From the NCBI GenBank assembly GCA_016219105.1, contig JACRCI010000001.1, positions 1 to 42,217 on the forward strand: a stretch of DNA of 42,217 nucleotides, written 5' to 3'. The notes under the pieces were generated by a model, which worked only from the letters and a program-made list of their open reading frames with translations, did not search any database and was not told the DNA's origin. This DNA is from Deltaproteobacteria bacterium. Its GTDB lineage: Bacteria; Desulfobacterota; GWC2-55-46; DRQE01. This document shows positions 1 to 42,217 of this stretch, piece by piece; the stretch's first letter is position 1, and every line of letters begins with the position of its first letter. The position numbers and the translations under genes are program-made.

Positions 1-26
1 CTCATCCTCAAAATGTCCTCCGCCAT
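1..26 (-). CDS. 5' end of a probable transposase gene (cut by window edge)
   Basis: Read on the minus strand, an ATG at 26-24 follows an AAGGAGGG ribosome binding site with four bases between, and the frame stays open to the window edge as MAEDILRM. The upstream DNA holds three 24-bp direct repeats of the kind often seen at the ends of insertion sequences. The combination suggests the start of an IS transposase (ISNCY-like by memory of similar leaders). Only eight residues are visible, so the family is a guess. Confidence 0.4.
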
Positions 27-39
27 AACGCCCTCCTTC

Positions 40-111
40 AAAACAGGGCATTATAGCAACTCCAAAACAGGACATTTCTACTTTGGCAGAATAGGACATT
101 ATTACTTTGGC
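40..111. repeat. Three 24-bp direct repeats, probable IS end
   Basis: Units at 40-63, 64-87 and 88-111 share the pattern aRAAYAGGRCATT followed by an ACTTTGG-like stretch; the second and third are closest, the first more diverged. They lie just upstream of the leftward ORF at 26 and end close to the pap2 gene. Such end-repeat arrays can bind transposase. The exact IS boundary is not visible. Confidence 0.5.
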
Positions 112-143
112 GTTACATAGTTTTTCTTATCCGCCCCGGGCCT

Positions 144-962
144 TTAGAACCTGTATGCCGCGAGGAAACCCGCGTGCCGTCCGTCAACGGCGGGCACGAG
201 GGCCATGTTCCCGCCTCCGGCCCTGTGCGCCCCGACTATGGCCTTTGCCGTGAAATAGCCTATGGCCGAGCCGAGGAACGCATCCGAGGCCCAGTGGGCG
301 TCGTCATTGACCCTCGAAAGCGCGGCGAGTGTTGCGACGGCGTACGCAAGCGGCGGTATAAACGCGCTGTCGTTGTATTGCGCGGCTATCACCGTAGCCA
401 CCGCGAAGGCGCTCGATGCGTGCCCTGAAGGGAAAGAGAGGTCCGAGTTGGAAGAGCCCGGGCCGTCCCATCTCGTGTGGGGGTCTCCCGTATCGGGCCT
501 GTGCCTGTGGGTGGAGAATTTAAGCGTCTGCGTGAAAACGCCCGTTACGACAAAACTCTCAAGCCCGAGCATGGCCGTTTGCCGGGCCCTTTCATTGTCG
601 TAATAGCGGCCGCCGAGGTAAAGGAGCCCCAGCGGCGGGAGCGTGTATCTCCCGTCGCCGAAGGGCTTTGCGAAACTCGCCATGTCGTCGCTCGTGGAAT
701 TCCTTTTTTTCTGCGCCCAGCTCCGTATGTTTTCGTCGTAGGCATACAGCCCGGCGGTTATGCCGACAACGAGGGAGGCCTTTATCCAGTCCTCTTTTTC
801 CCAGCGCGCCGGCGAGGTGAGGATGTTCGAGGTGTCCGTAAGATACCCTTTCCAGTAATTGCCGCCATTTTCAGCGCCTCCGGCCCCCGCAACGGCCGTG
901 CAGGACAGCATGACCGTTGCGAGCAGGATTACGGCGCATTTTCCGCTAAAACGCACGAACAC
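144..962 (-). CDS. PAP2-family membrane/periplasmic phosphatase
   Basis: This 272-residue protein belongs to the PAP2 (type 2 phosphatidic acid phosphatase) superfamily, which hydrolyses lipid phosphates or pyrophosphates at the membrane. The three family motifs are visible: a KFSTHRHRP stretch around residue 148-156, PSGHASSAF around 177, and SRVNDDAHWASD around 216-227 with the last His and Asp. The N-terminus has a signal-like hydrophobic segment ending near AVAG. The start is GTG at 962 with GGGAG six bases upstream, and that site overlaps the coaE stop, so it is the last gene of the rluD-pgeF-coaE run. The substrate is unknown; undecaprenyl pyrophosphate or a lipid A phosphate is possible. 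The C-terminal VDGRHAG comes from a small palindrome resembling the 21-bp repeat family. Confidence 0.85.
   Translation of the reverse strand: MFVRFSGKCAVILLATVMLSCTAVAGAGGAENGGNYWKGYLTDTSNILTSPARWEKEDWIKASLVVGITAGLYAYDENIRSWAQKKRNSTSDDMASFAKPFGDGRYTLPPLGLLYLGGRYYDNERARQTAMLGLESFVVTGVFTQTLKFSTHRHRPDTGDPHTRWDGPGSSNSDLSFPSGHASSAFAVATVIAAQYNDSAFIPPLAYAVATLAALSRVNDDAHWASDAFLGSAIGYFTAKAIVGAHRAGGGNMALVPAVDGRHAGFLAAYRF
173..198. repeat. Imperfect palindrome inside pap2, possible member of 21-bp repeat family
   Basis: The stretch begins CGTGCC and ends GGCACG around a GTCCGTCAACGGC core. It encodes the DGRHAG peptide near the PAP2 C-terminus, similar to the GRHS peptides made by B-type repeat units elsewhere in the window. 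Only the core matches, so membership is uncertain. Confidence 0.35.
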
Positions 963-972
963 AGTTTGCTCC

Positions 973-1590
973 CTATTTAGTCGTTCGGGCCCCGGGCATG
1001 GAAGCGAGCATCGAATAGACCTTCCGCGCCTGTTCGAGGGTGTCTTCCCTGGCCCCGTTATTGTTTATCACAAAATCGGCGTATCCGAGCTTTTTTGAAA
1101 GCGGTATCTGCGCGTTCATGCGCGCCTTAGCCTCTTCCTCGCCGAGGTTATCCCTTTTCCTGAGCCTTAGCAACTGATTTTCCTCGTTCGCGTAGACCAC
1201 CACGACCGTATCCACGGTCTTGTGAAGACCCACCTCTATAAGAAGGGGGGCGTTAAGGACGATTATCTCTCCGGGGCGGGCATCCCTGAGGGATTCCATC
1301 AGTTCAACTATCCTGCGCATTATCGGCGGGTGTGTTATCGCGTTGAGCTTTTCGAGCCGCCTTTGGTCCGAAAAGACGATCTTTCCGAGACGCCCGCGGT
1401 CTATCGAGCCGTCGCCCTTGAGTACCTTTTTCCCGAATTCCCTTACCACGGCCTCATAGGCGTCTTTCCCCGGACAGACGACCTCCCTGGCGATCTCGTC
1501 GGCGTCTATCATGAGCGCGCCAAGGTTTTTAAATTCCCCGGCAACGAGGCTTTTGCCGGAGGCGACCCCTCCTGTAAGGCCGACTATCAA
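973..1590 (-). CDS. coaE: Dephospho-CoA kinase
   Basis: CoaE phosphorylates the 3'-hydroxyl of dephospho-CoA with ATP in the last step of coenzyme A synthesis in the cytosol. The protein begins IVGLTGGVASGKS, with the P-loop GGVASGKS, followed by DADEIAR and a lid region LRKRDN typical of the family. The ORF track starts at 1680, but that adds about 30 residues absent from the family. The better start is TTG at 1590, which overlaps the pgeF stop (TTGA) and has GGGGAGG about seven bases upstream. This gives 205 residues, the usual size, and implies translational coupling to pgeF. Confidence 0.92.
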   Translation of the reverse strand: MIVGLTGGVASGKSLVAGEFKNLGALMIDADEIAREVVCPGKDAYEAVVREFGKKVLKGDGSIDRGRLGKIVFSDQRRLEKLNAITHPPIMRRIVELMESLRDARPGEIIVLNAPLLIEVGLHKTVDTVVVVYANEENQLLRLRKRDNLGEEEAKARMNAQIPLSKKLGYADFVINNNGAREDTLEQARKVYSMLASMPGARTTK

Positions 1591-2390
1591 GGATTGTCCT
1601 CCCCGACCATTATGAAGCTCAACTGCCTTCCGGTATCCTTGCCGTCTTTCCTGTATGAAAAAAAGACGTCGTTCCTGCATGATGTGCAGATGTTCTCCAC
1701 GCCTATGTTTTCCTCTCTTAACCCGGCTTCCTTAAGGAGAAGCATGTTCGCCCCCCTTATATCCACCCGCGCCGAATCGCGCCCCTCTGCCTTTACGTAT
1801 CTTTCCGCGTCCCGGCCAAAGGCCTTTTTGAACTCGTCCGTTACGTCCTTCCCGACGACGTAACAGCAGGGGCCTATCGAGGGGCCGAGGGAGGCTCTCA
1901 GTCCTCCTGCGTCCGAGCCGAATTTTTCAATCATGGTACAAACGGCCCTCTCGGCCACCCGCCTGACCGTGCCCCTCCACCCGGCATGCACGGCGGCCGC
2001 GGCCCTTTTTCCAGGGTCGAATATCAATATAGGAAGGCAGTCCGCGGTAAGCACTCCCACGGCAGCGCCCTGCACGGCCGTTATTATCGCGTCCGCCTCA
2101 ACGGAAGTATAGTCGCGCGCGCCTGAGGATTCAACCGTAACGACGTTATCCCCGTGCACCTGCCTTACGGTTGCGAGCCTTGCGGGGGCAAAGCCGAATC
2201 TCCGGCCCGCCAGAGCCCTGTTTGCTTTTACGTTCTCGATTTTATCTCCGAGGTTGAGGCCCATGTTCAGGGAGGAAAACGGGCCGCGGCTCGTCCCGCC
2301 GGTCCTGCCGAGGAAGGCATGGACGCATCCGGGCTCGCGGCCAAGGGCCGCGGATAAAATATGGAATATACCGTTATCTTTTGCGGGCAT
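1587..2390 (-). CDS. pgeF: Peptidoglycan editing factor / laccase-domain purine nucleoside phosphorylase
   Basis: This is a YfiH/PgeF-family protein, known as a multicopper-oxidase-like fold that acts on purine nucleosides and, in E. coli, removes wrongly incorporated amino acids from peptidoglycan precursors. The zinc/copper ligand signatures RQVHGDNV, ADCLPI and AVHAGWRGTV are all present. The chosen start is ATG at 2390 (MPAKDNG), which overlaps the end of rluD by 17 bases; the track's start at 2414 adds eight residues. It is followed by coaE with a 4-base overlap. The rluD-pgeF pairing is common in bacteria and supports the call. Confidence 0.9.
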   Translation of the reverse strand: MPAKDNGIFHILSAALGREPGCVHAFLGRTGGTSRGPFSSLNMGLNLGDKIENVKANRALAGRRFGFAPARLATVRQVHGDNVVTVESSGARDYTSVEADAIITAVQGAAVGVLTADCLPILIFDPGKRAAAAVHAGWRGTVRRVAERAVCTMIEKFGSDAGGLRASLGPSIGPCCYVVGKDVTDEFKKAFGRDAERYVKAEGRDSARVDIRGANMLLLKEAGLREENIGVENICTSCRNDVFFSYRKDGKDTGRQLSFIMVGEDNP

Positions 2391-3372
2391 TTTCCGCAAG
2401 GCCCCGCGCCTCAAGGGTCTCGATGAGCTTTTTCATATCCTGAGGATACGGGGCTGTCCACTCCATGAATGCCCCGGTCGAGGGGTGCAGTATCCCGAGG
2501 GTCAGGGCATGAAGGAACTGCCCTTTGAGTCTTTTTATCCCGTCCGCGACGGCCAACCAGCCGTCCTCGACGGCCTTTTCGAGCGTCTGCGGCGTGTACC
2601 TCCTGCCGTATACCGGGTCGCCGACTATCGGATGCCCGATGCTTGCGAGGTGGACCCTTATCTGGTGGGTCCTTCCGGTCTTCGGGGTTATTTCAAGGAG
2701 GGTAAAGCCGCCGTAGCGCCTCAAGACCCTGTAATGAGTGACCGAGGCCCTGCCGCTCTGCGTCCGCGGAGACATCTTTTTCCTGTCCGTCATGTCCCTG
2801 CCGATCCTCAGGTCTATCGTGCCCTGCGCGCGCGCGACCCTGCCCCACACCAGCGCGTGGTAGCGTCTTGTGGTTGAGTGGTTTTTGAACTGCCTTGAGA
2901 GGCTTACGTGAGCCGGGTTATTTCTGGCTACGACGAGCACTCCGCTTGTGTCTTTGTCCAGCCTGTGGACTATACCCGGCCTCAGGGGGCCTCCCGCGTT
3001 GGAGAGATTGCGCGTATGATGGACGAGGGCGTTTACGAGCGTTCCGTCCGGCCTTCCGGCGCCGGGATGGACCGCGAGACCCTGGGGTTTGTTTATGACG
3101 ATGATGTCGTCGTCCTCATAGACGATATCGAGGGGGATTGCCTCAGGCCCAACCGTTGGCGCCAAGGGCCGGGGGAGGCTTACGCTTATGGTTTCGCCGG
3201 GCCTTACCCTGTGGCTTGCCTTTACGGGCGAGTCTTGAACGAGGATAAGCCCTTTTTTGATCAATCCCTGTATCCGTGAGCGGCTTACGTCTTTAAGATT
3301 TTCGCTCAGGTACAGGTCGAGCCGTTTTGAGGCGCTTTTTTCTTCCACGGTCAAGGTGCGTGTTTTTTTCAT
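2374..3372 (-). CDS. rluD: RluD-type 23S rRNA pseudouridine synthase
   Basis: The protein converts uridines of 23S rRNA (helix 69 in the E. coli enzyme) to pseudouridine. An N-terminal S4 domain (about residues 10-75) precedes the catalytic domain with HRLDKDTSGVLVVARN, where the Asp is the catalytic residue, and GRTHQIRVHLA. The length of 332 is near the family norm. Between the GDPVYG motif and the FLHALTLGILHP motif lies an extra peptide, AVEDGWLAVADGIK, encoded by a two-unit 21-bp repeat. No Shine-Dalgarno sequence is seen before the ATG; the preceding bases are pyrimidine-rich. RluD itself is recognisable, though the exact target site is inferred from the family. Confidence 0.9.
   Translation of the reverse strand: MKKTRTLTVEEKSASKRLDLYLSENLKDVSRSRIQGLIKKGLILVQDSPVKASHRVRPGETISVSLPRPLAPTVGPEAIPLDIVYEDDDIIVINKPQGLAVHPGAGRPDGTLVNALVHHTRNLSNAGGPLRPGIVHRLDKDTSGVLVVARNNPAHVSLSRQFKNHSTTRRYHALVWGRVARAQGTIDLRIGRDMTDRKKMSPRTQSGRASVTHYRVLRRYGGFTLLEITPKTGRTHQIRVHLASIGHPIVGDPVYGRRYTPQTLEKAVEDGWLAVADGIKRLKGQFLHALTLGILHPSTGAFMEWTAPYPQDMKKLIETLEARGLAENARKR
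2540..2575. repeat. 21-bp repeat family, in rluD
   Basis: One full unit GGCCAACCAG/CCGTCCTCGAC is flanked by the end of a second, CCGTCCGCGAC. It is translated on the minus strand in frame as AVEDGWLAVADG inside the RluD catalytic domain. Confidence 0.8.
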
Positions 3373-3397
3373 AGGAAAAGGGGAGAGATGACGCCCT

Positions 3398-3664
3398 CTA
3401 CCAGATTTTGGAATCCACGCCGCCGTGCCTTTTTATCATGATGTCCACAAGCGCCCTGTTGAAGAAGTTGGTCTTTTTAAGGATTTCAGGGACCACGCGG
3501 CTTTTGTAGAGGTCCTCCCCCTCGCGGATTTCCTTTTTGAGCACGTCAAAAAGCGTGTCGTTCTTTATGCCCTCATGGATTTTATCCAGGTTGTAAAGGG
3601 CTATGTCCGACACGATGGTGCGCGCAAGCCGCGCGGCCGCCTCAGGCGTGCTCACGAGCTTCAT
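3398..3664 (-). CDS. Small conserved hypothetical protein
   Basis: An 88-residue protein that I recognise only as a pattern (ARTIVSDIALYN, then EIREGEDLYKSRV) seen in other deltaproteobacterial-type proteins, sometimes fused to other domains; no function can be stated. It is charged, has no signal peptide or membrane segment, and looks all-helical. It overlaps the 3' end of the GntR regulator by 23 bases and lies 25 bases upstream of rluD, so it is co-transcribed with both. It is read in the codon style of its neighbours and is likely real. Confidence 0.65.
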   Translation of the reverse strand: MKLVSTPEAAARLARTIVSDIALYNLDKIHEGIKNDTLFDVLKKEIREGEDLYKSRVVPEILKKTNFFNRALVDIMIKRHGGVDSKIW

Positions 3665-4349
3665 GGGGTTCCTTTTCCCTTGAAAGTTCCCTCACGAGGA
3701 TGTCGGCGCTCCTTTCGGCGTTGGCGCGCACAAGCTCCTCGACCCTCGCCCCGTCGCGATGGATGAAGGCGGATACTATCTCGTCGTGCTGCTTTACCGA
3801 GGTGCTCATCCTGCCGGGCAGACTGAGGGCCGTAATCCTGAAGCGTTCGAACTGCTGGACTATCTGATGGGCGAGGGTCGAGAGCTTGTCGTTGCCGCAC
3901 GCGCGAAGAAACGTCTCGTGGAACTGGTTGTCGAGCCTGAAAAACCCCTTGACGTCGTTTTTCTCCGCGCACCTGAGCATCTGCTGGTTGAGGCCCTTGA
4001 GCCTTCTTATGTCCTTTTCGGTGAACTTGGAGCACGCCTCCTTGGCGGCATAGCCTTCGAGGAGGCTCTTGATCGCGTAAAAATTGCGCACGTCCTTCGC
4101 GGTTATAGGGCATACGACCGCGCCTTTGCGGGGCGCCACGGTTATAAACCCCTCGCTTTCGAGCTGCCTGAATGCCTCCCTTATGGGGGTCCTGCTTATG
4201 CCGAAACTGGCGGCTATCTCGTGCTCCGGGACCCTCTCGCCCGGTTTAAGCCTGCCGGCGATGACCGAGTCCTTCACGAACTCGACAATCCTCTCCCTCA
4301 GGGTCATGGGCCTCTCGACCGGATAGTCCAATATCTTTATTTTTTCCAT
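3642..4349 (-). CDS. GntR/FadR-family transcriptional regulator
   Basis: A winged-helix GntR domain occupies about residues 10-75, with PEHEIAASFGISRTPIREAFRQLESEG as the helix-turn-helix region, followed by an all-helical FCD ligand-binding domain with the metal-type histidines in DNQFHETFLRAC and later SVKQHDEIVSAF. Family members respond to small organic acids. The ORF track starts at 4433, but the extra 28 residues are not like the family and overlap the promoter; ATG at 4349 gives 235 residues, the usual size. It is divergent from the isomerase-like gene at 4487, which is a plausible target. It may also control its own operon. Confidence 0.85.
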   Translation of the reverse strand: MEKIKILDYPVERPMTLRERIVEFVKDSVIAGRLKPGERVPEHEIAASFGISRTPIREAFRQLESEGFITVAPRKGAVVCPITAKDVRNFYAIKSLLEGYAAKEACSKFTEKDIRRLKGLNQQMLRCAEKNDVKGFFRLDNQFHETFLRACGNDKLSTLAHQIVQQFERFRITALSLPGRMSTSVKQHDEIVSAFIHRDGARVEELVRANAERSADILVRELSREKEPHEAREHA

Positions 4350-4356
4350 ATATTTA

Positions 4357-4385
4357 TGTATACTGTGTCCATACCGTAAAGTCAA
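4357..4385 (-). promoter_or_regulatory. Predicted sigma70-type promoter of gntR, leaderless spacing
   Basis: On the minus strand TTGACT (4385-4380) and TATACA (4362-4357) are separated by 17 bases. The start codon begins at 4349, about seven bases after the -10, so transcription should begin at or next to the ATG. The stretch GTATGGACACAGTATAC inside it is a weak inverted repeat (GTAT...ATAC) and might be a regulator operator. Confidence 0.6.
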
Positions 4386-4426
4386 GGTTTTTTTCTGTTT
4401 TTCCCCTGCAATCCGGGCAATTCCCA

Positions 4427-4455
4427 TTGACACGCCCGCCAGTATCTGTTAAATT
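4427..4455 (+). promoter_or_regulatory. Predicted sigma70-type promoter for the isomerase-like gene
   Basis: TTGACA at 4427-4432 and TAAATT at 4450-4455 are separated by 17 bases, upstream of the start at 4487. Together with the opposite promoter at 4357-4385 it forms a divergent regulatory region in which the GntR protein may act. Confidence 0.6.
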
Positions 4456-4486
4456 TTAAGTTTATTGTTTGTATCCGGAAAGGGGC

Positions 4487-5266
4487 ATGGCGCAGACTAT
4501 GAAAAAGAAGGTTCAGGTGCACGTGCCATATCCCATGCTTACAAAGAGGCTTGAGGACGTGGTTGAGGCCGGGATTGACCCGGAAGTTTACGTTGACGGG
4601 GCGACACTCGACCGCATTGACCGGCGCGAGCTGAGGGATATAAGGGAGATATTGACGGACAGGGGGCTGAGGATTACGCTCCACGGCCCTTACATGGACC
4701 TCTCGCCCGGGGCGGCTGATGAGAAGGTGCGGCTCATAACCATGGAGCGTTACAGGCAGACGCTTGACGTCGTGGCCGAGTTGAGGCCGGCATGCGTGGT
4801 GCTGCACGCCGGGTATGACGCGAGACGGTTCGACGGGGACGTGGACCTGTGGCTTGGACAGAGCCTTAAAACGTGGCCTGAGTTCATAGAAAAGGCCGCT
4901 CGATCGGGCACGGTCATAGCCGCGGAGAACGTCTTCGAGGAGGATCCGGGGCCGCTTAAAAGGCTTGTGGAATCCTTCAATTCGCCGGTCTTCGGGGTGT
5001 GCCTTGACCCCGGGCATCTCAACCTCTTTTCAAAGGCCCCGATGGAGGAGTGGTTCAGGGCCGTGGGGCCGAGGATAGCCGAGGTGCACCTCCACGATAA
5101 CCGCGGCGGATGGGACGAACACCTGCCCATAGGGGACGGAGGCATAGATTTTCCGCTGTTTTTTACCCTCCTCAAGAAATATTCAAAAGACCCGGTATAC
5201 ACGATCGAGCCCCACGGAGAGGACGCCCTCCAGAGGGCGCTTGAGGCGGCGCGGAGGTATATCTGA
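4487..5266 (+). CDS. Sugar phosphate isomerase/epimerase-like TIM-barrel protein
   Basis: The protein belongs to the xylose isomerase-like TIM barrel (AP endonuclease 2) superfamily. Metal-site signatures are seen at ITLHGPY, VVLHAGYD, AAENVFEE, CLDPGHLNL, EVHLHDNRGGWDEHLPIGDG and TIEPHGE, in the expected order of barrel strands. The family includes isomerases, epimerases and endonuclease IV; the short 260-residue form with HDN...DEHLPIGDG fits the sugar phosphate isomerase/epimerase group, but the substrate is unknown. ATG at 4487 follows GGAAAGGGG closely, and ATG at 4499 is an alternative. It is divergent from a GntR regulator and 11 bases ahead of the TMTC-like gene. Confidence 0.78.
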   Translation: MAQTMKKKVQVHVPYPMLTKRLEDVVEAGIDPEVYVDGATLDRIDRRELRDIREILTDRGLRITLHGPYMDLSPGAADEKVRLITMERYRQTLDVVAELRPACVVLHAGYDARRFDGDVDLWLGQSLKTWPEFIEKAARSGTVIAAENVFEEDPGPLKRLVESFNSPVFGVCLDPGHLNLFSKAPMEEWFRAVGPRIAEVHLHDNRGGWDEHLPIGDGGIDFPLFFTLLKKYSKDPVYTIEPHGEDALQRALEAARRYI

Positions 5267-5277
5267 AGCGCCAACGC

Positions 5278-7188
5278 ATGGAGAAGTTGGCACTCAGCCC
5301 CGCCCTCTGTGTTTTAATCCTGCTCATATTGTCCTTCGGCGTTTATCTCAACTCCGTCTCAGGCGCCTTTGTCTTTGACGACAATTATCAGGTGCTGGGG
5401 AACCCTTGGATCAAGGACGTAAGCCGCATCCCGGAGATTTTTACTTCCGATGTGTGGGCGTTCAAGGGCGTTGGGGTAGGGAATTACTACCGCCCCCTCA
5501 TGCACCTTTTCTACATGCTCAGCTACCACGTCTTCGGCTTGAAGCCTTGGGGTTTTCACCTCGTGAATATGCTTTTCCACGCAGGGGTCTCGGTACTTGT
5601 CTTTTTAGTTGCGCTTCGGCTTTTCAAGGATGGGGAGGGGGTTGAGCCCGGCGGCTCTTTGATTCCAGCCTTTGTTGCCGCGGTTTTCTTTGCGGTCCAT
5701 CCCATACACACCGAGGCTGTTGCATGGATAGCAGGGTTGCCCGAGGTGTCCTTTACTTTTTTCTACCTCCTTTCTTTTTATCTTTATACGAGGGCGGGAG
5801 GGACGGGGCAGTGGGGGTTCGGCCTTTCCCTTGTCTTTTTCTTCATGGCCGCGCTCTCGAAGGAGACAGCCCTTACTCTGCCACTGCTCATCTTCGCGTA
5901 CGATTATTCGTCCGGCGAAAAGGCTTCCCTCCGGAGCCGCTTAAAAAGATACATCCCGTATCTTTTAGTGGCCGGGGTATACTTCGTTCTCAGGACCTAC
6001 GCAATTAAGGGTTTCGCCCCATTAAAGAGTCATTCCGATTTGAGCGGTTACGAGTATTTCATCAACATCTTTCCTCTGTTCGTCAGATATCTCGGAAAGC
6101 TTGTTTTGCCGGTTAACATGAACGCCTTATATGTATTCCACCCGGTTTCGTCCATTCTCGAATGGAAGGGGATGTTTGCCCTTATTTTTACGCTCGCGTT
6201 CGCGGCCTTTGCATATTACATGAGAAAAAGAAGCAGACTGATTTTCCTGAGTCTTTTATGGATAGCTCTGCCCCTTCTGCCCGTCCTCTACATCCCGGCC
6301 CTCGGGAAAAATGCATTTGCGGACAGGTATCTCTACCTTCCGTCCGCCGGGTTTACGATGCTTCTCTCGATGGGGCTTTGCCGTCTCGCCGCGTCAAGAA
6401 GGAAGGCTTTTCTGCTCGTGCCCGTCGTTGCGGTAACAGGGCTTTATTCCGCAGGCACCATAAAAAGGAACCCTGTGTGGAAAGATGGACTCGCGCTGTG
6501 GGGCGATGTAGTGAGGAAGTCCCCGGATGCTTACGAGGCGCACGAGAACCTCGGCGCTGCCTATCACAATCTCGGTCTTGCGGACGAGGCCGTGAAAGAG
6601 TATTTGAAGGCACTGGAGCTTAATCCCTATCATGCGCTGGCCCATTACGACATCGGCGTCGTTTATGGAGAGCATGGCCTTGTGGATAAGGCCATAGAGG
6701 AGTACAGGATATCATTAAGGCTTAACCCGTATGCTGCGAACGCGCACAATAATCTCGGGAGTGCCTATTACGAAAAAGGTCTTATGGATGAGGCCGTGAA
6801 AGAGTATTTGAAGGCCCTGGAGCTTAATCCCTATCATGCGCTGGCCCATTACAACATCGGCGTCGTTTATGGAGAGCATGGCCTTGTGGATAAGGCCATA
6901 GAGGAGTACAGGATATCTTCAAAACTTGACCCTGATTACGCGAACGCGCACAATAATCTCGGCCGTGCCTATTACGAAAAAGGTCTTGTGGATGAGGCCG
7001 TGAAAGAGTATCGTACCGCGTTGATGCTGAACCCTGTGCATGCCACGGCTCACAATGACCTTGGCCGCATCTATTATGAGCAGGGCAGGACCGATGAGGC
7101 TGTGGGGGAGTTTAAGAAGGAGATCGAGATTAACCCCGGCAACGAGTTTGCACACAAGGCCCTCGAGTCCATTATTGCCGGTAAATAG
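5278..7188 (+). CDS. TMTC-like GT-C membrane protein with C-terminal TPRs
   Basis: A 636-residue protein with about ten predicted membrane segments in the first 400 residues followed by about six tetratricopeptide repeats. The FVFDDNYQV segment after the first membrane helix and HPIHTEAVAWIAGLPEV resemble TMTC/PMT-like GT-C glycosyltransferases, in which acidic residues of the first outer loop are catalytic; the family transfers sugars from lipid-linked donors outside the membrane. The acceptor is unknown. The TPR region carries a near-identical 204-bp (68-residue, two-TPR) duplication at DNA level, starting near 6586 and 6790. There is no good ribosome binding site close to the ATG, which lies 11 bases after the upstream stop. 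A terminator follows. Confidence 0.8.
   Translation: MEKLALSPALCVLILLILSFGVYLNSVSGAFVFDDNYQVLGNPWIKDVSRIPEIFTSDVWAFKGVGVGNYYRPLMHLFYMLSYHVFGLKPWGFHLVNMLFHAGVSVLVFLVALRLFKDGEGVEPGGSLIPAFVAAVFFAVHPIHTEAVAWIAGLPEVSFTFFYLLSFYLYTRAGGTGQWGFGLSLVFFFMAALSKETALTLPLLIFAYDYSSGEKASLRSRLKRYIPYLLVAGVYFVLRTYAIKGFAPLKSHSDLSGYEYFINIFPLFVRYLGKLVLPVNMNALYVFHPVSSILEWKGMFALIFTLAFAAFAYYMRKRSRLIFLSLLWIALPLLPVLYIPALGKNAFADRYLYLPSAGFTMLLSMGLCRLAASRRKAFLLVPVVAVTGLYSAGTIKRNPVWKDGLALWGDVVRKSPDAYEAHENLGAAYHNLGLADEAVKEYLKALELNPYHALAHYDIGVVYGEHGLVDKAIEEYRISLRLNPYAANAHNNLGSAYYEKGLMDEAVKEYLKALELNPYHALAHYNIGVVYGEHGLVDKAIEEYRISSKLDPDYANAHNNLGRAYYEKGLVDEAVKEYRTALMLNPVHATAHNDLGRIYYEQGRTDEAVGEFKKEIEINPGNEFAHKALESIIAGK
6586..7003 (+). 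repeat. 204-bp tandem duplication in the TPR region
   Basis: The stretch beginning GAGGCCGTGAAAGAG recurs 204 bases later almost without change, through LNPYHALAHY(D/N)IGVVYGEHGLVDK and on to the ANAHNNLG unit. The period equals two 34-residue TPRs. Near-identity in synonymous sites points to a recent duplication or gene conversion. Confidence 0.85.
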
Positions 7189-7213
7189 CCGATACGGAGA
7201 CCAGCCCGGCACT

Positions 7214-7239
7214 GACGCCCCTTCCGGCGTCTTTCTCTT
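7214..7239 (+). terminator. Rho-independent terminator after the TPR gene
   Basis: GACGCC and GGCGTC pair around the loop CCTTCC and are followed by a T-rich run TTTCTCTT. It lies 26 bases downstream of the TAG of the TMTC-like gene. Confidence 0.65.
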
Positions 7240-7299
7240 ACCGGGAGCGCGGTTATCGCCTTTTCCGGGTAAGAACCCCTTGTGTAGCCGTTAAATCCC

Positions 7300-7327
7300 T
7301 TGACACATGGCATGGTTGTCTTATATT
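7300..7327 (+). promoter_or_regulatory. Predicted promoter for the ffh operon
   Basis: TTGACA at 7300-7305 and TATATT at 7322-7327 are 16 bases apart; a second -10 candidate TATAAT at 7327-7332 is too far (21). The predicted transcript would carry a leader of about 245 bases that includes the palindromic element at 7425-7547. Confidence 0.6.
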
Positions 7328-7424
7328 ATAATTAACTTGCTTAGTCTCTTGCCCCGCAGGCGCGCCACACTGCGAGGGACTGCTATTTCATTTTAACAGT
7401 TTGCGGAAAAACTCGAAACTTATT

Positions 7425-7547
7425 CAGGCTGCTCAAAAAGCTCCAGATGCAAGGCGTCGAGGAGCGAGGAATGAGGCGTAGTTATCATCTACGCCGCAGT
7501 GACGAGCGACGAAGACAACGCAGCAGATGGACTTTTTCAGCAGCCTG
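7425..7547. mobile_element. Palindromic MITE-like element in the ffh leader
   Basis: A 123-bp stretch starts CAGGCTGCTCAAAAAG and ends CTTTTTCAGCAGCCTG, so the ends are inverted repeats with one mismatch; the arms keep partial complementarity (CAGATGCAAGGCGTC against the later CAACGCAGCAGATG). The centre GGCGTAG-TTATCAT-CTACGCC is a perfect seven-base stem. Elements of this look are scattered in many deltaproteobacterial-type genomes. No gene is visible inside, and it separates the promoter from ffh. The rest of the 7189-7580 gap holds the terminator and the promoter. Confidence 0.7.
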
Positions 7548-7580
7548 CTAAAGAAAAGGCGGGATTAGAGGCCGCATATC

Positions 7581-8907
7581 ATGCTCGAAGGACTCTCGGA
7601 TAAGTTAAGAGGCATCATAAAGGACATAAAAGGGCACGGCACTCTCAGCGAGTCCAACATAGAGAGCGCCCTGAAGGAGGTGAGGCTCGCCCTTCTTGAG
7701 GCCGACGTGAATTTTGCCGTTGTCAAGGATTTCATCGCGAGGGTCAGGGAAAAAGGCCCTCGGCAAAGATGTCCTTTTAAGCGTAACCCCGGCCCAGCAG
7801 TTCATAAAGGTCGTCAACGCCGAGCTTACCTCGGTGCTCGGGGGAGCGGCCTCGGAGATTACGTTCAAGGGCAGGCCCACGGTCATCATGCTCGCCGGGC
7901 TTCAGGGATCGGGCAAGACAACGACCACGGCCAAGCTCGCGCTGCTTTTGAAAAAAAAGGGCCGGAATCCCTTCATGGTTCCGGCGGACCTCGCGCGTCC
8001 GGCGGCCGTATTGCAGCTTGAAAAGCTCGCCTCGGAGATAAAGGTTGACTCGTTCGGCGTTGAGGGGAGAAAAGACCCGAGGGACATCTGCCGCGAGGCC
8101 CTGCGGGTCGCAAGGATCAAGGGTTACGACACCATGCTCGTTGACACGGCCGGAAGGCTCCATATAGACACGGCCCTGATGGACGAGTTGAAGGACTTGA
8201 AGGAGATACTCTCGCCATCGGAGATACTGCTCGTGGCCGACGCCATGACGGGCCAGGACGCGGTCGCGACCGCCAGAGGCTTTGACTCCGCCGTGGGGCT
8301 TACGGGGGTGATACTTACGAAGCTCGACAGCGACGCCAGAGGCGGGGCCGCGCTCAGCATGCGCATGGCCACGGGCAAGCCGATAAAATTCGCGGGCACC
8401 GGGGAGAAGATAGACTGTCTTGAGGTCTTTTATCCCGACAGGATGGCCGGCAGGATCCTCGACATGGGCGACGTCCTGACCCTCGTTGAGAAGGCGCAGG
8501 AGGCTATAGACGAAAGGAACGCCGTCGAGATAGAAAAGAAGATAAAGAAGGACACGTTCACGCTCGAGGATTTCAGGCTTCAGCTCCAGCAGATAAAACG
8601 CATGGGCTCGCTCGACAGCATACTTTCGATGATACCGGGGTTCAATTCCATTAAAAAGGCCAAAGGCATGGACGTGAACGAAAAGGAGATAACGAAGGTG
8701 GAGGCCATAATAAGCTCCATGACCATGAGGGAGAGGAAAAACCCGGACGTCCTGAACGCGAGCCGCCGCGCGAGGATCGCCCGCGGCAGCGGCGCCACGG
8801 TGCAGGACATAAACAGGCTCATTAAACAGTACGGCCAGATGCGCGAGATGATGAAGAGGTTTAAAAAAGGCGGGATTAAGAGCCTGAAGAATCTCCTGCC
8901 GGTATAA
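7581..8907 (+). CDS. ffh: Signal recognition particle protein Ffh, with an apparent frameshift
   Basis: Ffh binds 4.5S RNA and emerging signal sequences and delivers ribosomes to FtsY. The N domain starts [18 protein letters not shown]; the G domain shows [25 protein letters not shown] and [10 protein letters not shown]; the M domain is methionine-rich with [15 protein letters not shown]. The reading frame breaks at an A5 run (7750-7754): the first 57 residues are in one frame (track ORF 7581-8021) and the rest in another (track ORF 7714-8907). Removing one A restores [18 protein letters not shown], the family sequence. Ffh is essential, so a sequencing or assembly indel is the simplest explanation; polymerase slippage on the A run or a real mutation are alternatives. 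It is first in the ffh-rpsP-rimM-trmD-rplS operon. Confidence 0.88.
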
Positions 8908-8948
8908 TAACGAACAGGCGGTTTTTCAAGAAGGAGGTAGTAAGGAAG

Positions 8949-9227
8949 ATGGGTGTGAAGATAAGGCTGACCAGATACGGCGGAAAGAAAAAACCGTTTT
9001 ACCGCATCGTCGTGGCGGATTCCCGTTCGCCCAGGAACGGCAGGTTCATAGAGGTCGTGGGCACCTACGACCCCAAGAAAAACCCGGCCGCGGTAGTGCT
9101 TAAAAACGAGCGGATCTCCAGGTGGCTCGCCAAGGGGGCCCTGGCCACGGATACGGTAAGGATGCTGCTTAAAAAGGCAGGCATAGGCGTTGCCGGCGGC
9201 AAGGCCGCGGGCACGGAAGCGGCCTGA
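8949..9227 (+). CDS. rpsP: 30S ribosomal protein S16
   Basis: S16 is an early-assembling protein of the small ribosomal subunit. The 92-residue sequence begins [33 protein letters not shown], the family signature, and contains GTYDPKK near residue 38-44. A strong AAGGAGG at 8931-8937 precedes the ATG. It follows ffh by about 40 bases and is ahead of the shrunken khpA and rimM, the usual order. Confidence 0.97.
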
Positions 9228-9252
9228 GTCAATACCGGAGGCGGGCCAATGA

Positions 9253-9354
9253 ATGAAGGAGATGACCCGGCGCATCGCGAAGGCGATAAGGACGATACTC
9301 ACCGTTGCTTCGACAAAGCTCCGCGGACGCTCCATGATGGAGATAGGTGAGTAA
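9253..9354 (+). pseudogene. khpA: Shrunken KH-domain protein KhpA (33 codons, middle deleted)
   Basis: In the slot between rpsP and rimM, where the RNA-binding KH protein KhpA normally sits, an ORF too short for the track reads MKEMTRRIAKAIRTILTV followed by [15 protein letters not shown] and TAA. Residues 1-4 match the usual N-terminus and residues 6-33 match the usual C-terminal part (RIAKAIRTIL...); about 40 residues between, including the GxxG RNA-binding loop, are absent with the frame intact. Its end overlaps the GTG start of rimM by eight bases. It is either a deletion pseudogene, a surviving mini-protein kept for coupling to rimM, or an assembly deletion. Confidence 0.7.
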
Positions 9355-9934
9355 GGGCGGAAAGGTAGCGCTCGGCAGGGTAGCCGGGGCCCACGGCGTA
9401 AGCGGCGAACTCAAGATCGTCCCCTATATCGCCGGAGACGACGCGGTCGGACACATGGAGTTTTTCAGGTCGGCCTGCAAGACCCTCCACATAGGCGGCG
9501 TCTCATACGCCGTGCGGGACATGAAGCACCACGGAGGGGTTTTGCTCGTAACGCTCGAGGGCGTTATTGGAAGGGAAGGGGCCTCTGCCCTCAGGGGAAA
9601 AGAGGTTTTGGTGGAAAGGGACGCGCTGCCGGAACCTTCCGAAGGGGAATATTACCGGTTCGACCTTATCGGCATTGAGGTAAGGACAGAGGACGGCCAA
9701 TACCTCGGAGAGGTTACGGACGTCTTTTCCACCGGCAGCAACGACGTCTATGAGGTAACGGGGCCTATGGGCGAGGTGCTTCTGCCGGCGATCAAGGAAT
9801 GCGTAATCGCCGTGGATGTTCCGGGGCGGAGCCTCACTGTGCGGCCCATGGACGGGCTTTTGCCGGAGGCAAGAGGGCGCGGCGAGGGAGCTTTGAAGCC
9901 CGCGAACGCCAGGGGTAAAAGGGGTAAAAAATGA
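9347..9934 (+). CDS. rimM: Ribosome maturation factor RimM
   Basis: RimM helps 16S rRNA processing around the 30S head and binds S19. The N-terminal RimM domain has [18 protein letters not shown], and the PRC-barrel half has [23 protein letters not shown] and [14 protein letters not shown]. At 195 residues it is slightly long because of a charged C-terminal tail rich in Arg, Gly and Lys. The start is GTG at 9347, overlapping the khpA remnant, and its stop overlaps the trmD ATG in ATGA. The operon position between rpsP and trmD is the standard one. Confidence 0.95.
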
Positions 9935-10791
9935 GGTTCGACATTCTGACGCTCTTTCCGGGGTTTTTTGATTCCCCTCTTAAGCAGAGCATAATAGGCC
10001 ACGCGATAGAGAAGGGGCTGCTTGAGGTCCGTGTCCACAACATAAGGGATTACGCAACGGACAAACATAAGATCACCGACGACGCCCCTTACGGCGGAGG
10101 ACCGGGGATGGTGATGAAGGTCGAGCCGGTCGTTAGGGCGCTCGAATCAATCCTTCAGGCCGGCCTCGACGGCCAACCAGCCGGCCTCGCCGGAGCCGGA
10201 CAAGAGGCGAGAGCCAACCGGTCGGCTACGGCGGATACCGCCGTAATCCTTACGACCCCTCAGGGTCTGCCCCTTAATCACAGGATGGCGCGGCGACTGG
10301 CGGAAAAGAAAAGACTCGTCATCGTCTGCGGTAGATACGAAGGGGTTGACGAGCGCATAAGGTCGTTCGTTGACATGGAGATATCGGCCGGCGATTACGT
10401 GATGACCGGAGGGGAGATACCGGCCCTTGCCATAATGGACTGCGTGGGAAGGCTCGTGGAGGGGGTTTTAGGGGACGCCGAATCCATTGTGACCGAATCG
10501 TTCGCCGGCCGGCACTCCGGCCTCGACGGCCAATTGGGCGTCCTTGACGGCGGGCTGCTTGAATACCCTCAGTATACAAGGCCGGAGTTGTGGCGGGGGA
10601 TGAAGGTGCCGGCCGTGCTGCTCTCGGGCAACCACGCCGGGATAGAGCGCTGGAGGAGGAGGGAAAGATTGAGGCGCACGCTGGAGAGAAGGCCGGACCT
10701 CCTCGATTTACGGCGCGCCGTCGCGGGACTTGATGACGAGGACAGGGAACTCATGGAGGAGCTTGAAGAGGACCGGATAACGGGACATTAA
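9931..10791 (+). CDS. trmD: tRNA (guanine-N1-)-methyltransferase TrmD, with repeat-coded insertions
   Basis: TrmD methylates G37 of tRNAs with S-adenosylmethionine and prevents frameshifting. The start [34 protein letters not shown], the trefoil-knot segment [14 protein letters not shown] with [13 protein letters not shown], and [10 protein letters not shown] are canonical. Two peptides are foreign to the family: about 20 residues after LESILQ ([15 protein letters not shown] and following) and about 15 residues after ESFA ([16 protein letters not shown]). Both are encoded by the 21-bp repeat family. The total of 286 residues exceeds the usual 240-255 accordingly. The insertions fall in surface-type positions, the second next to the interdomain linker, so function may be kept. 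Confidence 0.93.
10159..10199. repeat. 21-bp repeat family, first insertion in trmD
   Basis: GGCCGGCCTCGAC is followed by a full unit GGCCAACCAG/CCGGCCTCGCC and a partial unit. It reads in frame as [14 protein letters not shown] within TrmD. Confidence 0.75.
10507..10552. repeat. 21-bp repeat family, second insertion in trmD
   Basis: Two adjacent 21-base units, GGCCGGCACT/CCGGCCTCGAC (10507-10527) and GGCCAATTGG/GCGTCCTTGAC (10528-10548). They read in frame as [15 protein letters not shown] just before the [10 protein letters not shown] motif. Confidence 0.8.
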
Positions 10792-10814
10792 CTATTTACT
10801 TAACGGAGGTTTTT

Positions 10815-11156
10815 ATGGGCATCATTGCCGATATCGAAAAAGATTATCTGAGGACCGACATCCCGGAGTTCCGCCCCGGAGACACGGTGGTGGTGAACGT
10901 CAGGATAAAGGAAGGCGAGAAGGAGAGGATCCAGGCGTTCGAGGGCGTTGTGATAAAGAAAAAGGGCGGAGGGGTAAGGGGATCGTTCACCGTGAGGAAG
11001 ATCTCCTACGGAGTGGGCGTGGAAAGGGTGTTTCCGCTCCATTCGCCTTCGATAGAGTCGGTGAAGATAAAGACCAGCGGCAGGGTGAGAAGGGCCAAGC
11101 TCTATTATCTCAGGGCGCTTAAGGGTAAGAAAGCGAGGCTCGACGTCAAGTCATAA
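10815..11156 (+). CDS. rplS: 50S ribosomal protein L19
   Basis: L19 sits at the 30S-50S interface. The 113-residue protein shows [29 protein letters not shown] and [18 protein letters not shown], both family signatures, and ends with the RRAKLYYLR segment. AACGGAGG lies upstream of the ATG. It follows trmD by 23 bases, as in most bacteria. Confidence 0.97.
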
Positions 11157-11250
11157 CCGGGCGGGAGGTTCCACGCGTTCCAGAGGTCCGGCGTTTTTTG
11201 GTTTCCTTCGCCTTCAAGATTTTTTCACCCGGCCAGACGGATATCCCGGA

Positions 11251-11289
11251 TAGATTCCCAAGGTAGATTCCCAAGATAGATTCTCCGGA
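11251..11289 (+). repeat. Three 13-bp tandem repeats upstream of rnhB
   Basis: TAGATTCCCAAGG, TAGATTCCCAAGA and TAGATTCTCCGGA follow each other directly in the rplS-rnhB gap. Their role is unknown; replication slippage is a simple origin. Confidence 0.7.
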
Positions 11290-11301
11290 TCGGTCGCTTT
11301 G

Positions 11302-11919
11302 ATGGATTCCTTCGAGAGAGAAGCCTGCCGGATGGGATACAGGTCAGTGGCCGGAGTGGACGAGGCCGGAAGAGGCCCGCTCGCCGGTCCGGTCGTGGCC
11401 GCGGCCGTCATATTCCCCGTCCTTCCGCTTCAATGCGGCATAAAGGATTCCAAGAAGCTTTCGCCGCGCAAAAGAGAAGCCTTGGTCCTTGACATATACC
11501 GCAGCGCTTCTTCCGTCGGGGTCGGCATTGCCTGGCCCGACGAGATAGACGGTATCAACATACTCAGGGCGTCGCTAAAGGCCATGGAAAGGGCCGTATG
11601 TTCCCTGTCCCGTCCCTCGTGCGGCGGCGTAAAACCGGATTTCCTCCTGATTGACGGCCCCCACCGCATCGTTGCCCTCGATATCGCGCAGAGACCGATC
11701 GTCTCCGGCGACACGCTCAGCATAAGCGTAGCCGCCGCATCAATCGTCGCAAAGACGGCGCGGGACAGCATAATGAGGGCCTACCACTCCATCATGCCCG
11801 GGTACAATTTCCTCGGCAATAAGGGGTATCCAACCGGCGAACACGTCTCGGCCCTCGAAACGATAGGCCCTTCGGCCATACACCGCAGGAGTTTCAGCTA
11901 CGGCAGGAAAGGGAGTTAG
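11302..11919 (+). CDS. rnhB: Ribonuclease HII
   Basis: RNase HII cuts RNA in RNA-DNA hybrids, including single ribonucleotides in DNA. The active-site segment VAGVDEAGRGPLAGPVVAAAV with the DE pair is at about residues 14-34; further acidic residues are in GIKDSKKLS and in LLIDGP; SIVAKTARD and YPTGEH complete the type II pattern. The track starts at TTG 11299 but ATG at 11302 is adjacent and preferred, giving 205 residues. It lies between rplS and yraN. Confidence 0.95.
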   Translation: MDSFEREACRMGYRSVAGVDEAGRGPLAGPVVAAAVIFPVLPLQCGIKDSKKLSPRKREALVLDIYRSASSVGVGIAWPDEIDGINILRASLKAMERAVCSLSRPSCGGVKPDFLLIDGPHRIVALDIAQRPIVSGDTLSISVAAASIVAKTARDSIMRAYHSIMPGYNFLGNKGYPTGEHVSALETIGPSAIHRRSFSYGRKGS

Positions 11920-11925
11920 ACGGGC

Positions 11926-12330
11926 ATGGTGTTACGCAGGCTCCTTGGACGTATCCCCCCCAAACAGGACAGCCGCGCGGTAGGAATTACCGGCGAGGAA
12001 GAGGCCGCGAGACTGCTTAAAAGAGGCGGCTTCAGGGTTATCGAAAAGAATTTCAGAACCCGCGCCGGCGAGATAGACATAATAGCGCTTGACGGGGACA
12101 CCGTCGTGTTCGTCGAGGTAAAGACGCGCTCGGGGGACTCTTTCGGCCTGCCGAAGGATGCCGTCGGGGCGCTCAAGCAAAGGCGCATCCTATCGGCGGC
12201 GAGGGCCTATCTCGCGGCAAACCCCCGGCTCAAGGACAGCCCCGTCAGGTTCGACGTCATAGGGATTTTCATGGCTGGAGCGAGCCCCGTCGCCGAGCAT
12301 ATAAAAGACGCCTTTGACGCCGGTGAGTGA
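11926..12330 (+). CDS. yraN: YraN/UPF0102 nuclease-fold protein
   Basis: A 134-residue member of the UPF0102 family, which has a restriction-endonuclease-like fold. The core GEEEAARLLKRGGFRVIEKNFRTRAGEIDIIALDG and VFVEVKTRSGDSFG contains the PD-(D/E)xK-type residues (E, D, EVK). The cellular role is unsettled; a link to DNA repair or recombination has been proposed. It follows rnhB by six bases and overlaps the first possible polA start. Confidence 0.9.
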   Translation: MVLRRLLGRIPPKQDSRAVGITGEEEAARLLKRGGFRVIEKNFRTRAGEIDIIALDGDTVVFVEVKTRSGDSFGLPKDAVGALKQRRILSAARAYLAANPRLKDSPVRFDVIGIFMAGASPVAEHIKDAFDAGE

Positions 12331-12350
12331 GGGGGTTTAAGAGCCGCGGC

Positions 12351-14999
12351 ATGAAAAAAACACTTTTTATCATAGACGGCTCATCCTGCATATACCGCGC
12401 ATACCACGCCATCCCGCGCTTTACCACATCGAAGGGACTGCCCACCAACGCGGTCTACGGTTTTATCCAGACGCTCAAGAAAATCATAAAGGCATATTCG
12501 CCCGATTACCTCGCCGTGGCCTTTGACGTCAAGGGTCCTTCCTTCCGGCACGGGCTCTTCGAGGAATACAAGGTCGAAAGGCCGCCCATGCCCGACGACC
12601 TGAGCGTGCAGATACCGTATATAAAGAAGGTCACCCGCGCGTTGAACGTCCCGGCTTTCGAGAAGGAAGGCTATGAGGCCGACGACGTCATAGCCACGCT
12701 CGTGGAGAGGTTCGGCGGGCAGCGGCTTAAGGGGGAGGGACTTAAGATAGTCATCGTGACCGGAGACAAGGACATGCTCCAGCTCGTAAGGGGAAGCGAG
12801 GTCGTGGTCCTCGATTACGCGAAGGATAAGGAGATAGGGGAAGACGGGGTGAAGGAAAAGTTCGCCGTGTCTCCCGCGCATATCACCGACCTCCTCGGGC
12901 TTGCCGGCGACGCCTCGGACTCAATCCCGGGCGTGCGCGGGATAGGGGCGAAGACCGCGGCCGGGCTCATAGCCAGATTTGGCCGCATAGAGGGGATATA
13001 CGACGCTATAGGCCGGGTTACCCCGGACAAATTGCGGGGGCTCCTCGAAGCGCAGAGGGACGCGGCGTTCCTGTCCAAAGAACTCGCGACCCTGAGGAGC
13101 GACGTCCCCCTCTATCCGGACGACCGCGCTTTCAGTGATGATATGCTCCGGGGGCTTGCGATGAGAGAACCGGATTTCGACTCGCTCGAGGAGATACTGA
13201 AGGAGCTTGAATTCACAAAGCTCATAAAGGAACTCATCCCCCCCAAAGGCGTTGGAGCCGAGGTGACCGTCGTTCGAACCATCGAGGCGCTCAGGGACCT
13301 CATGCGGGGGCTTACGCCGGGAGGGGTCGTTGCCATGGTGCTTGAAAAGAAGGCGGGCGACACCGCAAGCCCGGCGATTACCGGGATTACGGTGTGCGTA
13401 AACGCGGACTCTCCCTTTTATATACCGGTTGCCGCCTGTCAGGGAGGCGCCGTGGCCAGGGACGTCGTGTTGGATATCATAAAAGGGCCGGTTGAAGACC
13501 GAGAGGTTAAAAAGGTCACGGACGACGCGAAGTCCCTTTTCATGTATTTCAGGGGTGAGGGGATAAGGCCCGCCGGCGTGGAGATGGACGTTACGATCGC
13601 GTCGTATCTGTTAAACCCCACGCGCTCGCCCCACGGGGTTCCTGACGTTGCCTACCATTATCTCGGAGAGAGGATTGCCGGGGAGGGTGGCGGAGAGCCT
13701 TCTTTTACGGCCGGGGCGAGGGCCGCGGCTGTTTTGAGGCTTTTCCCGGTGCTCGGAAAAAAGCTCGGAGAGGAAGGGCTTGAAAGGCTTTTCTCGGACA
13801 TGGAGATGCCGATGGCCGGGGTGCTCGCGGACATGGAACTTAAGGGGATAAGGCTGGACAGAGGCAGGCTCGAAAGACTTTCCGTTGAGATGGAGCGCGA
13901 GATTAAAAGGCTCGAAGAGGAGATTTATTCGTCCGCCGGATACCGGTTCAACATAAACTCCCCGAAGCAGCTCTCGGAGCTTCTCTTCGAGAGGCTTGGG
14001 CTTAAGCCCGCAAGAAGGATAAAGACCGGCTATTCGACCGACGAGGCCGTCCTTTCCGCCCTCGCGGGCGAACATGCCGTGGCGCGCGCCATTATAAATT
14101 TCAGACAGCTTGCAAAACTTAAAGGCACCTACGTGGACAGCCTCTTAACCCTCGTAAACCCGAAAACCGGCCGCGTGCACACCTCGTTCAACCAGACGGT
14201 CACGGCCACGGGGAGGCTTTCGAGTTCGAGGCCGAACCTTCAGAATATACCGGTGAGGGGAGAATACGCGGACCGGATAAGGGAGGCCTTTGTGGCTGAC
14301 GAGGGGTGCTTGTTTCTCGCGGCCGACTATTCGCAGATAGAGCTTCGGCTTGTCGCGCACCTTTCCGAAGACCCCGCGCTCGTTGAGGCGTTCAGGAGGG
14401 GCGCGGACATACACTCCGAGACCGCGGCCTCGGTATTCGGGGTCATGCCCGCGCTTGTAACCGCCGAGATGAGGAGGAGGGCCAAGGCCATCAACTTCGG
14501 GATAATCTACGGCATGGGGCCGCAGGGGCTCGCCTCCGAGCTCGCCATAACGCTTAAGGACGCAAGGCTCTACATCGCCGCCTATTTCGAGCACTACAAA
14601 AAGGTCAGGGAATTCATTGTCACGACCATAGAGGAAGCAAAGGAGCGCGGCTATACCGAAACGCTTTTCGGAAGACGCCGGTATATCCCGGAGCTGAGTT
14701 CCTCCCGCGTTTCAGACGTAAGGCTCGGCGAGAGGATGGCCGTGAACACCCCGGTGCAGGGCTCGGCCGCGGATATCATAAAAAAGGCCATGATAAACAT
14801 ACACAAAAGGCTTGCCTCAGCCGGCCTTGCTTCAAAAATGATACTCCAGATACACGACGAGCTTATCATAGAAGCGCCGGAAGGAGAGATTACAACGGTA
14901 AAAGACATGGTTAAGGAGGAAATGGAGGGGGTGATAAGTCTCGATGTCCCGCTGACGGTCAATATCGGCGTCGGCGTCAACTGGAATGAGGCTGGATAG
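12351..14999 (+). CDS. polA: DNA polymerase I
   Basis: PolA fills gaps and removes RNA primers during replication and repair. The N-terminal 5'-3' exonuclease (about residues 1-290) begins MKKTLFIIDGSS with YEADDVIATL and TGDKDMLQLV. The middle 3'-5' exonuclease domain looks degenerate: where an active domain has a D-x-E motif, this one reads AMVLEKKAGD, so proofreading is probably lost. The polymerase domain has TATGRLSSSRPNLQNIPVR (motif 1 region), DYSQIELRLVAHLSED (motif A), KAINFGIIYGMG (motif B) and QIHDELIIEAP (motif C). ATG at 12351 matches the family N-terminus; GTG at 12327, overlapping the yraN stop, would add eight residues. Confidence 0.95.
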   Translation: MKKTLFIIDGSSCIYRAYHAIPRFTTSKGLPTNAVYGFIQTLKKIIKAYSPDYLAVAFDVKGPSFRHGLFEEYKVERPPMPDDLSVQIPYIKKVTRALNVPAFEKEGYEADDVIATLVERFGGQRLKGEGLKIVIVTGDKDMLQLVRGSEVVVLDYAKDKEIGEDGVKEKFAVSPAHITDLLGLAGDASDSIPGVRGIGAKTAAGLIARFGRIEGIYDAIGRVTPDKLRGLLEAQRDAAFLSKELATLRSDVPLYPDDRAFSDDMLRGLAMREPDFDSLEEILKELEFTKLIKELIPPKGVGAEVTVVRTIEALRDLMRGLTPGGVVAMVLEKKAGDTASPAITGITVCVNADSPFYIPVAACQGGAVARDVVLDIIKGPVEDREVKKVTDDAKSLFMYFRGEGIRPAGVEMDVTIASYLLNPTRSPHGVPDVAYHYLGERIAGEGGGEPSFTAGARAAAVLRLFPVLGKKLGEEGLERLFSDMEMPMAGVLADMELKGIRLDRGRLERLSVEMEREIKRLEEEIYSSAGYRFNINSPKQLSELLFERLGLKPARRIKTGYSTDEAVLSALAGEHAVARAIINFRQLAKLKGTYVDSLLTLVNPKTGRVHTSFNQTVTATGRLSSSRPNLQNIPVRGEYADRIREAFVADEGCLFLAADYSQIELRLVAHLSEDPALVEAFRRGADIHSETAASVFGVMPALVTAEMRRRAKAINFGIIYGMGPQGLASELAITLKDARLYIAAYFEHYKKVREFIVTTIEEAKERGYTETLFGRRRYIPELSSSRVSDVRLGERMAVNTPVQGSAADIIKKAMINIHKRLASAGLASKMILQIHDELIIEAPEGEITTVKDMVKEEMEGVISLDVPLTVNIGVGVNWNEAG

Positions 15000-15037
15000 G
15001 GCGGAAGCAAGATTAAAAAAAGTCTAATAAAAATGAC

Positions 15038-15066
15038 TTGACAGGTTACAATAGTGGGTATATTAT
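15038..15066 (+). promoter_or_regulatory. Strong predicted promoter of the C39-protease gene
   Basis: TTGACA at 15038-15043 and TATTAT at 15061-15066 have the ideal 17-base spacing. The predicted leader is about 220 bases and contains the hairpins at 15140-15176. Confidence 0.7.
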
Positions 15067-15139
15067 TGAAATGTAAAAAATGTAACTGACGGTTTTTATG
15101 GTTTAATAGTCTTATTGTGCCGGTATTTCTAATTTCAAT

Positions 15140-15176
15140 CCCGCAGTGCGGGTTTAATTCCTCGAAGCTTGCTTCG
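15140..15176. repeat. Pair of small hairpins in a 5' leader
   Basis: CCCGCAGTGCGGG (15140-15152) and CGAAGC-TT-GCTTCG (15163-15176) are short perfect palindromes. Together with the surrounding AATTCCTCGAAGC they resemble dispersed intergenic repeats seen in environmental bacterial genomes. The rest of the 15000-15293 gap holds the promoter at 15038; no gene or tRNA is seen. Confidence 0.5.
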
Positions 15177-15293
15177 GCTGGCGAGGGTGGGTGGTTAAGT
15201 TGTTTGGAACGATATTCCATGATACCCCCATAGCTTGGTTTTGGGGAGGTTCCATTAGGCACACACATATATTCACCGGGAGATGGCGTAAGA

Positions 15294-16670
15294 ATGCGTT
15301 TCTTGCCGTTTAACTTATCATTCATGCGGAGTATCCTTAAATTTTTTCTTTTCGTGGGTCTTTTTATGATAACTACGATTATAATTCCGCCCCAAGCCAC
15401 CGCCGACCTCGGTCATTTCTACTGCACATACGAGCCTTACAACTATTACGGGATATTGCAATACAGGCCGACCATACATAACGATCTATGGAACTGCGCC
15501 GGTTACGCCGGCCACGGAGAGACGCACGTCGGTTATAGAATCATGCCGGCAGTTTACGGGTGCGGCGAAGAACCTATATGCCACAATATCTGCATTTCCC
15601 ACGGTTACGACTGGTGGGAATACGCAAGCCAAACCGAAGCCGCGTCCACTACCAAGAACTGCTACGGCACGTGCAGGCCCGATTTGCAGGAGGTCTGAGA
15701 CAGCATTGACAACAACTGCAACGGTCAGATAGACGAGGGGTGCGCGGTAGCGGCAAAGGTTCTTGAATATTCCGGGGGCAACGGGCAGGAGGGGCGTATA
15801 TGCGAGACCTTGACAGACCTCTTTGAGGTGAAGGTTTTGGAAGGCACTAACCCCAGGAGCGGTATCGGGATTGATTGGGTTGTTAAAGACGTGCCGGCCG
15901 GTTCAACCGGGGCAGGCGTATCTCCGGGAAGCAACGCAACAGATTTTGACGGCATCGCAGGGTCGTATCTTACGCTCGGAGACTATGCCGGGACTTACAC
16001 CGTGGAGGCCGCGTGCGGTGAATGCGATTCCGGAAGCCCGCAGACTTTTACGGCAACCGCAAAATGTCCGGATGTGCCGAGGTATTATCAGACAGATTAC
16101 CCTGATGAGCCGTATGACGGAATATGCAAGGATTATGAGAATCTGACTCCTTCAGGTAAGCCAGGCATTAAAGAGTGCATAAGCTCAAATGATGTACCTT
16201 GGACTATAGCGCAGAAAGGTTGTGCGCTCGCGAGTGCTTCGATGGTACTCAAAAGATACAACCATATGAATCCTCCTGACGGATTAAACTATTTCTTGTC
16301 TGATAATTATATCAGCGGGCTCGGCAGCATTGGATATACCATAAACGGTGCCGTAAAGTGGGATGCTGTCAATTATATTTCCCAGCAGCAGGTAAAATAT
16401 AGAGGCGATCTTAGTTCATACGGAAATTTAAGGAAAGGCATAATAATAGATAAATCGAGCATGGATGAATATCTTAAAAGGTGCATACCCGTCATAGTGC
16501 AGGTATTTAATCCGGACACAAAAAGCGGGCACTGGGTCGTTGTAACAGGAAAAGATGGCGATGATTACCTTATAAATGACCCGGCTTACCCTGAAAGGAC
16601 AAAATTATCGTCTTATGGCGACATATACGCAACCCGTGTTTATGAAAGCGGTGAAGGAGGCTGCCGGTGA
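15294..16670 (+). CDS. Secreted C39-family peptidase-like protein, interrupted by an in-frame TGA
   Basis: Track ORFs 15294-15698 and 15810-16670 are one frame interrupted by a single TGA at 15696-15698. The combined protein has a signal peptide (about residues 10-38, ending ATA), a Cys-rich N-terminal part, the motif EV(TGA)DSIDNNCNGQIDEGC, an Ig-like region, and a C-terminal papain-like C39_2 domain with catalytic candidates Cys in QKGCALASASMVL, His in SGHWVVVTG and Asp in LINDPA. The motif normally reads EVCDGIDNNCNG (MopE-type putative metal-binding motif), so TGA replaces a Cys codon. A nonsense mutation, a base error or recoding as selenocysteine or by readthrough are possible; no convincing SECIS hairpin follows. 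The gene is more AT-rich than its neighbours toward its 3' end, suggesting transfer. Confidence 0.7.
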
Positions 16671-17410
16671 TGAAGGTGAAAATAAGGTTATTGTTGGCGG
16701 TATTTATTTTACAGTCACTATTTATGCTTGTTGATAAATCAAGTTTTGCGAAAGCAGGCGATGTGCAAATAAACTGTGACGGAAAGACCTTTAATGTCCC
16801 TTATGTTGTTATCGATCCATTGGGGCGTAAACTCGGTTATAATCCAATACTGGATCAGCATTACAAAGAGTTTCCAGGGGGGTTTGGAACTGTGGGAATT
16901 AATGATATTGAAGGTGGCGACCAGAGAGATGTACCGGATAGTTATGAATCCTTTTTTACTTTAATGGATGGCAGGTATACAATCGAGGTGATGGGGGAAG
17001 GACTGACAAAATTTGATCTAAGCATTGCCATTTCCGGTATAGAAGGAATAAATTCTTTTGTTTTAAAAGGTGCTACCGACAAAGGTGTAACATCCATCTT
17101 CAAGTTCACCTACAGTTCAGACCCAAGTACACCGGTGGTATTAACCAGAGTCGCCACCCCGCAGAGCCTCCGTCAGGACATAACCCTCTCCCGCAAGGTG
17201 GGCTGGATAGACAACGACGGCATAATGAAGAGTCTTTTAAAAAAGGCGGAGGCCGCCGAGGAGTCCGTAAACAAGGGCAATACAATGGCCGCGGAGAACG
17301 AACTGAAAGCCCTCGTAAACGAGGTGGAGGCGCAGAGGGGAAAACACATAACAGAGGACGCCGCGAAGATCCTGATAGAGGACGCCCGGTATATGATTGA
17401 CAACCTTTAG
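16670..17410 (+). CDS. Exported protein with C-terminal FIMAH-like domain
   Basis: A 246-residue protein with a signal peptide (RLLLAVFILQSLFMLV, about residues 5-27) and a globular middle part that mentions no known catalytic motif. The last 60 residues, from SLLKKAEAAEESVNKGN to AKILIEDARYMID, match the FIMAH pattern, a small helical domain found at the C-termini of secreted proteins. The start ATG at 16670 overlaps the TGA of the protease gene by one base, which implies coupling and a shared role. The first 450 bases are clearly more AT-rich than the flanking operons. Function unknown. Confidence 0.7.
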   Translation: MKVKIRLLLAVFILQSLFMLVDKSSFAKAGDVQINCDGKTFNVPYVVIDPLGRKLGYNPILDQHYKEFPGGFGTVGINDIEGGDQRDVPDSYESFFTLMDGRYTIEVMGEGLTKFDLSIAISGIEGINSFVLKGATDKGVTSIFKFTYSSDPSTPVVLTRVATPQSLRQDITLSRKVGWIDNDGIMKSLLKKAEAAEESVNKGNTMAAENELKALVNEVEAQRGKHITEDAAKILIEDARYMIDNL

Positions 17411-17425
17411 AAAACCGGCCAGAAA

Positions 17426-17449
17426 CCCCCGGCCTTTCAAGGCCGGGGG
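17426..17449. terminator. Strong hairpin after the FIMAH gene
   Basis: CCCCCGGCCTT and AAGGCCGGGGG form an 11-base perfect stem with a two-base formal loop, 16 bases after the stop codon. There is no T tract, so it is either a terminator without a U run or an mRNA 3'-end stabiliser. Confidence 0.55.
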
Positions 17450-17487
17450 TGAATGGCCTTCTTAAGCGAAGCGGAAGTGATTTTCAT

Positions 17488-17602
17488 TCTCCCCCTTGAT
17501 GGTGATGGGGGAGGACAGAACAGAGGAAGGGGGGTGAAAGAATGTTCACTCTCCCCGACCCATCCTTCGGATGGGTGCCCCGCCCCTCCCATCGAGGGAG
17601 GG
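17488..17602. repeat. Cluster of C/G-rich hairpins, dispersed-repeat type
   Basis: Stems include CTCCCCC with GGGGGAG, CCCATCC-TTC-GGATGGG, and CCTCCC with GGGAGG. The block has the look of a common intergenic repeat (CTCCCCC-TTGATGG) that occurs near genes in many environmental genomes. It lies upstream of the HTH-REC gene and is the source of the spurious N-terminal extension in the ORF track. Confidence 0.5.
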
Positions 17603-17631
17603 GAAGATCGGAAAAGGAAGGACCCAAACAC

Positions 17632-18228
17632 ATGGAATCTTCTGGCAGGAAGAAAGACGAAAGGCCCTACACAACGGGCGAGATAGCCTCCATGAGCCGT
17701 GTTACGATAAACGCGGTGAAGAAGTGGATAAATGCGGGAAAGCTCGTCGCGTTCAGGACCCCCGGCGGCCATTACAGGGTCAACAGAAGCGATTTCAAGG
17801 AATTCATATTGAAGTACCGTTTTCAGATAAAAGACGAGCTCTTCCCCGAGAGGAGAAAGATACTCATAACCGACGACGAGCCGGCCATAATCGAATTCAT
17901 AAAGGGCGCGCTCGAGGTCAGGAAGGGAAAGGACTCCTACGAGGTCGAGACCGCGGGCGATGGTTACGACGCACTGATAAAGGTCGGCAGTTTCCATCCA
18001 GACCTGCTTATCCTCGACATAAGGATGCCGAGGATAGACGGCCTTGAGGTGTGCAGGCGGCTCAAGGGCGACGATGACACCAGGGACATCAAGATACTCG
18101 CGGTAACGGCCTACGGCAAGGAGGAAAGTGACAATATCGTCGCCGCCGGCGCCGACCACTGCCTGCCGAAGCCTTTGAGCGTCGAGGAACTCAATAAATG
18201 GGTGGAAAAACTCCTGAAGGCAAGATGA
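17632..18228 (+). CDS. Response regulator with N-terminal MerR/excisionase-type HTH
   Basis: The 198-residue protein puts a MerR/excisionase-like helix-turn-helix (residues 13-58: YTTGEIASMSRVTINAVKKW, then TPGGHYRV) ahead of a receiver domain (about 76-195) with the acidic pair at DDE 81-83, phospho-acceptor Asp129 in LILDIRMP, and the conserved Lys in LPKPL. The order HTH then receiver is the reverse of usual response regulators. ATG at 17632 has GGAAGG upstream; the longer track start at 17542 reads through an intergenic repeat. It is first of four signalling genes and is probably a phosphorylation-controlled DNA-binding protein of this cluster. Confidence 0.85.
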   Translation: MESSGRKKDERPYTTGEIASMSRVTINAVKKWINAGKLVAFRTPGGHYRVNRSDFKEFILKYRFQIKDELFPERRKILITDDEPAIIEFIKGALEVRKGKDSYEVETAGDGYDALIKVGSFHPDLLILDIRMPRIDGLEVCRRLKGDDDTRDIKILAVTAYGKEESDNIVAAGADHCLPKPLSVEELNKWVEKLLKAR

Positions 18229-18232
18229 AGCC

Positions 18233-19930
18233 ATGAGCAAGACCTCCGGCCATATCCTTTCAATGGTCCAGAAATTCATCATCCTCTTTTTATTCCTTTC
18301 CTCCATCTTTGTCTTTGATTCGTGGCTGCTGCTCGGCAAGACCAAAGGGATGGAGCCGTATGACGAGGTCTACCACCACTTAAACGTCCTTACGGCGGAT
18401 ATAGTGAAGCTCGAGTACGTCCTCGACATATCGATCATCACCAAAAATTTCACGTTCACGGACAAAAGGGGACAGACGGTAGGCACTGACCTGTCTAACA
18501 TAGACCGCTCTATTGACGCCATCAAGGGCCCGGAGGTGGGCGAGATTTTCGACGCGAGGAGCCAGTTCTTCGACATAAGGAATTTAATGCTCGACGAGTG
18601 GCGGACCGTAAAGGGCGAGCTGGGGCGGTTGAATACGGCCAAAAGCGAGGAGGAGATGCTCCTCATCCACAACACCGTGGACATGAACACCTTCATATTG
18701 AGCGATAACGCGGATAAGCTCACCGAGGTGGTCAAAAGGGAAAAGACCGTTGCGCTCAAGGCCGGAAGGGACTCGACCCTGCTTGCCCTCGCTCTGTCGC
18801 TTGTCGCGGCGCTCGGGGGCGGATTGGTATTTTTCGTAAGCGTGCTCCTGCCTGTGAATAAAGTTTTCTCTTCCATAAGGAGCGCCTCCGGCGCGGGCGC
18901 CGGGGCGCGGGTGAGGGATAACCTCCCGGGGGAGGCCGGCGACATAGCCCGCGGCATCAACGCCGTCCTTGACGGGATGGAAGAGTCCCGTTCGAAGGCG
19001 GAAAAGCGAGGGAGGGAGACTTTGGCGGCGCTCGACGGCATGACCCGAAAGATAGAGACTTTGAACGTGGTGACCTCCATGGTGGGCAGGTCCCTTTCTC
19101 AGTACGAGGTCTCCATGAGGGCCATGACGGAGGTGTTCGCGGCCATCGGCGCGGACGCCGGGGCCGTTTATCTCAGGGAAGGAGAAGGGTTGAAACTCAA
19201 GGTCTCGAAGGGGTTTTCCGGGACGTTTTTCTACAGGGGCGAGGATATTCCCATCCCGGAGAGGCCGGCCGCAGGCGCGGCGGGCGAAAGGCCGCTTGTG
19301 TTCGCCGACATAAACGACTACCCGGATGGAAGGTTCAAGACGCTCCTCGTCTCCGAGGGCGTAAAATCGCTTGTATGCGTGCCGATAGTGCACGACGAAT
19401 CCCTCACCGGCTTCTTCGACGTCGCGTTCAGGGAAACCCGTGAGATATCCGAGGCGGACCTTTTGTTTCTGCAGGCGATATCCTCCAACATGCGGGTCGC
19501 CGCGGTATACTCGGACGTTTTCTGCAAGGAGCACGCCGAGAGGATATTCCTCGAGAGGATACTGCAGCAGTCTCCTCTCGCGCTCGCGGTCTTCGACATC
19601 TCAGGGGTGTGCGTCCTGGCCAACGGCGCCTTCAAAAAACAGATGGGCTACGACACGAGGAGCAATTTCGTCGGGAATTACAGGGTCTTCGACGACGAGG
19701 AGTTTGAGAGGCAGGGGCTTACCCAGGCCATAAAGAAATCCTACGAGGGGCATGTCGTCGAGTTCATCGCCGATTACAGGCGCCGCGCCGCGGGGGATGC
19801 GCGGAGCGTGAGGTTGAAGGTGAAGACCGCCCCGCTCTATGACGCCGGCGGCAACATCCCCAATATCGTCATGATCGTTGATTCGACGAACCACACCAGG
19901 GAATTTTCGTCCGGAGGGCGTCTGCAATGA
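18233..19930 (+). CDS. Membrane sensor protein with GAF and PAS domains, no output domain
   Basis: This 565-residue protein has a first membrane helix (about 12-33), an extracytoplasmic helical region, a second membrane segment (about 185-207), a HAMP-like/coiled-coil linker, a GAF domain (about 270-425, ending near VAAVYSDVF) and a PAS domain (about 440-560 with AVFDISGVCVLANGAFKKQMGY). No histidine kinase, GGDEF, EAL or methyl-accepting domain follows; it stops at GGRLQ. Its TGA overlaps the ATG of the hybrid kinase in ATGA. It is likely a co-sensor that acts through protein contacts with the kinase encoded next door. Confidence 0.78.
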   Translation: MSKTSGHILSMVQKFIILFLFLSSIFVFDSWLLLGKTKGMEPYDEVYHHLNVLTADIVKLEYVLDISIITKNFTFTDKRGQTVGTDLSNIDRSIDAIKGPEVGEIFDARSQFFDIRNLMLDEWRTVKGELGRLNTAKSEEEMLLIHNTVDMNTFILSDNADKLTEVVKREKTVALKAGRDSTLLALALSLVAALGGGLVFFVSVLLPVNKVFSSIRSASGAGAGARVRDNLPGEAGDIARGINAVLDGMEESRSKAEKRGRETLAALDGMTRKIETLNVVTSMVGRSLSQYEVSMRAMTEVFAAIGADAGAVYLREGEGLKLKVSKGFSGTFFYRGEDIPIPERPAAGAAGERPLVFADINDYPDGRFKTLLVSEGVKSLVCVPIVHDESLTGFFDVAFRETREISEADLLFLQAISSNMRVAAVYSDVFCKEHAERIFLERILQQSPLALAVFDISGVCVLANGAFKKQMGYDTRSNFVGNYRVFDDEEFERQGLTQAIKKSYEGHVVEFIADYRRRAAGDARSVRLKVKTAPLYDAGGNIPNIVMIVDSTNHTREFSSGGRLQ

Positions 19931-22863
19931 GGGCTTTCTTCAGTTCGATGCGGATATCGAACAAGATAGCCGCGATATTCATCGTCTTGCTCTTCATGAT
20001 GGGCGCCGGCGGAAGCGTGGGACTTTACAACGCCTCCAACATCGCGCAGGTGACCAAGGTCCTCTACCTCGGTTCTTTCAAGCGCACCGAGACTCTCACG
20101 GACCTCGAAAAAGAATTCATGTCCTACCGTCAGGGCGTCTTCCTTTACATCATAGTCCACGACGAGGGGTCGAAGTCCTTTCTTGCGGCCACCATAGACG
20201 AGGGAAATAAAAGGATAGACCATCTTATAAACTATTACAGGACGCAGGGGCTTGACGAGAATATCGAGGGGATACTGGCCGGTTTCGTCTCCAGCCTGAG
20301 GGACTACCGCGCCATAGACAAGACCGGAATGGAACTCGTAGCCAGGGGCGATAAAGAGGCCGCGTTGACGCTTGTGAGGGACGCCGGCACGAGGGCCTTC
20401 AACAGGGCCCTTTCCGCGCTGAGGAAGGTCCTTGACGCGGAAAGGGCGTCAGCGGCCGCGGCCTACCAGAGGAGCGAGTATTTCGCGAGGATGATAGCGT
20501 TCGTCACGCTTTTCCTGACGATAGCGGCGATAGGCGCTTCCCTGTGGTTCTGGCTTGTGCTCACCCGCTCGATCGTCAGGCCCATACTCGCCATCGAGGA
20601 TTCCGCCAAAAAGATGGCGGACGGCGACTTGAAGCAGAGGGCGGAGGTCATAGGCGGGGACGAAATATCCTCGCTCGCCAGGGAGTTCAACCAGATGGCC
20701 TCAAGCATCGAGGAGCACTACGCCACACTCGAGGAAAAAGTCGAGGAAAGGACGGGGGAGCTATCGGCCGCCTACGAGGAGCTCGCCTCGAAAAAGAGCG
20801 AGCTCGAGATTAAAAACGAGGAACTGGCGAGGGCAAGCAGGATGAAGAGCCAGTTTCTGGCGAACGTTTCGCATGAACTGAGGACCCCGCTCAACTCCAT
20901 AATCGGGTTTTCGGAGCTGCTACAGGAGAAATCCTTCGGCGAGTTGAACGAAAAGCAGACCCAGTACGTGAAGTTCATACACACCAGCGGCGGCCACCTC
21001 CTGCAGCTCATCAACTCCATCCTGGACCTCTCGAAGATAGAGGCCGGCCGGATGGAACTTATGCCGGAGGAGTTCCTGCTGACCGACGTCCTCGGCGAGA
21101 TAATGGGGACGATAAAGCCGCTCGCGCACAAAAAGAACGTAGCGATAGAGACCAGGTTCGCCCCGGCCTCGCCGGTGATGAACGCGGACAAGGGCAAGTT
21201 CAAGCAGATTATGTTCAACCTCCTCTCGAACGCCGTGAAGTTCAACGTGGACGGCGGCAAGGTCTTCGTTGAATGGGACATAAAAGACGAGCCTGTGGGG
21301 ATGAGTATGCACCGCTACCTTTACATCTCGGTCAAGGACACGGGCATAGGGATAAAGGACGAGGATATCAAGAGGCTTTTCAGGGAGTTCGAGCAGCTCG
21401 ATCCGACTATCACGAGGGAGCATGGGGGGACCGGGCTCGGGCTCGCCCTTACCAAGAAGCTCATTGAACTGCACAGGGGACACATATGGGTAGACAGCAA
21501 GACAGGCAAGGGGACCACGTTCACGGTCAAGATACCCCAGGGCACCAAGGCCATCGAGATGATTCGCCCTTCCACGGCCATCGTAATGCCCGCGCCGCCG
21601 GTTGAGGAAAAGCCGGTCATACTCGTCGCGGGCGAGAGCGAGGACATAAACCACCTCATCCAGATATACCTCGGCGCCGACAACGAATTCGACGTGATAA
21701 CCGCGACGGACGGCGCGACCCTCGTCGAAAAGGCCCGCGCGATGAGGCCCTTCGCCATAGTCATGGGCATAACGCTTCCCGGAAAAGACGGCTGGGAGGT
21801 GATAAGGGAGCTCAAATCCGGCAATGAAACCAAGGACATCCCGGTCGTCATAATATCCGCGGCCAACAACAGGGAATTAGGGTTCGCCCTCGGCGCGGTG
21901 GACTACATGGTAAAACCGATAAACAAGGAGAAACTCCTTGAGACCATCGGGAGGCTGCATTTCGCGCACAACGGCAAGCGCCGCCATCTCAACATCTTGA
22001 CCGTTGACGACGAGCCGCAGGTGCTGGCCCTCCTGGGAGACATCCTCGAAAAGGAAGGTTTCGGCGTCATCAAGGCCGCGGGAGGCGAGGAGGCGGTCAA
22101 GGCGGCCGTGGACAACGAGCCGGACCTTATAATCCTTGACCTCATGATGCCGGAGGTGAGCGGTTTCGACGTGGTGGAGAGGCTGAGGCTGCATCCGGCG
22201 GCGAGCCAGATACCGGTTATCATATTTACGGCCAAGGAGATAACCACGGAGGACAAGGAACGGCTCGGCAACAACATCAAGAAGGTCATACGCAAGGCCG
22301 GTTTTTCGAAGGAAGACCTCCTGGCCGAGATACGGATGCTCGAACTCGCCTATCCGGACAGGGCTAACATGATAGACCGCATAACGAGGCTTTTCAACCG
22401 GAGGTACTTCGACATAATACTCCCGCGCGAGATAGCGAGGAGCGAGAGGTACGGCGAGAGCATCTCGATCCTGCTCGTGGACATGGACGGATTAAACCAG
22501 TTCAACCGGGCGAACGGAATTACAAACGGGGACGAGGCGTTGAGGGAGGTGGCGAGGCTCCTTTCAGGCAACTTAAGAAAGGCCGACTGCGTCACCCGCT
22601 ACGGCGGGGACGAGTTTGCGATCCTCATGCCCTCAACCACGAGCGGCGAGGCTTTTCAGGTCGCCGAAAAACTCAGGATGCTCGTGGAACACACGCGTTT
22701 TCCGGCCATCGAGGGGAAAGGGCGCCTTACGGTGAGCATAGGCATTTTGACCCTGCCGGAGCACGGGACCGTTGATGTAACGCAGAACATCGAGACGGTC
22801 GCCAAAAAGGTGTATGACGACGGCGGGAACAAGGTCATGGTCTACGGAAGGAGCAGGCTGTGA
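19927..22863 (+). CDS. Hybrid histidine kinase with two receivers and a GGDEF domain
   Basis: The 978-residue protein has two membrane helices (about 15-35 and 185-210) around a 4-helix sensor, a HAMP domain, a coiled coil, HisKA with phospho-acceptor His316 in NVSHELRTPLNS, and an HATPase domain (NLLSNAVKF, DTGIGI at about 471, GGTGLGL). A first receiver (about 560-680) is degenerate: the phospho-Asp position is Gly614 (FAIVMGITLPGKDG) and the acidic pair is replaced. A second receiver has DDE and Asp738. The C-terminal GGDEF domain (about 820-978) has an intact GGDEF at 893-897 and an RxxD inhibitory site RKAD five residues before it. It should couple autophosphorylation to c-di-GMP synthesis. 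Confidence 0.9.
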   Translation: MRAFFSSMRISNKIAAIFIVLLFMMGAGGSVGLYNASNIAQVTKVLYLGSFKRTETLTDLEKEFMSYRQGVFLYIIVHDEGSKSFLAATIDEGNKRIDHLINYYRTQGLDENIEGILAGFVSSLRDYRAIDKTGMELVARGDKEAALTLVRDAGTRAFNRALSALRKVLDAERASAAAAYQRSEYFARMIAFVTLFLTIAAIGASLWFWLVLTRSIVRPILAIEDSAKKMADGDLKQRAEVIGGDEISSLAREFNQMASSIEEHYATLEEKVEERTGELSAAYEELASKKSELEIKNEELARASRMKSQFLANVSHELRTPLNSIIGFSELLQEKSFGELNEKQTQYVKFIHTSGGHLLQLINSILDLSKIEAGRMELMPEEFLLTDVLGEIMGTIKPLAHKKNVAIETRFAPASPVMNADKGKFKQIMFNLLSNAVKFNVDGGKVFVEWDIKDEPVGMSMHRYLYISVKDTGIGIKDEDIKRLFREFEQLDPTITREHGGTGLGLALTKKLIELHRGHIWVDSKTGKGTTFTVKIPQGTKAIEMIRPSTAIVMPAPPVEEKPVILVAGESEDINHLIQIYLGADNEFDVITATDGATLVEKARAMRPFAIVMGITLPGKDGWEVIRELKSGNETKDIPVVIISAANNRELGFALGAVDYMVKPINKEKLLETIGRLHFAHNGKRRHLNILTVDDEPQVLALLGDILEKEGFGVIKAAGGEEAVKAAVDNEPDLIILDLMMPEVSGFDVVERLRLHPAASQIPVIIFTAKEITTEDKERLGNNIKKVIRKAGFSKEDLLAEIRMLELAYPDRANMIDRITRLFNRRYFDIILPREIARSERYGESISILLVDMDGLNQFNRANGITNGDEALREVARLLSGNLRKADCVTRYGGDEFAILMPSTTSGEAFQVAEKLRMLVEHTRFPAIEGKGRLTVSIGILTLPEHGTVDVTQNIETVAKKVYDDGGNKVMVYGRSRL

Positions 22864-23249
22864 ACGGCGGTAAAAAGCCCAGGGTCCTGGTCGTTGAAGA
22901 CAACTTCATGAACAAGATACTCGTCAAGGAGATGCTTACCCTGAACGGCTACGAGGTCATAGAGGCCGGCACGGGCAGGGAGGCCATTGACATGGTCATA
23001 AGCGAGAAGCCCGACTTGGTGCTCATGGACATCCACCTGCCGGAACTCGACGGGGTGGCCGCGACGAGGTTCATCAAAAATAAAGAAGGCTTCAAGGAAC
23101 TGCCGGTGGTGGCGCTTACCGCGTCCGCGATGCACGGCGACGAGGAAAAGATACTCGCCGAGGGTTTCGACGGCTATGTGCCCAAGCCCATAGAGCGGCA
23201 GAAACTCCTCGACGTGGTCAAGGCGATGCTGGGCGATAAAAAGCCCTGA
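22860..23249 (+). CDS. Single-domain response regulator
   Basis: A 129-residue stand-alone receiver of the DivK/CheY-like type: acidic pair ED at 13-14, phospho-acceptor Asp57 in LVLMDIHLPELDG, Thr in VVALTASAM and Lys in YVPKPI. It starts with GTG overlapping the kinase stop. With no output domain it probably passes phosphate between the hybrid kinase and another protein such as the HTH-receiver, or acts by protein binding. Confidence 0.9.
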   Translation: MNGGKKPRVLVVEDNFMNKILVKEMLTLNGYEVIEAGTGREAIDMVISEKPDLVLMDIHLPELDGVAATRFIKNKEGFKELPVVALTASAMHGDEEKILAEGFDGYVPKPIERQKLLDVVKAMLGDKKP

Positions 23250-23270
23250 TCTTTTCAGTTTTTCGGTTTT

Positions 23271-25604
23271 TCAACCGATCGGCACTGAAGTCCCTGACGG
23301 CCGGCACTCCGTCCCTGACGGCCGCCTGAGGTTTTTCTTCCTGAGCGATTCGATCAATCGTCTGATCTCGGCCTTTTCCGCCTCTTCCGGCCGGACCCCG
23401 CCGTATCTTATCCCCTCGTATGCCTCGGTAAGCCTCATCGCCTCGGGTACGGCACACCTTTGCGCGAACTCACGCGGGGTTTCCGGGCCTTTTTTTTTAA
23501 ACCCGGCTTGTCCGAGTATCCTTAGCATATCGAGGTAGAACCACGGCGTTTTGGGGTTCTTCGCGCCCCTTTTCCACCGCAGCTTAACGGCGGCAAGAAA
23601 TACAGTTGCCGCGGCGGCGAAAAGAACGAAAAACAAAGCCGTCGTTCGGCGCCACTGGCCGTTTGAGGGCTTGAGGATGGCCAGCACTCCGTCCCTGACG
23701 GCCAACCAGCCGTCCTTGACGGAGTTTAGCGTTGTTTTTATGAGCGCCTGAAGCCCGGATGCCTTCGCCTCTATCGCCCTTGATATCCTTATCTGGTCAG
23801 AGAATGAATAGCCTATTACGTATCTCGTCCATCTCCACCTGAGGGAATCAAGGTACAGGCTTACAGGCAACGGAGAAAAAGGCGTTATAATCCCGGCGGC
23901 CGGGGTCGGGTCGAACCGCACCCATCCGGCCGTCCTCGACGGCTGGCCCTCTATGTAAGCCTCCACCCAACTGTGCGCGTCCTGCTGGCGTATGAGGAAA
24001 TAGCCGCCGAAGCCGTTCCACTGGCCTTGCGAAAACCCGGTTACGAGCCGCGCCGGTATGCCAGCGGTCCTCAGCAGTATGACCATGGCCGTGGAGTACT
24101 GCTCGCAATAGCCCTCCTTCGTGAAAAATAGAAAATCATCGAGAGGGGTTTTACCCGCGCCCTTACGCGGGTCGAGCGTGTAGCGGTAGTTTGTCCTTAA
24201 GTAGCTTTCCACGGCCACGGCCTTTTCCGCGTCTCCTCCCGCGCCTTCGGTAATCCTCAGGGAAAGCTCCTTTATCGCTCCGGCCTCAGGCGGGCCGTCG
24301 AGGACGGCTGGCGGGAGGGCAAGATAGGGCGAAAGGTCTTTTACGGCCCGCCCCCCGTCCTTGCCTGCCGGCAGGGCCGGCTGGTTGACCGTAACCGTGT
24401 ATTCTATCCTCGAATAGGGAGGGGAGGAAAGGTAGAGGGTATCTGAGGCGTCGGTCCAGAGGTAGTTGAATCTGCCGGATATCTCAACCCATCCAGTTGG
24501 CCACGCCGGCAAAAGCCCCGGTGTGAATATAACCTCTGTCTCAAGCGGTTCGAGCATGATCCTGTATTCGACCATTTCCCCGGCTGCCGCTTTGGTATGA
24601 CCGGCCGGATGGCCGTCAGGGACGGCTGGCGGGCCGTCAGGGACGGCTGGATGGATATTCCCGGTGGTCTTTACGGCCGCGGGCATGGGAGAGGGAGATG
24701 TAAACGCCCCCCGGTCGTTTTTCCTCAAGAGCTCTTTCCCCCCGGATTCCCTGTTCCAGCTTTCCCCGTCATAGTAATCCAGCGCGGCGCCCCTCAGATA
24801 AAGCGTTTGCAAGGGCCGTATGCCGTCCGGGACTTCCACCCTCATCACGACCGTTGGGTCGAGCTTCACCGGCCCGAGCTCGCCCAGCCTGACCTTTTCC
24901 GAGAAGCCGCTTACCTTGACCGTCCGCAGCGTCTTTTTTTCAAAAAGCCCTACCCCCATGCGCGGCAGCGCGAAAAAGAGGGCAAGGGTTATGGCAAGCG
25001 AGCCGAACGCGACGGCGAGCGTGGAGAGGAAAAACCGTGCCCCGAATATGCCGGCGGGGATATCTTCGGAAGGAGAGCTTTTTTCAAAATCCCGTTTGAT
25101 GTTGAAGACGACCATGGCCCATATCGCCGAGATGACGAACGCCGAAAGCACGGCGAAGAAAAACGGGCTTACCGTGGAGGCGGCCGCGCCGATGAGCTGA
25201 AAGAATACGATGGTAAAAAGGATGACGTAATCCCGCGTTGACCTCAAGTCGTAGAGCTTTATCAAGGCCAGTATGGCAAGGAATCTCGATGCCGCGGCAG
25301 CGAGGGTCTGCGATATCGCGTAGTAATCCGCGAGGAAGAGCGCGAAGGCCAGGGCGGCCATGACGTTGAAAACGGCCCGCCAGCCGTCCTCGACGGCTTT
25401 CTTGATGGCCGGAGTGCCGGCCGGCGCGGACACGGAGGTCCGCGGACGCATCATGACGCGGACGTTTATCGCGAGGCTCGTTATTGCCGCGGCCCCGGCA
25501 AAGACGAGGAACGCCGGAGAAAGCTCCTCGACCAGGCACGTCGCCGCAAAGCCCACCGCGACCATAAGACAGGTTATCGCGGTTATGTAGGAGTTGAAAC
25601 GCAT
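23271..25604 (-). CDS. TgpA-type transglutaminase-like membrane protein, many repeat-coded insertions
   Basis: A 777-residue protein with an N-terminal multi-helix membrane domain (DUF3488/TgpA_N, about the first 230 residues), a periplasmic transglutaminase core with the triad Cys in GYCEQYSTAMVILLR, His in DAHSWVEAYI and Asp in VRFDPTPA, a late membrane helix (ALFFVLFAAAATVFLA) and a DUF4129-like cytoplasmic end. The substrate is unknown. Seven loci of the 21-bp repeat lie within this gene and are read in frame, for example KAVEDGWRAVFN, HPAVPDGPPAVPDGHPAG and SVKDGWLAVRDG, and the C-terminal tail RPSGTECRPSG is itself made of them. It is the last gene of the moxR-DUF58-tgpA operon. Confidence 0.88.
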   Translation of the reverse strand: MRFNSYITAITCLMVAVGFAATCLVEELSPAFLVFAGAAAITSLAINVRVMMRPRTSVSAPAGTPAIKKAVEDGWRAVFNVMAALAFALFLADYYAISQTLAAAASRFLAILALIKLYDLRSTRDYVILFTIVFFQLIGAAASTVSPFFFAVLSAFVISAIWAMVVFNIKRDFEKSSPSEDIPAGIFGARFFLSTLAVAFGSLAITLALFFALPRMGVGLFEKKTLRTVKVSGFSEKVRLGELGPVKLDPTVVMRVEVPDGIRPLQTLYLRGAALDYYDGESWNRESGGKELLRKNDRGAFTSPSPMPAAVKTTGNIHPAVPDGPPAVPDGHPAGHTKAAAGEMVEYRIMLEPLETEVIFTPGLLPAWPTGWVEISGRFNYLWTDASDTLYLSSPPYSRIEYTVTVNQPALPAGKDGGRAVKDLSPYLALPPAVLDGPPEAGAIKELSLRITEGAGGDAEKAVAVESYLRTNYRYTLDPRKGAGKTPLDDFLFFTKEGYCEQYSTAMVILLRTAGIPARLVTGFSQGQWNGFGGYFLIRQQDAHSWVEAYIEGQPSRTAGWVRFDPTPAAGIITPFSPLPVSLYLDSLRWRWTRYVIGYSFSDQIRISRAIEAKASGLQALIKTTLNSVKDGWLAVRDGVLAILKPSNGQWRRTTALFFVLFAAAATVFLAAVKLRWKRGAKNPKTPWFYLDMLRILGQAGFKKKGPETPREFAQRCAVPEAMRLTEAYEGIRYGGVRPEEAEKAEIRRLIESLRKKNLRRPSGTECRPSGTSVPIG
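23279..23323. repeat. 21-bp repeat family, tgpA 3' end
   Basis: Two units of the GGCCGGCACT/CCGTCCCTGAC type form the last codons of the transglutaminase gene. They encode the RPSGTECRPSG tail on the minus strand. Confidence 0.8.
23677..23722. repeat. 21-bp repeat family, in tgpA
   Basis: GGCCAGCACT/CCGTCCCTGAC (23679-23699) and GGCCAACCAG/CCGTCCTTGAC (23700-23720) stand in tandem. They are read in frame as SVKDGWLAVRDGVLA. Confidence 0.85.
23926..23948. repeat. 21-bp repeat family, in tgpA near the catalytic Asp
   Basis: A single core CCGTCCTCGACGG. It encodes QPSRTAGWV shortly before the VRFDPTPA motif, where relatives pass directly to the GWV segment. Confidence 0.65.
24289..24314. repeat. 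21-bp repeat family, in tgpA
   Basis: A unit GGGCCGTCGAGGACGGCTGGC, read on the minus strand in frame as PAVLDGPP. Confidence 0.7.
24361..24390. repeat. Diverged 21-bp repeat, in tgpA
   Basis: GGCAGGGCCGGCTGGTTGACC matches the GGCTGGTTGGCC half of the unit with a changed core. It is read in frame as QPALPAG. Confidence 0.55.
24600..24655. repeat. 21-bp repeat family, tandem run in tgpA
   Basis: Two near-identical units GGCCGTCAGG/GACGGCTGGCG and GGCCGTCAGG/GACGGCTGGAT at 24611-24631 and 24632-24652, with a partial unit before them. They encode AVPDGPPAVPDGHPAG on the minus strand. Confidence 0.88.
25373..25429. repeat. 21-bp repeat family, in tgpA N-terminal region
   Basis: A CCGTCCTCGACGG core with GGCCCGCCAG linker, then a GGCCGGAGTGCCGGCC B-type half. 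It encodes APAGTPAIKKAVEDGWRAV in a loop between membrane helices. Confidence 0.7.
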
Positions 25605-25619
25605 GGTCGTCCCTGTTCT

Positions 25620-26705
25620 TCAGACGTATACGACCCTCACCCCCGGAGGGCCGTCATGGACGGAGTGCCGGCCCTCGTTCCGCGCGCTTTCCACGAGCGC
25701 CAGGCTCTTCAGTATCCTCGTGAGATGGCCGGGCCCGGCCCCCGGAGCAATCTCAAACGACAGGGTTTTAAGGCCTACCCTGAAGCCCGTCCCGATAAAG
25801 TGTGAGGCAATGGACGCGGCCTTTTCAACCTCGTCCTCAAACGCCTCGCCGCCGCCTGAGTTATCGAAGACCACGAGGACGGTCCTCTCCCGTTCCCTTT
25901 CAGATTCCTTGCGCACAAGCCTGCGGGTCCTCGCGCTCGCCTTCCAGTGGATGAGCCTGGCGTCATCGAGAAACGTGTAGTCCCTGAGGCCGTATATCTC
26001 GGTCCCCGCGCCCTTTCCCCGCGCCGCGTTTGTGCCCGCGCTTGGGGCCTCGGGGACTTTCGTCTCCTCAGGCCTTAATGGCCTTACGCGGGGGTAGACG
26101 ACCATCTCCTCCAAGGCCGGCTCCCGCCTCCCTTTAACGAACAGGCCGAAGGGGAAGGCTGTCTTGAAATACACCCCGGCGAGCCTTACGACCCCCCTTT
26201 TGCCGAACGAGTAGCTTACGGTTTTTACGGCCTTACGGCCGCCGTCGAGTTTTAGAAAATAAGCCGTCTCCGCGATAACGGCATCCGGGCTTCGCATCTC
26301 GCCGACGATGAAGGAATAGGACGGCATGAGCCTTTTCGTGTTCTCAACGACAATACGCGTCTTGGCCGGAGTTCCCCTGTATATGTGCCGCGGCAGTTCC
26401 CTCTTCGCCTTAAGCCCCCTGAGGGTGGATTCGCTCATCACCCCGGATATTATTATGAGGGACAGGAGCATCGCGAGGATGAGGTACAGGAGGTTGTTGC
26501 CGGTGTTTATCGCCGCGATCCCCACTAAAAAGAGCACCGCTATGAAGCGTTTTCCCTCTTTTGTGAACTCGAGCGTACGTGGGAATACGAAAAAGGGGGG
26601 CCTTTTGACCTGGCTTTTTCCCTTGCCGTTTTTTTTGCCGAAAAGCTTCGCGGCGAGGATCGTAAGCCACGGCAGAGGCGCCGATATGGTGGGCCTTAGG
26701 TTCAT
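25620..26705 (-). CDS. DUF58 protein (MoxR partner)
   Basis: A 361-residue DUF58 protein with two membrane helices (about residues 50-90: FIAVLFLVGIAAIN and LILAMLLSLIIISG) and the DUF58 core EIYGLRDYTFLDDARLIHWKASARTRRLVRKE at about 240-270. The final part resembles a von Willebrand A-like fold (VLVVFDNSGGGE). Proteins of this group are encoded with MoxR ATPases and are thought to work with them in assembling or maturing proteins at the membrane. Its C-terminal peptide [11 protein letters not shown] is encoded by a repeat unit. Operon position between moxR and the transglutaminase gene is the standard one. Confidence 0.88.
   Translation of the reverse strand: MNLRPTISAPLPWLTILAAKLFGKKNGKGKSQVKRPPFFVFPRTLEFTKEGKRFIAVLFLVGIAAINTGNNLLYLILAMLLSLIIISGVMSESTLRGLKAKRELPRHIYRGTPAKTRIVVENTKRLMPSYSFIVGEMRSPDAVIAETAYFLKLDGGRKAVKTVSYSFGKRGVVRLAGVYFKTAFPFGLFVKGRREPALEEMVVYPRVRPLRPEETKVPEAPSAGTNAARGKGAGTEIYGLRDYTFLDDARLIHWKASARTRRLVRKESERERERTVLVVFDNSGGGEAFEDEVEKAASIASHFIGTGFRVGLKTLSFEIAPGAGPGHLTRILKSLALVESARNEGRHSVHDGPPGVRVVYV
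25648..25677. repeat. 21-bp repeat family, DUF58 3' end
   Basis: GGGCCGTCATGGACGGAGTGCC is a B-type unit on the minus strand. It encodes [10 protein letters not shown] just before the DUF58 C-terminus. Confidence 0.7.
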
Positions 26706-26734
26706 TCAAGTTGTGTTGCGGACTGCTGTGCGGC

Positions 26735-27742
26735 CTAAATCGGCACGTTTATGCCTTCGATTACCTCTTCGATGAGGGTATGGGGTTCTTCGAAGGTTTC
26801 TCCGGTTGAGTATCCCGCCGGTATGATCCTGTGGGCGAGCACCGGGACGGCGACCTTTTTGATGTCGTCGGGGATGCAGTAGTCTCTGCCGTATACCAGG
26901 GCCATTGCCTGCGCGGCCCTGTGGAGCGCCATGGTTCCGCGCGGGCTTACGCCGAGCTTGATGGCCTTATTTGTCCTTGTGCCAGTCGCTATCTTTACGA
27001 TGTAGTTCAAGAGGTCTTCCTCGACTTTCACCTCCTCCACGGCCTCCTGCATGGCTGTCACGTCGAGCGCGCTTACAACCGGAGAGAGTCTTTCGGGCGT
27101 AAGCTCAAAGGGACGCTTGCCTATTATCGCCTTTTCGGTCTCCTCGTCGGGATAGCCTATTTTTATGGACATGGCGAACCTGTCGAGCTGCGATTCGGGC
27201 AGCGGAAACGTGCCGGCGTATTCAACCGGGTTCTGGGTCGCGAGTAAGATGAAGGGCCTGGGCAGCCGGTAGGTGACGTTTTCCACCGACACCTGCCCCT
27301 CGCTCATGGCCTCTAAAAGCGCGCTCTGGGTTTTAGGCGTGGCGCGGTTTATCTCGTCGGCCAGCACGACGTTGGCGAATACCGGGCCGTGTCTGAACTC
27401 GAACCCTCCCGCGGCCTCGTTATATATGGTCACCCCTATCACGTCGGACGGCATGAGGTCGCTCGTGAACTGTATCCTCTTGAACGTCGCCGCGATGCTC
27501 CTTGCCAGGCCGTGGGCGAGGGTCGTTTTGCCAACCCCGGGCACGTCCTCCACAAGCAGGTGCCCCCTTGCGAGAAGGGTGGCTATGGCAAGGTCAATGA
27601 TATCGGCCTTGCCAAGGATAACCTTACCGAGGTTTTCCTTAAGCGCGCGTATCTTCCCGGCAAGGCCGGCTGGTTGACCGTCAGGGACGGCCGGTTGGCC
27701 AGTGTGTCCGGCTGGCTGGCCGGAGATCTCTTTTGCATCCAT
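26735..27742 (-). CDS. MoxR-family AAA+ ATPase
   Basis: MoxR ATPases are AAA+ chaperone-like proteins that help mature or assemble partner proteins. The 335-residue protein shows Walker A in VEDVPGVGKTTLAHG, Walker B in VVLADEINRATPKTQSALLEAM, the sensor LLATQNP and a C-terminal lid. The first 26 residues ([22 protein letters not shown]) precede the family start (about KIRALKENLGKVILGK) and are encoded by three 21-bp units. It is the first gene of the moxR-DUF58-tgpA operon. A promoter lies immediately before the ATG. Confidence 0.92.
   Translation of the reverse strand: MDAKEISGQPAGHTGQPAVPDGQPAGLAGKIRALKENLGKVILGKADIIDLAIATLLARGHLLVEDVPGVGKTTLAHGLARSIAATFKRIQFTSDLMPSDVIGVTIYNEAAGGFEFRHGPVFANVVLADEINRATPKTQSALLEAMSEGQVSVENVTYRLPRPFILLATQNPVEYAGTFPLPESQLDRFAMSIKIGYPDEETEKAIIGKRPFELTPERLSPVVSALDVTAMQEAVEEVKVEEDLLNYIVKIATGTRTNKAIKLGVSPRGTMALHRAAQAMALVYGRDYCIPDDIKKVAVPVLAHRIIPAGYSTGETFEEPHTLIEEVIEGINVPI
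27659..27723. repeat. 21-bp repeat family, three units at the moxR 5' end
   Basis: GGCTGGTTGACCGTCAGGGAC, GGCCGGTTGGCCAGTGTGTCC and a GGCTGGCTGGCC unit follow each other at a 21-base period. They encode the non-family N-terminal peptide of the MoxR protein. Confidence 0.85.
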
Positions 27743-27752
27743 ATATTCAATA

Positions 27753-27782
27753 ATTTTAACAGATTCCGGGCCGTATAGTCAA
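27753..27782 (-). promoter_or_regulatory. Predicted promoter of moxR, near-leaderless
   Basis: On the minus strand TTGACT (27782-27777) and TAAAAT (27758-27753) are 18 bases apart. The ATG at 27742 begins about ten bases after the -10, leaving a leader of only a few bases. Confidence 0.55.
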
Positions 27783-27795
27783 ATTATCGCAGGGA

Positions 27796-27811
27796 GTCCG
27801 GCTGGTTGACC
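27796..27811. repeat. Fragment of the 21-bp repeat between moxR and rpsB
   Basis: GTCCGGCTGGTTGACC matches the linker half of the unit. It lies outside any gene, upstream of the moxR promoter. Confidence 0.5.
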
Positions 27812-27814
27812 TTT

Positions 27815-27867
27815 ATCCCGCGCCTTTTCGGTGATGCGCGCCTTTTTCTTCTTGAAAGGCGCGGGAT
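27815..27867. repeat. Long inverted repeat between moxR and rpsB
   Basis: ATCCCGCGCCTTT (27815-27827) and AAAGGCGCGGGAT (27855-27867) form a perfect 13-base stem with a 27-base loop that holds a second GCGCGCCTTTTT. In the rpsB direction the transcript would form a strong hairpin; a terminator for upstream transcription or a regulatory site is possible. Confidence 0.6.
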
Positions 27868-27900
27868 ATTATGGTAAAAAGACATACTTACATTACGCAC

Positions 27901-27984
27901 GCACCGGTTTTTAAACCGGCGGTGCCCAGCACCACTTTCCGTTATTGACTCTTCTGGAAAACCGGCGTTCGCGCTGGAAAGTGG
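27901..27984 (+). promoter_or_regulatory. Possible structured leader of rpsB
   Basis: Two hairpins lie before rpsB: GCAC-CGGTTT with AAACCG-GTGC (27901-27925) and CCACTTTCC (27932-27940) with GGAAAGTGG (27976-27984). S2 leaders that bind S2 are known in some bacteria, but I cannot match this to a described one. The rest of the 27743-28047 gap contains the moxR promoter and the inverted repeat; no clear rpsB promoter is seen. Confidence 0.4.
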
Positions 27985-28047
27985 CGCGGGGTTCCGGTTT
28001 ACGCGAGGTGCGGAGGAAAAAACCAAAAACAAGGAGGATTTACAGGA

Positions 28048-28947
28048 ATGGGCTATCTCACTATGAAACAACTTCTCGAGACAGGGGTGCATTTCGGTCA
28101 TCAGACCAAGCGGTGGAACCCCAAGATGAAACAGTACATCTTCGGGGCGCGCAACGGCATCTACATCATAGACCTCCAGCAGACGGTCAAGATGTTCAGG
28201 GTCGCGCACGACTTCGTGAAAGGCACCGTGGCGCAGGGCAGGAAGGTCCTTTTCGTAGGCACGAAAAAGCAGGCGCACAACTCCATAGAGCAGGCGGCCA
28301 AAAAGTGCGGCATGGATTACGTGAACCAGAGATGGATAGGCGGGCTCCTTACGAACTTTTCTACCATCAAAAAGAGCATTGACAGGATGAACAGGCTCGA
28401 CGCGTTAAAGGGCGGGCCTTCACCGGACGTCGCGGGCATGACGAAGAAGGAGATGCTTTTGCGCGAAAGGGAGAGGGTAAAGCTGGAAAAGACCCTGGGC
28501 GGAATACGCGCCATGACGGGGCTGCCCGGCGTGATATTCGTTATAGACTCGAAGAAGGAGACCATCGCCATAAAAGAGGCGCGTAGGCTCGGCATACCGG
28601 TTGTCGCGGTCGTTGACACCAATTGCGACCCGGACGAGGTTGATTATATTGTCCCGGGCAACGACGACGCCATAAGGGCCATAGAACTCTTTTCAAACTC
28701 CATGGCCGACGCATGCGGTGAAGGCAGGGCCGCCTATGAGGCGGCGCTCCAGAAATCGGCCCCGGCAAAGACGGAGGCAAACCAACCAGCCGGTCACACC
28801 GGAGTAACGGAGGCGGCCGTTGCCGGGACCCCATCGGCCTCGCCGGCCGGCACCCCGGTCACGCCGGCCGGCACTCCGTCCACGACGGTTGGCGCGGTCC
28901 CCAGTGGTGCGGCCGGGGAAGAAGGGAAAGTAGAGCAGCCCGTATAG
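28048..28947 (+). CDS. rpsB: 30S ribosomal protein S2 with repeat-coded C-terminal tail
   Basis: S2 binds the head-body junction of the 30S subunit. Family signatures include [58 protein letters not shown] and [30 protein letters not shown] precedes the ATG. Relatives stop soon after about residue 235-240; here a tail of about 60 residues follows, rich in Ala, Gly, Pro and Thr ([27 protein letters not shown]), encoded by several 21-bp units. It is the first gene of the rpsB-tsf-pyrH-frr operon. Confidence 0.97.
28781..28898. repeat. 21-bp repeat family, run in the rpsB 3' end
   Basis: ACCAACCAGCCGGTCACACC is followed by diverged units and then GGCCGGCACC/CCGGTCACGCC and GGCCGGCACT/CCGTCCACGAC in tandem. 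They encode the Pro/Gly/Thr-rich tail of S2. Confidence 0.8.
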
Positions 28948-28981
28948 GGGTTGTCGCTAAGGAGCGATAAAAGATAAAAAC

Positions 28982-29024
28982 GCCGTCAGGGACGGCTGAT
29001 TGGCCGGCGAGGCCGGCTGGTTGG
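28982..29024. repeat. 21-bp repeat family, rpsB-tsf gap
   Basis: GCCGTCAGGGACGGCTGATTGGCC and a second unit with core GGCCGGCGAGGCCGGCTGGTT stand directly before the tsf ribosome binding site (GGGAGGA). Confidence 0.8.
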
Positions 29025-29039
29025 GAGGATAGGTTTCAG

Positions 29040-29651
29040 ATGGACGTATCGGCGGAAAAGGTTAAGGACTTGAGAGAGAAGACCGGGGCCGGAGTAATGG
29101 ACTGTAAAAAGGCCCTTTCGGAGTCCCTCGGGGATTTAGAGAAGGCGGTGGTGTATTTAAGGGAGAAGGGGATTACCTCGGCGCAGAAAAAGGCCGCGAG
29201 GGCCACGTCCGAGGGCGCCATAACCTCCTACATACACGGCGGCGGCAAGGTGGGGGTGCTTCTGGAGCTGAACTGTGAGACCGATTTTGTGGCAAGGAAC
29301 GACGACTTCAAGGCCCTTGCGAGGGACATAGCCATGCACATAGCCGCGATGGCCCCTGTGTTCGTCAAAAGGGAGGACGTGCCTCAGGACGTCATAGAAA
29401 AGGAAAAGGCGGTCTACTCCGCGCAGGCGCGACAGTCCGGCAAGCCGGATGGCGTGGTCGCAAAGATAGTCGAGGGCAAGGTCGGGAGGTTCTTTAAAGA
29501 CGTCTGCCTGCTTGAACAGGATTTTGTCAAGAACCCCGATGTTACGGTCGGGGGTTACATAACCGAGGCTATTTCGAGGATAGGCGAGAATATAAAAGTC
29601 GGACGCTTCGTCCGCTTCAAACTCGGTGAAGGCGCCGCCAGCCGTCCCTGA
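29040..29651 (+). CDS. tsf: Elongation factor Ts
   Basis: EF-Ts exchanges GDP for GTP on EF-Tu. The N-terminal UBA-like part KVKDLREKTGAGVMDCKKAL and the core VLLELNCETDFVARNDDFK are canonical; at 203 residues it is the short form with a single core subdomain region, ending near the LEQDFVKNPDVTV and FKLGEGA segments. The last codons GCC AGC CGT CCC TGA, including the stop, belong to a 21-bp repeat unit. GGGAGGA lies 11 bases upstream of the ATG, just after another repeat. Confidence 0.96.
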   Translation: MDVSAEKVKDLREKTGAGVMDCKKALSESLGDLEKAVVYLREKGITSAQKKAARATSEGAITSYIHGGGKVGVLLELNCETDFVARNDDFKALARDIAMHIAAMAPVFVKREDVPQDVIEKEKAVYSAQARQSGKPDGVVAKIVEGKVGRFFKDVCLLEQDFVKNPDVTVGGYITEAISRIGENIKVGRFVRFKLGEGAASRP

Positions 29652-29719
29652 TGGCCCGCGCACATCTCACCGGAGCCCGGCGTGGCCGGCTGGTTGGCCG
29701 GCGGGGCCGGCTGGATAGG
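29635..29719. repeat. 21-bp repeat family, tsf end and tsf-pyrH gap
   Basis: GCCAGCCGTCCCTGATGGC at the tsf 3' end supplies the tsf stop codon. Then GGCCGGCTGGTTGGCCGGCGG and GGCCGGCTGGATAGG follow at a 21-base period, ahead of pyrH. Confidence 0.8.
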
Positions 29720-29736
29720 TTGACGGATAACCTCTT

Positions 29737-30456
29737 ATGGATCCCGGATACAAACGAATAATGCTCAAGCTTTCCGGCGAGGTCCTCATGGGGGAACTCC
29801 CCTATGGGATAGACGCCAGGGTCGTCAAGTCCATCGCCATCGAGATAAAGGACATAGCGTCTCTCGGCATACAGGTCGCCGTGGTGATAGGCGGCGGCAA
29901 TATCTTCAGGGGCCTTGAGGCGAGCGCCAGGGGCATGGACAGGGCCACGGCCGATTACATCGGTATGTTAGCGACCGTGATGAACGCCCTCACCGTGCAG
30001 GACGCCCTTGAAAAGGAGGGCGTATACACGAGGGTGGTATCGGCCATAGAGATGAAGGAACTCGCCGAGCCGTATATAAGGAGAAGGGCGGTAAGGCACC
30101 TTGAAAAGGGCAGGGTCGTCATATTCGCCGCCGGTACCGGCAATCCGTATTTCACGACCGATACCGCGGCCTCTTTGAGGGCGATGGAGATACACGCCGA
30201 CGTCATACTCAAGGGTACCAAGGTGGACGGCGTCTACGACCGCGATCCGATGAAAGAGGCCGGGGCGGCGAAATATGACGAGCTCACTTACATAGAGGTG
30301 CTTAAAAAAGGGCTTAAGGTCATGGACACGACCGCGGTTTCGCTCTGCATGGACAATAGCCTGCCAATCATAATATTTAACGTGAAGGAGCGGGGCAACA
30401 TAGCGCGGATATTGAGGGGCGAAAAGGTCGGGACAATCGTGAGGGTGCAGCAATGA
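29737..30456 (+). CDS. pyrH: UMP kinase
   Basis: PyrH phosphorylates UMP to UDP with ATP; it is an amino-acid-kinase-fold hexamer. The 239-residue protein shows [50 protein letters not shown], and the [17 protein letters not shown] motif. Its stop overlaps the frr start in ATGA. A repeat-filled gap of 85 bases separates it from tsf. Confidence 0.97.
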
Positions 30457-31013
30457 GCACTAAAGGCGTATTCGACGATGCCAGGAAAAAGATGGATAAG
30501 GCCATAGAGGTCTTCCGCCATGAGCTCGTAAGGCTTAGGACCGGACGGGCCTCGGTGGCGCTACTTGACGGGGTCAAGATGGATTATTACGGGACGTTGA
30601 CCGCGATAAGCCAGGTCTCAACGCTCTCGGTGCCGGAGTCGAGGCTTATCGTCATCCAGCCGTGGGACACCTCGCAGATAACCGCCATAGAAAAGGCCAT
30701 ACAGACCTCCGGCCTCGGGCTTACCCCGACGAACGACGGCAAGGTGGTGCGCATACAGGTGCCGCAGCTCACCGAGGAGAGGCGGAAGGAACTCGTCAAG
30801 CTCGCGAAAAAGTACGCCGAGGAATGCCGGGTCGCCGTGCGCAACTGCCGCAGGGACGCCAACGAGGCGGTTAAAAAGCTCGAAAAAGACAAGGCCATAT
30901 CGCAGGACGAGCTTAAAAAGGCGCAGGCCCACATCCAGGAAATAACCGACCTGGAGATTAAAAACACGGACGCCCTTCTCTCAAAAAAAGAAGGCGAGAT
31001 TATGGAGGTCTGA
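30453..31013 (+). CDS. frr: Ribosome recycling factor
   Basis: RRF splits post-termination ribosomes with EF-G. The 186-residue protein carries [43 protein letters not shown] and [29 protein letters not shown], all family signatures. It overlaps pyrH by four bases and is followed by a repeat and then uppS. Confidence 0.97.
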
Positions 31014-31020
31014 CCGGCAT

Positions 31021-31051
31021 GGCGGCCAACCAGCCGTCCCCGACGGCCCGG
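31021..31051. repeat. 21-bp repeat family, frr-uppS gap
   Basis: GGCCAACCAG/CCGTCCCCGAC with a further GGC, seven bases after the frr stop. The gap downstream also has a GGGGCGGATAACCCC hairpin. Confidence 0.8.
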
Positions 31052-31082
31052 GGCGGATAACCCCGCGTCGTGGTCTTTAACC

Positions 31083-31111
31083 TTGAGATTACGCTATGTT
31101 TGTGTTAGTTT
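31083..31111 (+). promoter_or_regulatory. Possible internal promoter of uppS, leaderless spacing
   Basis: TTGAGA (31083-31088) and TAGTTT (31106-31111) are 17 bases apart, and the uppS ATG follows six bases later. No ribosome binding site is present before the ATG, which agrees with a leaderless start. The -10 is weak. Confidence 0.4.
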
Positions 31112-31117
31112 TTTAAC

Positions 31118-31861
31118 ATGGATAAACTTCTCTTCGAAAGACTTCCCCGGCATATCGCTATAATAATGGACGGCAACGGGCGGTGGGCCATGAAAAAACG
31201 CCTTACGCGCATAAAGGGCCACCGTAAGGGTGTAGAAGCGGCCAGGGATGTCGTTACGTTTTCGCGTGAACTTGGCATAGAGTATCTCACCCTTTACACC
31301 TTTTCCAGGGATAACTGGAACCGTCCGGCCTACGAGGTGCGTATGCTCATGGCGTTCCTTGAGAGGCATTTAAGGAGCGAGGCCCCGAGCATGATTGAAA
31401 ACAACATCCGCTTCAGGGCCGTCGGGAACATGAGAGAACTGCCGCCGGGCGTAAGGGGCGCAGTAGAGGAGGTCGAGGAAAAGACCCGGACCAATAGCGG
31501 CATGAACCTTCAACTCGCGATAAGCTACAGCGCGAGGGCCGAGATAGCCGACGCGTGCAGGGCCATCGCGGAGAAGGTTCGCCAGGGGGTCCTGCGCGTT
31601 GACGACATAGACGAAGACACGGTGGGCGGCTCGCTTTACACCGCCGGGATACCGGACCCGGACCTCCTCATAAGGACAAGCGGGGAGAGGAGGCTTTCGA
31701 ATTTTCTCCTCTGGCAGGTAGCCTACACCGAACTTTACATAACGGACGTCCTGTGGCCCGATTTCACGCGGGAAGACCTCCTTATGGCCATAAGGGACTT
31801 CCAGACGCGGGAACGCAGGTTCGGGTTGACCCGCGAGCAGCTCGACGGGGTCATGGGCTGA
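31118..31861 (+). CDS. uppS: Undecaprenyl diphosphate synthase
   Basis: UppS is a cis-prenyltransferase that makes the C55 lipid carrier for peptidoglycan. The active-site segment HIAIIMDGNGRWAMKK with the key Asp, GHRKGVEAARDVV, TLYTFSRDNWNRP, and PDLLIRTSGERRLSNFLLWQVAYTELYI are complete. The 247-residue size is typical. It lacks a Shine-Dalgarno sequence. It is followed by cdsA, dxr and rseP, a common order. Confidence 0.97.
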   Translation: MDKLLFERLPRHIAIIMDGNGRWAMKKRLTRIKGHRKGVEAARDVVTFSRELGIEYLTLYTFSRDNWNRPAYEVRMLMAFLERHLRSEAPSMIENNIRFRAVGNMRELPPGVRGAVEEVEEKTRTNSGMNLQLAISYSARAEIADACRAIAEKVRQGVLRVDDIDEDTVGGSLYTAGIPDPDLLIRTSGERRLSNFLLWQVAYTELYITDVLWPDFTREDLLMAIRDFQTRERRFGLTREQLDGVMG

Positions 31862-31904
31862 GCAGAACCCGCCGTGGTTTTTATTTTCTTAAGGGAGGGA
31901 AAAT

Positions 31905-32702
31905 CTGAAGAGGCTCTTCAGCGGTTTTTTTCTAATCCCCCTTGTCATCATCATAGCCCTCTACACATCCAGGTTCTGGTTGGCCTTCACGGTCACGCTG
32001 CTTGTGGTTTTAGCCCTCCGTGAGTTTACCGCTATTACATCGGCAGAAGGGGACGCGGGGTGGGACGCCGTAGCCGTGGCCGTGGGGGCCGGGTTGCCCT
32101 TTGTTTTTTACCTGAACCGGCCGGATCTTATTCTTTCGTATCTCTTTCTGGCGCCGTTTGTTTTTTTTGCGGCGCGGATGTTTTCGGGCGGGGCAATTTC
32201 CGTTTCGGTATCGTGGGTAGCGGCAAGGGTATTGGGGGTTATCTACATAGCCCTTCCGCTTTCGCATTTCATCCTGATAGGGGACGCCGAAAACGGCAGG
32301 CTGTGGATACTCTTTCTTTTCGCGGTGGTATGGTCCAACGATACCATGGCCTACGTCGTTGGCAAGACCCTGGGCAGCCGCGCTCTCGCGCCTTCGATAA
32401 GCCCCGGTAAGACCGTGGAAGGGGCGCTGGGCGGCTGGATAGGCGGGGTGGTAGCGGCGTATCTCTTTAACAGGTTTTCCGGCATAGGGATGGCCGGCGG
32501 CGGGGTCATTTTCATCGCTGTCACGCTCGGCGCGGTTTCGCTCCTCGGAGACCTTTTCGAATCCATGCTGAAAAGGGGCGCCGGGGTCAAGGATTCCGGC
32601 AATCTGATACCGGGGCACGGGGGAGTGCTCGACAGGATTGACGGCGTTATATTTTCCGTGCCGGTACTCTATTATTACATTTTATGGCGGGGCATGGTTT
32701 GA
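31905..32702 (+). CDS. cdsA: Phosphatidate cytidylyltransferase, probable CTG start
   Basis: CdsA makes CDP-diacylglycerol from phosphatidic acid and CTP, the precursor for PssA and other enzymes. The signature GDLFESMLKRGAGVKDSGNLIPGHGGVLDRIDG is near the C-terminus, and about seven membrane helices precede it. The track starts at an internal TTG (31980) and loses the first helix. Upstream the frame stays open back to a TAA at 31890 and has no ATG, GTG or TTG; CTG at 31905 begins the family N-terminus LKRLFSGFFLIPLVIIIAL and has GGGAGGG five bases before it. That gives 265 residues, the usual size. It overlaps the dxr start. Confidence 0.9.
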   Translation: MKRLFSGFFLIPLVIIIALYTSRFWLAFTVTLLVVLALREFTAITSAEGDAGWDAVAVAVGAGLPFVFYLNRPDLILSYLFLAPFVFFAARMFSGGAISVSVSWVAARVLGVIYIALPLSHFILIGDAENGRLWILFLFAVVWSNDTMAYVVGKTLGSRALAPSISPGKTVEGALGGWIGGVVAAYLFNRFSGIGMAGGGVIFIAVTLGAVSLLGDLFESMLKRGAGVKDSGNLIPGHGGVLDRIDGVIFSVPVLYYYILWRGMV

Positions 32703-33889
32703 AGGCCGGGGAGAAGAAGGCCGTGGCAATCGTAGGTTCGACCGGCTCCATCGGCCGCTCCACGCTCGATGTCATCCGCGCAAACCCCGCGAGGTTCAGG
32801 GTCGTGGCCCTTGCCGCGGGCAGGAATACCGGGCTTTTAAAAAGGCAGATACGCGAGTTCTCTCCGGCCTTTGTGTCGGTCCTTACCGAGGACGCGGCGA
32901 AGGACGTTGCGAGACATTTCCCGTATCTGAGGCGCGCCGTCGGTTTCGGCACGCTCGGCGCCTCAAGGGCCGCGGCGCACGGGGAGGCGGACATAACGGT
33001 ATCGGCGATAGTGGGCGCGGCGGGTTTCCTGCCGACTCTCGCCGCGATAAAGGCGGGCCATGACGTCGCGCTCGCCAACAAAGAGACCCTTGTCATGGGC
33101 GGAGCCCTGGTAATGGGGGAGGCCAGGAAAATGGGCGTCCGTATGCTTCCGGTGGACAGCGAGCACTCCGCGGTTTTTCAGGCCCTTCAGGGGCACAGGC
33201 TCCGGGACGTAAAAAGAATAATACTTACGGCCTCCGGCGGCCCTTTTCTCAGGACGGCGCTTAAGGGGATAAGGAAAGCGACCCCGGCCGAGGCGCTCGC
33301 GCACCCGACGTGGTCCATGGGCAGGAGGATCACCGTTGATTCGGCCACCTTGATGAACAAGGCCTTCGAGGTGATAGAGGCCCGCTGGCTCTTCGGCGTT
33401 ACGCCGGATAAGATCGCCGTGTGCGTGCACCCGCAGAGCGTTGTCCATTCGATGGTCGAATACATAGACGGCTCGATAGTGGCGCAGATGGGCTCATCCG
33501 ACATGAAGGGGCCGATCGCCTACGCGCTGGCGTATCCGGAAAGGATTAATGCCCCGGTAAAGCCGTTTGACATTACGGGGAAAACCCTTACGTTTCTCAA
33601 GCCCGATCCGAGGAGGTTCCCGTGCCTCGGCCTCGCCTACAGCGCCATGGAACTGGGCGAGACGGCCGCAAGCGTCCTTAACGCCGCGGACGAGGTCTGC
33701 GTGGAGGAGTTTCTTAAAGGAACGATAGGGTTTACGGACATATACGGGACGGTTGCGTCGGTGCTCGAGGGGCACAGGCCGTGGAAGGTGAAAACGGTTG
33801 ACGACATATTGGAGGCCGACCGGTGGGCGAGGGAGGCCGCGAGGAATTTCATAATGAAAGGGAAGTGTCGCGGGGGCAGGAGCATATGA
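32684..33889 (+). CDS. dxr: 1-deoxy-D-xylulose 5-phosphate reductoisomerase
   Basis: Dxr makes 2-C-methylerythritol 4-phosphate in the non-mevalonate isoprenoid pathway, using NADPH. The NADPH site VAIVGSTGSIGRSTLDVI is at the N-terminus; ALANKETLVMGG, VDSEHSAVFQALQG and TVDSATLMNKAFEVIEARWLF form the metal and substrate site. The length of 401 is slightly long because of the ATG at 32684 inside cdsA; TTG at 32699 is an alternative. Its stop overlaps the rseP start in ATGA. Together with uppS it links isoprenoid synthesis to cell wall carrier supply. Confidence 0.96.
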   Translation: MAGHGLKAGEKKAVAIVGSTGSIGRSTLDVIRANPARFRVVALAAGRNTGLLKRQIREFSPAFVSVLTEDAAKDVARHFPYLRRAVGFGTLGASRAAAHGEADITVSAIVGAAGFLPTLAAIKAGHDVALANKETLVMGGALVMGEARKMGVRMLPVDSEHSAVFQALQGHRLRDVKRIILTASGGPFLRTALKGIRKATPAEALAHPTWSMGRRITVDSATLMNKAFEVIEARWLFGVTPDKIAVCVHPQSVVHSMVEYIDGSIVAQMGSSDMKGPIAYALAYPERINAPVKPFDITGKTLTFLKPDPRRFPCLGLAYSAMELGETAASVLNAADEVCVEEFLKGTIGFTDIYGTVASVLEGHRPWKVKTVDDILEADRWAREAARNFIMKGKCRGGRSI

Positions 33890-35187
33890 CGACTCTGGTA
33901 TCGTTTCTTATAGTCCTCGGCATAATGATATTGATACACGAGTTCGGGCATTTCGCGGTGGCGAAGTTGTCCGGGGTCGGGGTGGAGAGGTTTTCACTCG
34001 GCTTCGGGCCGAGGCTCCTCAAGGTGAAAAAGGGGGAGACCGAGTACTGTCTTTCGGCCATACCGTTCGGAGGGTACGTGAAGATGGTGGGGGAGAGTTC
34101 CGGGGAAGAGGTGAAGGATGAGGATAGATCGCGGTCGTTCAGCGCGAAGCCTATCCTCGCGCGCGTGCTTATAGTCGCGGCCGGCTCCATAATGAACCTC
34201 GTCCTTGCCCTTATACTCTTCCCCCTTATTTTTATGATGGGGATAGAGGTGCCGGCATACCTCTCTTACCGGCCGGAGGTGGGTCACGTGGCTTCCCTCG
34301 GCGCCGCGGAAAAAGCCGGGTTGAAAAAAGGCGACGTAATCGAAGAGGTTGATGGAAAGGCCGTAAAGACGTGGGAAGGGCTTTACAAGATAGTGGCAAT
34401 GAGCCCGGCGAAGCCCCTGAGCTTTAAATTCCGGAGGGATGGGACCCTCTTTGTCCGCACCATGGTGCCGGAGTCATCCGGCGACATGGGCATGGGGATA
34501 GGGGGTTTTTATCCACCAATGCCGGCCCGCATCGGGGCCGTGTCAAAGGGCTATCCCGCGGAAAAGTCCGGCATCAAGCCGGACGACCTGATTAAGGCCG
34601 TGGACGGCGAGCCCGTAACGCACTGGGCCGAGATGCAGGAGAGGGTCAGAAGGGACGGGAAGGAAAAGACGTTTCTCATCGAGAGGGAGGGCGCGGATTT
34701 CGAGGTGAGGATGACCCCGACCTACAACGCTGAGGCGAAGCTATACCTCATCGGGGTAATGCAGAGAGAGGAAACCGTCCGGAGGAGTTACGGGTTTTTT
34801 GAATCCATAAAGCTCGGAATGGGAAAGGCCGTTGAGCTCACCGTGTTCCTTTTTGCGATAATAAAGGGGCTGATAGTCGGCGCGTATTCCATCAAAAGCC
34901 TCGGCGGCCCCATTATGATAGCGCAGGTCGCCGGCAGGGCCGCCGAGAGCGGCGTCGTTGACATACTTTCGATACTCGCGTTCCTGAGCCTTCAGCTCGG
35001 CATAATAAACCTGCTCCCGATACCGGTGCTCGACGGCGGGCATCTCTTTTTCTTCGTTATAGAGTGGGTGAGGGGCAGACCCCTGAGCGAGAGGATAATC
35101 GGCATAGCCCAACAGGTGGGAATGGCGCTCCTTATCACGCTCATGGTGGTGGTGACATGGAACGATATAATGCGGTTTTTCGACTGA
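33886..35187 (+). CDS. rseP: RseP/site-2 zinc metalloprotease
   Basis: A membrane-embedded intramembrane protease that cleaves anti-sigma factors or leftover signal peptides. HEFGHF near residue 19-24 is the zinc-binding HExxH; two PDZ domains follow (GHVASLGAAEKAGLKKGDVIEEVDG and ARIGAVSKGYPAEKSGIKPDDLIKAVDGEPV); NLLPIPVLDGGHL supplies the third ligand. The track's start at 33823 adds 21 unlikely residues; ATG at 33886 overlaps the dxr stop and has GGGGCAGG upstream. This gives 433 residues. Confidence 0.95.
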   Translation: MTTLVSFLIVLGIMILIHEFGHFAVAKLSGVGVERFSLGFGPRLLKVKKGETEYCLSAIPFGGYVKMVGESSGEEVKDEDRSRSFSAKPILARVLIVAAGSIMNLVLALILFPLIFMMGIEVPAYLSYRPEVGHVASLGAAEKAGLKKGDVIEEVDGKAVKTWEGLYKIVAMSPAKPLSFKFRRDGTLFVRTMVPESSGDMGMGIGGFYPPMPARIGAVSKGYPAEKSGIKPDDLIKAVDGEPVTHWAEMQERVRRDGKEKTFLIEREGADFEVRMTPTYNAEAKLYLIGVMQREETVRRSYGFFESIKLGMGKAVELTVFLFAIIKGLIVGAYSIKSLGGPIMIAQVAGRAAESGVVDILSILAFLSLQLGIINLLPIPVLDGGHLFFFVIEWVRGRPLSERIIGIAQQVGMALLITLMVVVTWNDIMRFFD

Positions 35188-35205
35188 GCGGGGGAAAAGG
35201 AAGAA

Positions 35206-35931
35206 GTGCGCATACTTTCGTTTGACACATCATCCCGGTCCGGGGGCATCGCCCTTATCGAGGATGGAAGGCTTACGGCCGAGTGCGTGGTGGCCGACGT
35301 GGGCGCGCCCTCGGCATGGCTCCTTAACGGCGTGGATGGTTTTTTAAAGGGGCTTGGAAGGACGCTCGAAGAAATAGACGCGTTAGCCGTCGGGGTAGGG
35401 CCGGGTTCTTTCACCGGCCTTCGGATCGGCGTAAGCGCGGCGAAGGGGCTTGGCTGGGCTCTTGAAAAGCCGGTTATAGGGGTGTCCACGCTCGAGGCGC
35501 TCGCGATGAACGCGCCTTACGGCAACTTAAGGGTCTGTCCGGTACTCGATGCCCGGAAAAAGGAGGTTTACGCGGCTGTCTTTACGTCATCCGGCCGAGG
35601 GGTTGAGAGGATTGCCGGGGATTGCGTCGTTAGCTTGCAGGGGCTTTTTGAACTGATAGATAAAACCGGCTCAGGGCCGGTGGTATTTCTGGGCAACGCC
35701 CTCGGGGTTTATGCGGAACTGATAGAAAAGAACGTGAATCCCGCGATTATCGCGTCCGAACCGCTATGGCATCCGAGGGCCTCGAATATCGGGGTGATTG
35801 CCTTCAGAGACCGCGGCGCCGCCGCCCGGCCCGAGGATATAACCCCGGTTTATCTCAGGAAATCAGAGGCCGAGCTTAAAATCCAGGAGGGGGGAAGGAA
35901 AGCTGCGCTGTTGACATTGTTTAAGCCATAG
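35206..35931 (+). CDS. tsaB: tRNA threonylcarbamoyladenosine biosynthesis protein TsaB
   Basis: TsaB (YeaZ) is a partner of TsaD in making the t6A base of ANN-decoding tRNAs. The 241-residue protein begins MRILSFDTSSRSGGIALIEDG and carries VGVGPGSFTGLRIGVSAAKGL, the family signature, then PVLDARKKEVYAAVF. The start is GTG with AAGGAAGA upstream. It follows rseP by 18 bases and completes this operon. Confidence 0.93.
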   Translation: MRILSFDTSSRSGGIALIEDGRLTAECVVADVGAPSAWLLNGVDGFLKGLGRTLEEIDALAVGVGPGSFTGLRIGVSAAKGLGWALEKPVIGVSTLEALAMNAPYGNLRVCPVLDARKKEVYAAVFTSSGRGVERIAGDCVVSLQGLFELIDKTGSGPVVFLGNALGVYAELIEKNVNPAIIASEPLWHPRASNIGVIAFRDRGAAARPEDITPVYLRKSEAELKIQEGGRKAALLTLFKP

Positions 35932-36002
35932 GTTAATATTTTCTTTTATATGTAAGGCCGCGGATTTTTTCTGAAAAAGTCAAAAAAAGGAGGCCCGCCC
36001 CC

Positions 36003-36260
36003 ATGGGTAAGATTAATAAGGTTAATAAGACCGGTAAAGGCGATAACGGCAACAAGGGGAAGGTGGAAAAACTCCTCAAGGAGAGCGGAGAGTTCAGGGA
36101 GGTTTATAACGAGCACCGCGAGTACCGCAAAAAAGTGGACAAGCTGGATAAAAAGGCGGTTCTGACGAATGACGAAGAGGTTGAGAAAAAAAAGCTGAAG
36201 AAGCTTAAGCTCGTGTTGAAGGACAGGATGGAAAGGATGCTCGCCGAGACCTGCGATTGA
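36003..36260 (+). CDS. DUF465 small protein
   Basis: An 85-residue, Lys-rich helical protein whose middle (FREVYNEHREYRKKVDKLDK, then KKLKLVLKDRMERML) fits DUF465, a family of small coiled proteins of unknown role (YdcH in E. coli). The first 20 residues are basic and low in complexity. AAAAGGAGG precedes the ATG. It lies between tsaB and ilvD with about 70 bases upstream that show no clear promoter. Confidence 0.8.
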   Translation: MGKINKVNKTGKGDNGNKGKVEKLLKESGEFREVYNEHREYRKKVDKLDKKAVLTNDEEVEKKKLKKLKLVLKDRMERMLAETCD

Positions 36261-36308
36261 GGCCCGGCGCGGCCGGCCGCTTTAGCGCGATTGGTTACGC
36301 CCCATGCT

Positions 36309-37967
36309 ATGAGAAGCGATAGGATAAAAAAAGGTTCCGAAAGGGTGGCCCACAGGGCGCTCCTTTATGCAACAGGGATGCCCGGGGGGGAGATGAAAAA
36401 GCCCTTTGTCGGCGTGGCCACGAGCTTTACAGACCTCATCCCCGGACATATAGGGATGAGGGACCTGGAGAGGTTCATCGAGAAGGGCGTCCATACCGGC
36501 GGGGGATATCCCATGATATTCGGCCTTCCGGGCATATGCGACGGGATTGCCATGGGGCACAGGGGCATGAATTATTCGCTGCCCTCGAGGGAACTCATCG
36601 CCGACATCATCGAGAGCGTGGCCGAGGCCCACGCCCTCGACGGATTGGTGCTCCTTACCAACTGCGACAAGATTACGCCGGGGATGCTGATGGCGGCCGC
36701 GAGGCTCGACATACCGTCAATAGTCGTCACGGCCGGGCCCATGATGACCGGCCGTTACAGGGGCAGACGCCTTTCCTTCATAAGGAATACGTTCGAGGCC
36801 ATGGGGAGGCTCAGGGCCGGCAAGATATCTAAAAAGGAACTCGCGGCGTGCGAGCTCGGGGCGTGTCCCGGGGTGGGGAGCTGTCAGGGCCTTTATACCG
36901 CCAATACGATGAACTCCCTTACCGAGGCCATGGGCATGAGCCTCCCAATGTGCGGCACCGCGCCGGCCGTCTCAAGCGAAAAGCGCAGGATCGCCTTTGA
37001 AAGCGGGGTAAGGATAGTGGAGCTTATAACGAAAAATATCACCCCGCGCAGGATATTGACGAGAGGAGCCTTTGAAAACGCCATAATGGCGGACCTGGCC
37101 CTCGGGGGCTCGACCAACACGGTGCTGCACCTTCTCGCGGTGGCGAACGAGGCCGGGGTGAAACTTCCGCTCGAGCTCTTCGACACCTTGAGCAGGCGCA
37201 CCCCCCATATCGCCTCGCTTGAGCCGGTCGGGGACTATTACATGGAGGACCTCCACTGGGCCGGCGGCATACCCGCGGTCATGGCGAGGCTTAAAGACAG
37301 GATACGGGACAATCCGACCGTGTCGGGCCTCAGGATGAAGGAGATTATAAGGGGCGTGGACTACATAGACGGAGAGGTCTTAAGGACGGTTGACCGCCCT
37401 TACCATAAAGAGGGCGGGATAGCGGTATTGAAGGGGAACCTCGCCCCGCTCGGGGCCGTGGTCAAGCAGTCCGGCGTAAGCGACGGGATGATGCGTTTTA
37501 CCGGCAGGGCGCGGGTGTTCGATTCCGAAGAGGGGGCGATGGCCGCCATAACCGGCAACAGGATACGCAGCGGCGATGTCGTTGTTATAAGGTATGAAGG
37601 CCCCAGGGGCGGCCCGGGGATGCGCGAGATGCTCGCGCCCACGGCGATCCTTACGGGCATGGGGCTCGGGGACTCTGTCGCCCTCATAACCGACGGGAGG
37701 TTCTCCGGCGGCACCAGGGGCCCGTGCGTCGGACACATATCCCCCGAGGCCATGGAAGGCGGGCCTATCGCGCTCGTGAGGGAGGGCGACTCCATCGAGC
37801 TTGACATCCCGGCACGGACGCTTAAATTGAACGTGGCCGAGAGGGAGCTTAAAAAAAGAAGGACCGGATGGAAGCCCCCGAAGCCAAAGATAACAAAAGG
37901 GTGGCTCGCGAGGTATGCCGGTGTCGTGACGTCAGCCAATACCGGGGCCGTTGTAAGGGCGCAGTGA
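36309..37967 (+). CDS. ilvD: Dihydroxy-acid dehydratase
   Basis: IlvD dehydrates 2,3-dihydroxy-isovalerate and its homologue in valine and isoleucine synthesis, using an iron-sulfur cluster. Motifs: [44 protein letters not shown] with a cluster Cys, [18 protein letters not shown], and near the end [24 protein letters not shown] at 36309 (MRSDRIKKG) matches family starts; the track adds six residues by TTG at 36291. It is followed by ilvB after about 97 bases. Confidence 0.97.
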
Positions 37968-37968
37968 T

Positions 37969-37988
37969 CCGGCGCGGCCGGCAGGTTG
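37969..37988. repeat. Fragment resembling the 21-bp repeat, ilvD-ilvB gap
   Basis: CCGGCGCGGCCGGCAGGTTG is like the core-plus-linker half of the GGCCGGC type. It is a weak match and not part of a tandem run. Confidence 0.4.
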
Positions 37989-38064
37989 TTAGTTCTAATG
38001 CGCGGGATTAACTTTATGGCGCTAAATGACCGGATAATATGGAGATATAGATTGAGGATATGAG

Positions 38065-39762
38065 ATGAAAAAGACAGGCGCCGAGATATTTTTAGAATCA
38101 CTGATTAAAGAAGGCGTGGATACCATATTTGGGTATCCCGGAGGCGTTGTTCTGCCCATATACGACGCGCTTTACAAATCGCCGCTGAGGCACATCCTCG
38201 TCAGGCACGAGCAGGGGGCCGTGCACATGGCCGACGGCTACGCGAGGGCGACCGGAAGGCCGGGTGTCGTTCTCGTTACCTCGGGCCCGGGCGCGACGAA
38301 TACCGTTACCGGGATCGCGACGGCTTATATGGACTCCGTACCGGTTGTGGTCTTTACCGGACAGGTGCCGACGACGTTGATAGGGAACGACGCGTTTCAG
38401 GAGGCCGACATAGTCGGCATCACAAGGCCGTGCACTAAGCATAATTTCCTCGTGAAGGACATAAATGACCTGACGAGGATAATAAAAGAGGCGTTTTACA
38501 TCGCAACCACCGGGCGGCCAGGACCGGTGCTCGTGGACCTTCCGAAGGACGTGCTTTCGGCAGAGGCGGAGTTCGCGTATCCCGAGGGGGTCAACATCCC
38601 CGGATATCAGCCGACCTACAAGGGCCATGCGGGACAGATAACAAGGGCGATGGAACTCATCCTGACCTCCAAAAGGCCGGTCATTTACGCGGGGGGAGGG
38701 GTTGTAAGCTCCAACGCGGCAGTGGAGCTTACGCAGTTAGCAAGGAAGCTCGACATCCCTGTCACCACGACCCTCATGGGGCTCGGCGGTTTTCCGGGCA
38801 CGGACCCGCTCTTTATGGGCATGCTCGGGATGCACGGCACTTACGCCGCGAACATGGCGGTCACGAATACGGACTGCCTTATCGCCGTGGGCGCGAGGTT
38901 CGACGACAGGGTCGCCGGGAACATAGATGAGTTCGCTCCGTATGCAAAGATAATCCATATAGACATTGACCCGACTTCCATAAGCAAGAACGTCGCGGTT
39001 GACATACCGATAGTCGGGGACGTGAAAAGCGTCCTGCGGGAATTTTTAAAGCTGCCGCGCGCCGCAACGGGGCTGAAGGCGTTCAAGAAGGGCGTTACGG
39101 ACTGGCACGGCCAGATCTCGGAGTGGAGGCGCACCCATACCCTTACGGTAAAGCAGGACATGAAAGGAAGGATCAAGCCGCAGTACGTCATCGAAAGGAT
39201 ATATAAGATTACGGGCGGGGACGCCGTCATCTCGACCGAGGTCGGGCAGAACCAGATGTGGACCTCGCAGTTTTTCAGGTTCGCAAGCCCCCGGACGCTT
39301 TTGACCTCCGGCGGGCTCGGCACAATGGGCTACGGTTTCCCGGCCGCCATAGGGGCGCAGGTGGCCTTTCCGGATAAAACCGTCATAGACATCGCGGGCG
39401 ACGGCTCGATACAGATGAACATACAGGAGATGGCGACAGCGGTGCAGGAAAAACTCCCCGTGAAGGTCGCGATACTTAATAACAGGTTCCTCGGAATGGT
39501 CAGACAGTGGCAGGAGTTTTTTTACGATAAACGTTATTCCTATACATGCATCGGGAACAGGCCCGATTTCGTGAAGCTCGCCGAGGCCTACGGCGCAGTG
39601 GGACTGAGGGCCACAAAGCCCTCCGAGGTTGACGGAGTCATAAAAAAGGCGCTCAAGGTAAAGGACAGGCCCGTCCTGATGGACTTTGTAGTGGACGCCG
39701 CGGAGAACGTCTATCCGATGGTGCCGTCGGGCCAGCCCCTGAGCAAGATGCTGCTTGTGTAG
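38065..39762 (+). CDS. ilvB: Acetolactate synthase, large subunit
   Basis: The catalytic subunit of acetolactate (acetohydroxyacid) synthase, thiamine-diphosphate dependent, first common step of branched-chain amino-acid synthesis. Signatures: [16 protein letters not shown] and [22 protein letters not shown] at the N-terminus, the catalytic Glu in [18 protein letters not shown] with [14 protein letters not shown] for ThDP-Mg binding. The length of 565 is standard. It is 36 bases upstream of ilvH. Confidence 0.97.
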
Positions 39763-39798
39763 CATCCCTTAAGTCCGGGCAAGCGGTGGAGGGTTATC

Positions 39799-40284
39799 AT
39801 GCGTCATACCATATCGGTTCTTGTGACAAACGAATTCGGGGTGCTCTCCCGGATAGCCGGGCTTTTTTCCGGAAGGGGGTTCAACATAGAAAGCCTCTGC
39901 GTGGCCGAGACATCGGATGAGTTGGTCTCCCGCATGACCATAGTCACGAGCGGAGACGACAGGATAATCGAGCAGATTACGAAGCAGCTCAATAAACTCA
40001 TCAACGTCATAAAGGTGCATGATCTCACCGGCGAGGAGTACATAAACAGGGAACTCGCCCTTATAAAGGTGAATTCCACGGCCGAAACGAGGGCCGAGAT
40101 CCTCGGCATAGTTGACATCTTCAGGGCCAAGGTCGTGGACGTAAGCCCACGCACCTACACGGTGGAGATTACCGGGGACGAGGAGAAGATACGGGCGATA
40201 ACCGAACTCTTGAAACCGTTTGGCGTGAAGGAGATAGCCAAGACCGGCAGGATCGCCATGGCGAGAAGCCTGAAGGTAAAATAG
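39799..40284 (+). CDS. ilvH: Acetolactate synthase, small (regulatory) subunit
   Basis: The regulatory partner of IlvB, with an N-terminal ACT domain (HTISVLVTNEFGVLSRIAGLFSGRGFNIESLCV) that binds valine and a C-terminal domain. At 161 residues it is the common bacterial form. GGAGGG lies upstream of the ATG. Confidence 0.96.
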   Translation: MRHTISVLVTNEFGVLSRIAGLFSGRGFNIESLCVAETSDELVSRMTIVTSGDDRIIEQITKQLNKLINVIKVHDLTGEEYINRELALIKVNSTAETRAEILGIVDIFRAKVVDVSPRTYTVEITGDEEKIRAITELLKPFGVKEIAKTGRIAMARSLKVK

Positions 40285-41337
<1,053 letters not shown>

Positions 41338-41351
41338 GGTCCCGGGGGAAG

Positions 41352-41996
41352 ATGCGTATTCCGCTGGCACGCGAGGGCGCTCCATTCATTGTTTTGTCGG
41401 CGGCCGTTACGGCGCTGGTATTTTTTTCGGGATTACGAAAGACGTCCGTTGTTTTTCTGGCGTTAAGCTGGTTCGTTGTCTGGTTTTTCAGGGACCCCCG
41501 GAGGGAGATACCCGGGGAGCCCGGTTCCATAGTGAGCCCGGCGGACGGACGGGTCATAAAGGTCGAAAAGGCGAGGGAAGAAAGACTCCTCATGGACGAG
41601 GCGCTCAAGATAAGCATCTTCATGAACGTCTTTAACGTCCACGTAAACAGGGCGCCTTACGACGCCGGCGTTTTAAAGGTGCTCTATAACCCCGGAAGGT
41701 TCTTATCCGCCGACCTCGACAAGGCGTCCGAGGAAAACGAGCGGAACTCGATACTCATGGAGGCACGGGGAAAGGCCGAAGGCGGCAGGAGGTTCGTGGT
41801 CTGCCAGATAGCCGGGCTTATCGCGCGCAGGATCGTCTGCAGGGTCTCGGAGGGTTCGGCGGTTAAAAAGGGCGACAGGATCGGGATGATAAGGTTCGGT
41901 TCGAGGCTGGACGTTTATCTGCCGCCCTCGGTTAGAATAAAAGTGAAGGTCGGGGATAAGGTGAAGGCCGGCAGTTCAATTCTCGGCTGGTGGTGA
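41352..41996 (+). CDS. psd: Phosphatidylserine decarboxylase, short type
   Basis: Psd makes phosphatidylethanolamine from phosphatidylserine by a pyruvoyl group made through self-cleavage. The 214-residue protein is the short (archaeal-like) type with two N-terminal membrane segments (about 10-50), VSPADGRV, FMNVFNVHVNRAP with a catalytic His, and the cleavage site Gly-Ser in KAGSSILGWW at the C-terminus. It is followed by pssA, which makes its substrate from CDP-diacylglycerol, the product of CdsA in this window. Confidence 0.94.
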   Translation: MRIPLAREGAPFIVLSAAVTALVFFSGLRKTSVVFLALSWFVVWFFRDPRREIPGEPGSIVSPADGRVIKVEKAREERLLMDEALKISIFMNVFNVHVNRAPYDAGVLKVLYNPGRFLSADLDKASEENERNSILMEARGKAEGGRRFVVCQIAGLIARRIVCRVSEGSAVKKGDRIGMIRFGSRLDVYLPPSVRIKVKVGDKVKAGSSILGWW

Positions 41997-42011
41997 TCCG
42001 GGGGGTTTAAA

Positions 42012-42055
42012 GCCGGCGAGGCCGGTTGGCGCGGCCGGCGCGGGGCCGGCTGGTT
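42012..42055. repeat. 21-bp repeat family, psd-pssA gap
   Basis: Units AGCCGGCGAGGCCGGTTGGC, GCGGCCGGCG and GGGGCCGGCTGGTT lie between psd and pssA, right before the AAAGGAGGG ribosome binding site of pssA. Confidence 0.7.
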
Positions 42056-42069
42056 AAAAGGAGGGATGT

Positions 42070-42217
42070 ATGCTGGATAAAGAGATTGACGCTTCTGACG
42101 GCGTAAGCATAAAAAAGAAAAAGGGCGTAAGGAGGGGGGTATACCTCCTGCCGAACCTTTTGACTTCGTCTAGTCTTTTCGGCGGGTTCTACTCGATAGT
42201 GGCCTCTTTAGAAGGCA
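42070..42217 (+). CDS. pssA: CDP-diacylglycerol-serine O-phosphatidyltransferase (5' part)
   Basis: The ORF begins MLDKEIDASDGVSIKKKKG and continues VRRGVYLLPNLLTSSSLFGGFYS to the window edge. The YLLPNLLT-S-LFGGFYSI segment is the first membrane region of PssA, a CDP-alcohol phosphatidyltransferase; the catalytic CDP motif lies outside the window. AAAGGAGGG precedes the ATG by a few bases. Position after psd supports the call. Confidence 0.85.
   Translation, partial: MLDKEIDASDGVSIKKKKGVRRGVYLLPNLLTSSSLFGGFYSIVASLEG

What the first reader, a model, noticed from the sequence alone, without database searches (positions are those of the whole stretch)
15696..15698. In-frame TGA at a conserved Cys of a metal-binding-type motif in a secreted protease
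Two ORFs in the same frame are split by one TGA, at the Cys of EVCDGIDNNCNG. Signal peptide upstream and C39 domain downstream both look intact, and no other stop or frameshift is seen over 450 codons. It could be a fresh nonsense mutation, or recoding of TGA as selenocysteine, which often replaces Cys in this type of bacterium. The next 40 bases allow only a weak TTGAC/GGTCAG stem, so SECIS support is poor.
Basis: partly seen in the sequence, partly recalled or inferred. Interest (0 to 1): 0.6.

Follow-up and report, generated by a model that had tools for sequence, protein, structure and literature searches.

The report
Ordinary stop, not selenocysteine
A stop codon interrupts the gene of a secreted cysteine-protease-like protein at a conserved cysteine, but the bacterium has lost the selenocysteine machinery that its relatives keep (its selenocysteine tRNA gene is a wreck), so this is a plain nonsense change or an assembly error, not a new selenoprotein.

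Summary
TGA 15696-15698 lies in frame in a 458-codon frame (15294-16670: signal peptide, Cys-rich module, MopE metal-binding motif, C39-like peptidase), at the first Cys of the MopE motif. The local sequence is EV*DSIDNNCNG, not EV*DGIDNNCNG.

The selenocysteine reading is rejected. The host assembly (1.87 Mb, 94.9% complete) has no SelA, SelB or SelD over cut-off; seven of the eight other family genomes have all three plus tRNA-Sec. SelA is missing inside an assembled contig, between the genes that flank it in relatives. selC survives at its syntenic place beside lpxK only as a fossil: D-arm deleted, 3' CCA gone. The window lacks the SECIS hairpin that follows the Sec-UGA of selD in relatives.

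The same genome carries a near-identical N-terminal module (342 nt, 7 differences) in an RHS-repeat gene, with TGC at this position. The TGA is therefore a derived single-base change in a recently shared module. Real nonsense mutation is slightly favoured over assembly error; error stays plausible because the genome's only ffh gene, essential and on the same contig, carries an apparent frameshift at an A5 run (7750-7754). Ordinary; low interest.

The parts
15294..15698 (+). 5' part of the split gene: signal peptide and Cys-rich N-terminal module, ending at the in-frame TGA (134 aa)
   Evidence: 84% aa identical to a module of an intact gene on contig C103 of the same genome
15402..15743 (+). 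N-terminal module shared with the RHS-repeat gene at G000:C103 (342 nt, 7 differences); similarity stops after the DEGC of the MopE motif
15696..15698 (+). in-frame TGA where the paralogue has TGC, first Cys of the MopE motif
15675..15737 (+). Cu-binding_MopE motif (PF11617), interrupted by the TGA
15699..16670 (+). 3' part: rest of MopE motif, linker/Ig-like region and C39-like cysteine peptidase domain; frame intact
16667..17410 (+). downstream FIMAH-domain secreted protein, overlapping the C39 stop; same C39-FIMAH-type order in relatives
7581..8907 (+). ffh (SRP54), the only copy in the genome, split by an apparent one-base shift at AAAAA 7750-7754: sign of a base-level error on this contig

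Best explanation
The TGA is an ordinary, unrecoded stop produced by one C-to-A change at a Cys codon. Shown: a 5' module (signal peptide, Cys-rich region, MopE motif) is shared at 98% identity with an RHS-repeat gene of the same genome, the shared stretch ends at the MopE motif, and the other copy has TGC there. Shown: this genome lacks selA, selB and selD over cut-off and keeps only a broken selC, while most family members have the complete set. Inferred: the module was copied or converted between the two genes at the motif, and the window copy then took a nonsense change, so the product would be a 134-residue secreted fragment without peptidase. A wrong base in the assembly would look the same. 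I put about 0.55 on a real recent nonsense mutation and about 0.4 on an assembly or consensus error.
For: SelA: none over cut-off in the own genome, 7 of 9 family genomes positive. SelB: none over cut-off, 7 of 9 positive. SelD: none over cut-off, 7 of 9 positive, each read with one internal TGA. selA absent inside contig C68 between mazG and the DUF3108-type gene, with which it and one further gene are flanked in relatives. selC fossil at C71 beside lpxK, syntenic with relatives: D-stem strand deleted, one anticodon-stem mismatch, GACGG for GCCA; 23 of 30 pairs against 28-30 in relatives. The stretch after the TGA folds at -4.8 kcal/mol (42 nt) against about -10 to -15 and a shared hairpin after the Sec-UGA of selD in relatives. 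TGC in the paralogue and TGC or TGT in the other MopE motifs checked, including those in Sec-using G006 and G001. Absence of a second lesion is no surprise: P about 0.4 at 1% and 0.15 at 2% divergence, with an assumed 5% indels. Frameshift in ffh on the same contig.
Against: The downstream 323 codons are wholly intact and the gene order is kept, as if the protein were still made. The assembly is 94.9% complete, so selB and selD could in principle lie in gaps; the selA deletion and the selC fossil do not depend on that. Reads were not available, so mutation and error cannot be told apart.
Confidence: 0.94

Rival explanations
1. The TGA is recoded as selenocysteine at the MopE-motif Cys.
For: TGA sits exactly at a conserved Cys; relatives in the same family do use Sec.
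Against: SelA, SelB and SelD absent and selC decayed in this genome; no SECIS-like hairpin; Cys codon at the homologous position in Sec-using G006. The position is one Cys of a metal-binding or structural motif, not a known redox active site (inference).
Confidence: 0.01
2. Assembly or consensus error: the true base makes a Cys codon and the gene is intact.
For: The single-copy, essential ffh on the same contig has an apparent one-base shift at an A5 run; the rest of the C39 frame and the gene order are intact; the gene holds a 98%-identical repeat, where assembly of short reads is hardest.
Against: A substitution is a different error type from a homopolymer indel; the other copy does not carry this base, so the A was not borrowed from it.
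Confidence: 0.4
3. The decayed selC, still with a UCA anticodon, acts as an opal suppressor and reads the TGA as Ser or Cys, like the selC* tRNA-Cys and allo-tRNAs described by Mukai et al. 2017 (reviewed in PMC7609411).
For: Anticodon loop CUUCAAA, long variable arm, 8-bp acceptor and G73 are kept.
Against: D-arm lost and no encoded CCA, though all five other tRNAs of this genome printed with their flanks encode it; G73, not the U73 of selC* tRNA-Cys; 5-bp T-stem, not the 4-bp one of those tRNAs; no other own-genome family match listed has an in-frame stop.
Confidence: 0.02
4. TGA is a real stop and the C39 part is translated on its own from a downstream start such as TTG 15810.
For: A 286-codon open frame with the whole peptidase domain; AGGAGGGG lies upstream.
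Against: No signal peptide on such a product; the Shine-Dalgarno-like sequence is about 15 bases from TTG 15810, which is long.
Confidence: 0.08

Closest known systems
Bacterial selenoproteins with SECIS-directed UGA decoding (SelA, SelB, SelC, SelD)
   Same: In-frame TGA at a Cys position; relatives of this bacterium have the trait, SelD itself being a selenoprotein there.
   Different: Machinery lost here, no SECIS, not a known redox active site.
Loss of the whole Sec-decoding trait between sister genomes in Deltaproteobacteria and Clostridia (Zhang et al. 2006, PMC1794560)
   Same: selA, selB, selD and a working selC are gone while most family members keep them; SelD loss accompanies trait loss.
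   Different: Here a recognisable selC fossil remains in its syntenic place.
selC* tRNA-Cys and allo-tRNAs (Mukai et al. 2017, reviewed in PMC7609411)
   Same: tRNA-Sec-like molecule with UCA anticodon.
   Different: G73 instead of U73, 5-bp T-stem, D-arm deleted, no encoded CCA.
Peptidase_C39_2 (PF13529) proteins with a MopE metal-binding motif (PF11617)
   Same: Domain content of the frame when the TGA is read through.
   Different: Frame interrupted at the motif.

Membership tests
Selenoprotein | In-frame TGA with homology on both sides | tested here: met
Selenoprotein | SelA in the genome | tested here: not met
   Best own hit 12.3 bits, cut-off 267.9; deleted between mazG and the DUF3108-type gene
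Selenoprotein | SelB in the genome | tested here: not met
   Best own hit 194 bits in a 400-aa EF-Tu-like frame, cut-off 242
Selenoprotein | SelD in the genome | tested here: not met
   Best own hit 87 bits, cut-off 125
Selenoprotein | Functional tRNA-Sec | tested here: not met
   44.2 bits, gathering score 47; D-arm and CCA lost
Selenoprotein | SECIS hairpin just downstream of the TGA | tested here: not met
Selenoprotein | Sec shown in the protein | not testable with these tools
   needs mass spectrometry
selC* opal-suppressor tRNA-Cys | U73 discriminator and modified 8/4 acceptor/T-stem | tested here: not met
   G73 and 8/5; definition from PMC7609411
Peptidase_C39_2 | Match over the curated Pfam cut-off | tested here: met
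   36.7 bits, cut-off 24; also without the 5' part
Cu-binding_MopE motif | Match over the curated Pfam cut-off | tested here: met
   28 bits, cut-off 27, with Cys read at the TGA; 26.9, just below, in the genome search

The most novel reading that the evidence does not exclude
After loss of SelA, SelB and SelD, the leftover selC-derived tRNA with its UCA anticodon was kept as a weak opal suppressor, and the TGA in the C39 gene is read through by it.
Probability: 0.02. Interest if true: 0.75.

Novelty: already known. Interest (0 to 1): 0.15.

Why it matters
It removes a tempting false selenoprotein candidate and shows why a TGA at a Cys is weak evidence: the machinery must be checked in the same genome, since it can be lost within a family. 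The side result, a syntenic selC fossil together with a clean selA deletion, is a tidy case of recent loss of selenocysteine use.

Tried and rejected
SECIS by folding and by Rfam: nothing. The tRNA-Sec-like hit C71:1342-1426 first looked like a possible suppressor; alignment showed a broken selC. The SelD-like hits with one TGA in 1160-1179 aa frames (G003:C173, G004:C2) looked like further selenoprotein candidates; in G004 the frame is lon running past its own stop into a neighbouring thiL-like gene, so they were dropped (naming by eye). No reads and no strain-level relatives were available; genome contigs gave only Deltaproteobacteria bacterium GWF2_42_12, whose complete C39 copy lacks the 5' module. 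The paper search on the MopE motif gave only MopE itself.

Full report
OBSERVATION. TGA 15696-15698 is in frame with ATG 15294 and with the stop at 16668-16670, and no other stop falls inside the 458 codons. Read through, the frame carries a signal-peptide-like start, a Cys-rich region, a MopE motif (PF11617) and a C39-like peptidase (PF13529). The TGA takes the place of the first Cys of the MopE motif.

THE SAME MODULE ELSEWHERE. The host assembly (G000, 1.87 Mb, 137 contigs, 94.9% complete) has a second copy of the 5' module, in an RHS-repeat gene at C103:3923 (L019), open over at least 1099 codons to the contig end. Window 15402-15743 and its copy differ at 7 of 342 sites: three synonymous, three amino-acid changes, and TGA against TGC. 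The similarity stops right after the DEGC of the MopE motif. The natural reading is copying or gene conversion of a 5' cassette with one end in the motif (inference). The homologous Cys is TGC in G006, and the other MopE motifs checked have TGC or TGT. So TGA is the derived state.

NO SELENOCYSTEINE MACHINERY. SelA gives 12.3 bits against a cut-off of 267.9. SelB gives only hits below cut-off, the best in an EF-Tu-like frame. SelD gives only hits below cut-off. In the family, 7 of 9 genomes have SelA, SelB, SelD and tRNA-Sec over cut-off; the own genome and G005 have none of them. The control works: the relatives' selD genes are found with one internal TGA each, in the context SCAG[U].

The absence is not a gap in the assembly, at least for selA. 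In relatives the order is leuS, lptE, holA, murJ, mazG, then selA, a gene of about 1050 codons, and a DUF3108-type gene. On own contig C68 the order leuS to mazG is the same, and the next gene beyond mazG is the DUF3108-type gene, 530 bp away. Gene names in this paragraph, other than selA, are by eye from the translations.

selC is still visible. In relatives it lies next to lpxK. At the same place in the own genome (C71:1342-1426, minus strand) Infernal finds a tRNA-Sec match of 44.2 bits, under the gathering score of 47. Alignment with six relatives shows the anticodon loop CUUCAAA, acceptor and T-arm kept, but the 5' strand of the D-stem deleted, a mismatch in the anticodon stem, and GACGG in place of GCCA. 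It forms 23 of 30 pairs against 28-30 in the others. This is a fossil.

NO SECIS. The 40-60 nt after the window TGA fold at -4.8 to -9.3 kcal/mol, worse than most shuffles in two of three windows, and Rfam finds nothing. The relatives' selD TGA is followed by a shared hairpin of the type TGATGCAGGTTCTGCATCA, with predicted energies of about -10 to -15 kcal/mol for 42 nt, against -4.8 for the window.

MUTATION OR ERROR. An intact frame downstream does not argue for function. With 4.7% of single-base changes making a stop, and an assumed 5% indels, the chance of no second lesion is about 0.39 at 1% and 0.15 at 2% divergence. An assembly error is a serious rival: ffh at 7581-8907 on this contig, the only ffh in the genome, is split between two frames at AAAAA 7750-7754. 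Since ffh is essential in bacteria (established knowledge), that break is most likely a base-level error in the assembly.

HOW IT MOST LIKELY WORKS. As a stop. If real, the gene gives a secreted fragment of 134 residues without the peptidase, and the FIMAH-domain gene that overlaps its end (16667-17410) may suffer polar effects (inference). C39 followed by a gene of the same kind is also seen in G006, G001 and GWF2_42_12.

COMPARISON. Loss of the whole Sec trait between sister genomes is described for Deltaproteobacteria and Clostridia, together with loss of SelD (PMC1794560), and most bacteria have lost selenium use (PMC5029168). tRNA-Sec-like opal suppressors exist (PMC7609411), but the C71 remnant lacks their defining U73 and 4-bp T-stem.

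VERDICT. Observation confirmed; selenocysteine rejected; ordinary stop by mutation or error. Interest 0.15.

Noticed in passing
window 7581-8907: ffh, the only copy in the genome, is split by an apparent one-base shift at AAAAA 7750-7754.
   Followed up: yes
L049 1342-1426 (G000:C71), minus strand: Decayed selC with UCA anticodon at the syntenic place beside lpxK; D-arm deleted.
   Followed up: yes
L074 1304-1833 (G000:C68): Site of the selA deletion; the neighbouring gene of about 1050 codons that follows selA in relatives is gone as well.
   Followed up: partly
G005 (same family): A second family member without SelA, SelB, SelD and tRNA-Sec over cut-off; whether one loss or two was not tested.
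   Followed up: no
L049 1427-1760 and L053 921-1100: A stretch just upstream of selC looks conserved between the own genome and G003 (open frames reading RK[TS]HPQGACKPPK); possibly an RNA gene, but no Rfam match.
   Followed up: partly
window 15402-15743 and L019 4064-4405: A 5' module shared at 98% identity by two otherwise unrelated secreted-protein genes, ending at the MopE motif: a possible recombination point for cassette exchange.
   Followed up: partly
L085 2-724 and 1517-2335: GWF2_42_12 has two tandem C39 copies (the first cut by the contig end) alternating with FIMAH-type genes; the complete one lacks the 5' module.
   Followed up: no
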